From: Gallionellales bacterium GWA2_60_142
Lineage (GTDB): Bacteria > Pseudomonadota > Gammaproteobacteria > Burkholderiales > Gallionellaceae
Reading direction: 5' to 3'
NCBI GenBank assembly: GCA_001801085.1
Contig: MGWR01000011.1
Coordinates: 1-64,000 of the forward strand
Length of the DNA stretch: 64,000 nucleotides
The notes beneath the pieces were generated by a model, which ran no database searches, was not told where the DNA came from, and saw only the letters and a list, made by a program, of their open reading frames with translations. The stretch's first letter is position 1. Every line of letters starts with the position of its first letter. The position numbers and the translations under genes were made by a program. Shown piece after piece: positions 1-64,000 of this stretch.

Positions 1-1915
<1,915 letters not shown>

Positions 1916-1920
1916 GCCCA

Positions 1921-2226
1921 TTACCCCTTCAGGCTGTCGAGGTCTTCGACGTTGATGGTGTTCAGGTTGCGGAACAGCACCACCAGGATCGCCAGACCAA
2001 TCGCGGCCTCGGCGGCGGCGACGGTCAGGATGAAGAACACGAAGACCTGGCCGGCGGCGTCGTTCAGGTAATGCGAGAACGCCACGAAGTTGGTGTTCAC
2101 CGCCAGCAGCATCAGCTCGATCGCCATCAGCAGCACGATCAGGTTCTTGCGGTTCAGGAAGATGCCGACCACGCTGATCGCAAACAGCACGGCGCTTAGC
2201 ACCAGATAATGGGAAAGGGTCAACAT
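1921..2226 (-). CDS. nuoK: NADH-quinone oxidoreductase subunit K
   Basis: Small membrane subunit of complex I with three predicted helices in 101 residues, the family's usual length. The two membrane glutamates needed for proton pumping in the family are present (E37 in LLMAIELML and E73 in VAAAEAAIG). It lies between nuoJ and nuoL; its TAA stop overlaps the earliest possible nuoL ATG. Part of the long nuo transcription unit on the minus strand. Confidence 0.98.
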
Positions 2227-2254
2227 GTCGCTCTTCTCGCTCCCTGGATTAGTT

Positions 2255-2881
2255 TTATTCTTTGCTTGCGGACGGGTGGCCGCCCACAGGCTTTTCGCTC
2301 TGCATCTTCACGATGCGCACGCGGTCGTCCCTCTTGACCGCGACCTGATCGCCCACGTTCTGCGACCTTGCATCCTTGCGGCGGCGCAGCGTCAGCGCAA
2401 TCGCTGCCACCATCGCGATCAGCAGCAGCACAGCGGCCAGTTCGAACGCATACACATAGTCGGTGTAGATCAACCGTCCCAGCTCCTTGGTGTTGCTGTA
2501 ATCGGCGGCATGTTTGACCGCCTCGATGCCGCCGATGGAATCGATGCCGCCCAGCACCCACACCATCTGGAACACCATCAGTCCGGCCAACACCGCGCCG
2601 AAGGGCAGCCAGCGCCAGAAGCCCTCGCGTAGCCGTTCGAGATTGATGTCCAGCATCATCACGACGAACAGGAACAGCACCATCACCGCGCCGACATAGA
2701 CCAGCACCAGCGTCATCGCTAGGAACTCGGCCTCCAGCAGCAGCCAGATGCCGGAAGAACTGATGAAGGCCAGCACCAGGAACAGCACCGCGTGCATCGG
2801 GTTGCGCGCGGTGATCACGCGCAAGGCCGCGAGCACGGTCAATGCGGCGAATATATAAAACAGGATGGTTTCGAAATTCAT
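2255..2881 (-). CDS. nuoJ: NADH-quinone oxidoreductase subunit J
   Basis: Membrane subunit of complex I, 208 residues with about five predicted helices. The N-terminal segment [20 protein letters not shown] and the [20 protein letters not shown] region are typical of NuoJ. The C-terminal 40 residues are charged and rich in Lys, Arg and Asp, and would lie outside the membrane. It sits between nuoI and nuoK as in other proteobacteria. Confidence 0.97.
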
Positions 2882-2894
2882 CTGCTAATCCTCT

Positions 2895-3383
2895 TTATCG
2901 GTACTTGGCATCCGCCGCTCTATCCTTGGCGATCTGCTCTTCGAGCCTGTCGCCGTTGGCCAGCAGCATGCTCTTGGTGTAATAGAGGTCGCCGCGCGTC
3001 TCGCCGTGATACTCGAACACGCGAGTCTCGACAATCGCATCGACCGGGCAGGACTCTTCGCAGAAACCGCAGAAGATGCACTTGGTCAAATCAATGTCAT
3101 ACAGCGTGGTGCGGCGGGTACCGTCGTCGCGCTCGGCGATTTCGATCTTGATCGCCAGAGCCGGGCAGACCGCTTCGCACAGTTTGCAGCCGATGCAGCG
3201 CTCTTCGCCGTTGGCGTAGCGGCGCTGCGCATGCAGGCCGCGAAAGCGGAAGCTCTGCGGCGTTCTCTCTTCCGGATATTCGACAGTGATATGGCGCGTG
3301 AACATGTAACGCCCGGTCACCGACATGCCTTTGAGCAGCTCGACCAGCATGAAGGTCTTGAAGAAATTCTTGATCATTTGCAT
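2895..3383 (-). CDS. nuoI: NADH-quinone oxidoreductase subunit I
   Basis: Peripheral-arm ferredoxin-like subunit of complex I that carries clusters N6a and N6b. The 162-residue protein has two CxxCxxCxxxCP motifs: C63, C66, C69 and C73 in [12 protein letters not shown], and C102, C105, C108 and C112 in [12 protein letters not shown]. The N-terminus is an amphipathic membrane-associated segment. Length and position between nuoH and nuoJ are normal. Confidence 0.98.
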
Positions 3384-3401
3384 AGTAATCTCCTCCGCCC
3401 C

Positions 3402-4469
3402 TTACCAGACCCAGAGCGGGGTCTGCATCCACGCGGCAACCACTACGACCCAGATCAGCGTCAGCGGGATAAACACCTTCCAGCCCAGACGCATCAACTG
3501 GTCATAGCGATAGCGCGGGAAAGTCGCGCGGAACCACAGAAACAGGAACAGGAAGATGGACATCTTGCCCAGCATCCAGAGCAGGCCGGGGACGGCGTCC
3601 GTCAATCCGCCGATCAGCGGCCAGCCGTGGAAAGGATTGAGCCAGCCGCCGAGGAACATCACCGAAGTCAGCGCCGCGATCAGGATCATGTTGGCGTATT
3701 CGGCCAGGAAGAACAGCGCGAACCCCATGCCGGAATATTCGGTGTGGAAACCCGCAACGATCGCCGATTCGTCTTCGGCCAGGTCGAACGGCGCGCGGTT
3801 AGTCTCGGCCACACCGGCGAGGAAATACACCACGAACATCGGGAACAGCGGAATGAAGTACCAGCCGAGCAAACCGTATTCGCTCTGCTGTCCGCGCACG
3901 ATGTCGCCAAGGTTCATGCTCTGCGCGGCCAGCAACACGCACACCAACGCAAAGCCCATTGCCAGTTCGTAGGAAACGATCTGTGCCGAAGAGCGCAGTG
4001 CACCGAGGAACGCATACTTGGAGTTGGACGCCCAGCCCGCGATGATGATGCCGTACACGCCCAGCGAGGTCATCGCGAGAATATAGAGCAGACCGGCATT
4101 CACATTCGCCAGCGCCCCGCCATCGAAGAACGGGATCACCGCCCAAGCCGCCAGCGCGGGAGCCAAGGCCAGCACCGGCGCGGCGAGGAACAAGAACTTG
4201 TTCGACTTTTCCGGGATGATGACTTCCTTCATCAGCAGCTTGATGCCGTCGGCGATAGGTTGCAGCAAACCCCAGTAGCCCACGCGGTTAGGACCGGGAC
4301 GCACCTGCATCCAGCCCAGCACCTTGCGCTCGGCCAGCGTCAGGTAGGCCACGCCGCCCATGATCGGCAATACGATGACCATGATTTTGACTATCGTCCA
4401 GACCGGCAGCCAAGCCGGACCGAGCAGATCTTGCCCGGCCTGTTGCAGGATTTGCAGCAATTCCATCAT
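3402..4469 (-). CDS. nuoH: NADH-quinone oxidoreductase subunit H
   Basis: Membrane subunit of complex I that links the quinone site to the proton-pumping arm. It has 355 residues and about eight helices. Diagnostic text includes [20 protein letters not shown], the [20 protein letters not shown] loop near the quinone site, and [17 protein letters not shown]. Its ATG overlaps the end of nuoG by four bases (ATGA), which supports this start and translational coupling. Confidence 0.98.
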
Positions 4470-6811
4470 GCCCGTTCCCCAGTTATCGGTTGCACTGTAA
4501 TCGTTCCGAACATCGCACCGAGTTCCGCCGTCGCAGCATGCCCCGCCGCAACGCGCGCGACGCCGGCCGGCAGGCCGTCATCCGCGCAGGCCGCCAGACG
4601 CACGCTCGCGTTACCCTGCGTTACCTTCACAGTGTCGCCGGATTTCACGCCCAGCTTCTTCAACTCGTCGCCGCGCATCGCCACGCAAGGCGTCGCGGCA
4701 TCGCGAGTCTGCTGCAACGACGCTGCGCGACGCACCAGCACATCGGTCGCATAGATAGGCACATCGGCTACGCGCTGCAAACCCTGCGTCGCAGCGCCGG
4801 ATACTGCTTGCAGCGCGACATCCAGATGATTGTCCAGAGCGCCCAAAATATTGGTGGTATCGACCGCTTCGTCGCGCACCGCTTCGCTGGTGTCGTAATC
4901 GAAACCATCCACGTCGAGCAGATTACCCAACACGCGCAGCACCTTCCACGCCGGACGCGCTTCGCCCAACGGCTTGACCGCGCCCTTGAAACTCTGCGCA
5001 TGACCTTCGGTATTCACAAACGTGCCGGAAGTCTCGGTGAACGGCGCAATCGGCAGCAGCACGTCGGCGTAATCGACAGCCTTATGCTTGAACGCGGACA
5101 TCGCAACCACCAGGTCGGCGGCCTGCATCGCGGCCATCGCCTGCTGCGGATTGGCGCAATCCAGTTCCGGTTCGACGTTCAGCAGCACATAGGCCTTGCG
5201 CGGGCTGCTCAGCATCTGCGCGGCGTTCATGCCCTTCGCGCCCGGTACCGCACCGGCCAGATAGCCGCCGACGCTGTTCGCCGCCTCGCCGAGGTAGCCG
5301 AATTTCACGCCGCACAGCGCGGCGATCTTCTCCGCCAGCACGGCGATCTGCGCCGCTTGCGGATGCTGTTGCGCGAAGTTGCCGAGCAACACCGCGGCGC
5401 GTTCGCCGCCAGCCAGGCTCTTCGCAATCGCGGCAGCTTCGTTGCCGACGACGACATTTTCCACGCCTTGCGTACTGGCCTGCATCTCGTCAGCCAACGC
5501 CTTCAGGATTTGCGCCAGCAGGCTGACCATGTCGCCTGGGGCGACGATGGCCTTGTTGGCGATCTTCATCAGCAGGTTGTCGTCGCTGGAATGAACGATG
5601 TTCGCCTGCGCGCCCTTCTTGACTGCCTGACGGATGCGATGTGCCAGCAGCGGATGATCCTTGCGCAAAAAGCTGCCGACGATCAGGAAACGGTCGCGAC
5701 TGTTGATGTCGGCAACCGACATGCCCAACCAAGGTGCGCCGGCCAGCTTGCCGTCGGCGCTGAAGTCGGACTGGCGCAGGCGGAAATCGATGTTGTCGCT
5801 GCCGATGCCGCGCATCAGTTTCTGCAACAGGTAGAGTTCTTCCAGCGTACTGTGCGGCGTTGCCAGTGCAGCGACCTGATCCGCGCCGGCGCCGTTGGCG
5901 ACTTGACGCAGCCCGTTCGCGACATATTCCAGCGCGGCCTGCCATTCGACTTCCTGCCACTTGCCGTCCTGCTTGATCATCGGCTTGGTCAGACGCTCGG
6001 CAGAATTCAAGCCTTCGTAACTGAATCTATCCTTGTCGGAGATCCAGCACTCGTTGATGTCTTCGTTCTCGACCGGGGTGACGCGCAGCACCTTGTTGTT
6101 CTTGATGTGCACCGCAAGATTGGAACCCAGACCGTCGTGCGGGCTGACCGAACGGCGGCGCGACAACTCCCAGTTGCGCGCGGTGTAGCGGAACGGCTTG
6201 CTGGTCAGCGCGCCGACCGGACACAGGTCGATCATGTTGCCGGACAATTCGGAATCCACCGTGCTGTTCACGAAGGTCATGATTTCGGCGTGTTCGGTAC
6301 GGAACGCCATGCCCAGCTCCATCAGGTCGGCGACTTCCTGTCCGAAGCGCACGCAACGAGTGCACTGGATGCAGCGGGTCATTTCCTGAGTGGAGATCAA
6401 CGCGCCGACATCCTTGGGCTGCACTTCGCGCTTTTCTTCGGCATAACGCGAGGCGACGCCGCCATAGCCCATCGCGACGTCCTGCAGCATGCATTCGCCG
6501 CCCTGATCGCAGATCGGACAGTCCAGCGGATGATTGATCAGCAGGAACTCCATCACGCCCTTCTGCGCCTTGACCGCCATTTCGGAATGAGTCTTCACCT
6601 TCATGCCTTCGGCAGCCGGTGTCGCACAGGCAGGCAACGGCTTGGGCGCTTTCTCCACTTCGACCAGACACATGCGGCAGTTCGCCGCGATCGACAGTTT
6701 CTTGTGGTAGCAGAAATGCGGGATATGGACACCGGCCTTGCGCGCCGCGTCCATCACCGTGGAACCGCGCTCGGTCTCGACTAACTTGCCATCAATTTCG
6801 ATATTGATCAT
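4466..6811 (-). CDS. nuoG: NADH-quinone oxidoreductase subunit G
   Basis: Largest peripheral subunit of complex I (781 residues, normal for betaproteobacteria). The N-terminal 2Fe-2S domain has C34, C45, C48 and C62 for N1b. The His-Cys cluster N5 uses H94, C98, C101 and C107. N4 uses C147, C150, C153 and C197. The remainder is a molybdopterin-oxidoreductase-like domain that binds no molybdenum in this family. I see no sign of the extra N7 cysteine motif, but did not check exhaustively. The gene lies between nuoF and nuoH. Confidence 0.98.
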
Positions 6812-6827
6812 TGCTCACCCGTCAGCT

Positions 6828-8093
6828 TTACACCAAGCAACGCTTGTGTTCGATATGGTATTCGAATTCGTCGCGGAAATTTTTCAGCATGCCCTGCACC
6901 GGCCAGACCGCGGCCTCGCCCAACGCGCAGATCGTGCGGCCCGCAATGTTCTCGCCGATGCTCAGCAGCAAATCCAGATCTTCCGGACGGCCTTCGCCGT
7001 GCTCGATGCGGTGCACGATGCGGTACAGCCAGCCAGTGCCTTCGCGGCAAGGCGTGCACTGCCCGCAGGACTCCTCATGGTAGAAGTAGGACAACCGTTC
7101 CAGCGCGCGCACCATGCAAGTCGTCTCATCCATCACGATCACCGCGCCGCTGCCCAGGCCGGAACCGGCTTTCTGGATCGAGTCGTAGTCCATCGTCAGA
7201 TCCATCATGACCGCGCCGGGGATCACCGGCATCGACGAGCCGCCGGGGATCACCGCCTTGAGCGTGTGCCCGTTGCGCACGCCGCCCGCCATCTTCAGCA
7301 ACTCGCTGAACGGCGTGCCCATCGGCACTTCGAAGTTGCCCGGGTTGTTCACATGGCCGGACACCGAAAACAGCTTGGTGCCGCCGTTGTTGGGCTTGCC
7401 CAGTTCCAGGAACTTCTGGCCGCCGTTGTTGATGATGTACGGAATGCTCGCGAAGGTCTCGGTGTTGTTGATCGTGGTCGGCTTGCCGTACAGGCCGAAG
7501 CTGGCCGGGAACGGCGGCTTGTAGCGCGGCTGCCCCTTCTTGCCCTCGATAGACTCCAGCAACGCAGTCTCTTCGCCGCAGACATAGGCGCCGTAACCCA
7601 GATGATTGTGCAGGTCGAAACTGAAACCAGTGCCGAGGATGTCGTCGCCGAGGAACCCGGCGGCACGGGCGTGCTCGCAGGCTTCTTCCATGCGCTCGTA
7701 GGCCTCGAAGATCTCGCCGTGCACATAGTTGTAGCCGGTCTTCACGCCCATCGTGTAGGCGGCGATGGCCATGCCCTCGATCAGCAGGTGCGGGTTGTAC
7801 AGCAGGATGTCCCAGTCCTTGCAGGTGCCGGGTTCGCCCTCGTCGGTGTTGCAGACGATGTACTTGTCGCCTTCGTAGTTCTTCGGCATGAAGCTCCACT
7901 TCAAGCCGGTCGGGAAGCCCGCGCCGCCGCGTCCGCGCAGCGCCGACAGCTTGACCTCGGAGATGATCGCATCCGGCGACATCTTCTCGGTCAGCACTTT
8001 GCGCAAGGCCTGGTAGCCGCCGACCTTGAGATAGTTCTCCAGCGTCCAGGGCTGGTCGAACTCCATCGTGGTATAGATCACCGGGCCTCTCAT
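6828..8093 (-). CDS. nuoF: NADH-quinone oxidoreductase subunit F
   Basis: NADH- and FMN-binding entry subunit of complex I, 421 residues. The glycine-rich nucleotide loop reads [15 protein letters not shown] near residue 52. The N3 4Fe-4S ligands are C343, C346 and C349 in SCGQCTPC, plus C389 in TICALG. The ATG overlaps the nuoE TGA as ATGA, fixing the start. Confidence 0.98.
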
Positions 8094-8568
8094 GATTTGT
8101 CGAGCTCCGCAAAAACTTTATCGATTTTTTCCTTGCTCATGCGGGCGCAGATCTTCTTGTTGTTCAGTGTCAGCACCGGCGCATCCTTGCAGGCCCCCAT
8201 GCACTCGCCCTCGCGCAGGCCGTATTTGCCGTCCGCGGTGACTTCGCCCATCTTGATGCCGAGCTTGGATTCGATGTAGGCAACGGTATCCAGCGCGCCG
8301 CACAGCGTGCAGGACAGGTTGGTGCACACGGTGATCGTGTGCTTGCCCATCGGCTTGAGGTTGTACATGTGGTAGAAGGTCGCGACTTCGCACACTGCCA
8401 TCTTCGGCATGCCGAGATAGTCGGCGACGTCGGCCATGTCGTCGTTGGAAATCCAGCCCTTCTCGTCCTGCACGAAACGCAATGCGGCCATCACCGCAGA
8501 TTGCTTCTGGTCAGCCGGATACTTCTTCAGCTCGCGGTCGACCTGCGCTTGTATTTGTTCGGATAACA

Positions 8569-8569
<1 letters not shown>
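8090..8569 (-). CDS. nuoE: NADH-quinone oxidoreductase subunit E
   Basis: Thioredoxin-like 2Fe-2S subunit of complex I (N1a), 159 residues. The four ligands are C82 and C87 (VCTNLSC) and C123 and C127 (CMGAC), the family's C-x4-C and C-x3-C pattern. The reading frame is open far into nuoD, but the true start is the ATG at 8569, which overlaps the nuoD stop as TGATG and gives the normal MLSEQ N-terminus. It is coupled at both ends, to nuoD and nuoF. Confidence 0.97.
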
Positions 8570-9822
<1,253 letters not shown>

Positions 9823-9832
9823 GACGACTTCC

Positions 9833-10471
9833 TCAGTTCTGACCGAAGGTTTCTTCGCGCACGATGCGCGGCGTCACCTCGCGCGGCTCGACCGTCACCG
9901 GCTGGTACACCACACGTTTCTGCTCCGGGTCGTAACGCATCTCGACATGACCGGAAAGCGGAAAATCCTTGCGGAACGGATTGCCGACGAAACCGTAGTC
10001 GGTAAGGATGCGGCGCAGGTCCGGATGACCGACGAAGACGATTCCGTACAGATCGAAGGCCTCGCGCTCGAACCAGTTGGCGACAGGCCAGATCCCGGTA
10101 ACGGTATCCAGCACCGGCATGGTATCGTCCTCGGCGAATATACGAACACGCAGACGCGCGTTATGGGTAACTGACAGCAGGTGGTATATCGCCGCAAAAC
10201 GCTTGGGATAGGAGGCCGCGGCCTCTTCGTCCGGCAGATAGCGCCCCTCTTCGGAAATATCGCTGCCGTAGGCGGAGTAGTCTATCCCGCACAGATCGAT
10301 CAGCAGCTCGAAACGCAAGCCGGCATCGTCGCGCAGCCGGGTGAGCACTTCGGCCATGTCAGACGCCTTCGCCACCAGCGTCAATTCGCCAAGGCGCTCT
10401 TCCAGCGCCACCATCTTGCCCGAAAGCACCTCGGTCAGCTTCGAGGCGAGCACGTTCAAATCAGTAGTCAT
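9833..10471 (-). CDS. nuoC: NADH-quinone oxidoreductase subunit C
   Basis: The 30-kDa-type peripheral subunit of complex I, 212 residues. The signature [20 protein letters not shown], followed by [20 protein letters not shown], matches the family. It sits ten bases upstream of nuoD. No catalytic residues are known; the role is structural in the quinone-reducing module. Confidence 0.97.
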
Positions 10472-10477
10472 GGCTGT

Positions 10478-10957
10478 CTATCGTGCAATCGTGTTGGTGC
10501 GTTTGATCTTGTTCTGCAGCTGAATGACACCGTAGAGCAGCGCCTCGGCCGTCGGGGGGCAGCCCGGCACATACACATCGACCGGAACGATGCGATCGCA
10601 GCCGCGCACCACAGAATAGGAATAGTGATAGTAGCCGCCGCCATTGGCGCAGGAGCCCATGGAGATCACCCAGCGCGGCTCGGCCATCTGGTCATACACC
10701 TTGCGCAAGGCCGGCGCCATTTTGTTGCACAGCGTACCCGCGATAATCATCACATCGGACTGACGCGGACTGGGACGGAAGGCGCCTGCGCCGAAACGAT
10801 CCAGATCGTAACGGGACAAGGCCGCGTGCATCATCTCGACGGCGCAGCAGGCCAGACCGAAAGTCATCGGCCACAGAGAGCCGGTACGGGCATAATTGAT
10901 GACGGTATCAAGCGACGTCGTGACGACGCCCTTCTCCAGAACGCCTTCTATTCCCAT
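10478..10957 (-). CDS. nuoB: NADH-quinone oxidoreductase subunit B
   Basis: Carries cluster N2, the last electron carrier before quinone in complex I. With the start at 10957 the protein has 159 residues and begins [10 protein letters not shown], the usual N-terminus. N2 ligands are C37, C38, C103 and C133 ([25 protein letters not shown]). A longer frame opens at 10978, but AAAGGGG lies at suitable distance from 10957 and homologues start here. It overlaps the nuoA stop by ten bases. Confidence 0.97.
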
Positions 10958-11304
10958 TCCAAAGCCCCTTTCATCCATTCATAGACAAAACCAACCACGA
11001 GGATGGCCAGAAAGACCATCATAGACAAGAATCCGAAGGTACCGAGCTCCTTGAGCACAATCGCCCAAGGGAAAAGGAATGCGATCTCGAGATCGAAGAG
11101 AATGAACAGGATAGCAACAAGATAGAAACGCACATCGAACTTCATGCGCGCATCTTCGAATGCCTCGAATCCGCACTCGTAAGGAGAATTTTTTGCGCTA
11201 TCGGGACGATGGGGCGCAACGAATCGCCCTAACAGGATAGGCACGACACCCATAACGACACCGATGCAGATGAACAACAGCACCGGAAAATAATTTTCCA
11301 ACAT
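10948..11304 (-). CDS. nuoA: NADH-quinone oxidoreductase subunit A
   Basis: First gene of the complex I cluster; a 118-residue membrane subunit with three predicted helices. The conserved loop [20 protein letters not shown] is present, followed by [20 protein letters not shown]. An AGAGAGGGGGAAG-like purine run precedes the ATG. About 100 bases separate it from the upstream tRNA-Leu gene. Confidence 0.97.
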
Positions 11305-11372
11305 TGAGCTTCCCCCTCTCTGCTAGTCGTGTCCGCGGCTTGCCCGGAACACATTTTTAATCGTTTTATATT

Positions 11373-11394
11373 GCCGGCACGTTTACGTGCCGGC
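11373..11394. repeat. 10-bp inverted repeat between tRNA-Leu and nuoA
   Basis: Arms GCCGGCACGT and ACGTGCCGGC separated by two bases form a very stable hairpin just 3' of the tRNA-Leu gene on the minus strand. What follows on that strand is AATATAAAACG, without a clean U run, so it is a poor intrinsic terminator. It may limit read-through or mark the processed 3' trailer. Confidence 0.6.
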
Positions 11395-11402
11395 TTATTA
11401 TC

Positions 11403-11489
<87 letters not shown>

Positions 11490-11503
11490 ATGCTACCGCA
11501 AAA

Positions 11504-11842
11504 TTATTTTGGAATTTCTCCAGACTTCGTGCCGTCGGCCGGATTGGCCGCAGGCGCGACCGGCTGAACCGCAGCCGGATCCACTCGATCCATCACACCT
11601 TGCTGCTGTGCGGGATGCGAATAGATATAGGTTAGCGACAAGCTGGTGATGAAAAACACCGTCGCAGCAACTGCCGTGCTGCGGCTCAGAAAATTCGCGG
11701 AACCGCTGGAGCCGAACAGACTACCCGCCGAACCGGTGCCGAACGCCGCGCCCATATCGGCACCCTTGCCGTGCTGGATCAATACCAGGCCGACCAGCAC
11801 CACCGCCGTCACTACATGCACCACCCAAACCAATGTTTCCAC
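11504..11842 (-). CDS. secG: Preprotein translocase subunit SecG
   Basis: Small inner-membrane partner of SecYE in protein export, 112 residues. Two hydrophobic segments flank the conserved loop: VVHVVTAVVLVGLVLIQHGK, then GADMGAAFGTGSAGSLFGSS, then AVAATVFFITSLSLTYIYS. The C-terminal tail is Pro- and Ala-rich. The order tpiA-secG-tRNA-Leu-nuo is typical of betaproteobacteria and suggests one transcript from upstream of tpiA. Confidence 0.96.
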   Translation of the reverse strand: METLVWVVHVVTAVVLVGLVLIQHGKGADMGAAFGTGSAGSLFGSSGSANFLSRSTAVAATVFFITSLSLTYIYSHPAQQQGVMDRVDPAAVQPVAPAANPADGTKSGEIPK

Positions 11843-11870
11843 ACTTCACTCCAAATACTGTTGCCAGCAA

Positions 11871-12635
11871 CTACACCGCAGCCGCATGCGCAGCACGGCA
11901 GATCGCCACAAAATCGTCCGCCACCAGGGAAGCCCCACCGATCAGACCGCCATCGATATCGGGCATCGCAAACAACTGATCCGCATTGTTCGCCTTGACG
12001 CTACCGCCGTAAAGTATACACAAGCCTTGCGCCGTCTGTCCGTCCAATTGCGCAACCTGTTGACGGATAAAGGCATGCACCGCCTGCGCCTGCTCAGGAG
12101 TCGCCGTCTTCCCGGTGCCGATCGCCCAGACCGGCTCATATGCAATTACCGCTTTCGCGACAGCCGCCACACCGACGTGATTCAGCACCACTTCCAGCTG
12201 TCGAGCAATCACCTGCTCGGTCACGCCACTTTCACGCTCCGCCAGCGTCTCCCCGACACAAAAGATCGGAGTCATACCGAACTTGATCGCGGTATCGAAC
12301 TTGGCCGCAGCGATATCGTTGCTCTCGTGGAACAAGGCGCGACGTTCGGAATGCCCGATAAGCACATAACGGCAACCGAAGTCAGTCAGCATTCCCGGTG
12401 CCACCGCACCGGTGAATGCGCCCTGCTCATGCTGGCTCAGGTTCTGCGCGCCCCATGCGACATTGCTGCCTTGCAGCATAGCTTGCGCCTGAGCCAAATA
12501 AGGATAGGGCACGCAGACGCCATAGTCGGCCTTATCCAGCCCCCTGACCCCCGCCAGCACACCATCCAGCAACGTTTTGTTGCCCGCCAAGCTGCCGTAC
12601 ATTTTCCAGTTCCCAACGACAAGTTTTCGACGCAT
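11871..12635 (-). CDS. tpiA: Triose-phosphate isomerase
   Basis: Glycolytic enzyme interconverting dihydroxyacetone phosphate and glyceraldehyde 3-phosphate. 254 residues. The N-terminal GNWKMYGS contains the substrate-binding Asn and Lys, GHSERR carries the electrophilic His, and [18 protein letters not shown] carries the catalytic Glu and flexible loop. The C-terminal [10 protein letters not shown] phosphate site is intact. I start at the ATG at 12635 ([12 protein letters not shown]); an upstream in-frame start at 12668 would add 11 atypical residues. No strong Shine-Dalgarno is seen. Confidence 0.96.
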
Positions 12636-12765
12636 CGTAGTCAATCCGCTAGGCATTAAAGCGCGCAATCGTACCCGCGAACGTCCGCAAGGTCAATGAA
12701 ACCCGGGCGAAAATTCGCCGCACGCAGCATGACGAAGAACCATGTGGCTGCAGCGACAATGACAT

Positions 12766-13524
12766 TCACAGATGGCGCAGCATTTCGAGCCTAACCCTGC
12801 GCTCTGCCAGTTCGCGCTCCAGCTGTTGCGCCAAGTCACCCAGCGGATCGCCACCCGACGCCTCGCCATCCTCGATGCCTTCCCGGAGCTGGAACAATTC
12901 GCTCTGCTGCAGCGCCTCCAGATCATGCCGCACCTCTTCCAGACGGCGGCGCAATTGCGCGATGCGGCGGATCGCCTTGACGATGCGCGACCCGATGTCG
13001 TCTCCGGCGATCGCCTCCGGATCGCGACCGTATTCCTCGATCAATCTTTCGATAGTGCGCTGATCGCCGTTCTCGTAGGCGCGATTCACCTGCGACATCA
13101 AGTCGGTGCGACGCTGCCGCTCGGCCTCGGTGGTGGCGCGGTCCGGGTGCATCAGCCTGGCGGCGCGCCGATAGGCCTGTTTGATATCCGCGGTCAGCGG
13201 CTGCGGCGGCACGGGCTGCGACTCGATCAAACCGGCCTCCGCTGCCGACCTCCTGGCCTGCCGCTCGGCGGCGCGGGCATATTCCTGCGCGCTCGGATCG
13301 GACGGATGCAACCGCGCCTGCAGCATGGCGGTCTGCGCATCCAGGTCGTCGAGTTGAGCGTACAACCGCCCCACCGCCAGGTAGTAGCGATGCTGAAACT
13401 GCGCAGTCTCGGTCTTGCAGGTCTCCAGCGCCAACTCGCTCTGGATCACCAGTTCCTCCAGCTCGGCCTGCTCGCCCTCCAGACGAACAAGCTCGCGCTC
13501 CTCCGGAAGCATCGAAGCACTCAT
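12766..13524 (-). CDS. J-domain protein with coiled-coil flanks
   Basis: A 252-residue cytoplasmic protein. A J-domain core lies near residues 112-165 (KQAYRRAARLMHPDRATTEA) with the HPD motif at 126-128, the signature that stimulates an Hsp70 ATPase. Both sides are charged and likely coiled coil (residues 10-100 and 185-250). The start at 13524 is set by an ATGA overlap with the Sel1-repeat gene upstream. The partner chaperone and substrate are unknown; the coupling suggests it acts with the Sel1 protein. Confidence 0.8.
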   Translation of the reverse strand: MSASMLPEERELVRLEGEQAELEELVIQSELALETCKTETAQFQHRYYLAVGRLYAQLDDLDAQTAMLQARLHPSDPSAQEYARAAERQARRSAAEAGLIESQPVPPQPLTADIKQAYRRAARLMHPDRATTEAERQRRTDLMSQVNRAYENGDQRTIERLIEEYGRDPEAIAGDDIGSRIVKAIRRIAQLRRRLEEVRHDLEALQQSELFQLREGIEDGEASGGDPLGDLAQQLERELAERRVRLEMLRHL

Positions 13525-15011
13525 AACCCATTCCCCCTGCCCGAACGGGTGCGCCGCATCTTCCGCGTAGCGCTGCGTCTGAACTGCGCACCGCACCTGC
13601 CGGAATGAGTATGCCGCAGCCTCGCTTCGTCAGCACTCCGCTTCCTCGTATTCGCACGCACGCGGCCGGCCACCGGAAAACGCCTGACCCTGGCCTGCGG
13701 CGCAACGAACAACTCGGCTTGCTGCACCTCCGGCGCAGCCGCCTCATCCGCTCGCGCCTGCACACCGCCGCGTAGCTGCGCCACCTGTTCCCGCGCCAAC
13801 TCCAGCCCCTGCTCCGCCGCCTTGTGCAGCCAGTAGAGCGCAAGCTCTTCGTCGCGTCCGACGCCGCGCCCATCGCAGTACATCATGCCCAGATAATATT
13901 GCCCCCAGTCGTTGCCCTGCAGCGCCGACTTTCTGAACCAATACGCGGCCTGCGCATCGTCGCGCACCACGCCGCGACCATCGCGATACATCTTGCCCAG
14001 TTGCTTCTGGCTGCCGGCATGTCCCTGCTCTGCTGCCTTGCGATACCAGAACACCGCCAGCTCCTCGCCCAACCCCAACTCCGGATGTTCCTCGCACAGG
14101 CCGCCGAGAAAATACTGCGCCAGCTCGTCGCCCTGCTCGGCGGCCTTGCGAAACCAGAATGCGGATTTCTCATAACTCGGCGCTACACCGCGGCCGTCGC
14201 GGTACAGCCAGGCAAGGAAACATTGTGCGGCAACGTTGCCGCGTTCGGCGGCCTTGCAAAAACGGTTCACGGCCTGTTCGTAATCCTGCTCGACGCCCCG
14301 GCCCTTCATATGCATCGAGCCCAGTTCGGCCAGCGCCCAAGCATTGCCCTGCTCGGCGGCCCGACCGTACCAGTACGCCGCTTGCGCATCGTCCCGCGCG
14401 CTGCCGCGCCCGGTCTCGTACATACGGCCCAACTGGTTCTGCGCCAGTTCATGTCCGTGTTCGGCGGATTTTCTCAGCCAGTGCATGGATTGCTCGACGT
14501 CCGGCTCGACCGCGATGCCGCGCAGGTAACAGGCGGCCAGATCGAACCATAGCTCGGGATCTTCGGCATGCCGATTGCGGACGCACCACTCGAATGCGAG
14601 CTGCTCGTAACGCTCGGTCTGCCCGAGATCGTTCAGCAAGGAGAATCCGGCCTCGTCGGCCGCATCTTGCCCGGAAGGGAGAATGCGCCAGCCGGAGTTG
14701 TAGAACCAGGCCAACGGGAAATAGGCCTTGCCGTATTTCTCGGCCGCCATCCGGCCTAGTGACTTGAATGCGAAAAACAGGGCCTCGCGCTCTTCCTCGG
14801 TCCAGCCCTTCTTGCGGATATTGCACACCTGCCGGTCGAACACGCTGCGCGCCTGCCGGTAACGACCGTCCTGGCTGTTCAGCACCAGTTCGCTGCGCTT
14901 GCGCTCCAGCAACGCCGACAGGCCGCGGGCAACCAGGCTGTCGGGCTCCTGCAGCGACATATCGGTCTGCTGCAGCACGGACCAGGAGGGAAATTTTTCG
15001 CGCTCGCTCAT
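13521..15011 (-). CDS. Sel1-repeat (TPR-like) protein
   Basis: A 496-residue protein dominated by roughly six consecutive Sel1 repeats of about 36 residues (for example LGRMYETGRGSARDDAQAAY and LGKMYRDGRGVVRDDAQAAY), with a degenerate copy in the middle. No signal peptide is apparent, so it is probably cytosolic. Such solenoids bind other proteins. The C-terminal 70 residues are Arg-rich and unstructured. I use the ATG at 15011; a GTG at 15026 is also open. It is coupled by ATGA to the J-domain gene. Specific function is not known. Confidence 0.8.
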   Translation of the reverse strand: MSEREKFPSWSVLQQTDMSLQEPDSLVARGLSALLERKRSELVLNSQDGRYRQARSVFDRQVCNIRKKGWTEEEREALFFAFKSLGRMAAEKYGKAYFPLAWFYNSGWRILPSGQDAADEAGFSLLNDLGQTERYEQLAFEWCVRNRHAEDPELWFDLAACYLRGIAVEPDVEQSMHWLRKSAEHGHELAQNQLGRMYETGRGSARDDAQAAYWYGRAAEQGNAWALAELGSMHMKGRGVEQDYEQAVNRFCKAAERGNVAAQCFLAWLYRDGRGVAPSYEKSAFWFRKAAEQGDELAQYFLGGLCEEHPELGLGEELAVFWYRKAAEQGHAGSQKQLGKMYRDGRGVVRDDAQAAYWFRKSALQGNDWGQYYLGMMYCDGRGVGRDEELALYWLHKAAEQGLELAREQVAQLRGGVQARADEAAAPEVQQAELFVAPQARVRRFPVAGRVRANTRKRSADEARLRHTHSGRCGAQFRRSATRKMRRTRSGRGNGL

Positions 15012-15029
15012 GCCGGCTCTCTGCACGAG

Positions 15030-15052
15030 AAAACGGCCTCGATGAGAGGCCG
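15030..15052 (-). terminator. Probable intrinsic terminator after panD
   Basis: On the minus strand CGGCCTC and GAGGCCG pair around a TCATC loop and are followed by TTTTC. It ends the pcnB-to-panD unit and lies just before the Sel1 gene. Confidence 0.6.
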
Positions 15053-15088
15053 GTGGAAATACCTGATGAGATACCGCTTCATGCCGCC

Positions 15089-15469
15089 CTAGGCAGCCTG
15101 CACCGGTATCCGATCGCGTTGCGCAACGATGCGGTTGTGCTCGTCGACATAGACGAGTTGCGGCTGGAACTTCTGCAATTCCAGCTCGGAATACATCGCA
15201 TAGGTCGCGATGATCAGGATGTCGCCCGGATTAGCCTTGTGCGCCGCCGCGCCGTTCACCGAGATGGTGCCAGAGCCGCGTTGCGCGCGGATCGCATAGG
15301 TGGTGAAGCGCTCGCCGTTGGTGACGTTGTAGATATCGATCTGCTGGTATTCCTTGATATCCGCCGCATCCAGCAAATCGTCGTCGATCGCGCATGAGCC
15401 CTCATAATGCAACTCGGATTGCGTGGTGCGCACCCGGTGCAACTTGGCCTTAAGCATGATTCTTTGCAT
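15089..15469 (-). CDS. panD: Aspartate 1-decarboxylase (pyruvoyl enzyme)
   Basis: Makes beta-alanine from L-aspartate for pantothenate. The 126-residue proenzyme has the self-cleavage site at G24-S25 in [10 protein letters not shown], where the serine becomes the pyruvoyl group. The active-site YVDEHNRIV stretch and [10 protein letters not shown] are present. It directly follows panC, so the window encodes beta-alanine supply, ketopantoate formation and condensation together. Confidence 0.97.
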
Positions 15470-15526
15470 TAAATCTCTCCAATTTCGACGAGCGCGGATT
15501 ATATCGCACTCGAACCGCCCCCGGCA

Positions 15527-16359
<833 letters not shown>

Positions 16360-16360
<1 letters not shown>

Positions 16361-17154
16361 CAGAAACTGTGCTCCTGCGCCGGAAACGTTCCCGCCTTCA
16401 CTTCGGCGACGTAGCGCGCGATCGCGTCGGCGATCGAGGTCGCCCCCTGCATATAGTTCTTCACGAAGCGCGCCTTCTTGCCGGGGAAAATATCCAGCAT
16501 GTCGTGCAGCACCAGCACCTGCCCGGAACAGGCTGCGCCCGCGCCTATGCCTATGGTCGGAATCGAAAGCTGCGCGGTGACCTCGGCCGCCAGTACGGCA
16601 GGAACCGCCTCCAGCACCACCATGCCCGCACCGGCCTGTTCGAGCGCTGCCGCATCCCGCAACAACTGCTGCGCGGCAGCGGCTTCCTTGCCCTGCACGC
16701 GATAGCCGCCCAACTGGTGCACCGATTGCGGGGTCAATCCGATATGAGCGCATACCGGGATGCCGCGTTCGGTCAGGAAGCGCACCGTCTCGACCATCGC
16801 CGCGCCGCCCTCCAGTTTGACCATTTGCGCGCCCGCCGCCATCAGTTGCGCGGCGTGAGCAAAGGTTTCCTGCGGGCTGACCTGCGACGTGCCGAACGGC
16901 ATGTCGCTGACGATGAACGCCTGCGCAGCACCCCGAGCCACGCATTCGGTGTGGTAGATCATGTCGCGCTGCGTGACCGGCAGCGTGGTTTCATGTCCCT
17001 GCAACACCATGCCGAGCGAATCGCCCACCAGCAGCACATCCACGCCCTGCGCTTCGAGCAGCGCGGCGAAGCTGGAGTCGTAACAGGTCAGCACGGCGAT
17101 CTTCTCGCCCTTGCCGCGCATCGCTTGCAATGCAGTCAACGTGGTTCGCATCAT
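16360..17154 (-). CDS. panB: 3-methyl-2-oxobutanoate hydroxymethyltransferase
   Basis: Adds a hydroxymethyl group from methylenetetrahydrofolate to alpha-ketoisovalerate, the first committed step to pantothenate. 264 residues. [20 protein letters not shown] carries the metal and substrate residues; VKLEGG and [20 protein letters not shown] are family hallmarks. It overlaps panC downstream and the deoxynucleoside kinase gene upstream by four bases. Confidence 0.97.
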
Positions 17155-17792
17155 CCCCCCTGACTAAAAAATTCGCGCGGCCCGCGCATCTCGCCGATAC
17201 GCCGCAACAGCATGCCGAAATCCTCGTCGCCATCGACAAAGTTGAGGTGCTCGCTATTCACCATCAGCACCGGGGCCGCGTCGTAATGATAGAAGAAATC
17301 GCTATAGCTTTGCGTCAGACGCTGCAAGTAGGCTTCGGAGATCGTCTGCTCATAGCTATTGGCGCGGCGGCGCACGCGATCGATCAGCGTCTGCGGCTCA
17401 GCCTGCAGATAGATCACCAGATCAGGCGCGGGAGCCTGCAACTGCAGCGTGCGGTATATCTGCTGGTACAGCGCGAACTCCTCCTCGTTCAGGTTCAGCC
17501 GCGCAAACAGCATATCCTTGTCGAGCAGGTAATCCGATACGGCACTGGTCTGAAACAGGTCCATCTGCGCCAGCTCGCGCACCTCGTCGCCACGCTGGAA
17601 CAAGAAGAACAACTGCGTCGCCAGCGCATGACGCACCGGGTCCTGGTAGAACTTTGCGAGGAAAGGATTCTCGTCCGGCTTTTCCAGCAACGTCGAGGCG
17701 CCCAGGTGTTGCGCGAGCCGGCGCGCGAGGCTGGTCTTGCCCACGCCGATCGGCCCTTCGACGACCACGTAACGATACTTAGCCAGCGGCAT
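17151..17792 (-). CDS. Deoxynucleoside kinase family protein
   Basis: A 213-residue kinase with a P-loop at residues 13-20 ([10 protein letters not shown]), a DxxxF/R-rich central part ([16 protein letters not shown]) and a lid-like [11 protein letters not shown]. These fit the deoxyadenosine/deoxyguanosine kinase family, which salvages deoxynucleosides. It lies between folK and panB, a placement common in betaproteobacteria. The ATG at 17792 overlaps the folK end by 14 bases; the longer frame upstream is a shadow within folK. Substrate preference cannot be read from sequence. Confidence 0.88.
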
Positions 17793-18273
17793 CCTGCATT
17801 CGCTCCAGCGATTGGTCTGCGCACCCCTCCAGCGCCTGGGCGGCGCTACCGACACCCGGTATCGCGCAATCCGGCGCAAGCTCCAGCAATGGCTGCAACA
17901 CGAAGGCGCGCAGATGCATCTGCGGATGCGGGATGGTCAAGCCATGCTCGTGCAACTGCAGCTCGTCATACAACAGCACATCGAGGTCCAGCGTGCGCGG
18001 GGCGTTGCGGAAGGTGCGTTCGCGCCCATGGCGATGCTCGATGTCCAGCAGGGAATTCAGCAAGTCATGCGGCGCAATGCTGGTTTCAAGCTGCGCCACC
18101 GCGTTGACGAAGTCCGGCTGATCCAGATAGCCCACCGGTGCGCTTCGATAGAGCGACGAGCGCGCAACCAGACGCGTGTCCGGCAAGGCATCGAGATCGG
18201 CAAAGGCTCGCTGCAATTGGCTGCGTGGATCTTCCAAATTGCTGCCCAGCCCGATGAAGGCGGTATGCAGCAT
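17779..18273 (-). CDS. folK: 2-amino-4-hydroxy-6-hydroxymethyldihydropteridine diphosphokinase
   Basis: Transfers pyrophosphate from ATP to the pterin in folate synthesis. 164 residues. GLGSNLEDPRSQL at the N-terminus, the RTFRNAPRTLDLDVLLYDE block with its metal-binding aspartates, and IPHPQMHLRAFVLQPL are all present. The ATG overlaps the pcnB TGA, so it is coupled to pcnB as in many proteobacteria. Confidence 0.97.
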   Translation of the reverse strand: MLHTAFIGLGSNLEDPRSQLQRAFADLDALPDTRLVARSSLYRSAPVGYLDQPDFVNAVAQLETSIAPHDLLNSLLDIEHRHGRERTFRNAPRTLDLDVLLYDELQLHEHGLTIPHPQMHLRAFVLQPLLELAPDCAIPGVGSAAQALEGCADQSLERMQDAAG

Positions 18274-19616
18274 CAGGCTGCAGGCTCGTTCGTTGCCGCC
18301 GGCTTCTTGCGCGGCTTGCGACGGCGACGTTTCTTGTCACCCGCGCCTTCCGGCTGCAACATCTCGTCGCGGCGCTCGGCGCTGGCATCCTGGAATTCGT
18401 CCCACCACAGTCCGAGTTCCTGATCCACTTCGCCGCTGGCGCAGCGCAATAGCAGGAAGTCGAAACCGGCGCGGAAGCGCGGCTGCTCCAGCAAGCGGAA
18501 CGGCCGTTGGGCGGAACGCTGGTCGAAGCGTATCTGCATCAGCCAGATTTCTTTCATCACCGCATCGTGGCGATGCGGAATCGCAAGCTGCTTCTTCTGT
18601 TTCGCCAGTACGTCGTCCATCGCCGTATGCATCGCCGGAATCGGGCGTTCGCCCTGCTTCTGATATTGCAGCCATGCCGCCAGCACCTCGTGCCACAACA
18701 GCGCGGCGAACAGAAACGCGGGCGAAACCGGCTTTTCCTGACTGAGGCGTTCGTCGGTGTTGCGCAACGCCAACATCACAAACTTCTCGCCCACCGGCTG
18801 CTCCAGGATCACGTCCAGCAGCGGCAACAAACCGTGATGCAGATGCATCTTGCGCAAATGCTGAATGCACTCGACCGAGTGACCGGACAACAACATCTTC
18901 AACACCTCGTCGAGCAGACGCGCCTCAGGCACGTTATCGAGCAGATCCTTCATCTTGCCGATAGGCGCTGCAGTCGCCGCATCCAGCTTGATGCCAAGCT
19001 TGGCCGACAGCCTCACCGCGCGCAGCATACGCACCGGGTCTTCGCGATAACGCGTCGCCGGATCGCCGATCATGCGCAACAAGTGATTGCGCGTGTCGTC
19101 GTAGCCGCGATGATAGTCGTGTATCTCCTGCGTGGTCGGATCGTAGAACAGCGCGTTCGCGGTGAAATCGCGCCGCGCCGCGTCCTGCTCCATGTCGCCG
19201 AACTGGTTGTCGCGCAGCAAACGGCCATGTTCGTCGGTCTCGGCGTCTTCGGCCTCGATCATGCTGCGAAAAGTCGAGACCTCCACCACTTCCTCGCCGA
19301 ACATCACATGCACCAGCCGGAAGCGCCGCCCGATGATGCGCGAGCGGCGGAACACGCGCTTGACCTCCTCCGGCGTGGCATCGGTCGCGACGTCGAAATC
19401 CTTGGGGATGCGGTCCAGCAACAGGTCGCGCACCGCGCCGCCGACGATGTAAGCCTGATAGCCGGCAGCCTGCAGCCCGTCGGTCACCTTCTTCGCGCCG
19501 AAGCTGATCTGTTCGCGCGGCACGCCATGCAGTTCGAATGGAATCACCTGCGCATTGCCCACGGACTTGACCTTGGCCGACTTGCTGAATACGCGCTTGA
19601 GAAATTTTTTGATCAT
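18273..19616 (-). CDS. pcnB: Poly(A) polymerase I
   Basis: Adds 3' poly(A) tails to RNA, promoting decay. 447 residues. The nucleotidyltransferase core reads YIVGGAVRDLLLDRIPKDFD with the catalytic aspartate pair, then RRSRIIGRRFRLVHV and EDPVRMLRAVRLSAKLG, which separate bacterial poly(A) polymerase from tRNA nucleotidyltransferase. The C-terminus is strongly basic (KKRRRRKPRKKPA), as usual for RNA contact. First gene of the pcnB-folK-kinase-panB-panC-panD unit. Confidence 0.93.
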   Translation of the reverse strand: MIKKFLKRVFSKSAKVKSVGNAQVIPFELHGVPREQISFGAKKVTDGLQAAGYQAYIVGGAVRDLLLDRIPKDFDVATDATPEEVKRVFRRSRIIGRRFRLVHVMFGEEVVEVSTFRSMIEAEDAETDEHGRLLRDNQFGDMEQDAARRDFTANALFYDPTTQEIHDYHRGYDDTRNHLLRMIGDPATRYREDPVRMLRAVRLSAKLGIKLDAATAAPIGKMKDLLDNVPEARLLDEVLKMLLSGHSVECIQHLRKMHLHHGLLPLLDVILEQPVGEKFVMLALRNTDERLSQEKPVSPAFLFAALLWHEVLAAWLQYQKQGERPIPAMHTAMDDVLAKQKKQLAIPHRHDAVMKEIWLMQIRFDQRSAQRPFRLLEQPRFRAGFDFLLLRCASGEVDQELGLWWDEFQDASAERRDEMLQPEGAGDKKRRRRKPRKKPAATNEPAA

Positions 19617-19697
19617 GCGTTATTGATTTGGATATCGCGCGACTCGGGCGCAAAAGAGCGCGGATTATACACTGCATCGATTTTTCGCCCTCCAACG

Positions 19698-19724
19698 AAA
19701 AAGCGCGCCTTGCGGCGCGCTTTT
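19698..19724 (-). terminator. Intrinsic terminator after the PsiF-repeat gene
   Basis: GCGCGCC and GGCGCGC pair around a four-base loop, flanked by an A run on one side and a T run on the other. It would terminate minus-strand transcription from the PsiF gene and could also act on the other strand. Confidence 0.8.
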
Positions 19725-19741
19725 CGGGAAGTGCCAACATC

Positions 19742-20089
19742 TCATCCCTTCAGACAGGAACTCATGAAAGTCTTGCGCTCCTCGCCCCTCAGCCCCTTGC
19801 CCTTGGCATCGGCGTTGCACGCTTTCATCTTGCCCTGCTGCGTCGATGCCGCCGCCGCAGGCTCGGCAGGTACGGCTGGCGTCGCAGCCGCTGCAGCGCC
19901 ATTCGCCTTCAGCGTATAGTCCTTGGACAGACATTTCTTCATGAAGGCCTTGCGTTCATCGCCCTTCATTCCGCCATCCTTCGCCTCCTTGTTGCAGCCC
20001 CTCATCTTGTCCTGCTGCCCCGAAGCAAAAGCGGGAGACGAAACAACAAAAGCGAACCCCAAACCAACCAGCGCAATCATTTTTTTCAT
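19742..20089 (-). CDS. PsiF-repeat protein, secreted
   Basis: 115 residues with a signal peptide (MKKMIALVGLGFAFVVSSPA, cleavage after AFA) and two copies of the PsiF repeat: KMRGCNKEAKDGGMKGDERK and KMKACNADAKGKGLRGEERK, each with two cysteines. An Ala/Pro-rich linker separates them. E. coli PsiF is phosphate-starvation induced, but its biochemical role is unknown. A good AAGGAGG stands before the start. It is a single-gene unit ended by the hairpin downstream. Confidence 0.88.
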   Translation of the reverse strand: MKKMIALVGLGFAFVVSSPAFASGQQDKMRGCNKEAKDGGMKGDERKAFMKKCLSKDYTLKANGAAAAATPAVPAEPAAAASTQQGKMKACNADAKGKGLRGEERKTFMSSCLKG

Positions 20090-20363
20090 GGAAACCTCCT
20101 TGAGTTAATGTTGACGGCAAACACGGGGACGAACCAGCCAACAGAACGGCCACCCCGCACCACACCGTAACCATCTGGCCTTACCCAGTCAATAGACCGA
20201 AATGCATAGATAATTCGGCCTATACAACTATCATCGGCAGCCCTGCCCCCGAAAGCGGCCTTGCTGCGCCTCATACCGCAAAAAACAAAAAAACTCTTGT
20301 ATTCCAATGAGTTCAAGGCGTATATTGCAGTCAGATGAAGTGATAAGCAGGAGTATGCAGATC

Positions 20364-20777
20364 ATGGCCGTTACCCCGACATCTGGAGCGCAAGCAGTCA
20401 CGCAATCGGCGTGGAAATCGCTTCAAGTAGAGCAGGCCAAACAGTTCGCCGAGCGTGCCGCAATGAGTGCGCGCACACTGCAAGCGAGAGCCAGCGCGGC
20501 GCAAAGCGAAGCTAATCGCGCTCAGGCAAACGCCCAATCGCTCAGCGTGAAGGCGGATCAGGCACAAGGCATCGCGGTACAGGCTAATCGTGATGTGCGC
20601 AGTTCAGAATCATACGGACAAGTCGGCACTGAGGTTATGGCGAGAGTCACCCAAGCGGCCGAAAGACCAGTAACCCCAGTAACCGTAGAAGCGACCGTAG
20701 CAACACAACCACAGACCGCGCCGACGGTTAATACCCAAGGCGAAACAATCGGCACAGTCATTGATGTGACCGCGTAA
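20364..20777 (+). CDS. Unknown Ala/Gln-rich protein, shares C-terminal tail with next gene
   Basis: A 137-residue protein of no recognised family. I start at the ATG at 20364 (MAVTPTSGAQ) because AGGAG lies ten bases upstream and the next gene also begins MAV; upstream ATGs at 20355 and 20307 are possible. The middle (residues 15-80) is Ala/Gln-rich and probably helical coiled coil. There is no signal peptide or membrane segment. The tail PTVNTQGETIGTVIDVTA aligns with the tail of the downstream protein, ending the same distance after NTQG. Confidence 0.7.
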   Translation: MAVTPTSGAQAVTQSAWKSLQVEQAKQFAERAAMSARTLQARASAAQSEANRAQANAQSLSVKADQAQGIAVQANRDVRSSESYGQVGTEVMARVTQAAERPVTPVTVEATVATQPQTAPTVNTQGETIGTVIDVTA

Positions 20778-20806
20778 CATTCAATTTAGCGACAGGAGGG
20801 TGGATT

Positions 20807-21061
20807 ATGGCCGTTGACTCAGTAAACACAGCGAACAGCGCAAGTCGCCCGGTGCAGCAACCCAGCGAAAACCGTGTTGCGACCGATGCAAAAAAGTCCG
20901 CCGAACAGGCGGCTCAAACGCAAAAAGTTGCGGAACAACGTCAGGCCGAACAAGCCCAACGCGATCAGCAGACTCAGCAGGCTCAACAGAGTGAGCCGCC
21001 CAAGCCGGTCGTCAATACGCAAGGACAGGTGACGGGGCAGTTGCTCAACGAAATTGCATAG
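20807..21061 (+). CDS. Unknown small Gln-rich protein, paralogous tail
   Basis: An 84-residue hydrophilic protein with strong AGGAGG ahead of its ATG. Residues 28-62 are Gln/Ala-rich and very likely disordered or coiled coil. The tail PVVNTQGQVTGQLLNEIA matches that of the upstream gene: the NTQG motif, a second glycine four residues later, and the same distance to the C-terminal alanine. The two genes are 29 bases apart and end in a strong terminator, so they form a two-gene operon. Function unknown. Confidence 0.72.
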   Translation: MAVDSVNTANSASRPVQQPSENRVATDAKKSAEQAAQTQKVAEQRQAEQAQRDQQTQQAQQSEPPKPVVNTQGQVTGQLLNEIA

Positions 21062-21080
21062 CAGTCTGCAGGTTAAAAAA

Positions 21081-21110
21081 ACAGGGCGGAATCACCGCCC
21101 TGTTTCATTT
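21081..21110 (+). terminator. Intrinsic terminator of the small-protein pair
   Basis: Perfect nine-base arms ACAGGGCGG and CCGCCCTGT around an AATCA loop, followed by TTTCATTTTT. Confidence 0.88.
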
Positions 21111-21153
21111 TTGGCTCCCGCAAGACAAAGTGCGGCCGGTTGGACTCGAACAG

Positions 21154-21858
21154 TTATCTCAGCCCCGTTATCCATCTGAGGTAAAGTCGCGCCGCCACCT
21201 CATGGAGTTGCGGCAATTCTGCCGCGGTTCGCTGCAATATCCCGCTCACTGGCTGCACCGCAGGACTGCAGCCGGCAGCGACCACTTCGTCAGCTCCGAC
21301 TTCGCACCAGGATGCAATCATCTCCGCAGTCATTTCGACATGACATTGCAGCGCGAGGTGTTTGCCGATGGCCCAACCTTGATTGACACAATGCGCGCTG
21401 GAGAGCAGGGGTATTGCCCCCTGCGGCAACGTGAAGGTCTCACCGTGCCAGTGGAATGCGTTAAATTTTTTAGTATCGCCGAACCATGCACGCGCGGTAT
21501 CGCTGTCGTCCACCGCGACCTCGCCCCAACCGATCTCCTTGACCGGGTTGCGCGACACCTTGCCGCCCAGCGCCTTGGACATCAACTGTCCGCCGAGGCA
21601 ATGGCCCAGCACCGGAATGTCACACGCCACGGCATCGCGGATCAGCACCTCGACTTGAGCGATCCACGTCAGATCGTCGTTGACGCTCATCGGTCCGCCC
21701 ATGAATGCCAGTCCGGAGTAGCCTTCCGCAGAATCAGGCACGGCATCGCCCGCATCGATGGCGATCAACTGCCAAGGGATACGGCGCGAATCGAGGAATT
21801 CAGCGAGATAGCCGGGGCCTTCGGTTGGAGCGTGGCGGAAGATGGCGATGGGATTCAT
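21154..21858 (-). CDS. Class I glutamine amidotransferase family protein
   Basis: 234 residues. The nucleophile elbow VLGHCLGGQLMSKALGG holds the catalytic Cys, and LALQCHVEMT holds the His and Glu of the triad, so a glutaminase-type active site is complete. It resembles stand-alone GMP-synthase-like amidotransferases (YfeJ or GuaA-N type) whose acceptor is usually unknown. The gene lies downstream of folE2 on the same strand, separated by a palindromic repeat. Confidence 0.85.
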   Translation of the reverse strand: MNPIAIFRHAPTEGPGYLAEFLDSRRIPWQLIAIDAGDAVPDSAEGYSGLAFMGGPMSVNDDLTWIAQVEVLIRDAVACDIPVLGHCLGGQLMSKALGGKVSRNPVKEIGWGEVAVDDSDTARAWFGDTKKFNAFHWHGETFTLPQGAIPLLSSAHCVNQGWAIGKHLALQCHVEMTAEMIASWCEVGADEVVAAGCSPAVQPVSGILQRTAAELPQLHEVAARLYLRWITGLR

Positions 21859-21875
21859 GTCATCGGAGCGGTATT

Positions 21876-21899
21876 GGGCACGGCGCGCCGTGCCCCTAC
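21876..21899 (-). repeat. REP-like palindrome with GTAG foot at the folE2 stop
   Basis: On the minus strand GTAG is followed by GGGCACGGC-GC-GCCGTGCCC, a nearly perfect palindrome. The TAG of the foot (21896-21898) is the folE2 stop codon. Confidence 0.75.
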
Positions 21900-22696
21900 G
21901 ATACCGTCTTATCGCGCTCGATCAGCGCGTAGGCCGAGTGATTGTGTATCGACTCGAAGTTCTCCGACTCGACGATATAAGCGTCGATGCGTTTGTCGAT
22001 ATTCAGCGCGGCGGCGACGTCGCGCACCATGTCCTCGACGAACTTTGGATTGTCGTAGGCGCGTTCGGTGACGAACTTCTCGTCCGGACGCTTCAGCAGG
22101 CCGAACAGCTCGCAGGATGCCTGCTCTTCGGCGATGCGAATCACGTCCTCGATCCAGACGAACTGGTTGGTGCGTAGCGTCAGCGTCACATGCGAACGCT
22201 GGTTGTGTGCACCACGGTCGGATATTTTCTTCGAGCAGGGACACAGGCTGGTGACCGGCACGACCACTTTCATCGTAACGCGAGCACGGCCCTCGACCAC
22301 TTCACCGATGAAGGTCACGTCGTAGTCGAGCAGGCTCTGCACGCCCGACACCGGCGCGGTCTTGTTGACGAAATACGGGAAGTTCATCTCGATGTAGCCG
22401 GACTGCGCCTCCAGCCTGATCGCCATGTCGCGCAGGATGGCCTCGAACGACTCCACCGAAATCTCGCGCTCGTGCTCGTTGAGTATCTCGACGAAGCGCG
22501 ACATGTGCGTGCCCTTGAAATTGTGCGGCAAGTGCACGTACATGTTGAACGTGGCGACGGTGTGCTGCACGCCGACGCTCTTGTCCTTCACCTTGATCGG
22601 ATGGCGTATGCCCTTGATGCCGACCTTGTTGATCGCCAACTGGCGAATGTCGGCGGAGCTTTGCACGTCGGGGATGGAATGTTTCTGGTCGCTCAT
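21896..22696 (-). CDS. folE2: GTP cyclohydrolase, FolE2 type
   Basis: Converts GTP to dihydroneopterin triphosphate, feeding folate. FolE2 is the metal-promiscuous type IB form. 266 residues starting [20 protein letters not shown] at the ATG at 22696; the open frame runs further up but only as a shadow into dxs. The [20 protein letters not shown] block contains the family's catalytic cysteine and histidine. The stop codon lies in a REP-like palindrome. With folK it gives two folate enzymes in the window. Confidence 0.95.
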
Positions 22697-22748
22697 GGCT
22701 GTCTTTCTCGAATACTCTGTGGTGGGATTATAACCAATCCCGACAAAT

Positions 22749-24596
22749 TCACTCAGCCAACCTGTTACGGATCGCGGCAACGATGCCGTCCGCATCCAGA
22801 CCGCAGTCGGCCAGCATCTGCATATGTTCGCCCTGCTCGATGAAACTGTCCGGCAGGCCGAGCTGCAGCAGCGGCACGGCGAGACCCTGCTGGTGCAGAC
22901 ATTCCGCAACCGCGCTCCCCGCGCCGCCCTGCACCACGTTCTCTTCCACCGTCACCAGCAGCTCGTGTTCGCGCGCCAACTGCATCACCAATTCGGCATC
23001 CAGCGGTTTGACAAAGCGCATATTGGCAACGGTCGCATCCAGCTTTTCGCCCGCCGCCAGCGCGGGTGCGAGCATGGAACCGAACGCGAGAATCGCGACT
23101 CGTTTGCCGCTGCGGCGCAGCTCAGCCTTGCCTACAGGCAAAGCCTGCATCGTTTGATCGACCGCGACACCCGGCCCGCGTCCGCGCGGATAACGCACCG
23201 CGCTCGGCGTATTCAACTGAAAAGCGGTGTACAGCATCTGACGGCATTCGTTCTCGTCGGCCGGCGCCATCACCGTCATGTTCGGGATGCAGCGCAGATA
23301 AGACAGATCGAAGCTGCCCGCATGCGTCGCGCCGTCCGCACCAACCAGTCCGCCGCGATCTATCGCCAGCACGACAGGCAGATTCTGGATCGCGATGTCG
23401 TGGATCAACTGATCGTAGGCGCGCTGCAAGAAAGTCGAGTAGATCGCGATCACCGGCTTGTAGCCGTCGCACGCCAAGCCAGCCGCAAAGGTCAGCGCAT
23501 GCTGCTCGGCGATGCCGACATCGAAATAGCGTTCTGGAAACTTCTCCGCGAACTCGACCATGCCCGAGCCTTCGCACATCGCCGGCGTGATGCCGACCAG
23601 CTTCTCGTCCTGCGCCCCCATATCGCACAGCCAGTCGCCGAACACCTCGGTGTAAGTGGGCTTGTTATTCGGTTGCTGCTGCGCGATGCCGTTGACTGGG
23701 TCGAACTTGGAAACGCCGTGGTACAACGTGCAATCTTCCTCGGCATGCGCGTAGCCTTTGCCCTTCTGCGTGACGACATGCAGGAACTGCGGGCCTTCGA
23801 GCTGGCGGATGTTGCTCAGCGTATCGAGCAGGACATTGATGTCGTGACCGTCGATAGGCCCGATGTAATTGAAGCCGAATTCTTCGAACAGCGTGCCCGG
23901 CGTGACCATACCCTTGACGTGCTCCTCGGCGCGCTTGGCGAATTCCAGCACCGGCGGCATGCCCTTGAGCATCTTCTCGCTACCGCGCCGCATCGCCGCG
24001 TAGAAGCGTCCCGACATCAGCTTCGCGAGGTAGTTGTTCAGCGCGCCGACCGGACGCGAGATCGACATGTCGTTGTCGTTCAGGATCACCAGCAGATTGG
24101 CGTCTATCGCACCGGCGTTGTTCAGCGCCTCGAACGCCATGCCGCCGGTCATCGCACCGTCGCCGATGATCGCCACGGAACGGTTGTCTTTCCCGGCCAG
24201 CCGCGCCGCGACCGCCATGCCCAGCGCGGCGGAGATCGAGGTGCTGGAATGCCCGGTGCCGAAGGTGTCGTAGGGACTCTCCTCGCGCTTGGGGAAGCCG
24301 GCGATGCCGCCGGCCATGCGCAAGCGGCTCATCGCCTCGCGCCGCCCGGTCAGTATCTTGTGCGCGTAGGTCTGGTGGCCGACGTCCCACACCAGTTTAT
24401 CGTCCGGCGTATTGAAAATGTAATGCAGCGCGATAGTCAGCTCGACCGTGCCGAGATTGGAGGACAGATGTCCACCGGTCTTGCTGACCGACTCGACCAG
24501 GAAGGCACGCAGCTCTTCCGCCAGTTGCGGCAATTGCGCGCGATCCAGCTTGCGCAGGTCTTCCGGATCGTTGATGGAATTGAGCAGCGTGGACAT
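22749..24596 (-). CDS. dxs: 1-deoxy-D-xylulose-5-phosphate synthase
   Basis: Thiamine-diphosphate enzyme joining pyruvate and glyceraldehyde 3-phosphate, the first step of the MEP isoprenoid pathway. 615 residues. [19 protein letters not shown] at the N-terminus, the ThDP/Mg motif [18 protein letters not shown], and the transketolase-like pyrimidine-domain [17 protein letters not shown] are intact. It overlaps the ispA stop, so the two isoprenoid genes are coupled. Confidence 0.98.
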
Positions 24597-25489
24597 TAAT
24601 ACTTTCTCAACACGATGAAGTCGGCCAGTTCGCGCAGGCGCTGCGCGCCATCGCCGAATCCGGCCAGCGCATCCAGCGCCTCGCGGTGTAGCCGCTGCGC
24701 CATGTCGCGCGCGGGCTCAAGTCCGAGCAGGCTGACATAAGTCGGCTTGTCGTTGTCGGCGTCCTTGCCGGCGGTCTTGCCCAGCGTCGCGGTGTCCGCC
24801 TCGCAGTCGAGCACATCGTCCACGACCTGAAATGCCAGGCCAATCAGCTTGCCGAAGCGGTCCAGTTTTTCCAGTTGCTCCGCATTCAAATGATTTCCAC
24901 ACCGGGCTCCCAGCAGGATCGCCGCGCGGATCAGCGCGCCGGTCTTGTGGATATGCATGTTCTCCAGCTCGGGCAGCGTCAGCGCCTTGCCCACACTATC
25001 CAGATCTATCGCCTGACCGCCCGCCATGCCGCGCGAACCGGAGGCAACCGCGAGCAGCTTGACCATCTCCAGCTGGCGCATCCCTTCGTCGGCAAGCCGA
25101 TGTTCCGCGAGCAACTGGAACGCCAGCGTCTGCAAAGCGTCGCCGACCAGCAGCGCGGTCGCCTCGTCGTATTGCACATGGCAGGTCGGCTTGCCGCGAC
25201 GCAGCACATCATCGTCCATGCAGGGCATGTCGTCGTGTACCAGCGAATAGGCGTGAATCAGCTCGACCGCCGCACCGGCGATCTCGACCCGCGCCGCATC
25301 GGCTCCGGCCAGTTCGCCGGCGGCGAACGCCAGCAGCGGACGCACGCGCTTGCCGCCGTCCAGCACCGCGTAGCGCATCGCCTCGTGCAGCCGCTGCGGC
25401 GCGACATCCGCGCGCGGCAACAGCCCGCGCAGCACGTCTTCGAAGCGGGACTGCCGGGCCGCGACCCAGCTTTGGAAATCGGCATTCAT
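24596..25489 (-). CDS. ispA: Farnesyl diphosphate synthase (polyprenyl synthetase)
   Basis: Condenses isopentenyl diphosphate with allylic diphosphates. 297 residues. The first aspartate-rich motif is in [19 protein letters not shown] and the second in [25 protein letters not shown] binds substrate. The order xseB-ispA-dxs is the standard proteobacterial cluster. One base separates it from xseB. Confidence 0.97.
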
Positions 25490-25490
25490 C

Positions 25491-25733
25491 TCAGTTCGCT
25501 CCGCTCTCGCCGCCTGCGGCGAAATCTTTCAACACGCCGTCTTCCAGCATGCGCACCTGCTGCTGAGCATCCTCCAGCCGGGTGCGGCAGAACGCCAACA
25601 GTTCAGCGCCACGTTTGTACGCCGCCAGCGAATCTTCCAGCGACAGTTTGCCTGCCTCCATGTCGGCGACGATCTGCTCCAGTTCGGCCATTGCCGCCTC
25701 GAAACCCGGTGTTTTCTGCGATTTACCCGCCAT
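25491..25733 (-). CDS. xseB: Exodeoxyribonuclease VII small subunit
   Basis: 80 residues from the ATG at 25733 (MAGKSQKTPGFEAAMAELEQ). The helical ELEQIVADMEAGKLSLEDSL segment and the following YKRGAELLAFCRTRL are diagnostic for XseB. An ATG 13 codons further up is open, but the extension MGKMPSLSLAGTV is atypical. It forms a unit with ispA and dxs. Confidence 0.94.
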   Translation of the reverse strand: MAGKSQKTPGFEAAMAELEQIVADMEAGKLSLEDSLAAYKRGAELLAFCRTRLEDAQQQVRMLEDGVLKDFAAGGESGAN

Positions 25734-25853
25734 GACTGTTCCTGCCAGCGAAAGGGAGGGCATTTTACCCAACGCTGCCGGACAGGGCTAATTTTTGTGC
25801 GCCACAGTGCAAGAGTCGCATCGAAGCAGCCCCAGATAACCCATTAGAACCGA

Positions 25854-25897
25854 ACCCCTCCCAGCCTCCCCCTGATAAGTGGGAGGCTGGGAGGGGT
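25854..25897. repeat. Perfect 17-bp inverted repeat upstream of tal
   Basis: Arms ACCCCTCCCAGCCTCCC and GGGAGGCTGGGAGGGGT are exact complements around the ten-base loop CCTGATAAGT. It lies in the 281-base intergenic space between xseB and tal, in which I see nothing else except the tal ribosome binding site. It resembles the CCCCTCCC-type dispersed intergenic palindromes of many bacteria. Confidence 0.7.
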
Positions 25898-26014
25898 CTT
25901 AGCCGAATGCTCAATCTGCTTTAACCCAAAGGCTCCCAATAAATTTCATCCACCTGAAACACAATTGCCTTACTCTATCCGCATGTGTACCCCCATCCAA
26001 AGGAGGCATCAACC

Positions 26015-26968
26015 ATGACCACGCTGCTAGCCCAACTGAAGTCCATGACTGCCATCGTCGCCGACACCGGCGACATCGAGGCGATCCGCCGTCACCGTCC
26101 GGAGGATGCGACCACCAATCCCTCCCTGCTGCTGAAAGCCGCGTCGCTGCCGGAATACGCACCGCTGATCGAAGATGCCATCGCATGGGCGAAAGCGCAG
26201 AGCAACGACCGCGAACAGCAAGCGCATGATGCGATGGACAAGCTCGCGGTGGATGTCGGCCTCGAAGTGCTGAAGATCGTGCCCGGCCGCATCTCCACCG
26301 AAGTGGATGCGCGCCTATCTTTCGATACGCAAGCAACGCTGGCCAAGGCACGCAAACTGATCCGGTTGTACAACGAAGCGGGCATCGCCAACGAGCGCGT
26401 GCTGATCAAGATCGCCTCCACCTGGGAAGGCATACGCGCCGGCGAAATCCTCGAACACGAAGGCATTCACTGCAACCTCACTCTGATGTTCGGCTTCGCC
26501 CAGGCGCGCGCCTGCGCCGAGGCGGGCGTGACGCTGATCTCGCCTTTCGTCGGCCGCATCTTCGATTGGCAGAAGGCGCGAGAAGGCCGCAGCGACATTC
26601 CCGCAGAAGAAGACATGGGCGTGCTCTCGGTGCGCCGCATCTATGAGTACTACAAGCAACACGGCTACCCGACCACGGTGATGGGCGCATCGTTCCGCAA
26701 CAGCGGCGAGATCATCGCCCTCGCCGGCTGCGACCGCCTAACCATCAGCCCCTCGCTGCTGGAAGAATTGGAACGCAGAGAAGAACCGCTGCCGCGCCGC
26801 CTGCAATACACCGGCACAGTCAAACCGCGCCCCGCCTCGATGACCGAAGCCGAGTTCCGCTGGGAAATGAATCAGGACGCGATGGCCACCGAGAAACTGG
26901 CGGACGGCATCCGCGGCTTCACGGTGGATCAGATCAAACTGGAAAAGACGCTGGCGGAAAAGCTTTAA
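26015..26968 (+). CDS. tal: Transaldolase
   Basis: Pentose phosphate enzyme transferring dihydroxyacetone units. 317 residues from the ATG at 26015, which has AAAGGAGG before it and equals the length of E. coli TalB; an upstream frame start at 25985 would add ten residues. The Schiff-base lysine lies in [13 protein letters not shown], and [11 protein letters not shown] and [12 protein letters not shown] are conserved. It stands alone on the plus strand, next to the restriction-modification island. Confidence 0.96.
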
Positions 26969-27057
26969 AAGGACACGGACGTATTCCGTTCGCGGCGAGC
27001 CTGTTGCCCCTCATAAGTTGGATTGTCGGATATTTTTAATCTCGCTACCCGAATGCA

Positions 27058-27084
27058 GCGATAGCGCCAAGTAGGCGCTATCGC
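27058..27084. repeat. 11-bp inverted repeat between tal and hsdR
   Basis: GCGATAGCGCC and GGCGCTATCGC around AAGTA. There is no U run on either side, so a terminator function is doubtful. The rest of the 247-base gap between tal and the end of hsdR holds nothing I recognise. Confidence 0.5.
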
Positions 27085-27215
27085 CCAAAGGAGATATTGG
27101 GAATCACGTTTCACGCTTATCGAGTGACTGCATCACGCTACAAACAGGAAGATCAATCCTGCAAAATGGGCACTCAATGATTAACAACTCGCAAGAGTTT
27201 GATACCAAGCCAATT

Positions 27216-30200
27216 TCATTTATTGGCATCACGTACCGTCACCTCAAAATCATCACAGAGCTTATCAACCAAGTCTTCGGTTTCCTTAAAGAAATAATCT
27301 CCAACAGCCTGGCGATTGAGCGCCTTGTAACGGCGGAATATCTTCGCAAAGTCATCGTAAATCTCATCCTCTGACACATGCGACTTGATCTTTACAATCA
27401 GTCGCTCACCCTCAGTGGCGTTACGCACGTGCTGAAAAAATTCTTGAATTTTGGCGTCGAACTCCTGGATCAGCGTTCCCGTCAGAGCTTCATGCTCGTT
27501 CCGCGCGGCGATGATTTCGAGAATATCGAATTGGTAACCTCCGCCGGGCGGCTTACCCTCAGCCACTTTGAGTGGCTTCTTTTTTGTTTCAGTCGGGGTA
27601 TAAGCTGCGACTTCAATAATCCCGATCTGGTTATCGAAATACACCTCAATCGGGTCTTTCACATCCTCGCTGCGATGCATCATGTTGTAGAGCGTATTGA
27701 ACTTGCGCCAGAAAAATAGCAGGCCGGGTTCGCTATATTTCGCATCCAGATCGATCACATACTCGATGCGATTGAGGATCGTAAAATACTGGGCGACCTT
27801 GGCTTTGGTGTCGGCAGTGCGCTGAGGGTTGGCATCGATGTACTTCTTCAAACTGCTTTCAAAATCCAGAAAGCTTTCCGGTGCGTCTCGCTTCACGCGG
27901 TCCTTGTAGATCGCCATGAATACGTCGAAGAACTTATCGTAAGTATCCGATTTTTTCAGATCGGCCAGCAGAATATCCAGCACCTTCTTGTCGCCAAACG
28001 GATCGAAGTCGCTCACCACCACATCGGAGTAATGCTCGAACGCATCTTTGATGTTTTGCACGTTCACATTGTTGTAGGAGAAATCCACGATCTTGCAGTC
28101 GTTCTTGTGTTTGGCCGTGCGGTTGACGCGGGAAATGGTTTGAATGGCGCTGATACCCGTGATCTCCTTGTCCAGAAACAAGGTGTGCAATTTTTTCTCA
28201 TCGAAACCGGTTTGCAGCTTGGCCACCACGATCATCAGGCCGTTATTGTTGGGGCGCGCAAAATTCTCCAGTACTTTTTCCTCCGACAGGCCACCATTCA
28301 TCCCCGATGCGCTCTGCTCGTCCTGATTGCTCGAATACACCACATGAATGGGCGCGTCGGCATATTTCGCATACTTGGGTTCTTGCACCAACACATTGAA
28401 GTGTTTGGTCACAGCTTGCTGGTAGGCAATCGCAGCCTTGATGGAATAAACCGCCAGCATCGCCTTGCCCGTGCCGCGAATCTGGCGATACACATCTTTC
28501 ACCAATAAATCTGCCACGTATTTGGCGATGGCGTCGATGCGCTCGCGATTCTCATAAACCTGCTTTTTCTGCGCGTCCTTGTATTCCTTCTCGGTGAAGC
28601 CTTCCAGCGGGTTGCTGGGCAAGTCGAACAACATTTTGGAAGCCACAGGCACAATGTTTTTTAGCGGGTTCAGGATAAATCCGTCTTCAATCGCCTCTTT
28701 CATGGTGTAGCTATCAAAAGGCCGCCACAGCTTCTCGCTTTCGGCATAGCCGCTGAATTCACCGAAACGCGCCAGCGTATGATCATCCGGGGTGGCGGTA
28801 AAACCGACAATCAGATTCTTCTTGGTGTGGGCTGCGGCATACGCGGCATTGTCAAACGGGCTTTGCAGCTCGTCGAATATGCTTACCATATCCTCGTGCT
28901 GGTCGCCGCTGTTGGAGCGGTGTATCTCGTCGATCAGGAACGCGATGCGCATATTGGCGAGCTTCTTGAGTACGTCTGCATCCAGCATCTCGCGCACCGC
29001 GCCGAATTTCTGCAAGTTCACGATCACCAACCGGGTATCGGAGGCCAGCGCCTCCTGAAAGGATTTCTTGTCCTTCGCCTCCATGACCATGCGGTTATCG
29101 ATGTTCATGTTCAGCATCAACGAATCGATCTGTCCGCGCAGTTGCAACCTGTCAACAACGATCATGATCTTGTCGTAAACATATTCGCCATTGCGCCGCA
29201 GGTCTTTCAACTGCAAGGCAGACCAGCCGATGATGTTTGATTTGCCGAACCCCGCCGCGTACTGCATCAGCAGGGAATACACGTTTTTGTTATTGGAATA
29301 GGCTTTGCGCTTTTCCAGCAGCTCTTTTTTCTTGGCTTCGCCTACGCCCGCCAGTTGCTTCTCCAGCAGCTTTTCAAAGTAATCGGGCTCCTGCTCATGC
29401 ACCAGAAACTCATCGATCTTAGACATGATCTTGTCGGTGCCAAATTTCTGCTTGGGGCGCGGTGAGATCAAATGACCGGTTTCATTCTTGACCTCTTTCA
29501 CACCCTTGATGACAACCACATCGCGCTCGATGAAGTTGTAATACAGAATCTCTTTTTCGATGTAAAACTTGCCATACAGCGCGGAGAACAGCTCTTTCAG
29601 CTTTGCCTGCTTATTATTTTCCGGCTTGTCGGCATCGGGCTTCAGCAGCGGATAAGGCTTGAACACGCCGTGAGCTTTTTTCTCGATCTCTTCGCGGTCG
29701 AACTTACCCTCGCGGCAGGTTGCTAAAATCTCGTCGAAATAATCCGCGATAGTGCGGATCACAAAGGTCTCGCCGATATCGGTGGTGGTGATATGAATCG
29801 CCTTCTCGAAAATCTTCAAGAAGTCCTTGCGATACCCCAGTTTTTCGCCGTCGCTCAGCATGGCGTTGTTGTCGATATGCTGGTGATAGACCTTCACCGC
29901 TTCGAAGTAATCCTTGATGACCTTGCCACGGCCATTCTTGCTGGCGCTCTGGTTGGTGTAATTGGACTTTAATTCGCTGTAGCCCAGATAAATGCCGTTC
30001 ACAAACAGCACCACATCCGGGCGGAAAGAAAACACCTGCTTGCCCTGAAAACTGTATTTATACGGCAGCTCCTGCACCACGGAGAAGATGTTCTCGTCGA
30101 ACAGCGCATTGTCGTGAATCACGCTGTCGCTGGTGTAAAACAGATGCAGCTTGATGCCCTGCAAGTTAATGGACTTGTTGGCATTGATGAACAAAGCCAT

Positions 30201-30452
30201 GTTGCGGCTGCTGGCGATACGCTCCTGGATCAGCGCGATCAGTTCTTGCAGCAACAGCTTTGCATCGCCGTGGTATTTCTTCAGCAGGGCCTCATAAGGC
30301 TTTTTATTCAGCTCGGTGTCCGAGATAAACGCCTGCAAGTCTTCCTCGATAATCAGCACTTGCGTGACGGTGTTGGCTTTGACTTCCTTATAGCCCAGCC
30401 CATCCCGAAAAAACGGAATCAGGAATTTATCTTGCAGGTGCAGTTCGTTCAT
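27216..30452 (-). CDS. hsdR: Type I restriction enzyme, R (endonuclease/translocase) subunit
   Basis: ATP-driven DNA translocase and nuclease of a type I restriction system. 1078 residues. The N-terminal nuclease domain has a PD-ExK arrangement (SFRPDVVLF near residue 146 and YSELKSN near 161). Superfamily 2 helicase motifs follow: a Walker A-like AAGFGKSNIIGWSA near 398, the DEAH-box variant LIDEIHRSN near 507, and VGFTATPDDHT. The C-terminal part binds the methylase complex. The ATG overlaps the end of the GxxExxY gene as ATGA. It is the last gene of the hsd operon, which looks AT-richer than its surroundings. Confidence 0.95.
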   Translation of the reverse strand: MNELHLQDKFLIPFFRDGLGYKEVKANTVTQVLIIEEDLQAFISDTELNKKPYEALLKKYHGDAKLLLQELIALIQERIASSRNMALFINANKSINLQGIKLHLFYTSDSVIHDNALFDENIFSVVQELPYKYSFQGKQVFSFRPDVVLFVNGIYLGYSELKSNYTNQSASKNGRGKVIKDYFEAVKVYHQHIDNNAMLSDGEKLGYRKDFLKIFEKAIHITTTDIGETFVIRTIADYFDEILATCREGKFDREEIEKKAHGVFKPYPLLKPDADKPENNKQAKLKELFSALYGKFYIEKEILYYNFIERDVVVIKGVKEVKNETGHLISPRPKQKFGTDKIMSKIDEFLVHEQEPDYFEKLLEKQLAGVGEAKKKELLEKRKAYSNNKNVYSLLMQYAAGFGKSNIIGWSALQLKDLRRNGEYVYDKIMIVVDRLQLRGQIDSLMLNMNIDNRMVMEAKDKKSFQEALASDTRLVIVNLQKFGAVREMLDADVLKKLANMRIAFLIDEIHRSNSGDQHEDMVSIFDELQSPFDNAAYAAAHTKKNLIVGFTATPDDHTLARFGEFSGYAESEKLWRPFDSYTMKEAIEDGFILNPLKNIVPVASKMLFDLPSNPLEGFTEKEYKDAQKKQVYENRERIDAIAKYVADLLVKDVYRQIRGTGKAMLAVYSIKAAIAYQQAVTKHFNVLVQEPKYAKYADAPIHVVYSSNQDEQSASGMNGGLSEEKVLENFARPNNNGLMIVVAKLQTGFDEKKLHTLFLDKEITGISAIQTISRVNRTAKHKNDCKIVDFSYNNVNVQNIKDAFEHYSDVVVSDFDPFGDKKVLDILLADLKKSDTYDKFFDVFMAIYKDRVKRDAPESFLDFESSLKKYIDANPQRTADTKAKVAQYFTILNRIEYVIDLDAKYSEPGLLFFWRKFNTLYNMMHRSEDVKDPIEVYFDNQIGIIEVAAYTPTETKKKPLKVAEGKPPGGGYQFDILEIIAARNEHEALTGTLIQEFDAKIQEFFQHVRNATEGERLIVKIKSHVSEDEIYDDFAKIFRRYKALNRQAVGDYFFKETEDLVDKLCDDFEVTVRDANK

Positions 30453-30874
30453 GATTGAGGTCGGTTCACGCGGAGGCGCGGAGACGCGGAGGATGGAAGT
30501 TTGTTGACGATGCGCTGGAGGCCTTCCTTAAGCGTCGCGGCTCCAAAGTTGATGAGCAAACCAACGGAAAGGTTCATCAAACGAAGATAGGTGAGAAGTT
30601 GTTTGCTGTGGACGGGGGCGAGTTTCTCCACAGACTTGAGCTCCACGAGCACACGGTTTTCAACGAGGAGGTCTATGCGGAACCCTTCCTCAAAAACCAT
30701 CCCATCGTATTCAAAGCAAATAGCCTTTTGCCGCTCGACTTGAAATCCCCGCTGTTCGAGTACCCGAGCCAACACCACCTCATAGACAGACTCCAACAAC
30801 CCCGGCCCCAGTTCCATATGAATCTTCACCGAGGTATCGACGATTGCTCCTGTAATTTCATCCAGTTCTTTCAA
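30449..30874 (-). CDS. GxxExxY protein (PD-(D/E)xK nuclease-like)
   Basis: 141 residues. The name-giving motif is G25-x-x-E28-x-x-Y31 in GPGLLESVY, followed by a nuclease-like core with D68 and E78-x-K80 (GFRIDLLVENRVLVELKS). The family is uncharacterised; the fold suggests DNA cleavage or binding. The start is TTG at 30874, with GGAGGA six bases upstream at 30881-30886, inside an inverted repeat. The last residues (SASPRLRV) are read through the opposite copy of that repeat, and the TGA overlaps the hsdR ATG. It appears to be a cassette inserted in the hsd operon. Confidence 0.85.
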   Translation of the reverse strand: MKELDEITGAIVDTSVKIHMELGPGLLESVYEVVLARVLEQRGFQVERQKAICFEYDGMVFEEGFRIDLLVENRVLVELKSVEKLAPVHSKQLLTYLRLMNLSVGLLINFGAATLKEGLQRIVNKLPSSASPRLRVNRPQS

Positions 30875-30909
30875 TGTTTTTCCTCCGCGATCTCCGCGAC
30901 TCCGCGTGA
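30466..30909. mobile_element. Putative GxxExxY cassette bounded by inverted repeats
   Basis: Left repeat 30466-30493 and right repeat 30881-30909 are inverted copies of a 28-29 base sequence built of CCGCG and CTCCGCG units. They differ by one inserted base and one substitution. The inner end of the right copy supplies the GGAGGA ribosome binding site of the enclosed gene. I see no target duplication and no transposase, so movement would need a trans-acting enzyme or recombination. That it is mobile is inference; the repeats and their symmetry are read directly. Confidence 0.55.
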
Positions 30910-30963
30910 GACAAAAGTATCCGCGTCAATCAACTCCCCGCTCAGCAGCTTAGTCGTTGCCAT
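30871..30963 (-). CDS. 30-residue open frame, possibly the remnant of an interrupted hsd-operon gene
   Basis: The ATG at 30963 lies three bases after the stop of the upstream AlbA/ATPase gene and opens a 30-codon frame, MATTKLLSGELIDADTFVSR and ten more residues. The last 12 codons are inverted-repeat sequence and the few bases after it. It ends TGA overlapping the TTG start of the GxxExxY gene. The first 18 residues look like the start of a normal protein cut off by the cassette. It may alternatively be a leader peptide for coupling. I cannot assign a family. Confidence 0.4.
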   Translation of the reverse strand: MATTKLLSGELIDADTFVSRGVAEIAEEKH

Positions 30964-30966
30964 GTT

Positions 30967-32292
30967 TTATAAAACCTCTGGCTTGACGGTAATATAGCGC
31001 TGCTTGGGGCTTTTAGGCTTATCCGGGAAAGTGAGCTCTAATTTGCCGGAGTCAATGAGAGGCTGTAAAAACGTTTTGCGAAAATACGTGCGATGACTCA
31101 AGCCTAGATATTGCATCATTTCGCTGACCGAACGCGGAGTTGCACAAAATCGTAACAATTTGTCAGCTTGGTCACTAGCTTGGTCACTAGCTTGGTCACT
31201 AGCTTGGTCAAACCCCTCCGCATAAGGCAACACCAGCCGAATAAAGTTGGGGGTGAAATGGTAAATGCTGCGCGGGTAATACTCCAGAATTCGCGGTACA
31301 CCCGAGCCGAGCTGCTCAACCATGTCCAGATCCCGAAACACGCGCATGAGCTCCTTGTTTTGCGGAACCGAATAGCCCATGAAGAATTCTTCTTCATCGA
31401 ACCCGGCAGGCAGTCCACCGGCAGAGGTAATCTCCAGGCGGTCAGAAAACAGCTCGAACTTTGGCGGCACTTCATTGCTGTAATTGTTGTGGATGATGGC
31501 GTTGATAACCGCCTCGCGCAGCGCCACCGGGTTCAACAGTTTGCGCTGTTCGCGCATCCCCGGCGTAATGCGCGCAAAGGTTTTGTTCTCGACCTTGAGC
31601 TTTTCCAGCACCGCCTTGGTGGCCTTTACCAGCGAGCAATAGCCGTACTCTTCGTTTTCGACCAGATTCACCCTGTCGGCGCCCGCATACTTGGCAACCT
31701 TGATCGACAGCCCGTTTACGTCCGAGAGCAAATACGCGGCGTAATTGTATGCGTTGTCCTCGGTGAGCAACTCCAGATTGTGCGCGAACTGCTCATTCAG
31801 TTTTAACGGTGTTTCGTTGTAATAGATTTTTAACTGCTCGAAGCTCAGCGTCTGTTTGCGCGACTTGATGGTGCCGATGGAATTGCGGATTCTGCGCCCG
31901 AACAAATCCTCGATCATCCTGACCGGCATAGGCTCAGAGGCGCTGCCGATGCGGATGTAGCAGCCCTTGGCGGACATGCCCATTCTGGAAAGGTAATACG
32001 GCTTCTCGGAACCGCTGGCCACCGTGATCTTGACGATCTTCTTTCCATCGCGAGTTTCGGCAATCACGTCGAACAGCCCCATGGTCGATGGGCTGATATT
32101 GTTCTTGATGCGATCCTTGATTTTCAGTTGCAGCGCATCGGCATCCTCAACGCCGATGGTCGCTTGAGATTGATCGTCGATGCCGATATAAATCACCCCA
32201 CCATCCCGATAATTGAGGAAAGCGACCACCTCCTTTTCCAGAAAGTCGGTCAGTTCGCGCTTGAGTTCGATACGGTTGGATTCCTGCATCAC
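30967..32292 (-). CDS. AlbA_2/Schlafen-type ATP-binding regulator linked to the hsd operon
   Basis: 441 residues. An N-terminal AlbA_2 DNA-binding domain spans about residues 1-115 (ESNRIELKRELTDFLEKEVV, GGVIYIGIDD). A GHKL-type ATPase region follows (LREAVINAIIHNNYS, DRLEITSAGGLP, MVEQLGSGVPRIL), then a C-terminal winged-helix-like segment. This architecture is annotated as RecG-like or transcriptional regulator and often lies in type I restriction operons. Residues near 365-378 are four SDQA units from a 12-bp DNA repeat. The ATG overlaps hsdS by four bases. Confidence 0.82.
   Translation of the reverse strand: MMQESNRIELKRELTDFLEKEVVAFLNYRDGGVIYIGIDDQSQATIGVEDADALQLKIKDRIKNNISPSTMGLFDVIAETRDGKKIVKITVASGSEKPYYLSRMGMSAKGCYIRIGSASEPMPVRMIEDLFGRRIRNSIGTIKSRKQTLSFEQLKIYYNETPLKLNEQFAHNLELLTEDNAYNYAAYLLSDVNGLSIKVAKYAGADRVNLVENEEYGYCSLVKATKAVLEKLKVENKTFARITPGMREQRKLLNPVALREAVINAIIHNNYSNEVPPKFELFSDRLEITSAGGLPAGFDEEEFFMGYSVPQNKELMRVFRDLDMVEQLGSGVPRILEYYPRSIYHFTPNFIRLVLPYAEGFDQASDQASDQASDQADKLLRFCATPRSVSEMMQYLGLSHRTYFRKTFLQPLIDSGKLELTFPDKPKSPKQRYITVKPEVL
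31165..31210. repeat. 12-bp tandem repeat, nearly four copies, inside the AlbA/ATPase gene
   Basis: AGCTTGGTCACT repeats with exact 12-base spacing at 31165, 31177, 31189 and (partial) 31201. Being a multiple of three, it encodes a run of SDQA units without shifting frame. Copy-number change would lengthen or shorten the linker before the C-terminal domain. Confidence 0.9.
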
Positions 32293-33524
32293 GCCACCTT
32301 GATTTTGCCCGTGACTACATCGTTGATCAGCGTCTTGCGCAGTTCCCGGAGTTTGTCGATCTGGGTGTTGAGGGCGGCGACGATGCGGTCGATGTGGGTG
32401 GTTTTTGAGTCGAGGTAGGCGGCGATGGTTTGTTGCTCTTCAAATGGCGGCACAGGAAGTAATAACCGCTTTATTCGATCAACCGCCAAACCTGGTTGAG
32501 CGGCGGATACAGAATATTGATTGAGGTTCATTACTCGGAGCATTTCTCCGTACCATTTCATATTGATGGAGCGATTTAGGTACACAACGACTGCGTGCTC
32601 AGATGCCCAAAATTTTCCAGACACGTAATTGATATTCCCACACAAAGCTCCTTGTCGTCCTATTAGAATGTAGTCGCCATTGTTTGTGTATATTGAAAAA
32701 TATCCTCGTAAGCCATTGCCTCCATAAACGGGATATAGCCCTGCCTTTTCAATTTGCTCTGACACAATTGTGTTGCCACTTTGAAGTGAAGATAAATCTT
32801 TAATGCGCTTCACCTCCCAATGCGCTGGCACTTCACCTATCCACTCGACCCCGCTATCTTTCATCGCCACGGTTTTATCCAGCCCACGGGTGACGGTCTC
32901 GTTGATCAGAGATTGTTTGAGCTTGCCGTATTTTTCCGCCTTCTGGACTAGCAGCTCTATTTTGCGATCAAGCTGCGCGGTTTTTTCGTCGAGGTAGGTT
33001 GCGATGGCGGTTTGTTCTGTTCCATCCGGCAATGCTGTTTGTATTTGAAAAAAATCCTTGGGGTATAGTCTTAATCGAGAAGACACAATTCCCTTCGAAT
33101 TTCTCGTCATTTCCGTTATTGCATGGGGCGTTCGATATAAATAGTCGAAATATCTATGATCGTAATGCGCATGTTTTTTCGGTCGATAAACACCATAAGC
33201 GGGGCTGCAAATGCCAGCTTCGTTGGCTGTCCCCAATGCACCCATCCAGGCCCACATAGTGTTGATAATCAGGTCACCTGTTTGGCAAAGTTTATAGCCC
33301 TCCATAGTCTCGGCCATAAACATGTTTACATTTTTCTCAGTGCGGCGAGTAACCCCGGTTATATGAGATACGGTGAGTAAAGTTTCATCACCAGAAATAC
33401 TCAAGTCACCTCGCTCCTCAAAAATATCTTTATTCCTTGTGACTTCCCAGTGCGCTGGCACTTCGCCCAGCCACTCCACGCCGCTGTCTTTATAAGTGCC
33501 ATAGCGGGCATGGGCGTAACTCAC
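32289..33524 (-). CDS. hsdS: Type I restriction enzyme, S (specificity) subunit
   Basis: Recognises the bipartite DNA target for methylation and restriction. 411 residues in two tandem halves. Each starts with nearly the same sequence (KDSGVEWLGEVPAHWEV near residue 12 and KDSGVEWIGEVPAHWEV near 221), followed by a variable target recognition domain, and ends in a coiled-coil conserved region (EQTAIATYLDEKTAQLDRKI; EQQTIAAYLDSKTTHIDRIV). The second recognition domain looks AT-rich. It overlaps hsdM upstream and the AlbA/ATPase gene downstream by four bases each. Confidence 0.95.
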   Translation of the reverse strand: MSYAHARYGTYKDSGVEWLGEVPAHWEVTRNKDIFEERGDLSISGDETLLTVSHITGVTRRTEKNVNMFMAETMEGYKLCQTGDLIINTMWAWMGALGTANEAGICSPAYGVYRPKKHAHYDHRYFDYLYRTPHAITEMTRNSKGIVSSRLRLYPKDFFQIQTALPDGTEQTAIATYLDEKTAQLDRKIELLVQKAEKYGKLKQSLINETVTRGLDKTVAMKDSGVEWIGEVPAHWEVKRIKDLSSLQSGNTIVSEQIEKAGLYPVYGGNGLRGYFSIYTNNGDYILIGRQGALCGNINYVSGKFWASEHAVVVYLNRSINMKWYGEMLRVMNLNQYSVSAAQPGLAVDRIKRLLLPVPPFEEQQTIAAYLDSKTTHIDRIVAALNTQIDKLRELRKTLINDVVTGKIKVA

Positions 33525-35572
33525 AGCGTCATCCCCGCTTCCAGCGCCTGCAACTCTTTATCCAGTGCGGCAATCTCGCCCAGTATCGCGCCCACTTCGC
33601 GCAGCTTCTCCGGTTGGTAAAAAATCTTGTTGAAGTTTATCTCCACGCCCACGACGTTTTCCAGAAACTGGAACGGCTTGCTGATGTACTTCGCCATGAA
33701 GGCGGCAATGGCGGTCTGGTTGGCGGCCGTGTCCTTGTGGAAAGGAATGATCTCGTAATCCTTCTGATAGTCTGGCGTGAGTTCCACGCTGATTTCGATG
33801 CGTTCGGGCTGGGTCTTGCTGGCTTTTTTCAGAGCGGATTTGACGACAATTTTGCCGCAGCCCAGTGCTTCATTCTTCCCGACGGTTTCCTTGATCAGGG
33901 TTTCGCGCTCGTTATCGAAAAAGTATTTCCCTTGGCTGGTGACGACGACCAGCGGCTGTTCCTTGTAATCCAGGCTGGCAATGAAGGGTTTGAGGTATTG
34001 CTCAAAATATTCCTGTAGGGTGGGCTGCCCGCCACTATTCTCGAAATCGCTGCTGGTAATGACGAATTTTGTGATTTCACGCTCGCCGTTGCTCAGGCTA
34101 ATCGGTGTAAGTTTCTCGCTGCACTTTCCTTCCTTCAGTTTGACCGCAAAGCTGTTGCCCTGCTCATCCACGTTGGTGAGCATGATTGCCTGTTTGTTGA
34201 AGTAGAAAAACTCCTTGTCGAACACGCGGGCATAGTCGTTGTCCTTGTAGGCGGTAAGCGTGGCGACGATGTCGAGGCGACTGGCTTCATCGACTTCCTT
34301 GCGCTTGGAGCCTTTACTCGGTTTTATCGGCTTGGATTTTTCGCGGGCGTTTATCAGCATCACTTTGTCTTTGTGGTGCGGCTGTTTGTTTTTGTTCAAC
34401 ACCCACAGATAGGTGTAAATGCCGGTGTTGAAAAATTCGTCGGTCGGCAACTGGATTACCGCTTCGACCACGTCGCTGTCCAGCATCCATTTGCGGATGT
34501 TGCTTTCCGCCGAACCGGCATCGCCGCTGAACAGCGTCGAGCCGTTGTGCACCACCACGCCCATGCCGACGCTGTCGAGCTTGGAGATGAGGTGCTGCAT
34601 GAACAGCAGTTGCCCGTCCGAGATCGATGGCACAAATTTGAAGCGCCCGGTCTTGTCGTGGGTGATGTCTTTTTCATAGCCTTTCCAGCTCACGCCATAG
34701 GGCGGATTGGCGACGACCACATCGAATTCTTCGTTGTAAAACTTATCGTCCACCAGCGTGTTGCCGTGTTCGATTTTGGAATCGGGGCGAAAGCGACTTT
34801 CGATCTTCGCCAGCGCGTACAGCGCGTCGTTCCAGTCCTGGCCGAAGGTTTGCGTCAGCCGTTTGAATTTCTGGTTGATGCGGTCTTCCACGCCGAACAG
34901 CATGTTGCCGCCGCCGCAGGTACAGTCGTAGATTTTCAGTAGGGTGTCGGATTCTTCGATCTTGGAGGCGATAATTTCGGCGATCAGCGCGATCACGTCG
35001 TCCGGCGTGTATTGCTCCCCCGCCGTTTCGGCAGAGATGTCCGCCCACTTGCGTTTGATGTGCTCTTCCAGCGTGGTGATTTCGGAGTTGTTGAAAGGCT
35101 TAAGGTCGATCTCCGCCCACAGCTTGGTGTAGCCCAGCAGGATTTTTTTGGCCTTGAGCTTGGTGACCACGCCCTTGATGTCGAGGAATTTCTCGCCCTC
35201 GGTCGCGTCCACGCCGAGCAGGTCTTTGGTCTCGCCGTCGAAACCTTTGAGGTAGGCTTCAAAGTCGATATCGAACGATTTGTCGTTCTTGCAGATGTCG
35301 GTTAGCGACTGGCTCTTTTCAAAAATGAAGATGTTGTAGCCTTGGCCTTCATCCTTGATCAGGTCGTACAGATCGTCTTTCTTGATCCCGGCAAATTTCT
35401 TTTCGCCGATATCGGCCTTGAGATTGTCGAACATCCGCATCAAGCGGCTCTCGATCATCACCAGCGCAAAAAACGGCATCATGAAAGACGGCCATTCCGA
35501 TTCCTTGATGCCGCAACCGCGCAACAAGTCCGCCGTCGCCCAGATTTTAGATTCGTACTGGAGGATGTTCAT
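33521..35572 (-). CDS. hsdM: Type I restriction enzyme, M (adenine methyltransferase) subunit
   Basis: N6-adenine methyltransferase of the system. 683 residues. The catalytic motif IV is VANPPYGVSW near residue 289, and the AdoMet-binding motif I is YDCTCGGGNMLFG (usually DPTCGSGG). LNKNKQPHHKDKVMLINARE and the C-terminal helical part follow the family pattern. It is the first gene of the hsd operon; the 200 bases upstream contain no gene I can support. Confidence 0.94.
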   Translation of the reverse strand: MNILQYESKIWATADLLRGCGIKESEWPSFMMPFFALVMIESRLMRMFDNLKADIGEKKFAGIKKDDLYDLIKDEGQGYNIFIFEKSQSLTDICKNDKSFDIDFEAYLKGFDGETKDLLGVDATEGEKFLDIKGVVTKLKAKKILLGYTKLWAEIDLKPFNNSEITTLEEHIKRKWADISAETAGEQYTPDDVIALIAEIIASKIEESDTLLKIYDCTCGGGNMLFGVEDRINQKFKRLTQTFGQDWNDALYALAKIESRFRPDSKIEHGNTLVDDKFYNEEFDVVVANPPYGVSWKGYEKDITHDKTGRFKFVPSISDGQLLFMQHLISKLDSVGMGVVVHNGSTLFSGDAGSAESNIRKWMLDSDVVEAVIQLPTDEFFNTGIYTYLWVLNKNKQPHHKDKVMLINAREKSKPIKPSKGSKRKEVDEASRLDIVATLTAYKDNDYARVFDKEFFYFNKQAIMLTNVDEQGNSFAVKLKEGKCSEKLTPISLSNGEREITKFVITSSDFENSGGQPTLQEYFEQYLKPFIASLDYKEQPLVVVTSQGKYFFDNERETLIKETVGKNEALGCGKIVVKSALKKASKTQPERIEISVELTPDYQKDYEIIPFHKDTAANQTAIAAFMAKYISKPFQFLENVVGVEINFNKIFYQPEKLREVGAILGEIAALDKELQALEAGMTL

Positions 35573-35772
35573 TGATAACTAAGTGATTCCATTTTTATGA
35601 TTGAAGGCAACGGATCGAAATGTCCGCTTGCAAGACAAGATGTAGAAATACTATCGCTTATGAAAAAGCGAAGACTATCAGACGGGCCGTTTCAAGCCTA
35701 GCATCACAGTGAGTATGCCGTGCTGCCGGATTCCGGATTGGAAGCTATCAAGCGAACGCGCACCACGCTCCG

Positions 35773-36969
35773 TCATCGCCCCCGTAACCTGAACACCGCC
35801 AGCCCCCCGATGATCGCCAGCAACACCAAACCGAATCCCACGACGGTCGTCGCAATCGGCACACCCGCCGCAGCCGCCCAGCTATAAGCGCCCACGAACG
35901 ACAGCATCGCGATGTTCTCGGCGAAGTTCTGCACCGCCAGCGCGTTGCCTGCGCCTATGGTTTCGTGGCCGCGCTCTTGCAGCAGGGCGTTGAGGGGGAC
36001 GACGAACATGCCGCCGCAGATGCCGATAACCACCATCAGCACGGCGGCGAGTGTGAGGTCGTGTACCGAGGCGAGTGCGAGGATCACCGGGCCGAGCAGC
36101 AGTCCGCCGATGAGTGCGCGATTGACCTTCGCCAGCGAGATCCACAGGCCCGCGCCCGCCGCGCCCAGCACGATGCCGATGGACACCGCGCCCATTAGGT
36201 TCGCCGGGGTCTGGTTGTCGGTGATCAGCAAGGCCGCAGGAACCCAGGCGAACAGCATCAGGCGCAGGGTGGTTCCGCTGCCCCAGAACACGCTGGTGCC
36301 CAACAGGCTGAAACGGGCGTCTTTGTTCTTGAACATCAGCGACAGCGACGTCCCGAATTTTTTGACGAGCAGTGCTGGATGGAAACTCACGCCGGGATTC
36401 TCTGCGGGCAGCGACGGGATGAACAGGTTGGCGAATGCGGCCAAACTGTATGCCCCCACGACGCCGGCGAACGCCCAGCTCAGCGACTGGTCTGCCAGCC
36501 AGCCGCCGAGCAGCACGCCGAGCAGGATCGCGACGATGGTCGAACCTTCCATCATGCCGTTCGCGCGCACCAGCGAGGCGGGGCCGAACATCTGCGACAG
36601 GATGCCGTACTTGGCGGGCGAATACATCGCAGCGCCTATGCCGATGATGGCGTAGGCCGTCAGCGGGTTGACGCCGAACAGCATCGCGAGCGCGCCCGAG
36701 AGCTTGAGCAGGTTCGCGATCAGCATCACGCGGCCCTTGGGGAATGCGTCCGCGAACTGCCCGACGAAAGGCGCGAGCAGGATGAAGGGCACGACGAAGG
36801 ACTCCTGCAGCAGCGGCACGAGGTTGGGCAGCCCCTGCGATTTCACGATGGCGATGGCCGCGATCAAAATGGCGTTGTCGGCCAGCGCGGACAAGAACTG
36901 CGCGACCAGCACTGCCATCATGCCCGAGGACAACAGCGGCAGGTTCAGGGTGATTCTTTCGTTACTCAC
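35773..36969 (-). CDS. lplT: Lysophospholipid transporter LplT
   Basis: Inner-membrane major facilitator that flips lysophospholipids inward for re-acylation. 398 residues with about twelve predicted helices. The N-terminal AQFLSALADNAILIAAIAIV and GQFADAFPKGRVMLIANLLK match LplT. It follows aas on the same strand after a 162-base spacer that holds an inverted repeat. In enterobacteria lplT and aas are adjacent and act together. Confidence 0.92.
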   Translation of the reverse strand: MSNERITLNLPLLSSGMMAVLVAQFLSALADNAILIAAIAIVKSQGLPNLVPLLQESFVVPFILLAPFVGQFADAFPKGRVMLIANLLKLSGALAMLFGVNPLTAYAIIGIGAAMYSPAKYGILSQMFGPASLVRANGMMEGSTIVAILLGVLLGGWLADQSLSWAFAGVVGAYSLAAFANLFIPSLPAENPGVSFHPALLVKKFGTSLSLMFKNKDARFSLLGTSVFWGSGTTLRLMLFAWVPAALLITDNQTPANLMGAVSIGIVLGAAGAGLWISLAKVNRALIGGLLLGPVILALASVHDLTLAAVLMVVIGICGGMFVVPLNALLQERGHETIGAGNALAVQNFAENIAMLSFVGAYSWAAAAGVPIATTVVGFGLVLLAIIGGLAVFRLRGR

Positions 36970-37006
36970 GGATTACTCCTTCGCCACGAGTTGAGTTTCG
37001 GGAACA

Positions 37007-37094
37007 TCCCCCTTTGGAAAAGGGGGGCCAGGGGGGATTTGAAAGGCGACGCACCGAGTCGAAAATCCCCCTCCATCCCCATTTTGCAAAGGGG
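37007..37094. repeat. Two inverted copies of a GGGGGATTT-type dispersed repeat
   Basis: The unit AAATCCCCC...CAAAGGGG occurs once inverted at 37007-37040 and once directly at 37063-37094, separated by about 22 bases. Together they can form a long hairpin between aas and lplT. Similar G/C-run palindromes are common intergenic repeats in bacteria. Confidence 0.75.
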
Positions 37095-37131
37095 CATGCG
37101 GCGCGTGGCATCCTGCAAAGGATTGCGATCA

Positions 37132-39270
37132 TCACAGCGCCTCCGCCATTTTCTTCAACGCGACGTAATCGGTCTTGCCCGTGCCCAGCAACGGCAGCGC
37201 ATCCACATGCAGGATCTTGCGCGGCACGGCGATCTCGGGGACGCCGAAGGTCTTGGCGGATGCGGACAGCGCATCGCGCGTCAGTGCGGCGTCGGTGGTG
37301 AACAGCACGATGGCTTCGCCACGTGCGCCGTCGGCCTGGCTCGATGCGCCGTGCATCGCTGTGGGCGAGGCCTGCACCGCGAGCTTCTCCACCACTTCCA
37401 GCGACACCATCTCGCCCGCGACTTTGGCGAAGCGTTTGACGCGGCCGACGATGGAGACGAAGCCGTCGTTATCTATCGCGACCACGTCGCCGGTCTCGTA
37501 CCAGCCCTCGCCTGCTTCGGATGACGGCGGCTGCAACTGGCCCGGCGCGTCAAAGCGGTAATAGCCGGACATCACGTTGGGGCCGCGCACATGCAGCATG
37601 CCGCCCTTGTCGATGCCGGGCACGGGAATCAATCGATGCTCGATGCACGGCAGCAACTGGCCGACGGTGCCGCTGCGGTAGGCCATGGGCGTATTCACCG
37701 CGAGTACGGGTGCGGTTTCGGTCGCGCCATAACCTTCCATGATGCGCAGGCCGAATTTTTCGAACCACAGTTCGCGCACCGCGGTGGACAATTTTTCCGC
37801 GCCCGCGATCACGTAGCGCAGACGATAGAAGTCGTAGGGATGCGCGAACTTCGCGTAGTTGGCGAGGAAGGTGCTGGTGCCGAACAGCACGCTGCAATTG
37901 CGGTCGTAGGCGACCTCGGGGATCACGCGGTAGTGCAGCGGCGTGGGATACAGGAACAGATTCATCCCGGTCATGATGGGTAGCAGCGCGCCGCCGGTCA
38001 GGCCAAAGGAGTGGAAGATAGGCAGCGCGTTCAGCACCTTGTCTTCCGACGAAAAGTCGATGATGGAACGTATCTGCGCGATGTTGGAAAGCAGCGCGCG
38101 ATGCGACAGCACCACGCCCTTGGGCTTGCCCTCGGAGCCGGAGGTGAACAGCACGACGGCGGCGCTTTCCGGATCGCGGTTCTGTTCCATCAGGCGCGGG
38201 AACAGCATGCCGAACATCACCCAAAGCTTGTCGCCCAGCCCCATGGTCGGGCGCAGGTCTTCCAGATACAGCACCGCTATACCGCTGAGCGCCGCCACAT
38301 CGTCTTGCAACTTCGCCTGCTCGATGAAGGCGCGCGAGGCGAAGATGGTGCGGATTTTTGCGGCGGTACAGGCGTCCTGCATGCCGCCCGCGCCGGCCTT
38401 GTAGTTCAGCATCGCGGGCACACGGCCCTGCGCGCTCGTGCCTATCATCATGCAGACCGTCGCCGCCATGTTCGGCATCAATATGCCGACGCACTCGCCC
38501 GGCCCGCTGTGTTTCGCTACGAGTCGGCCCAGCGCCAGCGTCATCTTGAGCAGGTCGCCGTAGGAGTATTCGATCTGCTTCACGTCTTCGACCAGACGGC
38601 GGTTGCGGCCATAGATGGACATCGCGTCGAGCAGGCCGGAATACAGCGTCTGCTTGGGATGCGACTCGAACAGCATCTTCTGCATCAGCCTGCGCATCGC
38701 CTCGCCGGCCATGCGGCGGCGCTGCTTCGCGGTATCCGCTTCCGGCATCGCAATACTGGTCGTCGCCAGCACGGAGATGGTCACGCGCGGAAACAGGCGG
38801 CGCGGATACTTGCCGGAGATGCGACTGAAATAGGAACGCGCCGGGCCGTCCAGGCGCACCGGCAATATCGTCGCACCGGTCTTCGCGGCGACAAACGCCG
38901 GGCCTTCGTACACCTTCATCAGCGAGCCCGTCACGGTGATGCGGCCCTCGGGAAAGATCACCACCGGCCTGCCGCCATCGACCAGCTTAATTACTTTTTT
39001 GATCGCCATCGGGCTGGTGGGATCGACCGCGAGATAGTCGGCCAGGCTCAGCACCAGACGGAAGAACCAGCTGCGCGTCACGCCGGTATGCACCACGAAC
39101 ACCGGATCGTAGGGGAGGAACAGGCCGAGCAGCAGGCCATCGAGGAACGACTCGTGGTTGGCGACGATCAGCAACCGCGAGGTGTCGATGTTCTTGTCCA
39201 GCCCGGTGACGCGAACGCGAAACAGCAGTTGCAACACGTTTCGCAGAACGATGCGAATGAGGCTCTTCAT
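37132..39270 (-). CDS. aas: Bifunctional acyl-ACP synthetase / lysophospholipid acyltransferase
   Basis: 712 residues, close to E. coli Aas (719). The N-terminal acyltransferase domain has NHESFLDG (HX4D) and FPEGRITVTG; the C-terminal AMP-binding domain has LFTSGSEGKPKGVVLSHRAL, EGYGATETAPV and GKTDYVALKKM. It re-acylates lysophospholipids in the cytoplasmic leaflet. The ATG at 39270 overlaps the stop of the upstream YiiX-like gene as ATGA. LplT, its usual partner, lies downstream. Confidence 0.92.
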   Translation of the reverse strand: MKSLIRIVLRNVLQLLFRVRVTGLDKNIDTSRLLIVANHESFLDGLLLGLFLPYDPVFVVHTGVTRSWFFRLVLSLADYLAVDPTSPMAIKKVIKLVDGGRPVVIFPEGRITVTGSLMKVYEGPAFVAAKTGATILPVRLDGPARSYFSRISGKYPRRLFPRVTISVLATTSIAMPEADTAKQRRRMAGEAMRRLMQKMLFESHPKQTLYSGLLDAMSIYGRNRRLVEDVKQIEYSYGDLLKMTLALGRLVAKHSGPGECVGILMPNMAATVCMMIGTSAQGRVPAMLNYKAGAGGMQDACTAAKIRTIFASRAFIEQAKLQDDVAALSGIAVLYLEDLRPTMGLGDKLWVMFGMLFPRLMEQNRDPESAAVVLFTSGSEGKPKGVVLSHRALLSNIAQIRSIIDFSSEDKVLNALPIFHSFGLTGGALLPIMTGMNLFLYPTPLHYRVIPEVAYDRNCSVLFGTSTFLANYAKFAHPYDFYRLRYVIAGAEKLSTAVRELWFEKFGLRIMEGYGATETAPVLAVNTPMAYRSGTVGQLLPCIEHRLIPVPGIDKGGMLHVRGPNVMSGYYRFDAPGQLQPPSSEAGEGWYETGDVVAIDNDGFVSIVGRVKRFAKVAGEMVSLEVVEKLAVQASPTAMHGASSQADGARGEAIVLFTTDAALTRDALSASAKTFGVPEIAVPRKILHVDALPLLGTGKTDYVALKKMAEAL

Positions 39271-40007
39271 TTGGTGCTCCCTGTTTTTGTATGCGACTTT
39301 CCCAATGCATGCGAACCGGCGGGGCTCTCTGCGTAGCCGTCGAAGTGCCTCACCAGCCTGTCGTCCCGCAACAGACTGGCCGGTGTCACCGTCTCGCGCT
39401 GCCATGGAATGTCGCCAAAATACCACATCCGCCAGAAGCGCTGGTCGGCCTGCGGATTGCGCTGCAACAGTGTGGCGAAAGTCTCCACTTCGCCGATTTC
39501 TACTCCCGTCGCCTCATGCAAAACCTCGCGCACGAAGCGCGAACAGAATTGCCTCGGCGAATGCAAATCGAAGCCGGTGTCGTACAGGACGCCGCTGCGC
39601 GCGGCCACTGCCTGCTTGAGTTTGCGCTGCTGCCCTGCGGCTAGCGGCGCGCTCAACCGCATCACAGCCACCCTGCCGGACTCCGAGCGCTTGACGAAAT
39701 CTGACCATGCCGTTTCCCCGGAAAGCGGCACCCGGCTTTCCGCGATCACCGGCTCCATGCCGGACACATCCGACACGATGCCGACATGGTTGGTCCAGCT
39801 CGATGTGGTGTCGGACACCTGGGTGAACGGCTGCGACGGAATGCGTATGAACACCACATCGCCGACGGCCAGTTGCTTGCCGAGTTCATGGAGATTCGCG
39901 TGTGCGGCTGGCTGCGCATAAGCCGCACCCAGCATGCATGCTGCCGCGATGAGCGCGCCGCACAAACGTACGACGCGATTGATGCGGCTATCTGATAAAT
40001 ATGACAT
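39267..40007 (-). CDS. Secreted YiiX/YebB-like permuted papain-fold protein
   Basis: 246 residues with a signal peptide ending near residue 31 (LCGALIAAACMLGAAYAQPA). The candidate catalytic His is H74 in TNHVGIVSD and the Cys is C155 in RQFCSRFVREVL, the order of circularly permuted NlpC/P60 enzymes (YiiX, peptidase C92, relatives of LRAT acyltransferases). Start GDVVFIRIPSQPFTQVSD is typical. It is coupled to aas, which suggests a role in envelope phospholipid turnover rather than peptidoglycan, but that is inference. Confidence 0.78.
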   Translation of the reverse strand: MSYLSDSRINRVVRLCGALIAAACMLGAAYAQPAAHANLHELGKQLAVGDVVFIRIPSQPFTQVSDTTSSWTNHVGIVSDVSGMEPVIAESRVPLSGETAWSDFVKRSESGRVAVMRLSAPLAAGQQRKLKQAVAARSGVLYDTGFDLHSPRQFCSRFVREVLHEATGVEIGEVETFATLLQRNPQADQRFWRMWYFGDIPWQRETVTPASLLRDDRLVRHFDGYAESPAGSHALGKSHTKTGSTK

Positions 40008-40130
40008 TTCGTTTTCCTCCGTTTGGTTGACGTGGCGTCACATTAATCGCAGGAAGCGAAAAACGAAACTATTGACCGAACCAGCGTCGAAAAATAGACT
40101 GCGCGGTATCGCTATCCAATACTTTTAGCC

Positions 40131-40862
40131 ATGACCGAAGCCACCCAGTTGATCGCGACGATCAAGAAACAGTTGAAAAGCCAGGGCATGACCTACCGCG
40201 ATGTCGCCCGCGCACTCAAGTTATCCGAGCCCAGCGTCAAACGATTATTCGCATCCGAACGCTTCACCATCGACCGGCTGGTGCAAGTCAGCGATTTACT
40301 GGGCTACACGCTGGCGGAGCTGGCTAAGGAAGCGCAGGCGGGGCAGCCGCGCCTGAGCACGCTCACCGAAAAACAGGAACGTGAAGTGGTGTCCGACACC
40401 AAGCTGTTGGTCGTCGCGGTCTGCGCGCTCAACCACTGGACGCAGGACGAGATCGTCGCGTTCTACCGGGTGAGCCATGCGGAGTGCATCAAGCTCCTGC
40501 TGCGGCTGGACAAGCTGCGCATCATCGACCTGCTGCCGGGCAACCGCATCCGCATCAACGTGTCGCGCGATTTCGACTGGCTGCCGAACGGCCCGATCAG
40601 GCAATATTTTCAGGGGCGCGGACTGGGCGATTTCCTGAAGAGCGGTTTCTCGAACGAGAACGAATCCATGGCTTTCGCGAACGGGATGTTCACCGAACAG
40701 GCGCAGGCGCAGATACAGGAAGAACTGCGGCGCTTGCGCCAGAAGTTCGCCGAATTGCACGAGGCCAGCTTGTCCGCGCCGCTGGGCAAGCGTAGCGGCG
40801 TCGGATTGCTGCTGGCGATGCGGCAATGGGAGCCCGCCGACTTTGCAAAATTGCGCCGCTGA
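40131..40862 (+). CDS. XRE-type helix-turn-helix regulator
   Basis: 243 residues. An N-terminal Cro/CI-like HTH lies near residues 8-62 (SQGMTYRDVARALKLSEPSV, LLGYTLAELAKEAQ). The remainder is a helical domain with a second wHTH-like segment (WTQDEIVAFYRVSHAECIKL) and a coiled coil (QIQEELRRLRQKFAELHEAS). It is divergent from the YiiX-aas-lplT unit across a 123-base gap, so it may control that unit. Confidence 0.8.
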   Translation: MTEATQLIATIKKQLKSQGMTYRDVARALKLSEPSVKRLFASERFTIDRLVQVSDLLGYTLAELAKEAQAGQPRLSTLTEKQEREVVSDTKLLVVAVCALNHWTQDEIVAFYRVSHAECIKLLLRLDKLRIIDLLPGNRIRINVSRDFDWLPNGPIRQYFQGRGLGDFLKSGFSNENESMAFANGMFTEQAQAQIQEELRRLRQKFAELHEASLSAPLGKRSGVGLLLAMRQWEPADFAKLRR

Positions 40863-40947
40863 AGGACCGAGCCGGGACGGGGGTTGCCGTGGCGCGGTTA
40901 ATGCGCCGATAATCCCCGCCCCGACTCCCCTTCCCCATGGGATTAAA

Positions 40948-42078
40948 TTGAGCATTGCCCGACCTCTCATCGCGTTCGCTCATTACCTGAAACAGCGGTT
41001 CGTCGAGGCGCATCCCAAGCGCGGCGACATCTCCTCCTATGCGATCGTGTTCGCGCTGATGGGCGTGGCCCTGCTGGTGCGGCTGGCGATGGCGCCGGTA
41101 GATGCGGGCCTGCAGTATGTGACCTTCTTCCCCGCAGTCACGCTTGCGGTGGTGATCGGCGGATTCTGGCCGGGTATCTTCGCGACGTTCATCGGCTTGA
41201 CGCTGGCCACGTATTTCTTCACCCCGCCGTTCTACTCGTTTTCCAGTGAGGCCTTGCATGCGAGTTTCTGGTCGAACATGGTGTTCCTGCTGGACGGGCT
41301 CATCGTGTGCGCATCCATCGAGGGCATGCATCGCTACCGCGCCAAGTACGCCGAGGAACTGAAGGAAGCCAAGCGCCAGGAGGCGCGGGTGGCGGCGATC
41401 AACAAGTCGCTGGACGAATTCACCTACATCGCCGCGCACGATCTCAAGGAGCCGCTGCGCGGCATCCACAATTACGCCAGCTTCCTCAAGGAAGACCACG
41501 CCCCGCAGTTGGACGAGAGCGGCAAGCAATACATCGACAGCATCCAGCGCCTGGCCGAACGGCTATCCACGCTGATCGACAGCCTGATGACCTACTCCCG
41601 CCTGGGCGTCGCCGAACTGGTCAAGGCTCCGGTCGATGTGGATGCCGTCGTCGACGCGGTGGCGGCAGACCTGGATCGTTTGTGGACGAAGGAAGGCATA
41701 ACCCTGCGCCGCATCGGCCGCCTCGGCATGGTGCAGGGCGACGCCGCCCGCATCGGCGAGGTGTTCCAGAACCTGATCTCCAATGCGGCGAAATACAACG
41801 ACAAGACGGAAAGATGGATAGAAGTCGGCTGCGACCGCAGCAGCGACCAGCCGGTTTTCTACGTGCGCGACAACGGCATCGGCATTCCGCCGCAACATCA
41901 CGAGAACGTCTTCCGGATATTCAAACGGCTGCATGAACAGAACAAATACGGCGGCGGCACCGGCGCCGGGCTGACCATCGTCAAGAAAATCGTCGAGCGT
42001 TATGGTGGGCGCATCTGGCTGGAATCCGTACCGGGAGAGGGAACAGTGTTTTATTTCACTTTGAACGGCGAAGCATAA
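40948..42078 (+). CDS. Sensor histidine kinase with DUF4118-type membrane domain
   Basis: 376 residues from a TTG at 40948 (SIARPLIAFAHYL); the start is uncertain because no ATG lies near and the frame is open to 40843. Residues 35-125 hold about four helices resembling the DUF4118 domain of KdpD. The dimerisation histidine is H164 in AAHDLKEPLRG, followed by an ATPase domain with NLISNAAKYND (N box), VRDNGIGIP and GGTGAGLTIV. Sequence is of the bacteriophytochrome-like kinase group. It is the first of four signalling genes. Confidence 0.88.
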   Translation: MSIARPLIAFAHYLKQRFVEAHPKRGDISSYAIVFALMGVALLVRLAMAPVDAGLQYVTFFPAVTLAVVIGGFWPGIFATFIGLTLATYFFTPPFYSFSSEALHASFWSNMVFLLDGLIVCASIEGMHRYRAKYAEELKEAKRQEARVAAINKSLDEFTYIAAHDLKEPLRGIHNYASFLKEDHAPQLDESGKQYIDSIQRLAERLSTLIDSLMTYSRLGVAELVKAPVDVDAVVDAVAADLDRLWTKEGITLRRIGRLGMVQGDAARIGEVFQNLISNAAKYNDKTERWIEVGCDRSSDQPVFYVRDNGIGIPPQHHENVFRIFKRLHEQNKYGGGTGAGLTIVKKIVERYGGRIWLESVPGEGTVFYFTLNGEA

Positions 42079-42093
42079 TGGGAACGGGGAAAC

Positions 42094-42549
42094 ATGATGG
42101 CGGGTAACGAGACGCAACTTATTCTGATCGTCGAAGACAACGACGACGACTTCTTCGCCACCATGCGCGCCTTCAAAAAGGCCAATCTGGCCAACCCGGT
42201 CCGACGCTGCACCAACGGCGATCAGGCACTGGACTATCTGCTCCGGCGAGGCGAGTTCTCTGCCGCCGACGCGGCGCCCCGTCCGGGCATCGTCCTGCTC
42301 GACCTGAACCTGCCCGGCACGGATGGCCGGAGCGTGCTTCACGCTATCAAGAAAACGCCGGACCTGCAGAAGATCCCGGTCATCGTGCTGACGACTTCCA
42401 ATGCCGAGCAGGACATCGAACAGTGCTATGCCGCCGGGGCGAATTCCTATGTGCAGAAACCGGTGGATTTCGAGGGCTTCATCCGGGCGATCTCGCGCCT
42501 CTCAGAATTTTGGCTGGGCATATCCATCCTGCCCAAGGGCGGAATATGA
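42094..42549 (+). CDS. Single-domain response regulator (Rcp1-like)
   Basis: 151 residues, only a receiver domain. Phospho-acceptor aspartate is in VLLDLNLPGTDG; acidic pocket in IVEDNDDDF; conserved Thr in VIVLTTSNAEQD and Lys in YVQKPVDF. Such Rcp1-type regulators pair with phytochrome-like kinases. It sits 15 bases after the kinase and overlaps the hybrid kinase start as ATGA, so it probably passes phosphate between them. Confidence 0.9.
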   Translation: MMAGNETQLILIVEDNDDDFFATMRAFKKANLANPVRRCTNGDQALDYLLRRGEFSAADAAPRPGIVLLDLNLPGTDGRSVLHAIKKTPDLQKIPVIVLTTSNAEQDIEQCYAAGANSYVQKPVDFEGFIRAISRLSEFWLGISILPKGGI

Positions 42550-45500
42550 CCGCGACCATACTGGTGATCGACGACAGCGCGGACGACCAGCGCTTCTATC
42601 AGCGCGCGCTCAAAGACATCGACTGCCGTCTGGTGCTGACCTCGACAGGCGAGGACGGATTCGCCAGCGCAACCCACCTGAAGCCAGACCTGATCCTGCT
42701 CGATTACAACCTGCCGGATATGGACGGTCTCGGCTTCATCAAGCTGCTGGGAAAATATCCGTGCCCGCCCTTGCCCATCGTCGTGCTGACCGGCGAAGGC
42801 AACGCAGAAGTTGCCGTCGAGCTGATGAAGCACGGCGCCGCCGATTACCTGGTCAAGGACACGGCCGGAGTCTACCTGCGCCTGCTGCCGACGGTGATCG
42901 AGCGCGTATTGACCGCCGCTGCGCAACGCGAAGAGACCCGGCGCCTGCAACAGGAAACCGCGGCGCTGCTGCGCCGCAATCGGGCGTTGATGAAAAGCTC
43001 CAAGGACGGCATCCATGTGATGGATGTCGCGGGCAATCTGCTGGAAGCCAACGATGCGTTCTGTCGCATGCTAGGCTACGCACCGGAGGAGGCGACCGGC
43101 CTCAACGTGGCCGACTGGGATGCGCAATGGACAACCGACGAGCTGCGCGCCAGATTCACAAGCATGACCGGAAAGAGCGCCGTGTTCGAGACCCGACACC
43201 GGCGCAAGGACGGCACGCTGATCGATGTCGAGGTCAGCACTGCCGGCGTGGAGATAGACGGGCAGCATCTGTGCTTCTCCGCCAGCCGCGACATCTCCGG
43301 ACGCAAGCTGGCCGAGGAGGCTTTGCAGAAGAGCGAAGCCAACCTGCGCGCGATGCTGGACAACTCGCCCTACCTGACCTGGCTGAAAGATGCCGAGGGT
43401 CGCTACATCACGGTCAACAAGGTGTTCGCCGATTATCTGCGACTGGACGATGCCAGCCAGGCCGCCGGCAAGACCGACATGGATCTGCAACCGCGGGAGC
43501 TGGCGGAAAAATGCCGCGCCGACGATGCCGAGGTGATGGCGGCTCGACGACAGAAGCATGTCGAGGAAGCGGCGTTCGACGGCAGCAATGTTCACTGGGT
43601 GGAGACGTTCAAGACCCCCATCACCGATGCGCAGGGCAATGTGCAGGGCACCGTCGGCTTCGCCCGTGACATCACCGAACGCAAGCAGAACGAAGAGGAA
43701 TTGCGCGTCGCTGCGGCGACCTTCGAGACGCAGGATGCCATCGTAATTGCCGATGCCGGCTGGAACATCACCCGGGTCAACCAGGCGTTCCAGTACATCA
43801 CCGGTTACAGTCCGGAAGAAGTGCTGGGCAAGCACTACAGCATCATCGATTCGGCGCGGCACAGCGACGACGCCTGCATCGAGATATTGCGGCACTCGAT
43901 CGCCAACGGCACATGGGCCGGAGAGATCTGGGACCGGCGCAAAAACGGCCAGATTTATCCGAAATGGCTGACGATAACCGCGGTGCGCAACGAGCAATTC
44001 GAAATCATCCGCTATGTGGTCATATTCAGCGACATCACAGTGCGCAAACAGGTCGAGGAACAGAAATTGCGCGAAAGCGACGAGCGATTCCTCGGCACGC
44101 TGGAACAAGCCGCGGTCGGCCTCGCGCATGCCTCGCCGCGAGGCCTGTTCCAGCAGGCCAACAAGAAGTTCTGCGACATCACCGGCTACTCTCGCGACGA
44201 ACTGTTCAACATGGTCGAACAGGAACTCACGTTCCCGGACGACCTTGGCAATGACGACGAAGCCATGCGGCAATTGCTGGCGGAAGAAATCTCCACCTTT
44301 GCCGTGGAAAAGCGCTATGTGCGCAAGGACCGGACATCGGTGTGGGTCAACCAGACCGTATCCGTGTTGCGCGAAGCCGATGGCTCACCCAAATATCTCA
44401 TCCTCGTGATCGAAGACATCACCGAGCGCAGGCGGAACGAAAACCTGGCGCAACGCTTCGGCCGCCTGCTGCAAAACTCGTTCAACGAAATCTACCTGTT
44501 CGATGCCGCCTCCCTGCACTTCCTGCAGGCGAGCGAAGGCGCGAAAAACAACTTGGGGTATTCCGACGACGAACTGCAACGGCTCACGCCGCTAGACCTG
44601 ATGCCGTCATTTACCCGCAGGGAATTGTGGGAGCTGCTTGTCCCCCTCGTCGGCGGCGCACAGCAAACGCTGCTTTTCGAGACAATACACCGGCGCAAGG
44701 ATGGCACGACCTATCCGCTGGAAGCGCGTCTCCAGCTCATCGCTTCGGAACCGGCCGTGTTCGTGGCTGTCGTCCAGGACATCACCGAACGCCGTCGCGC
44801 GGAAAGCCAGTTGCGCGAATTCACCGCGCACCTGCAGGCCGTGCGCGAGGAAGAAAAAGTCAGCATCGCGCGCGAAATCCATGACGACCTGGGCGGCACG
44901 CTGTCCGCCATCAAGATGGAGGCCTACTGGCTGAAATCCGAACTGTCCGCCGGCATGCGGGAAATGCACGGGGAAGCCCTGCCGAGCATTATGCGCATCC
45001 AGTCGATGACGCAACTGATCGATAACGCGGCGGATGCCGCGCGGCGCATCATCACCGGCCTGCGCCCGGCGATACTCGACGACTTCGGGCTGCTGGCGGC
45101 CATCGAATGGCAGTGCACGCAATTCCAGCAGCGCACCGGCATCGAATGCCGGGTCAACTGCGTCGAGAATCGCGGAGAGCTGGACAAGGCGAGATCGATC
45201 GCGCTGTTCCGCATCCTTCAGGAAGCGCTCACCAACGTGATGAAATATGCCGGCGCATCCTGCGTGGAGATCGAATTCCTGCACGGCAGCGGAGAGGTCA
45301 TGCTGTCGATCTACGACAATGGTCGCGGCCTCGCCGAAGGCCAGGACGTCGACTTCGACCACTATGGCATGCTCGGCATGGTCGAGCGCGCCGAACAACT
45401 GGGCGGCACGGTCAGGTTCGACAGCCAGCCGGGCAACGGGCTGGGCGTGGTGGTGACATTGCCGCTGTCCGCCGACGAAAACGAGGGAACGCAGACATGA
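42546..45500 (+). CDS. Hybrid sensor kinase: receiver, five PAS domains, NarX-type kinase
   Basis: 984 residues, cytoplasmic. N-terminal receiver has D53 in ILLDYNLPDMDG. Five PAS/PAC units follow between about residues 145 and 770, each ending with a DIT/DIS-like block (RDITERKQNEE, EDITERRRNE, QDITERRRAE). The HisKA_3 histidine is H779 in AREIHDDLGGTLSAIK, then an ATPase domain with YDNGRGL and YGMLGMVERAEQLGG. The start at 42546 comes from an ATGA overlap with the receiver gene; it overlaps the NarL-type regulator downstream. Ligand of the PAS domains is unknown. Confidence 0.92.
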   Translation: MTATILVIDDSADDQRFYQRALKDIDCRLVLTSTGEDGFASATHLKPDLILLDYNLPDMDGLGFIKLLGKYPCPPLPIVVLTGEGNAEVAVELMKHGAADYLVKDTAGVYLRLLPTVIERVLTAAAQREETRRLQQETAALLRRNRALMKSSKDGIHVMDVAGNLLEANDAFCRMLGYAPEEATGLNVADWDAQWTTDELRARFTSMTGKSAVFETRHRRKDGTLIDVEVSTAGVEIDGQHLCFSASRDISGRKLAEEALQKSEANLRAMLDNSPYLTWLKDAEGRYITVNKVFADYLRLDDASQAAGKTDMDLQPRELAEKCRADDAEVMAARRQKHVEEAAFDGSNVHWVETFKTPITDAQGNVQGTVGFARDITERKQNEEELRVAAATFETQDAIVIADAGWNITRVNQAFQYITGYSPEEVLGKHYSIIDSARHSDDACIEILRHSIANGTWAGEIWDRRKNGQIYPKWLTITAVRNEQFEIIRYVVIFSDITVRKQVEEQKLRESDERFLGTLEQAAVGLAHASPRGLFQQANKKFCDITGYSRDELFNMVEQELTFPDDLGNDDEAMRQLLAEEISTFAVEKRYVRKDRTSVWVNQTVSVLREADGSPKYLILVIEDITERRRNENLAQRFGRLLQNSFNEIYLFDAASLHFLQASEGAKNNLGYSDDELQRLTPLDLMPSFTRRELWELLVPLVGGAQQTLLFETIHRRKDGTTYPLEARLQLIASEPAVFVAVVQDITERRRAESQLREFTAHLQAVREEEKVSIAREIHDDLGGTLSAIKMEAYWLKSELSAGMREMHGEALPSIMRIQSMTQLIDNAADAARRIITGLRPAILDDFGLLAAIEWQCTQFQQRTGIECRVNCVENRGELDKARSIALFRILQEALTNVMKYAGASCVEIEFLHGSGEVMLSIYDNGRGLAEGQDVDFDHYGMLGMVERAEQLGGTVRFDSQPGNGLGVVVTLPLSADENEGTQT

Positions 45501-46129
45501 TCCGCATCCTGATCGTCGACGATCACGTCATCGTGCGCGAGGGGCTGACGCTGATCCTGGAAAAGACCGGCGAAATGAAGGTCGTGGCCGAACATGCCAA
45601 CGGCATCAATGCACTGGACTGGCTGCTCAACAACGATTGCGACATCGCGCTGATCGACGTCTCCATGCCCGGCATCACCGGCATCGACCTGCTCAAGCGG
45701 CTGCGGGAGGCAAACTCGACCCTGCCGGTGCTGGTCATCAGCGCCCACCCGGAAGACCAATACGCCGCGCATTTCCTCAAGGCGGGCGCAAACGGTTATC
45801 TGGTCAAGGAGTGCGCGCCCGAAGATGTGGTGGCCGCGGTGCGCTGCGTGGTGGGCGGGAAAAAGTACCTTAGCGCGAAGGTGACCGAAATACCCGCCGC
45901 CGAATCCGGTGCATCGAGCGCAAAACTCCCGCATGAAACCCTGTCGAATCGCGAATACCAGATTTTCCTGCTGCTCGCCTCGACAAAGACCATCGCGAAA
46001 ATCGCCGAGACCCTGCGTTTGAGCGAAGAAACCATCGGCATCTACCGCAACCGCATCCTGGAAAAAACGGGGCTGCGCGATGATGCGGAACTGGTGCAGT
46101 ACGCCATTGCGCATCGTCTCGCGACATGA
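45497..46129 (+). CDS. NarL/FixJ-family response regulator
   Basis: 210 residues. Receiver domain with IALIDVSMPGITGIDLLKRL (phospho-aspartate), LVISAHPEDQ and YLVKECAPEDVVAA; C-terminal LuxR-type HTH (TLSNREYQIFLLLASTKTIA, RLSEETIGIYRNRI). The ATG overlaps the hybrid kinase stop as ATGA; the long open frame upstream is a shadow. It is the DNA-binding output of the four-gene cassette; its targets are not evident here. Confidence 0.93.
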   Translation: MIRILIVDDHVIVREGLTLILEKTGEMKVVAEHANGINALDWLLNNDCDIALIDVSMPGITGIDLLKRLREANSTLPVLVISAHPEDQYAAHFLKAGANGYLVKECAPEDVVAAVRCVVGGKKYLSAKVTEIPAAESGASSAKLPHETLSNREYQIFLLLASTKTIAKIAETLRLSEETIGIYRNRILEKTGLRDDAELVQYAIAHRLAT

Positions 46130-46164
46130 TCCTGGGAAACCCGGATTGACCCACGAAAGACACG

Positions 46165-46202
46165 AAAGCCGCATGGTGGGCGCTGCCCGCCATGCGGCTT
46201 TT
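46165..46202 (+). terminator. Strong hairpin terminator between convergent genes
   Basis: A 15-bp stem with one G-T wobble (AGCCGCATGGTGGGC and its partner) around a three-base loop, bounded by AAA on the left and TTTT on the right, so it can serve the regulator gene on plus and, less well, the CorC-like gene on minus. Confidence 0.82.
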
Positions 46203-46206
46203 GAGG

Positions 46207-47052
46207 TTAAGGCTTTTCCGTTGTGTCGACTGCTGCGCGTTCGACCAGCAATGAATGCAGCCTGCGGCTGTCGGCGCGCAGCACGATGAAATCCAGATCG
46301 CCGATGTGGATGCGGTCGCCGCGCTTGGGCAGCTGACCGGCAGCCTTCAGCACCAGCCCGCCGACGGTGTCGCATTCCTCGTCGCTGAACTCCGTGTTTA
46401 GCGCTTCGTTGAAGTCGGCGATCTCGGTATCGGCCTTGACACGCCAGTTGCCCGAGCCGTCCGCGATGATGTTGTCCTCGTCCTCGTCGAAATCGTATTC
46501 GTCCTCGATGTCGCCGACGATCTGCTCCAGCACGTCCTCGATGGTCACCATGCCACACACGCCGCCGTATTCGTCCACCACCAGCGCGATGTGGTTACGG
46601 TTGCTGCGGAAGTCGCGCAGCAGCACGTTCAGGCGTTTGGACTCTGGCACGAACACCGCGGGGCGCAGCATGTCGCGCACTTCGAATTCATGACCCGCGT
46701 AGTAGCGCAGCAAATCTTTCGCCAGCAGGATGCCGATGATGTTGTCCTTGTCGCCGTCGATGACCGGGAAGCGCGAGTGCGCGGTCTCGACCACGAAGGG
46801 AATAAACTGCTCGGGCGGCTCGCTGATGTCGATCACGTCCATCTGCGCGCGCGGGATCATGATCTCGCGCACCGGCCGCTCGGACACCTGCAACACACCC
46901 TCCATCATAGACAGCGCGTCGGCGTCGAGCAGATTGTGTTCGTAGGCGGAGTGCAGTAGTTTGACCAGTTGCTCGCGATCTTCGGGTTCGCGCAGCAACA
47001 GTGCGGAAAGGCGTTCCAGGAGGCTGGGTTTGTTACTCTCGGGTGAGTCCAT
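46207..47052 (-). CDS. CorC/HlyC-family CBS-domain protein
   Basis: 281 residues from MDSPESNKPSLL; no membrane domain, so this is the soluble CorC type. Two CBS domains (VREIMIPRAQMDVIDISEPP, then MLRPAVFVPESKRLNVLLRD with HIALVVDEYGGVCGMVTIED) precede an acidic linker and the CorC_HlyC C-terminal domain (LPKRGDRIHIGDLDFIVL). Family members affect magnesium/cobalt efflux. It lies directly after ybeY, as in many proteobacteria where the order is phoH-ybeY-corC. Confidence 0.93.
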   Translation of the reverse strand: MDSPESNKPSLLERLSALLLREPEDREQLVKLLHSAYEHNLLDADALSMMEGVLQVSERPVREIMIPRAQMDVIDISEPPEQFIPFVVETAHSRFPVIDGDKDNIIGILLAKDLLRYYAGHEFEVRDMLRPAVFVPESKRLNVLLRDFRSNRNHIALVVDEYGGVCGMVTIEDVLEQIVGDIEDEYDFDEDEDNIIADGSGNWRVKADTEIADFNEALNTEFSDEECDTVGGLVLKAAGQLPKRGDRIHIGDLDFIVLRADSRRLHSLLVERAAVDTTEKP

Positions 47053-47060
47053 TTGGTGAT

Positions 47061-47525
47061 TCAGGATTCCTGATAAGGATCGGGGTAGCGCAATTCTAGC
47101 ATCAGCTTCGTTTCCAGTGCCTCCATCTCGGCGGCATCGTCGTCGCTCTCGTGATCGTAGCCCTGCAGATGCAGCAGCGCATGGATAGTCATGTGCGCAT
47201 AGTGCGCGAGCAATTCCTTGCGCTGCTCGCGCGCCTCGCGCTCCACCACCGGCGCGCAAATAATCACGTCGCCGTAGAGCGGCTCGTCGTCCAGCACGAA
47301 GGTCAGCACGTTGGTCGGATAGTCCTTGCCGCGATAAGCCTTGTTCAGTTCGCGTCCCTCGACTTCATCAACGACGCGCAACGTCAGGCTGACATCGCCC
47401 AGCAGCGCGGCTTTCGCCCAGCGGCGGAACTGCGCGCGCATCGGAATATTGGGTGCCTCGCTGGCGTACTGAACGGCCAAAGAAAGTTTGACGGGCGGAA
47501 GTTTGGCGGACGATAACTTATGCAT
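47061..47525 (-). CDS. ybeY: Endoribonuclease YbeY
   Basis: Zinc-dependent RNase for rRNA maturation and ribosome quality control. 154 residues from the ATG at 47525. The metal motif HxxxHxxxxxH is [15 protein letters not shown], followed by [25 protein letters not shown] is the family block. A start at 47540 is also open and would lengthen the overlap with phoH. Downstream is corC. Confidence 0.95.
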
Positions 47526-48477
47526 TTTTTTGTTGTTCATAACGTTCGTAAGCCGTGACGATCTTCTGCACCAGCGGATGGCGCACGACATCTTCGGCGA
47601 GGAACTCGCTGAACGCGATGCCGCGTATGTCCTGCAACACGGCGCGCGCCTCGACGAGGCCGCTCTTCTGTCCGCGCGCCAGGTCTATCTGCGTGACATC
47701 GCCGGTGATGACCGCCTTGCTGCCGAAACCGATGCGGGTCAGGAACATCTTCATCTGCTCGGGCGTGGTGTTCTGCGCCTCGTCGAGGATGATGAAGGAA
47801 TGGTTCAGCGTGCGCCCGCGCATGTAGGCCAACGGCGCGATCTCGATCATGCCGCGATCGAACGCCTTGACGACTTTTTCCACGCCCATCAGGTCGTACA
47901 GCGCGTCGTACAAGGGACGCAGGTAAGGATCGACCTTCTGCGCGAGGTCGCCGGGAAGGAAGCCCAGCTTCTCGCCCGCCTCCACCGCCGGGCGCACCAG
48001 CACCAGGCGGCGCACCGTCTCGCGTTGCAGCGCGTCCACCGCGCAGGCCACCGCGAGATAGGTCTTGCCGGTGCCGGCCGGGCCGATGCCGAAGGTGATG
48101 TCGTGTTCCTGTATCGCCTGCAGGTAAGTGTTCTGGCGCGGCGTGCGGCCGCGTATCTCGGACTTGCGCGTCATCAGCAGCGGCACGAAATCGTCGGCGG
48201 GCTGCGGATCGTCGCGCCACTTCATCGCCTCGATCAGGCCGAGTTGCAGCCGTTCCAGCGTGATGTCGTTCTTCGCCTCGAGGTAGAAATCCTGCAACAC
48301 TTCGCGCGCCAGTTCCGCCTGCTCGCCCTGCACGCTGAAGTGCTCGCTACGCCGAGAGATGGTCACTTCCAGCGCGATCTCGATCTGGCGCAGGTTCTCG
48401 TCCAGCGGGCCGCACAGGTTCGCAAGCCGTTGGTTGTCCAGCGGTTCGAGAGCGAATTGGATGGTTGGTGCATTCAT
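47518..48477 (-). CDS. phoH: PhoH-like ATPase
   Basis: 319 residues from [12 protein letters not shown]. Walker A is [15 protein letters not shown] and Walker [21 protein letters not shown], the signature of the PhoH/YbeZ branch of SF1-like ATPases, which acts with YbeY in RNA metabolism. A further start at 48519 is open. The unit miaB-phoH-ybeY-corC is the typical proteobacterial arrangement. Confidence 0.95.
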
Positions 48478-48550
48478 AGCTTCTACCCTCTCCCTAACCC
48501 TGATGGAACTACTAGCCATCTGACTAACTCGTCAAAAAACGCCGGGTTAG

Positions 48551-49960
48551 TCATTGGTTATCTCCCTGGTGCGTGGTTGTTGCTGCTTCAGCAGCTTTAC
48601 TACCACGGCCTCCCCCTTGCGGGGACAAGGGAGAGGGAATCGAAAGTTCACCGCGCAGTGTGTGTCGCACCACCTCGGTGATTTTCACGTCGACGAAGCG
48701 GCCTATCATGCCGGGCGAGCCGCGGAAATTCACCACGCGGTTGTTGTCGGCGCGCGCCGCCAGTTCCTGCGCATCCTTCTTCGACACGCCTTCCACCAGC
48801 ACGCGCTGCACGGTGCCCAGCATGGACTGGTTGACCTGCTGCTCCAGTTCGTCGATGCGTGCCTGCAGACGGGCCAGCCGCGCCGACTTCACCTCCGCCG
48901 GTGTGTCGTCCTGCAACTCGGCAGCTGGCGTGCCGGGACGCGGGCTGTAGACGAAGCTGAAGCTGACATCGAAACCGACATCGTCGATCAGCTTCATCGT
49001 TGCCTCGAAATCCTGCTCGGTCTCGCCGGGGAAACCGACGATGAAGTCAGACGAGATGCAGATGTCGGGACGCGCCGCGCGCAGCCTGCGCACGATAGAC
49101 TTGTATTCCAGCGCGGTGTAACCGCGCTTCATCGCCGCGAGGATGCGGTCCGAGCCGGACTGCACCGGCAGGTGCAGGTGACTCACCAGCTTGGGCGTGG
49201 TCGCGTACACATCGATCAGGCGCTGCGACATCTCCTTGGGATGCGAGGTGGTGTAGCGCAGGCGCTCCACGCCCTCCAGCGCCGCGATGGCCTGCAGCAG
49301 GAACGCAAAATCCACCGTGTCGCCGTCGTCGGTGTCGCCGCGGTAGGCGTTCACGTTCTGCCCCAGCAGCGTGATCTCCTTCACGCCCTGCGCGGTCAAT
49401 TCCTGCACGTCGCGCATCACGTCGGCGAACGGGCGCGACACCTCTTCGCCGCGCGTATAGGGCACCACGCAGAAGGTGCAGTACTTGCTGCAGCCTTCCA
49501 TGATGGCGACGAAGGCCGCGCCGGATGCCGTTTCCGCAGCCGGCAAGTGGTCGAACTTCTCGATCTCGGGGAAGCTGATATCCACCTGCGGCAGGCCGGT
49601 GTCGCGCCGCGCCTGCAGCAATTGCGGCAGCCGGTGCAGCGTCTGCGGGCCGAACACCACGTCCACATAGGGTGCGCGTTTGATGATGCTCTCGCCCTCC
49701 TGGCTGGCGACACAGCCGCCGACGCCGATCAGCAGATCCGGCTTGGCCTGTTTCAGCGCACGCGCGCGACCGAGATCGGAGAACACCTTGTCCTCGGCCT
49801 TCTCGCGGATCGAGCAGGTGTTGAACAGGATCACGTCGGCCTCTTCCGGCTTGTCGGTCTGCTCCATGCCGTCGCAGGCGCGCAGCACATCAGCCATCTT
49901 GTCCGAGTCGTACTCGTTCATCTGGCAGCCGAAGGTCTTGATATAAAGTTTCTTGGTCAT
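48551..49960 (-). CDS. miaB: tRNA-2-methylthio-N6-dimethylallyladenosine synthase
   Basis: Radical SAM methylthiotransferase modifying tRNA A37. 469 residues from [18 protein letters not shown]. Cluster ligands are in [17 protein letters not shown] and [10 protein letters not shown] (auxiliary cluster) and in [15 protein letters not shown] (radical SAM). A TRAM domain ends near [18 protein letters not shown]. The last 30 residues, [14 protein letters not shown] onwards, are not family-like and are encoded in a G/C-run intergenic repeat. Confidence 0.95.
48605..48640. repeat. G/C-run dispersed repeat encoding the MiaB tail
   Basis: CTCCCCCTTG-CGGGGA-CAAGGGAGAG is an imperfect inverted repeat of the type seen between genes elsewhere; here it is read through as coding. 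Confidence 0.55.
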
Positions 49961-50045
49961 ATAGGGGGAAACGGGTTCAAACAGAAGGGTGCAACGGCAT
50001 GAAAATCCGAGCAAAAAGGTCATGTAAGATTTTAACGAAAACGGC

Positions 50046-50073
50046 TTGCCGACACAAAGAATTGTGCTACGAT
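50046..50073 (+). promoter_or_regulatory. Possible sigma-70 promoter for the 30-residue membrane peptide
   Basis: TTGCCG at 50046 and TACGAT at 50068 with a 16-base spacer, 55 bases ahead of the peptide start and divergent from miaB. Confidence 0.45.
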
Positions 50074-50127
50074 TCGCCTCGCTTGTTAGTTGTCGTGTTC
50101 AACCTAAATCTCTCGGGAGGAGAAAAA

Positions 50128-50220
50128 ATGTCGTTCATCGCAGATATTTCCGCAATCGGAACCGCAATCTTCGCAGTTGGCTTTTCTCTGTGGATGCTGA
50201 AAGAGCTATTCAAGGCTTAA
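50128..50220 (+). CDS. 30-residue single-helix membrane peptide
   Basis: The ATG at 50128 follows a near-consensus GGGAGGAG, six bases before it. The peptide MSFIADISAIGTAIFAVGFS then LWMLKELFKA has one hydrophobic helix (about residues 8-24) and a basic C-terminus, so it should span the inner membrane with the tail inside. It has a promoter-like sequence upstream and its own strong terminator. No family recognised; below the length most gene finders accept. Next gene encodes a periplasmic cytochrome c, so a respiratory accessory role is conceivable. Confidence 0.7.
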   Translation: MSFIADISAIGTAIFAVGFSLWMLKELFKA

Positions 50221-50240
50221 GCGCATCGATACAGACAAAA

Positions 50241-50268
50241 AACTCCAGCCCATGCTGGAGTTTTTTTT
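50241..50268 (+). terminator. Intrinsic terminator of the small membrane peptide gene
   Basis: AACTCCAGC and GCTGGAGTT around CCAT, followed by a run of T. Confidence 0.92.
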
Positions 50269-50338
50269 GTTTATGCGAACCCTTCTGGCACTCCGGGAAC
50301 TTTAAATAAAATATTCTGTCTTCAATGGGACTTTAAGT

Positions 50339-50366
50339 TTGATTCGGCTCGCATTGCGGCATAATA
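50339..50366 (+). promoter_or_regulatory. Possible promoter of the cytochrome c gene
   Basis: TTGATT at 50339 and CATAAT/ATAATA at 50360-50366 with a 15-16 base spacer, about 55 bases ahead of the ATG. Confidence 0.4.
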
Positions 50367-50419
50367 TCTGTCACCGAATACGGATCAGCCACCCCGATTT
50401 CACAACCAAGGAGAGCAAC

Positions 50420-50740
50420 ATGAAGACTCGTTATCTGATCGCAGCCGCAGCAGCCCTGACCCTGTCCGCCACCGCATTCGCGGCCGACAACGGCGAAGCA
50501 GTATTCAAGAAAAGCAGTTGCGTTTCATGCCACCAATTGGACAAAAAATCGGTAGGTCCGGCGCTTAAGGACATCTCCGCCAAATACGCCGGCGACAAGG
50601 GTGCGCCGGCCAAGCTGGAGACCAAGGTTCGCAACGGCGGCTCCGGCGCGTTCGGCTCAATGCCGATGCCTCCCACCCCGAAGACCGTCGCCGATGCCGA
50701 TATCAAGGCCATGGTGACATGGATACTCAGCCAGAAATAA
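50420..50740 (+). CDS. Periplasmic class I cytochrome c (c551/c552-like)
   Basis: 106 residues with a signal peptide (MKTRYLIAAAAALTLSATAF, cleaved before ADNGEA). One haem-binding CVSCH, a likely axial Met in GSMPMPP, and the C-terminal VTWILSQK helix. Small electron carrier in the periplasm, probably between a quinol oxidase-type complex and a terminal oxidase or nitrite reductase. Start at 50420 has AAGGAGAG before it; the upstream extension is not signal-like. Confidence 0.92.
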   Translation: MKTRYLIAAAAALTLSATAFAADNGEAVFKKSSCVSCHQLDKKSVGPALKDISAKYAGDKGAPAKLETKVRNGGSGAFGSMPMPPTPKTVADADIKAMVTWILSQK

Positions 50741-50757
50741 GCTCCTCCTGCTCCCCG

Positions 50758-50785
50758 AAAAAGCCGACGCGAGTCGGCTTTTTGT
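50758..50785 (+). terminator. Intrinsic terminator of the cytochrome c gene
   Basis: AAAAAGCCGAC and GTCGGCTTTTT pair around GCGA and end in TTTTTG. Confidence 0.92.
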
Positions 50786-50850
50786 TGCCTATCCGAGGAG
50801 TCCGGCGAGGGTGCTGATATAATTCGCGCCAATTTTTGGCATACGTTTAA

Positions 50851-52728
50851 ATGAATATCCTCTACGAAGAAGACGGCAGTTTCAAGGTCGGCAGCATCAT
50901 GACCGACAACACCACCTCCCTGCAGGTCGAGAGCCTGTCCGGCAAACGCAGCAAGATCAAGGCTGCAAACGTGATGCTGCGCTTCACCCAGCCCGCGCTG
51001 TCCGAGTTTCTGCCGCAGGCAGAAGCGATGTCTGCGGACATCGAGACCGAATTCCTGTGGGAATGCTGCCCGCAGGAGGAATTCGGCTTCGAGCAGATCG
51101 CCGCCGAATATTACGGCCACCAACCCAGTTCGCTGGAGGCCGCCGCCGCGCTGATTAGGCTGCACGGCGCGCCTATCTACTTCCACAAGAAGGGCAAGGG
51201 GCGCTATCGCGCCGCGCCGCCGGACGTGCTGAAAGCGGCACTGGCCGGAGCCGAGAAAAAGCGCCAGCAGCTCGCGCTGCAGGAGCGCATAACGACGCAA
51301 CTGATCGGCTTCGAACTCCCGCCGGAATTCACCGCACAATTGCAGCAGCTGCTCTACAAGCCGGATCGCAACACGCTGGAAGTCAAGGCGCTGGAAGCCG
51401 CCTGCGCGGCGACACACCTGTCCGCGGCGCATCTGCTGCACCGCTGCGGCGCGATCCCGTCCACCTTCGATTACCACTACAACCAGTTCCTGTCAGAACA
51501 CTTCCCCAAGGGCACAGGCTTCCCACCAGTGGAGCTCGCCACTTGGGAAGAGCTGCCGCTGGCGACCGCGAGCGCTTTCAGTATCGACGACGCGACGACG
51601 ACCGAGATCGACGACGCGTTCTCGATAGAGAAACTGCCGAACGGAAACTGGCGCATCGGCGTACATATCGCCGCGCCCGCGCTGGGCATGCCGCGCGACT
51701 CCGACGGCGACAAGATCGCGGTCGAACGCCTGTCCACGGTGTACATGCCCGGCAACAAAATCACCATGCTGCCGGACAGCATCGTCGAAGCTTTCACGCT
51801 GTGCGCCGACCGCGTCTGCCCGGCACTGTCGATGTACAACGAGGTAGACACGGAGACGCTGGAACTGCTAAACCACGAGAGCCGCGTCGAACGCATCCAC
51901 ATCGCCGCGAACCTGCGCCACGACACGCTGGAGCCGCTGTTCAACGAACAGACTCTCGCGGAAGGCAAACTCGATTACCCCTATGCGCCCGAACTGGCGC
52001 TGTTGTGGAAACTGGCGCAGAAGCTGGAAGCGGGACGCGGCAAGCCTTCCGACAACAGCACGCAACAGGTCGATTACAACTTCCACGTTGAAAACGATCC
52101 GTCTAGCGAGCACGCCAGAGTCAGCATCACCAACCGCCGCCGCGGCTCGCCCATCGACAAGGTGGTGTCCGAGCTGATGATCCTGGTCAACAGCGAGTGG
52201 GGCAAGCACATCGCCGAGCACGGCTTCGTCGCGATCTACCGCACCCAGCAGGGCGGCAAGGTCAAAATGAGCACCGTCGCCGCACCGCATCAGGGACTGG
52301 GCGTCGCGCAATACATGTGGTCGAGCTCGCCGCTGCGCCGCTACGTGGATCTGCTAAACCAGCGCCAGATCATCGCGATGCTGAACGATGCAGAGCCGCC
52401 CTATCCCAAGGGCGACACCGCGCTGTACGCGGCGATGCGCGACTTCGACACGATGTACGGCATCTATAACGACTTCCAGCGCCATATGGAACGCTACTGG
52501 TGTTTGCGCTGGTTGCAGCAGGAACAAGGCGAGGATGAGCTTGTCGTGACTGCCACCGTGCTGCGCGAGAATCTGGTGAAGCTGATCGACATCCCGCTGG
52601 TGTTCCGCGCCTCTTCGTTGCCCGAGCTGCCCGCCAACACTCGCGTGCAACTGGCCGTCACCGGTATCGACCTGCTGGATGTCAACGTGGAAACGCGCTA
52701 CGTCGCGACCGTGGAGGAAGCCGCTTGA
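50851..52728 (+). CDS. RNase II family (RNB-domain) exoribonuclease
   Basis: 625 residues. The RNB catalytic block SIDDATTTEIDDAFSIE near residues 244-260 supplies the acidic residues that bind magnesium; GNWRIGVHIAAPALGMP and VYMPGNKITMLPDSIVEAFT continue the domain. The N-terminal part is not a clear cold-shock domain, and an S1 domain is not obvious at the C-terminus. It degrades RNA from the 3' end by family function. Its stop overlaps the TonB-like gene. Confidence 0.88.
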   Translation: MNILYEEDGSFKVGSIMTDNTTSLQVESLSGKRSKIKAANVMLRFTQPALSEFLPQAEAMSADIETEFLWECCPQEEFGFEQIAAEYYGHQPSSLEAAAALIRLHGAPIYFHKKGKGRYRAAPPDVLKAALAGAEKKRQQLALQERITTQLIGFELPPEFTAQLQQLLYKPDRNTLEVKALEAACAATHLSAAHLLHRCGAIPSTFDYHYNQFLSEHFPKGTGFPPVELATWEELPLATASAFSIDDATTTEIDDAFSIEKLPNGNWRIGVHIAAPALGMPRDSDGDKIAVERLSTVYMPGNKITMLPDSIVEAFTLCADRVCPALSMYNEVDTETLELLNHESRVERIHIAANLRHDTLEPLFNEQTLAEGKLDYPYAPELALLWKLAQKLEAGRGKPSDNSTQQVDYNFHVENDPSSEHARVSITNRRRGSPIDKVVSELMILVNSEWGKHIAEHGFVAIYRTQQGGKVKMSTVAAPHQGLGVAQYMWSSSPLRRYVDLLNQRQIIAMLNDAEPPYPKGDTALYAAMRDFDTMYGIYNDFQRHMERYWCLRWLQQEQGEDELVVTATVLRENLVKLIDIPLVFRASSLPELPANTRVQLAVTGIDLLDVNVETRYVATVEEAA

Positions 52729-53576
52729 TCGCAAGCCTGACCTCGCGACTGAGCGCAGCGATGACCCTCTCGGTCGCGCTGCATGCCTTCGCGTTGTTCG
52801 GCGTCGCGCTGGTGCTGCCTGAGCCTGCCAACCTCGCCAACATGATGACGCCGCTGCAGGTGGTGCTGGTCAACAGCAAGTCGAAGACACGGCCAGACAA
52901 GGCCGACGCGCTGGCGCAGGCCAATCTGGACGGCGGCGGCAACACCGCCGAAGACCGTCAGGCCAAGACTTCGTTGCCGACCATCAGCGACGATCAGCAG
53001 TTCACGCCGGAACAGGTCGCACGGCGCGTCGCCGAACTGGAGCAGGAATCGAAGCGCCTGATGACGCGCATGAAGGGCGACTACACCGTCGCCCAGCCCG
53101 CCCCGAAAAAGGAACAGACCAGCGCCAACCGCAGCGGCGACGACCTGGTGCAGCGCAGCCTGGAGATCGCCAGGCTGGAGGCGCAGATCAGCAAGAACAT
53201 GGATATCTACCAGAAGCTGCCGCGCCGCAAGTTCATCGGCGCGCGCACCCAGGAATACCGATTCGCCCAGTACATCGAAGACTGGCGCATCAAGGTCGAA
53301 CGTATCGGCAACCTGAACTATCCCGAAGAGGCGCGCCGCCAGCAACTCTACGGCAAGTTGCAACTCAGCGTCTCGATCCGCAGCGACGGCAGTCTTGAGA
53401 GTATCGAAGTCAGCCGCTCGTCCGGGCATCGCATCCTCGACGCCGCAGCGATGCGCATCGTCAAGCTTGCCGCGCCCTATTCGTCGCTGCCGCCCGAGAT
53501 CACCAAGGACACCGACATCTTGACCATCGTCCGCACTTGGACGTTCACCAGCGCGGATCGGCTGGAAGGCGAATGA
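52725..53576 (+). CDS. TonB-like energy transducer
   Basis: 283 residues. N-terminal membrane anchor (LSVALHAFALFGVALVL), a charged and coiled periplasmic middle part (residues 90-170), and a C-terminal TonB domain (GNLNYPEEARRQQLYGKLQL, SSGHRILDAAAMRIVKLAAP). It should link ExbBD proton motion to outer-membrane receptors, but no exbBD lies here. The TTG at 52725 overlaps the RNase stop as TTGA, so I chose it; an ATG at about 52761 is the alternative. Confidence 0.85.
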   Translation: MIASLTSRLSAAMTLSVALHAFALFGVALVLPEPANLANMMTPLQVVLVNSKSKTRPDKADALAQANLDGGGNTAEDRQAKTSLPTISDDQQFTPEQVARRVAELEQESKRLMTRMKGDYTVAQPAPKKEQTSANRSGDDLVQRSLEIARLEAQISKNMDIYQKLPRRKFIGARTQEYRFAQYIEDWRIKVERIGNLNYPEEARRQQLYGKLQLSVSIRSDGSLESIEVSRSSGHRILDAAAMRIVKLAAPYSSLPPEITKDTDILTIVRTWTFTSADRLEGE

Positions 53577-53580
53577 CATC

Positions 53581-54387
53581 ATGACTGACAAATACGCCGT
53601 TATCGGCCACCCCATTTCGCACAGCAAGTCGCCACGGATCCACCGCATGTTCAAGGAGCAGACCGGCGAGGACATTTCGTACGAGGCGATCGAAGCGCCG
53701 CTGGACGGCTTCATTGCGACGATAGAACGCCTGCACAGCGAAGGCTACAAGGGCTGCAACGTGACCGTGCCGTTCAAGTTCGAGGCGTTCAAATTTGCCA
53801 CCGAGTTAAGCGAACGCGCGCAATCGGCGCAGGCGGTAAACACGCTGAGGTTCGACGCAAGCGGCATCTTCGGCGACAACACCGACGGTGCGGGACTGGT
53901 TGCCGACATCGAACACAATCTCGGCATCTCGCTGCGCAACAAGCGCGTATTGCTCATGGGCGCGGGTGGCGCGGCTTACGGCGTGGTTTTGCCGCTGCTC
54001 CATGCCGGCGCACATATCGCCGTCGCCAACCGCACTGCGGGCAAGGCGCGACAGCTCGCCGTCGCGTTCGCCGGCTCGGGCAACGTTACCGGCTGCGGCT
54101 ACGACGAACTGGGAGAGCAGCAGTTCGACGCAATCATCAACGCCACCTCCGCTGGCTTAAGCGATAGCAAAATCGAATTGCCCGAAACCATCTTCGCCCC
54201 CGGCGCACTCGCCTACGACATGATGTACGGACGCGAGACGCCGTTCATGGCGTTCGCCCGAGCACACGGCGCGCGCGTCGCCGACGGCCTCGGCATGCTG
54301 GTCGAACAGGCCGCCGAGGCATTCTTCATCTGGCGCGGCGTGCGTCCGGACACCAGCCCAGTTCTCGAAAAGTTGCGCGCAGCATGA
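53581..54387 (+). CDS. aroE: Shikimate dehydrogenase
   Basis: NADPH-dependent reduction of 3-dehydroshikimate in aromatic synthesis. 268 residues. Substrate residues in IGHPISHSKSPRIH and NVTVPFKFEAF (catalytic Lys), NTDGAGL, the nucleotide loop GAGGAAYGVV and the C-terminal GLGMLVEQAAEAF are all present. It lies between the TonB-like gene and mtgA and overlaps mtgA by four bases. Confidence 0.96.
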   Translation: MTDKYAVIGHPISHSKSPRIHRMFKEQTGEDISYEAIEAPLDGFIATIERLHSEGYKGCNVTVPFKFEAFKFATELSERAQSAQAVNTLRFDASGIFGDNTDGAGLVADIEHNLGISLRNKRVLLMGAGGAAYGVVLPLLHAGAHIAVANRTAGKARQLAVAFAGSGNVTGCGYDELGEQQFDAIINATSAGLSDSKIELPETIFAPGALAYDMMYGRETPFMAFARAHGARVADGLGMLVEQAAEAFFIWRGVRPDTSPVLEKLRAA

Positions 54388-55079
54388 AGAAATTCCGCTA
54401 CTGGAGCTGGCGCATCCTGCTCGCACTGTTCGCGCTGGTGGTGCTATACCAACTGTGGATATTCGCGCATGTGTTGTGGTGGATAAAATTCAATCCCTCG
54501 ACCAGCTCGTTCATGGATGACCGGCTGGAGCTGATGCAGGACAAGAACCCGGACGCCGAGCTGAAGCACAAGTGGGTACCCTACGAGAAAATATCCAACA
54601 ACCTGAAGCGCGCACTGGTCGCCTCCGAGGATGCGAAGTTCGTCGATCACGAAGGCTTCGACTGGGAAGGCATACAGAAGGCTTACGAGAAGAACATGAA
54701 GAAGGGCAAGATCGTCGCGGGCGGTTCGACGATCAGCCAGCAACTCGCGAAGAACCTGTTTCTCTCGACCAAGCGCACGCCTTGGCGCAAGGGCGAGGAA
54801 GTCATCATCACGCTGATGCTGGAGGCGGTGATGGACAAGCGCCGCATCTTCGAGATTTATCTCAACGTGATCGAGTGGGGTAACGGCGTGTTCGGTGCGG
54901 AAGCCGCCTCGCGTTATTACTACCGCACCAGCGCGGCGGGCCTGTCCGCCCCGCAGGCCGCCAAGCTCGCCGCGATGGTGCCCAACCCGCGCTACTACGA
55001 CAAGCATCGCGAAGCGCGCGGCCTGTTGCGCAAGACCGGCATCATCATGGCGCGGATGAACAGCGCAGAAATTCCGTAG
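54384..55079 (+). CDS. mtgA: Monofunctional biosynthetic peptidoglycan transglycosylase
   Basis: GT51 glycosyltransferase polymerising lipid II in the periplasm. 231 residues with one N-terminal membrane helix. Motifs ASEDAKFVDHEGFDWEGI (catalytic Glu), GGSTISQQLAKNLFLS, KRRIFEIYLNVIEWGNGVFG are complete. ATGA overlap with aroE fixes the start. Its TAG stop is the TAG of a GTAG-footed repeat (55076-55079). Confidence 0.96.
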   Translation: MKKFRYWSWRILLALFALVVLYQLWIFAHVLWWIKFNPSTSSFMDDRLELMQDKNPDAELKHKWVPYEKISNNLKRALVASEDAKFVDHEGFDWEGIQKAYEKNMKKGKIVAGGSTISQQLAKNLFLSTKRTPWRKGEEVIITLMLEAVMDKRRIFEIYLNVIEWGNGVFGAEAASRYYYRTSAAGLSAPQAAKLAAMVPNPRYYDKHREARGLLRKTGIIMARMNSAEIP

Positions 55080-55197
55080 GGGCGCGGCAGAAGCATTTCG
55101 CGACAACGTATCGCAAAATCCCGTAGGGGCACGGCGTAACAAAGTCAGGCAATCCACTATCCAGCAAGCTGGATGTGGAATTGACACCGCCGTGCCC
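55076..55197. repeat. GTAG-footed repeats after mtgA
   Basis: GTAGGGGCGCGG begins at 55076 over the mtgA stop. A second GTAGGGGCACGGCG begins at 55123, and its complement CGCCGTGCCC lies at 55188-55197, giving a long-spaced inverted repeat. The rest of this 192-base gap contains no gene; a TACAAT at 55240-55245 could be a -10 box for mgtE. Confidence 0.65.
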
Positions 55198-55271
55198 TTG
55201 CCATGCATCGCATCGCCGCCATTCGAGCGGCGATTCCTTTACAATAGCGCGCGAATTCAAGGGCCCGCGCG

Positions 55272-56726
55272 ATGACCGACACTAGCCACGAGAACCACCA
55301 TACCGAAAACGTGCAAGCACACCTCAAGCAGGTGGAAGCGCTGCTGCACAGGCACGCGCTGGTGGAAGAGGTGGCGCACAAACAGGAACTGCCGCGTCAG
55401 GATCGCCATGCCTTGGTCGATACTCTGCTGCACAAGCAACACCTCACCGAACTTCAGCTCAAGCTGGAGAGTCTGCACCCGGCCGACATCGCCTATATCC
55501 TCGAAGCCCTGCCGATCGAGCAGCGTCTGCTGGTGTGGGATCTGGTCAAATCGGAACGCGACGGCGAGATTCTGATCGAGGTGTCCGATTCGGTGCGCGA
55601 GTCGCTGATCGCGACGATGAACCGCGAGGAACTGCGCGCGGCGGCCGGCCAACTGGACGCCGACGAGATCGCCGACCTGGCGCCGGACCTGCCGCAGAAC
55701 GTGATGCGCGACGTGTTCAAGTCACTGTCCATCGAAGAGCGTGAACACCTGCGCGCCGCGATGTCGTATTCGGAAGACTCGGTCGGCGCGCTGATGGACT
55801 TCAACATGATCCATGTGCGCGAGGACGTGACACTAGAAGTGGTGTCGCGCTACCTGCGCCGTTTCGACAAACTGCCCGACCACACCGACCAGATATTCGT
55901 TGTGGACCGCGACGACGTGTTCAAGGGCGTGCTGCCGATCAACCTGATCGTGGTCAACGAGCCGGAAATGCTGGTTCGCGACCTGATGCTGACCGACACC
56001 ATCCAGTTGCATCCGGAAGAGAAGGCGGACCAGGCCGCGCAGGCGTTTGAGCGCTACGATCTGGTTTCCGCTCCGGTGATCGACGAAGACAAGAAACTGA
56101 CCGGGCGCGTGACGGTGAACGTGGTGCTGGACTTCATCCGCACCGAATCGGAAAGCGACCTGCTGAACCAGGCCGGCCTGCGCGAGGAAGAGGATATCTT
56201 CGCGTCAGTGTGGAAGTCGGCGAAAAACCGCTGGACTTGGCTGGCATTAAATCTGTGCACCGCATTCTTCGCCTCGCGCGTGATCGGCGGATTCGAAGAC
56301 ACGATCGAAAAGTTCGTCGCGCTGGCCGCACTGATGCCCATCGTCGTCGGTATCGCCGGCAACTCGGCGAACCAGACCACCACCATCATCATCCGCTCGC
56401 TCGCCTTGGGACAGATCACCCAGGGCAACGCGCGCCGCCTGCTGATCAAGGAACTGGCGATCAGCGCCTTCAACGGCATCGTGTGGGGCGGCATTGCCGG
56501 ACTGTTCGCCTACTTCCTGTATCACAGCGTACCGCTCGGCGTCGTGATGACCAGCGCGATGCTGCTCAACCTGATCGTGGGCGCCGTCGTCGGCATGGCG
56601 ATACCGCTGACGATGCAGAAGCTCGGGCGCGACCCGGCGATAGGCTCCAGCGTGATGATCACCGCGATCACCGACAGCGGCGGCTTCTTCATTTTCCTGG
56701 GACTGGCGACGATCTTCCTGATCTAG
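55272..56726 (+). CDS. mgtE: Magnesium transporter MgtE
   Basis: 484 residues. N-terminal MgtE domain of helical hairpins (LHPADIAYILEALPIEQRLL), a CBS pair (ALMDFNMIHVREDVTLEVV and VRDLMLTDTIQLHPEEKADQ), then five membrane helices with LMPIVVGIAGNSANQTTTII and PLTMQKLGRDPAIGSSVMIT, the pore-lining blocks. Imports magnesium, gated by binding in the CBS region. No M-box riboswitch is visible upstream. Confidence 0.95.
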   Translation: MTDTSHENHHTENVQAHLKQVEALLHRHALVEEVAHKQELPRQDRHALVDTLLHKQHLTELQLKLESLHPADIAYILEALPIEQRLLVWDLVKSERDGEILIEVSDSVRESLIATMNREELRAAAGQLDADEIADLAPDLPQNVMRDVFKSLSIEEREHLRAAMSYSEDSVGALMDFNMIHVREDVTLEVVSRYLRRFDKLPDHTDQIFVVDRDDVFKGVLPINLIVVNEPEMLVRDLMLTDTIQLHPEEKADQAAQAFERYDLVSAPVIDEDKKLTGRVTVNVVLDFIRTESESDLLNQAGLREEEDIFASVWKSAKNRWTWLALNLCTAFFASRVIGGFEDTIEKFVALAALMPIVVGIAGNSANQTTTIIIRSLALGQITQGNARRLLIKELAISAFNGIVWGGIAGLFAYFLYHSVPLGVVMTSAMLLNLIVGAVVGMAIPLTMQKLGRDPAIGSSVMITAITDSGGFFIFLGLATIFLI

Positions 56727-56748
56727 CGGTTGCACTCTTTAGTTCGTG

Positions 56749-56903
56749 CTCCGCCCGCCCCTTCGGCAGGCTCGGGCTAGGCTTTAATAGCGATGGTCCG
56801 CGGCATCTCTCATCCCCAATCGCGGCTGAAGCCGCTCCTACGAAAACCGCGACCCCCTGCGGAAACTCGCGGCCCATCATGCCGGGCAAAGCCCGGCCTA
56901 CAT
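56749..56903. repeat. Cluster of REP-like palindromes after mgtE
   Basis: Reading inverted, GTAGGAGCGGCTTCAGCCGC (56822-56842) and GTAGGCCGGGCTTTGCCCGG (56882-56902) are each GTAG followed by a short hairpin. The flanking 290-base gap to the histone H1-like gene contains no supportable open frame. Confidence 0.65.
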
Positions 56904-56941
56904 TTTTGGATCAGGCTTATCCGTTTAGTCTCTAACAAAAG

Positions 56942-56971
56942 AAAACGCCCCGTGCAAAACACGGGGCGTTT
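56942..56971 (-). terminator. Intrinsic terminator of the histone H1-like gene
   Basis: A 12-bp stem AAACGCCCCGTG and its complement around CAAAA, followed on the minus strand by TTTTCTTTTG. It can end transcription of the H1-like gene. Confidence 0.85.
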
Positions 56972-57016
56972 CAAGTAAAGCAGGCCTGCGGGGCTTGCGC
57001 CCCGCGCACATCCGGG

Positions 57017-57646
57017 TTATGCGCCCAGGATGCCCTTGCCGACCTTCTTCGCTGCAGGCTTCTTGGCTGCCGGCTTGGCGGCGACCTTCTTCACTGCTGG
57101 CTTTGCTGCGACTTTTTTGGCGACCGGCTTCTTCGCCACTGCCTTCTTCACTGCCGGCTTTGCTGCAACTTTCTTGGCAACCGGCTTCTTGGCAACAACC
57201 TTCTTCGCTGCCGGCTTTGCTGCTGCCTTCTTGGCGACTGGCTTCTTGGCGACAACCTTCTTGGCGACAACCTTCTTCGCTGCCGGCTTCTTCGCTACTG
57301 CCTTTTTCGCTGTCGGCTTGGCTGCAACTTTCTTGGCAACAACTTTCTTGGCAACAACTTTTTTCGCTACTGGCTTCTTCGCTGCCGGCTTGGCCGCGGC
57401 CTTTTTAGCTGCTGGCTTGGCTACCGCTTTTTTCGCTGCCGGTTTAGCAGCGGCTTTTTTCGCTACTGGCTTGGCTGCTACTTTCTTGGCTGCCGGCTTG
57501 GCGGCCACTTTTTTCGCTACGGGTTTTGCTGCTGCTTTTTTTGCTGCGGGTTTAGCGGCGACTTTTTTTGCGACCGGTTTAGCGGCTGCTTTTTTCGCTG
57601 CGGTTTTTGCTGCAGGGGTCGATGCGGTTGTATCGGATGTTGCCAT
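57017..57646 (-). CDS. Histone H1-like Ala/Lys/Pro-rich DNA-binding protein
   Basis: 209 residues, almost wholly built of short repeats such as AAKKVAAKPAAKK and AVAKKPVAKK, like the AlgP/Hc1-type histone H1 C-terminal domain. It has no folded region and should coat DNA nonspecifically by charge. I start at the second ATG (57646, MATSDTTAS), where GGAG is seven bases away, rather than at 57652. The coding repeats make it prone to length change. Confidence 0.85.
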   Translation of the reverse strand: MATSDTTASTPAAKTAAKKAAAKPVAKKVAAKPAAKKAAAKPVAKKVAAKPAAKKVAAKPVAKKAAAKPAAKKAVAKPAAKKAAAKPAAKKPVAKKVVAKKVVAKKVAAKPTAKKAVAKKPAAKKVVAKKVVAKKPVAKKAAAKPAAKKVVAKKPVAKKVAAKPAVKKAVAKKPVAKKVAAKPAVKKVAAKPAAKKPAAKKVGKGILGA

Positions 57647-57804
57647 TTTCATTCTCCATAAAAATTGGGGACATTCTCGCTACTCAACTTCTCGCTCAAA
57701 CGCCCTGTCCTGTAACCGTAGACGTTTGCGGCATCGGCACTCTATCCACGTTTAAAAAAACCTGCAACAAATTTCGCAACAAAGTTTTGTGAAAATTGCA
57801 ACAC

Positions 57805-59052
57805 TCACGGAAGCGTCCTCTCCCCTGCATACAGTTGTGCGACGGTCTCGCGCGCCCTCACCAGATGCACAGACGCACCGTCCACCATCACCTCTGCGGC
57901 ACGCGGACGCGTGTTGTAATTCGAGCTCATGCTCATTCCGTACGATCCCGCAGAAAGCACAGCCAGCAAGGCTTGCGGGGCTACTGACAATTCGCGCGCA
58001 CGACCGATAAAGTCTCCCGTTTCGCAGATCGGGCCGACGATATCGTAAGTCTGCGCGGGATGATTTTCGCGCTGCACCGGAAGAATTTCGTGATACGCAT
58101 CGTACAAAGCCGGACGCATCAAATCGTTCATCGCCGCATCGACGATGGCGAAATTTTTTTCTTCCCCATGCTTCAGATATTCGACTCGCGTCAGCAATGC
58201 GCCCGCGTTTCCGACCAGCACACGGCCCGGTTCGAGGATCAGTTTTTCGCTGCGGCCCTGCAATGCCTTCAGCAATGCGGCAACGTAATCCGCAATCGCC
58301 GGGGGCGTTTCGTCGCTGTAGCAAATGCCCAGTCCTCCACCCAGATCGAGATGCTCGAAGCGTATGCCTTCGGCGGCCAAGGCATCCGCCAGCACCAGCA
58401 CTTTTTCCACCGCCGCAATGAAGGGACTGACTTCGGTGAGTTGCGAACCGATGTGGCAATCCATGCCGGTGATGCGCAGATGCGGTAAGTCGCGCGCCCT
58501 GCGGTAAAGCGCTATTGCCTCGTCGTAGGCGACGCCGAACTTGTTCTGCTTCAACCCGGTGGAGATGTAAGGATGCGTCTTCGCATCGACGTTCGGATTC
58601 ACGCGCAGGCTGATCGGCGCAACTTTGCCCATGCTGCCGGCGACTTCGTTCAGGCGCTCCAGCTCCGCAGCCGACTCGACGTTAAAACACAGGATGCCCG
58701 CATCCAAAGCCATACGCATTTCGGCGACACTCTTGCCGACGCCGGAGAACACCACCTTGCCTGCATCGCCATCCGCCGCGATCACGCGCTGCAGCTCACC
58801 GCCGGAGACGATGTCGAAACCTGCGCCGAGACGCGCGAACACATTCAGGATCGCCAGGTTGGAATTCGCTTTCACCGCATAGCAAATCAGGTGCTCGCGC
58901 CCTTGCAGCGCATCGGAAAACTGGCGGTAGCCGTCGGTCAGCGCAGCGCGCGAATACACGTAACAGGGCGTGCCGTACTGCGTAGCGATGTCCGCCAGTG
59001 GAACCTGCTCGACGCACAGCGCGTCGTTGCGATATTGAAAATGACTGCTCAT
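57805..59052 (-). CDS. lysA: Diaminopimelate decarboxylase
   Basis: PLP enzyme making L-lysine from meso-diaminopimelate. 415 residues. The PLP lysine is in ICYAVKANSN, followed by GAGFDIVSGGEL, the HIGSQ motif, the GGGLGI phosphate loop, and the second-domain PICETGDF. The ATG at 59052 overlaps the lptM stop as ATGA. Typical lptM-lysA-dapF type order; dapF is not visible in this window. Confidence 0.96.
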   Translation of the reverse strand: MSSHFQYRNDALCVEQVPLADIATQYGTPCYVYSRAALTDGYRQFSDALQGREHLICYAVKANSNLAILNVFARLGAGFDIVSGGELQRVIAADGDAGKVVFSGVGKSVAEMRMALDAGILCFNVESAAELERLNEVAGSMGKVAPISLRVNPNVDAKTHPYISTGLKQNKFGVAYDEAIALYRRARDLPHLRITGMDCHIGSQLTEVSPFIAAVEKVLVLADALAAEGIRFEHLDLGGGLGICYSDETPPAIADYVAALLKALQGRSEKLILEPGRVLVGNAGALLTRVEYLKHGEEKNFAIVDAAMNDLMRPALYDAYHEILPVQRENHPAQTYDIVGPICETGDFIGRARELSVAPQALLAVLSAGSYGMSMSSNYNTRPRAAEVMVDGASVHLVRARETVAQLYAGERTLP

Positions 59053-59192
59053 GATCGATTGTCCGTACAAAAAGTTGTTTGCGATGCCGCGAAGGATTGT
59101 GCTGCGGGAAGCTTGAGCGGCCCTTTCTTGCCACAGCCTTGCAGCGACAAGGCCAGAGCCACGATAATGGCCAACGTGAGTTTCAGGCGCAT
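59049..59192 (-). CDS. lptM: LptM-like small lipoprotein
   Basis: 47 residues read from the ATG at 59192: MRLKLTLAIIVALALSLQGC is a lipoprotein signal with lipobox LQGC, then GKKGPLKLP, the family hallmark after the lipidated cysteine. It assists LptD assembly in E. coli. The short C-terminal half is divergent. Translationally coupled to lysA, divergent from cyaY. Its small size hides it from ordinary gene calls. Confidence 0.85.
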   Translation of the reverse strand: MRLKLTLAIIVALALSLQGCGKKGPLKLPAAQSFAASQTTFCTDNRS

Positions 59193-59247
59193 GATTGTCC
59201 ACCAGATAATTTAAGAACGTTAACTTGGCAGATTATAAAGGCTCAAC

Positions 59248-59559
59248 ATGATCGAAAGCGAATTCAACCAACTGGCCGATGCCGCGCTGTCGCGCATCGA
59301 GAAGGCTATCGACGACTGCGGCGGCGATGTCGAGTGCAACCGTAGCGGCAATGTGCTGGAGATCGAGTTCGACAACGGCCAGAAGATCATCGTCAACCGC
59401 CACGACATCAACCAGGAGATATGGGTCGCCGCGAAGTCAGGCGGCTTTCACTATGCCTGGAAGGACGGCATCTGGCACAGCCAGCGCGACGACAGCGAAC
59501 TGTACAGCCGATTGATTGAACTGTTCGCGGCACAGGGCGAAACCATCGACCTGCCGTAG
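59248..59559 (+). CDS. cyaY: Frataxin homologue CyaY
   Basis: 103 residues, iron-binding modulator of iron-sulphur cluster assembly. The acidic first helix (ESEFNQLADAALSRIEKAID) and the sheet region GNVLEIEFDNGQKIIVNRHD and IWVAAKSGGFHYAWKDGIWH match frataxin. Its stop TAG is the foot of a REP-like repeat. It is divergent from lptM-lysA as in many proteobacteria. Confidence 0.96.
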   Translation: MIESEFNQLADAALSRIEKAIDDCGGDVECNRSGNVLEIEFDNGQKIIVNRHDINQEIWVAAKSGGFHYAWKDGIWHSQRDDSELYSRLIELFAAQGETIDLP

Positions 59560-59599
59560 GTCGGGCTCCGCCCGACATGGTGGGCAGAGCCCACCCTAC
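59556..59599. repeat. Back-to-back REP-like pair (BIME-like) supplying two stop codons
   Basis: GTAG-GTCGGGC-TCC-GCCCGAC on plus faces GTAG-GGTGGGC-TCT-GCCCACC on minus. The left GTAG is the cyaY stop and the right one the stop of the YgjP-like peptidase gene. Confidence 0.85.
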
Positions 59600-60330
59600 A
59601 AAGCAATCGCCTTCAACTCGCGGCGCAGCTTCGCGTAGTTAGGGCAGGCACTCATCACCACCTCCCAGAACGCCGCCGAGTGATTCATCTCGCGCAGGTG
59701 CGAGAGTTCGTGCACCACCACGTAGTCGATCAAACGCAGCGGCAGGCGGATCAATTGTTCGTTGAGCCGTATCGTGCCGCGCGCGGTGCAGCAGCCCCAC
59801 TGCGTCTTCGCCGACGACAGCTTGAGCACGCGCGGCATGACGTTCAGCAGCGGCGCGTAATGCGATATGCGTTCGGCGAACAGCGGCTCGGCCTGCTGAC
59901 GATACCAATGCGACACCAGTTGCTCGATATGCTCGGCATCATCCTCATCCACGACGAACAGCCACAGCTCCTTGCCGCGCTGTTGCGGAATTCCAGCGAA
60001 CAGACTGGGACGGATGCGCAACGTCAGCCGCTCGCCAAGGAAGGGGATAGTCTCGCCGTCCGCCCAGCGCAATTCCTCGCGCTTGCGCGACTGCCAGCCG
60101 TCCAGCTTCTCCACCACCCAGCTCGCCTTGTCCTGCAGCACGCGGTGCAACCAGTTTTCCGACGCGCGCAACGGCATACTCACGGTTAGCCCCCGATCGT
60201 CGATGCGCAGGCCGATGCTGCGGCGCTTGCTGCTACGCTTGAGGGTGTAGGTGATTTGCTTGCCGGCGAGGAGTGCGGCGCGTTGCTCGATGGCGGGAGG
60301 GGAAACCAGATTGCGTAGGCGCTTGAACAT
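59596..60330 (-). CDS. YgjP-like (M48/WLM type) metal-dependent hydrolase
   Basis: 244 residues. The zinc motif HExxH is in VVHELSHLREMNHSAAFW, with a further zinc ligand histidine in this line. N-terminal KQITYTLKRSSKRRSIGLRI is typical of the YgjP/DUF45 family (COG1451). Activity and substrate unknown. It lies immediately after plsC on the minus strand, convergent with cyaY. Confidence 0.85.
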   Translation of the reverse strand: MFKRLRNLVSPPAIEQRAALLAGKQITYTLKRSSKRRSIGLRIDDRGLTVSMPLRASENWLHRVLQDKASWVVEKLDGWQSRKREELRWADGETIPFLGERLTLRIRPSLFAGIPQQRGKELWLFVVDEDDAEHIEQLVSHWYRQQAEPLFAERISHYAPLLNVMPRVLKLSSAKTQWGCCTARGTIRLNEQLIRLPLRLIDYVVVHELSHLREMNHSAAFWEVVMSACPNYAKLRRELKAIAL

Positions 60331-61038
60331 CTAGTGGGCCAGTTGTCTTATCTCGTTCTCGATCCATGCCTCGACCTCGGCGTTGATCTCGTCGGCCTTG
60401 CGGCCCTGCGTGACGATGGGCTTGCCTACGCTCATCGTCACGACGCCCGGATGCTTGCTGAACGCGTTGCGTCCCCACAGGCGGCCGGCGTTGTGCGCCA
60501 CCGGCACCACCGGCGTGCCGCTGCTCGCCGCCAGCAGCGCGCCGCCGATCTTGTACTTGCCGCGCTGACCGTAAGGCACGCGCGTGCCCTCGGGGAAGAT
60601 CACCACGTAGAAGCCCTGCGCCAGACGCTCCTTGCCTTTTTTCAGCAACTGCTTCATCGCGCCCTTGCCGTCGCTGCGGTCGATCGCAATCGGGCTGGTC
60701 ATCGCCAGCCCCCAGCCGAAGAACGGCAGCCACAGCAGCTCGCGCTTCAGCACCCACGCTTGCGGCGGGAAGATCACCTGCAAGGCCAGCGTCTCCCAGG
60801 CCGACTGGTGCTTGCACAGCACGATGCAAGGCTCCTTCGGCAGATTCTCGATGCCGCGCACCTCGTGACGAATGCCGCACACGACGCGCAGCAGCCAGAT
60901 CATCGTGCGCGCGTAGTTGGAGATGAGGCGGTAACGCGTCAGCGGAGAGAACGGGAAAGTGAATATCGCCAGCGTCGAGAAGATCGGCGTGAGTATCAGT
61001 TGCAGCAGCAGGAAAACCAGCGAACGCAGAACGGTCAT
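60331..61038 (-). CDS. plsC: 1-acyl-sn-glycerol-3-phosphate acyltransferase
   Basis: 235 residues with two N-terminal helices. The catalytic block is CKHQSAWETL (HX4E rather than the common HX4D), and the phosphate-binding block is FPEGTRVPYGQRGKY. It makes phosphatidic acid. The ATG at 61038 overlaps gmhB by four bases; the much longer open frame upstream is a shadow. The cluster glyS-gmhB-plsC-hydrolase is conserved in betaproteobacteria. Confidence 0.93.
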   Translation of the reverse strand: MTVLRSLVFLLLQLILTPIFSTLAIFTFPFSPLTRYRLISNYARTMIWLLRVVCGIRHEVRGIENLPKEPCIVLCKHQSAWETLALQVIFPPQAWVLKRELLWLPFFGWGLAMTSPIAIDRSDGKGAMKQLLKKGKERLAQGFYVVIFPEGTRVPYGQRGKYKIGGALLAASSGTPVVPVAHNAGRLWGRNAFSKHPGVVTMSVGKPIVTQGRKADEINAEVEAWIENEIRQLAH

Positions 61039-61568
61039 CGAACGAGCTCCGCGACCACCGCGGCAAGATCGGCGCGCACGATGGTCCCTTCCGGCAGATT
61101 GCCGGCCGCCTGCGTCTTCTCGCCCTTGCCGGTCAGCACCAGATACGGCTGCGCACCCAGCGCGGCGGCGGGCTGCAGGTCGCGCAGGGAATCGCCGACG
61201 ACCGGCACGCCGGCGAGGTTGCCGCTGTAACGCGCCGCGATCTCCTCCAGCATGCCGGTCTTCGGCTTGCGGCAGTTGCACTGGTGCTCGCTGGTATGCG
61301 GACAGAAGAACACCGCATCGATGCGCGCGCCGACCAGCGCGCAGGCCTTGTGCATCTTGTCGTGGATCGCGTTCAGCGTCGCCATGTCGAACAGCCCGCG
61401 CCCGATGCCGGACTGGTTGGTCGCGACGACGACGCGATAGTCGGCCTGATTCAGCCGCGCGATGGCCTCCAGGCTGCCGGGAATGGGTTTCCACTCCTCC
61501 GGGCTCTTGATGAACTGGTCGGAGTCGAAGTTGATGACGCCGTCGCGGTCGAGGATGACAAGATTCAT
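61035..61568 (-). CDS. gmhB: D-glycero-beta-D-manno-heptose 1,7-bisphosphate 7-phosphatase
   Basis: 177 residues, HAD-family phosphatase in ADP-heptose synthesis for lipopolysaccharide. DRDGVIN holds the nucleophile Asp, ATNQSGIGRG the second motif, and the zinc-binding CPHTSEHQCNCRKPKTGML loop separates GmhB from other HAD enzymes. PVVGDSLRDL completes the core. It lies between glyS and plsC. Confidence 0.93.
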   Translation of the reverse strand: MNLVILDRDGVINFDSDQFIKSPEEWKPIPGSLEAIARLNQADYRVVVATNQSGIGRGLFDMATLNAIHDKMHKACALVGARIDAVFFCPHTSEHQCNCRKPKTGMLEEIAARYSGNLAGVPVVGDSLRDLQPAAALGAQPYLVLTGKGEKTQAAGNLPEGTIVRADLAAVVAELVR

Positions 61569-61590
61569 GGTGGCAGTCGCTAGTTAGTTG

Positions 61591-61656
61591 GTAGGGTGGG
61601 CACGATTTTGTGCCCACGCGGATGAACGGTGGGCACAAACAACGTGCCCACCCTAC
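61591..61656. repeat. Long BIME-like palindrome between glyS and gmhB
   Basis: GTAGGGTGGGCACG ends as CGTGCCCACCCTAC, with an inner inverted pair GTGCCCAC and GTGGGCAC. Two REP-like units face each other with outer GTAG feet. Nothing else is seen in the 112-base gap. Confidence 0.85.
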
Positions 61657-61680
61657 GGCTCGTTTCCCTTTTCACGGCGG

Positions 61681-63786
61681 TCATGCCGCCAGCTTGGAGA
61701 TATCCGCAACGCGGTTCATCGCCGCATGCAACTGCGCCAACAACGCGAGGCGATTCGCACGCAGTTTCTCGTCTTCGGCGTTCACCATCACGCTGTCGAA
61801 GAACACATCGACCGGCACGCGCAACCCGGCCAGCACCTGCAGCGAGGCGGTGTAGTCGCCCGCGGCGAACGCGGCATCGGCCTGCGGCACAATCACGCCC
61901 AGCGCCTGATGCAACGCCTGCTCGGCGGCTTCCAGCAGCAACGCGGCATCGACCTTGTCACTGACAGCCCCTTCGACCTTTTTCAGGATGTTGCCGACTC
62001 GCTTGTTCGCGGCGGCGAGTGCGGCGGCTTCCGGCAATGCGGCGAAGGCACGCACGGCCTCCAGTTGCTTCGGCACCAGATATATCTGTTGCGGATTCAG
62101 GCTCAGCACCGCCTCGACCTCGTTGGCGCTATAGCCCTGCTCGCGCATCGTGCCACCGAGACGCTCAGACACAAAGGTCTCGACGTCGACATGCGCATCG
62201 GCCAGCAAGCCATGCGGGAATCCGGCGAACGCGATCTTGACCAGATCGGACAGGCTCAACGGCAGCTTCTTTTCGAGCAGCATGCGCACCACGCCCAACG
62301 CATGGCGGCGCAGCGCGAACGGGTCCTTGTCGCCGGTCGGGATCTGGCCGATGCCGAACATGCCGACCAGCGTCTCCAGCTTGTCGGCCAGCGCGACGCA
62401 GACGCCCGCCATGTTGCGCGGCAGCTCATCACCCGCGAAGCGCGGCTTGTAATGGTCTTCGATGGCGAATGCGATGTCGTCGCTCAAGCCGTCGTGCTGC
62501 GCGTAATAGCGCCCCATGATGCCTTGCAACTCGGGGAACTCGCCGACCATGTCGGTCAGCAGGTCGGCCTTCGCCAGCAATGCGGCCTGGTCGGCCTGCG
62601 CCGCCAGCGCATCGCCGCCGAGCTGCGCGCCGATCGCGCGAGCGATGGCCTGCACACGCTGCACGCGCTCGCCCTGCGTGCCGAGCTTGTTGTGGTACAC
62701 GACCTTGGACAGCCCCAGCACGCGCGCGTCTAGCGGCTTCTTTCTATCCTGATCGAAGAAGAACTTCGCATCGGCCAGACGCGGGCGGACAACTCTTTCA
62801 TTGCCGCCGACCACAAGGCTCGCATCCTTCGGACTGATGTTCGACACGATCAGGAACTTGTTGGTCAGCTTTCCCGCAGCATCCAGCAGCGGGAAATATT
62901 TCTGGTTCGCCTTCATCGTCAGGATCAGGCATTCCTGCGGCACTTCGAGGAACTCGGTTTCGAATTGGCCGAGCAACACGTTGGGACGCTCGACCAGCGC
63001 GGTCACTTCGTCCAGCAGCGCATCGTCCTCGATGGGCTTCAACCCTTCCTTCGCAGCGGCGGCGGTCAATTGCTTGACGATCTCGGCGCGGCGCGCGGCG
63101 AAGCTGGCGACGACCGCACCTTCGGTCTCCAGTTGCTGCGCGTAACTGTCGGCATCCTTCAACACCATGGTCGCGTTAACGGCCTCGAAGCGGTGGCCAT
63201 GCGTCTCGCGCCCGGCGTTCAGGCCCAGCGTGGAAATCGGCACGATATCCGCGCCATGCAACGCGACCAGCCCGTGCGCGGGGCGCACGAAGTTCACGCT
63301 GCTCCAGCCGTCGGCCAACTGGTAGGTCATCACCTTGGCGATAGGCAGTTTCGCGAGCGCTTCTTCCAGCGCCTTCTGCAATCCGTCGGCCAGCGCAATG
63401 CCCTTCGCGACGCTGTCGTAGAACAGCGCCTCGGCCTTGCCGTCCTGCGCGCGCTTGAGGCCCGGCACCGCCAACGCATCCGCACCCAGCGCGGCGAGGC
63501 GCTTCAGCAGCGCGGGCGTGGCCTGCCCGTTCGCATCCAGTCCCACGCTGACCGGCATCAGCTTCTGCGACACCGGCTTGTCTGCGGCCTGCGCCGCGAC
63601 GTTCGCGACATGCACCGCAAGGCGGCGCGGCGACGCATAGGAGGTGACCGCCGCTTCGGCAGTCGCCAGCCCCTGCGCCTTCAGGCTCGCAGACAGGGTC
63701 TCCGCAAAACTCTCGCCCAGCTTCTTCAGCGACTTCGGCGGCAGTTCCTCGACGAACAACTCGACCAACAGATTCTTCATACTCAT
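61681..63786 (-). CDS. glyS: Glycyl-tRNA synthetase beta subunit
   Basis: 701 residues, normal for the tetrameric glycyl-tRNA synthetase. N-terminal [20 protein letters not shown], the [11 protein letters not shown] block, HD-like domain text and C-terminal anticodon-binding part ([20 protein letters not shown]) match. It overlaps glyQ by four bases (ATGA). Downstream is a BIME-like repeat. Confidence 0.97.
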
Positions 63787-64000
63787 GCTGCCGCCTTCTT
63801 TTCAATTTGTGCCAACACTTCGTCCGCCCACTCCTTCGGCGCCATCGGGAAGCCCAGGCGCGCGCGGCTGTCGTAATAGCTCTGCGCGACGCTGCGCGCG
63901 AGGTTGCGGATGCGGCCGATGTAGGCCGCGCGCTCGGTCACCGAGATCGCGCCGCGCGCGTCCAACAGGTTGAAGCTGTGCGCCGCCTTCAAGACTTGTT
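63783..64000 (-). CDS. glyQ: Glycyl-tRNA synthetase alpha subunit (5' part outside window)
   Basis: Only the last 72 codons are here. [20 protein letters not shown] and [20 protein letters not shown] are conserved in the GlyQ C-terminus. It is coupled to glyS; the catalytic part lies beyond the right edge. Confidence 0.95.

Follow-up and report, generated by a model that had tools for sequence, protein, structure and literature searches.

The window, a stretch of 64,000 nucleotides from the Gallionellales bacterium GWA2_60_142 genome (a MAG, 80% complete), contains a restriction operon on the minus strand in which hsdM (33521-35572) is followed by a complete hsdS (32289-33524), a gene with the Pfam domains SLFN_AlbA_2 and HATPase_c_4 (AlbA-type gene, 30967-32292), a GxxExxY gene (30449-30874), and an hsdR-like gene (27216-30452) whose product scores 138.6 bits, under the NCBIfam hsdR cut-off of 284.55. 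The GxxExxY gene starts with TTG and encodes a predicted PD-(D/E)XK nuclease of 141 aa. It is boxed by two inverted arms, each made of three CGCGGAG units with spacers of 1-2 bases. The upstream (right) arm, read on the minus strand from 30909 to 30881, is TCACGCGGAGTCGCGGAGATCGCGGAGGA (29 nt; units at 30883-89, 30892-98, and 30900-06), and the downstream (left) arm, on the plus strand at 30466-30493, is TCACGCGGAGGCGCGGAGACGCGGAGGA (28 nt; units at 30469-75, 30477-83, and 30485-91); the two are alike except for one substitution and one inserted base. The ribosome site GGAGGA (30881-30886) is part of the right arm, and the TTG start (30872-30874) lies six bases past it. The left arm lies inside the gene and is translated as its final codons (..SSASPRLRVN..), and the stop codon overlaps the hsdR start in the sequence ATGA (30449-30452). 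In an alignment that assumed no unit, the inverted-repeat score of this locus is 46, compared with a median of 17 and a maximum of 28 in 300 shifted control windows. An earlier note on this DNA had described a nuclease-like gene placed between the AlbA-type gene and hsdR and boxed by inverted copies that differ at one substitution and one insertion, the right copy giving the GGAGGA and the left copy the last codons up to the hsdR ATG; this anatomy was borne out.

The 141-aa protein matches TIGR04256 (2e-39, 134.6 bits vs. a cut-off of 35) and PF13366 (4e-39, 133.9 bits vs. a cut-off of 22), the latter being its sole Pfam match; the Pfam scan detected no Y1 (HUH) transposase domain, and the NCBIfam and Pfam profiles detected no known transposase domain. 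In an alignment of 69 subfamily rows including the window protein (rows 55-86% identical to it), the residues H19, G25, E28, Y31, D68, E78, K80, H89, K91, and Y96, among others, are invariant. We take H19, D68, E78-x-K80, and Q92-xxx-Y96 to be the Cas4/RecB-type motif set, and the active site of the predicted nuclease is likely composed of D68, E78, and K80, with H19, G25-E28-Y31, and Q92/Y96. A sequence search of solved structures with the window protein gave no match. The structure model (pLDDT 88.5) supports a PD-(D/E)XK fold; the nearest solved structure is SSO0001 (4ic1, Foldseek E 4.5e-4, Z 8.8 over 106 residues), presumably a Cas4 protein, the next structural rows have Z values from 8.0 to 6.4, and Cas4 and archaeal Hjc structures are found among further rows. 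By the best structure match the nearest PD-(D/E)XK subfamily may be the Cas4 type. Two other identities were considered and rejected, i.e., a defence gene or restriction subunit (no PADLOC model matches the 141-aa protein) and a phage origin (no PHROG match, and no match to the window protein in the phage collection). Matches to the window protein occur in 8 of 72,556 plasmid records.

The window genome has one GxxExxY gene. The double CGCGGAG unit has four exact matches in this genome, all within the cassette arms; when one mismatch is allowed, there are two matches elsewhere, compared with 10 given by the reversed control. Other units have a small number of arrays (2 CGCAGATT and 5 CACGAAA matches) and no gene of those types. 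At 46152-46167 of the window, just past a gene end, stands the array CACGAAA-GA-CACGAAA, built from the unit of another GxxExxY clade, with no inverted partner by eye up to 46400. The AlbA-type gene itself carries 12-bp tandem repeats (AGCTTGGTCACT) at 31165-31200 encoding repeated S-D-Q-A; its relative in L117 has another repeat (ACCCAAGAAACT) at the same place and another C-terminus, as if a domain had been swapped.

Inverted arms and protein clades

GxxExxY loci were collected by a family search in 158 Gallionellaceae genomes (45 with a match, 30 loci kept) and by a similarity search of contigs (80 kept of 301). They are the best-scoring loci, neither random nor independent, and many come from MAGs, in which a contig may be binned with the wrong host. 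Arms were scored by local alignment of the upstream flank with the reverse-complemented downstream flank, no unit being assumed, and a locus was counted as having arms if its score exceeded 25, the control's 99th percentile. After three duplicates of the window locus were dropped, 110 loci remained, of which 101 had distinct cores and flanks of 120 nt or more on either side. Inverted arms were detected at 79 of these 101 loci and in 1 of 300 control windows taken at shifted positions of the same loci; the median score was 39 vs. 17 in the controls (control maximum 28), and swapping the flank partners between loci brought it down to 20. Another 27 Gallionellaceae loci were fetched, of which 18 could be tested (the others are fragments or cut by a contig end) and 15 have arms. 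The three failing loci are L276 (score 25, with a visible CACGGAT-like pair) and L275 and L265 (units, no clean pair). Among eight remote members on plasmid records, from Bacteroidota, Fusobacteria, Spirochaetota, Gemmatimonadota, and Sphingomonas, four pass the arm test, one via whole hairpins on either side. The same unit is found on both sides, in inverted orientation, at 89 of the 110 loci. As a rule, then, GxxExxY genes lie between inverted arms in which a unit of approximately 7-8 bp is repeated in tandem two or three times, and the idea of a unique local cassette was rejected, since the arms are general to GxxExxY loci. In one CACAGAG-type cassette (L271, 950-1136) the downstream arm has grown to 21 tandem units.

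The self-translating design proposed in the earlier note recurs among the CGCGGAG-type genes: of 55 such genes, 29 have a unit whose end is no more than 12 nt from the first residue and 29 have a reading frame that ends in ATGA (both counts without control), and in 39 the 3' part of the reading frame includes a unit. The two counts without control, together with the GGAGGA supplied by the arm in the window, are in keeping with a model in which the arms act at the RNA level, forming a stem or a terminator in the mRNA and so adjusting how both cassette and operon are translated, and in which the left arm could mask the ribosome site in the right arm. We regard this model as very improbable: the genome-wide arrays matched to protein type (see below) are left unexplained by it, and no Rfam family reached its gathering score when 10 loci with gene-less hairpins and L001 were searched, the 11 listed matches (miRNA and RAGATH-31 models) all being under their thresholds.

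The units were typed post hoc, from a list drawn up after the flanks had been viewed. By this list, the 110 loci comprise 59 CGCGGAG, 14 CGCGAAG, 12 CACAGAG, 8 CGCAGATT, 3 CACGAAA, and 2 CACGAAG loci, one each of CACAGATT, ACAGGAT, and CACAAAG, and 9 untyped loci; the units CACGGAT and CGCCAAG were found in further loci. On the protein tree the unit changes 11 times, where the minimum possible is 8 and shuffled types give a mean of 40.1 (0 of 200 shuffles as low), with the provision that this is a quick protein tree of 110 rows (106 different) and few columns and that near-copies favour such clustering. Several units occur within one host family, each with its own protein clade, and CGCGGAG is kept across records titled Verrucomicrobiota, Planctomycetota, Pseudomonadota, Thermodesulfobacteriota, Myxococcota, Chloroflexota, Gemmatimonadota, Acidobacteriota, Armatimonadota, and Lentisphaerota. 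The relatives of the window protein, the best outside match being at 86%, come from at least 10 phyla by record title; as many records are MAGs, individual host labels could be in error. Judged from the sequences, unit type varies from one protein clade to another and, whatever the host, keeps to the protein tree.

In the protein alignment, column 120 (window protein) holds H or Q in 49 of 54 CGCGGAG rows and R or K in 11 of 13 CGCGAAG rows, and its residue tracks two apparent unit switches (L112 and L102), a test confounded by ancestry. It is a possible candidate for a specificity residue.

Genomic contexts and origin of the window cassette

The DNA between the AlbA stop codon and the right arm (ATGGCAACGACTAAGCTGCTGAGCGGGGAGTTG...) is not a neutral spacer. 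On the minus strand its frame ..KLLSGEL.. (30910-30963) runs into the arm (SRGVAEIAE), and 21 bp at 30931-30951 are identical to the 3' ends of hsdS-like genes in L036 and L038, where they end a TLRDTLLPKLLSGEL tail and other DNA lies between the tail and the cassette. In L042, a similar tail closes an hsdS gene (Pfam Methylase_S) that immediately precedes the arm and cassette, with hsdR next in order. A similar tail in L060 (20 of 21 bp) runs into a unit arm (SRGGAECAE) approximately 0.9 kb before the GxxExxY gene. The segment in the window is a probable 3'-end relic of a foreign hsdS, unlike the C-terminus of the complete hsdS of the window operon, and the cassette probably arrived with it, in a shuffled restriction operon. 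Because of the relic beside the cassette, it is unlikely that the cassette inserted cleanly between AlbA gene and hsdR; this was rejected as the simplest story, and the last step was probably recombination.

Orthologous loci with and without a cassette were compared. There is no cassette before hsdR in G020, G065, and G155, in which hsdR is 95, 94, and 93% identical, respectively, to that of the window. For the proA|lpdA junction, 30 loci of one genus were fetched and 26 had a proA end recognised by pattern; two of these 26 readable junctions hold a CGCGGAG cassette and 24 are without it, with gaps down to 17-20 nt. For sdhA|sdhB, 30 loci were fetched and 17 had a recognised sdhA end; three (L146, L147, and L173) hold a CGCAGATT cassette and 14 do not, the gaps being 10-13 nt in three of the latter and filled by other repeats or genes in others. 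The genes sdhA, sdhB, proA, and lpdA were named by reading of the proteins, and fabD|fabG (below) by annotation. No target-site duplication or precise empty site was resolved at AlbA|hsdR, proA|lpdA, or sdhA|sdhB, where the flanks are too diverged or rearranged. The mobile cassette of the earlier note is therefore upheld in part: the cassette is recurrent and is present or absent among relatives, a clean insertion is unlikely here on account of the hsdS relic, and movement is what we infer.

Two side observations were made at these junctions. At sdhA|sdhB and proA|lpdA (L146-L175 and L357-L386), many kinds of repeat gather in one genus, other members of which have gaps of 10-50 nt. At proA|lpdA in L017 and L360, a hairpin element of approximately 95 nt is repeated several times in tandem, with the cassette in the midst of the copies.

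Among 53 downstream neighbours scanned (of 67 within 350 nt), 10 match HSDR_N, 13 ResIII, and 3 RE_endonuc; five of the hsdR matches are one lineage (L036 and four at 84-90% identity to L036). Ten upstream neighbours chosen for the scan gave 3 Methylase_S (L042, L044, and L091) and 2 N6_N4_Mtase matches (L069 and L104). Since restriction genes are frequent neighbours, restriction operons are plausible vehicles for the spread across phyla. The same neighbours, and the hsd operon around the window cassette, would fit a model in which type I/III restriction operons have the GxxExxY gene as an accessory part, the repeats being incidental, but we hold this to be improbable: many contexts are unrelated to restriction (fabD|fabG, adenine deaminase|mannose-1-phosphate guanylyltransferase, sdhA|sdhB, and proA|lpdA), the five hsdR matches come from a single lineage, the protein matches no PADLOC model, and the three close hsdR orthologues lack the cassette. 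The observations support the description of the GxxExxY gene and its arms as a recurrent cassette found in many unrelated contexts.

Unit arrays in Gallionellaceae genomes

Double-unit arrays of four units were counted in the 158 Gallionellaceae genomes. CACAGAG arrays occur in 97 genomes, CGCGGAG in 38, CGCAGATT in 68, and CACGAAA in 93. The reversed control pattern gave 0 to 5 matches per strand in nearly all genomes; for CACAGAG it gave 29 and 22 in G116 and more than 5 in G090, G113, G115, G118, G140, and G149, and tightly spaced CACAGAG arrays themselves include the reversed control string. When the genomes are grouped by the type of their GxxExxY gene, the median array numbers (in the order CACAGAG/CGCGGAG/CGCAGATT/CACGAAA) are 64/0/2/0 in the CACAGAG-gene carriers (n = 17), 0/13/2/2 in the CGCGGAG-gene carriers (n = 5), 40.5/0/25/12 in the CGCAGATT-gene carriers (n = 10), and 17/0/4.5/77 in the CACGAAA-gene carriers (n = 10), compared with 1/0/0/1 in the genomes without a GxxExxY match (n = 113). 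These carrier rows cover 37 of the 45 carriers, the other eight having other or untyped units; genomes with two types enter both rows, and some broken genes (G086, G125, and G135) are counted as carriers. After four own-arm matches are subtracted, same-type carriers exceed other-type carriers for all four units (p 4e-4, 5e-3, 3e-4, 1e-4), and when the types are shuffled among the 45 carriers, 0 of 20,000 permutations reach the observed match, likewise within genera. Carrying a GxxExxY gene of a given unit goes with enrichment in arrays of that unit. The CGCAGATT-gene carriers have more CACAGAG than CGCAGATT arrays (medians 40.5 vs. 25), and some array-rich genomes have no GxxExxY match (63 CGCGGAG arrays in G077, 112 CACAGAG in G101, and 99 CACGAAA in G033), which could be losses or incomplete assemblies. 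A single GxxExxY match is found in 33 of the 45 carrier genomes.

The arrays that were read out form inverted pairs too close together for a gene. Such gene-less pairs were found at 13 places in nine genomes, spanning 91-200 nt; a few of their interiors are alike (e.g., L292 and L294), most are dissimilar, and by eye the interiors are unlike GxxExxY gene remnants. G140 has 20 gene-less hairpins of 65-83 nt; these also have their outer flanks partly in common, so that the moving unit may exceed the arms. The earlier note had regarded repeats without a GxxExxY gene as an argument against a mobile cassette. They do exist in the relatives, although for CGCGGAG not in the window genome; because array numbers match the gene type, the gene-less repeats favour the partnership of gene and repeat rather than oppose it. 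The term "non-autonomous", applied in the same note to the cassette, did not hold up, since the gene encodes a predicted nuclease and is the best candidate to act on the repeats; it is the gene-less hairpins that look like dependent members.

Tandem-unit arms also box a second kind of gene. TIGR02436 four-helix-bundle genes, which are unrelated to the nucleases, are present in 80 of the 158 Gallionellaceae genomes, and 22 of 28 testable loci (of 30; L235-L264) are boxed by tandem-unit inverted repeats, vs. 0 of 56 controls. Their units, e.g., TAGTCGT, GGATTCA, and TAGCTGG, are unlike the GxxExxY units. Because these genes are boxed alike, the boxed gene need not be the mover. Some other host or element activity might spread the hairpins, the GxxExxY and four-helix-bundle genes being merely carried and the match of unit to gene reflecting shared ancestry; arrays in genomes without a GxxExxY gene and hairpin interiors mostly unlike each other could be read in the same way. 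We find such a passenger role rather unlikely, in view of the type-specific match for four units, within genera and with own-arm matches subtracted, and of a unit that keeps to its protein clade from phylum to phylum and is not the same for different clades of one host family; an invariant nuclease active site would also need a reason in a mere passenger.

A proposed nuclease-repeat system and its known counterparts

The reading we prefer, and consider fairly probable, is that nuclease and repeat act together as a system, of which the cassette is the member that codes for the protein; its mode of working would resemble that of RAYT/REPIN, with an enzyme of other descent. The GxxExxY protein would recognise its own unit in the arms and cut or nick there, perhaps on a hairpin exposed as a single strand, and repair or copying would then spread the hairpins and, occasionally, the gene-bearing version. 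The window cassette would be a passenger of a shuffled hsd operon, its unit array not having spread in the window genome. This partnership rests on correlation and phylogeny, and is the most economical account; cutting, copying, and movement are the steps that we infer. More tentatively, and with somewhat less confidence than an even balance would allow, we propose that GxxExxY proteins are sequence-specific nucleases of a second repeat-propagating class in bacteria and archaea, whose enzyme is unrelated to that of RAYT/REPIN, with each clade reading its own heptamer (roughly CRCNRAN) and spreading its hairpins; that the four-helix-bundle genes form a third class with other units; and that many of the so far puzzling hairpin repeats dispersed in environmental genomes may be due to these classes together. 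A large family whose annotation is simply "GxxExxY protein" would thereby gain a concrete and testable role, tied to repeats whose copies number in the tens to hundreds in some genomes. With a unit-to-clade code, DNA recognition can be tested directly, and the system offers an independent nuclease-repeat instance in which to examine how REPIN-like hairpins spread. In the open-licence PMC literature, "GxxExxY" has incidental mentions only (a description elsewhere is possible), and neither six of the repeat strings nor PDDEXK_3 were found there; the portion available of a paper on heptamer repeats (PMC4679880) has no mention of S23 or of an endonuclease.

Several known systems resemble the cassette in part. 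With the Cas4/RecB-like nucleases, the GxxExxY protein shares the predicted fold and the residue order D, ExK, QxxxY, but it stands alone, is approximately 125 aa long, and is boxed by repeats. MITEs and insertion sequences likewise have gene-bearing and gene-less members with common ends, and terminal inverted repeats around the gene; they differ in that the GxxExxY cassette has no known transposase domain and the gene-less interiors that were read are, by eye, unlike gene remnants. No target-site duplication was resolved in the diverged or rearranged flanks. The ORF of the S23 intervening sequences presumably belongs to the four-helix-bundle family (TIGR02436). Intergenic four-helix-bundle genes of the Gallionellaceae genomes are boxed in the same way as GxxExxY genes. 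The intervening sequence of the Coxiella 23S rRNA is described as 428 nt long with one small ORF and a 28-bp stem from terminal inverted repeats, and is thought to be horizontally acquired (PMC4990558). The S23 protein is however unrelated to GxxExxY, and the elements are located within rRNA, from which RNase III cuts them out.

The closest parallel is RAYT/REPIN, for which PMC3116915 describes a protein gene flanked by short repeats, dispersed inverted hairpin pairs, a repeat type that co-evolves with the protein type, and usually one gene per genome. The GxxExxY gene is likewise flanked by a repeat, inverted pairs are dispersed in carriers, and the repeat type is linked to the protein type; the gene is also mostly single-copy (33 of 45 carriers), and the window protein has matches in 8 of 72,556 plasmid records and in no phage record. 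The likeness fails in the window genome, which has no dispersed copy of the CGCGGAG unit. It differs further in that GxxExxY is a predicted PD-(D/E)XK nuclease with no Y1 transposase domain, and in that its arms are tandem arrays of 7-8-bp units instead of one palindromic REP. Because the enzyme is unrelated, the GxxExxY system is not a member of the RAYT/REPIN family; the arrays matched to the gene type, many of them in gene-less hairpins, suggest a way of spreading repeats that until now has been seen only with another sort of enzyme.
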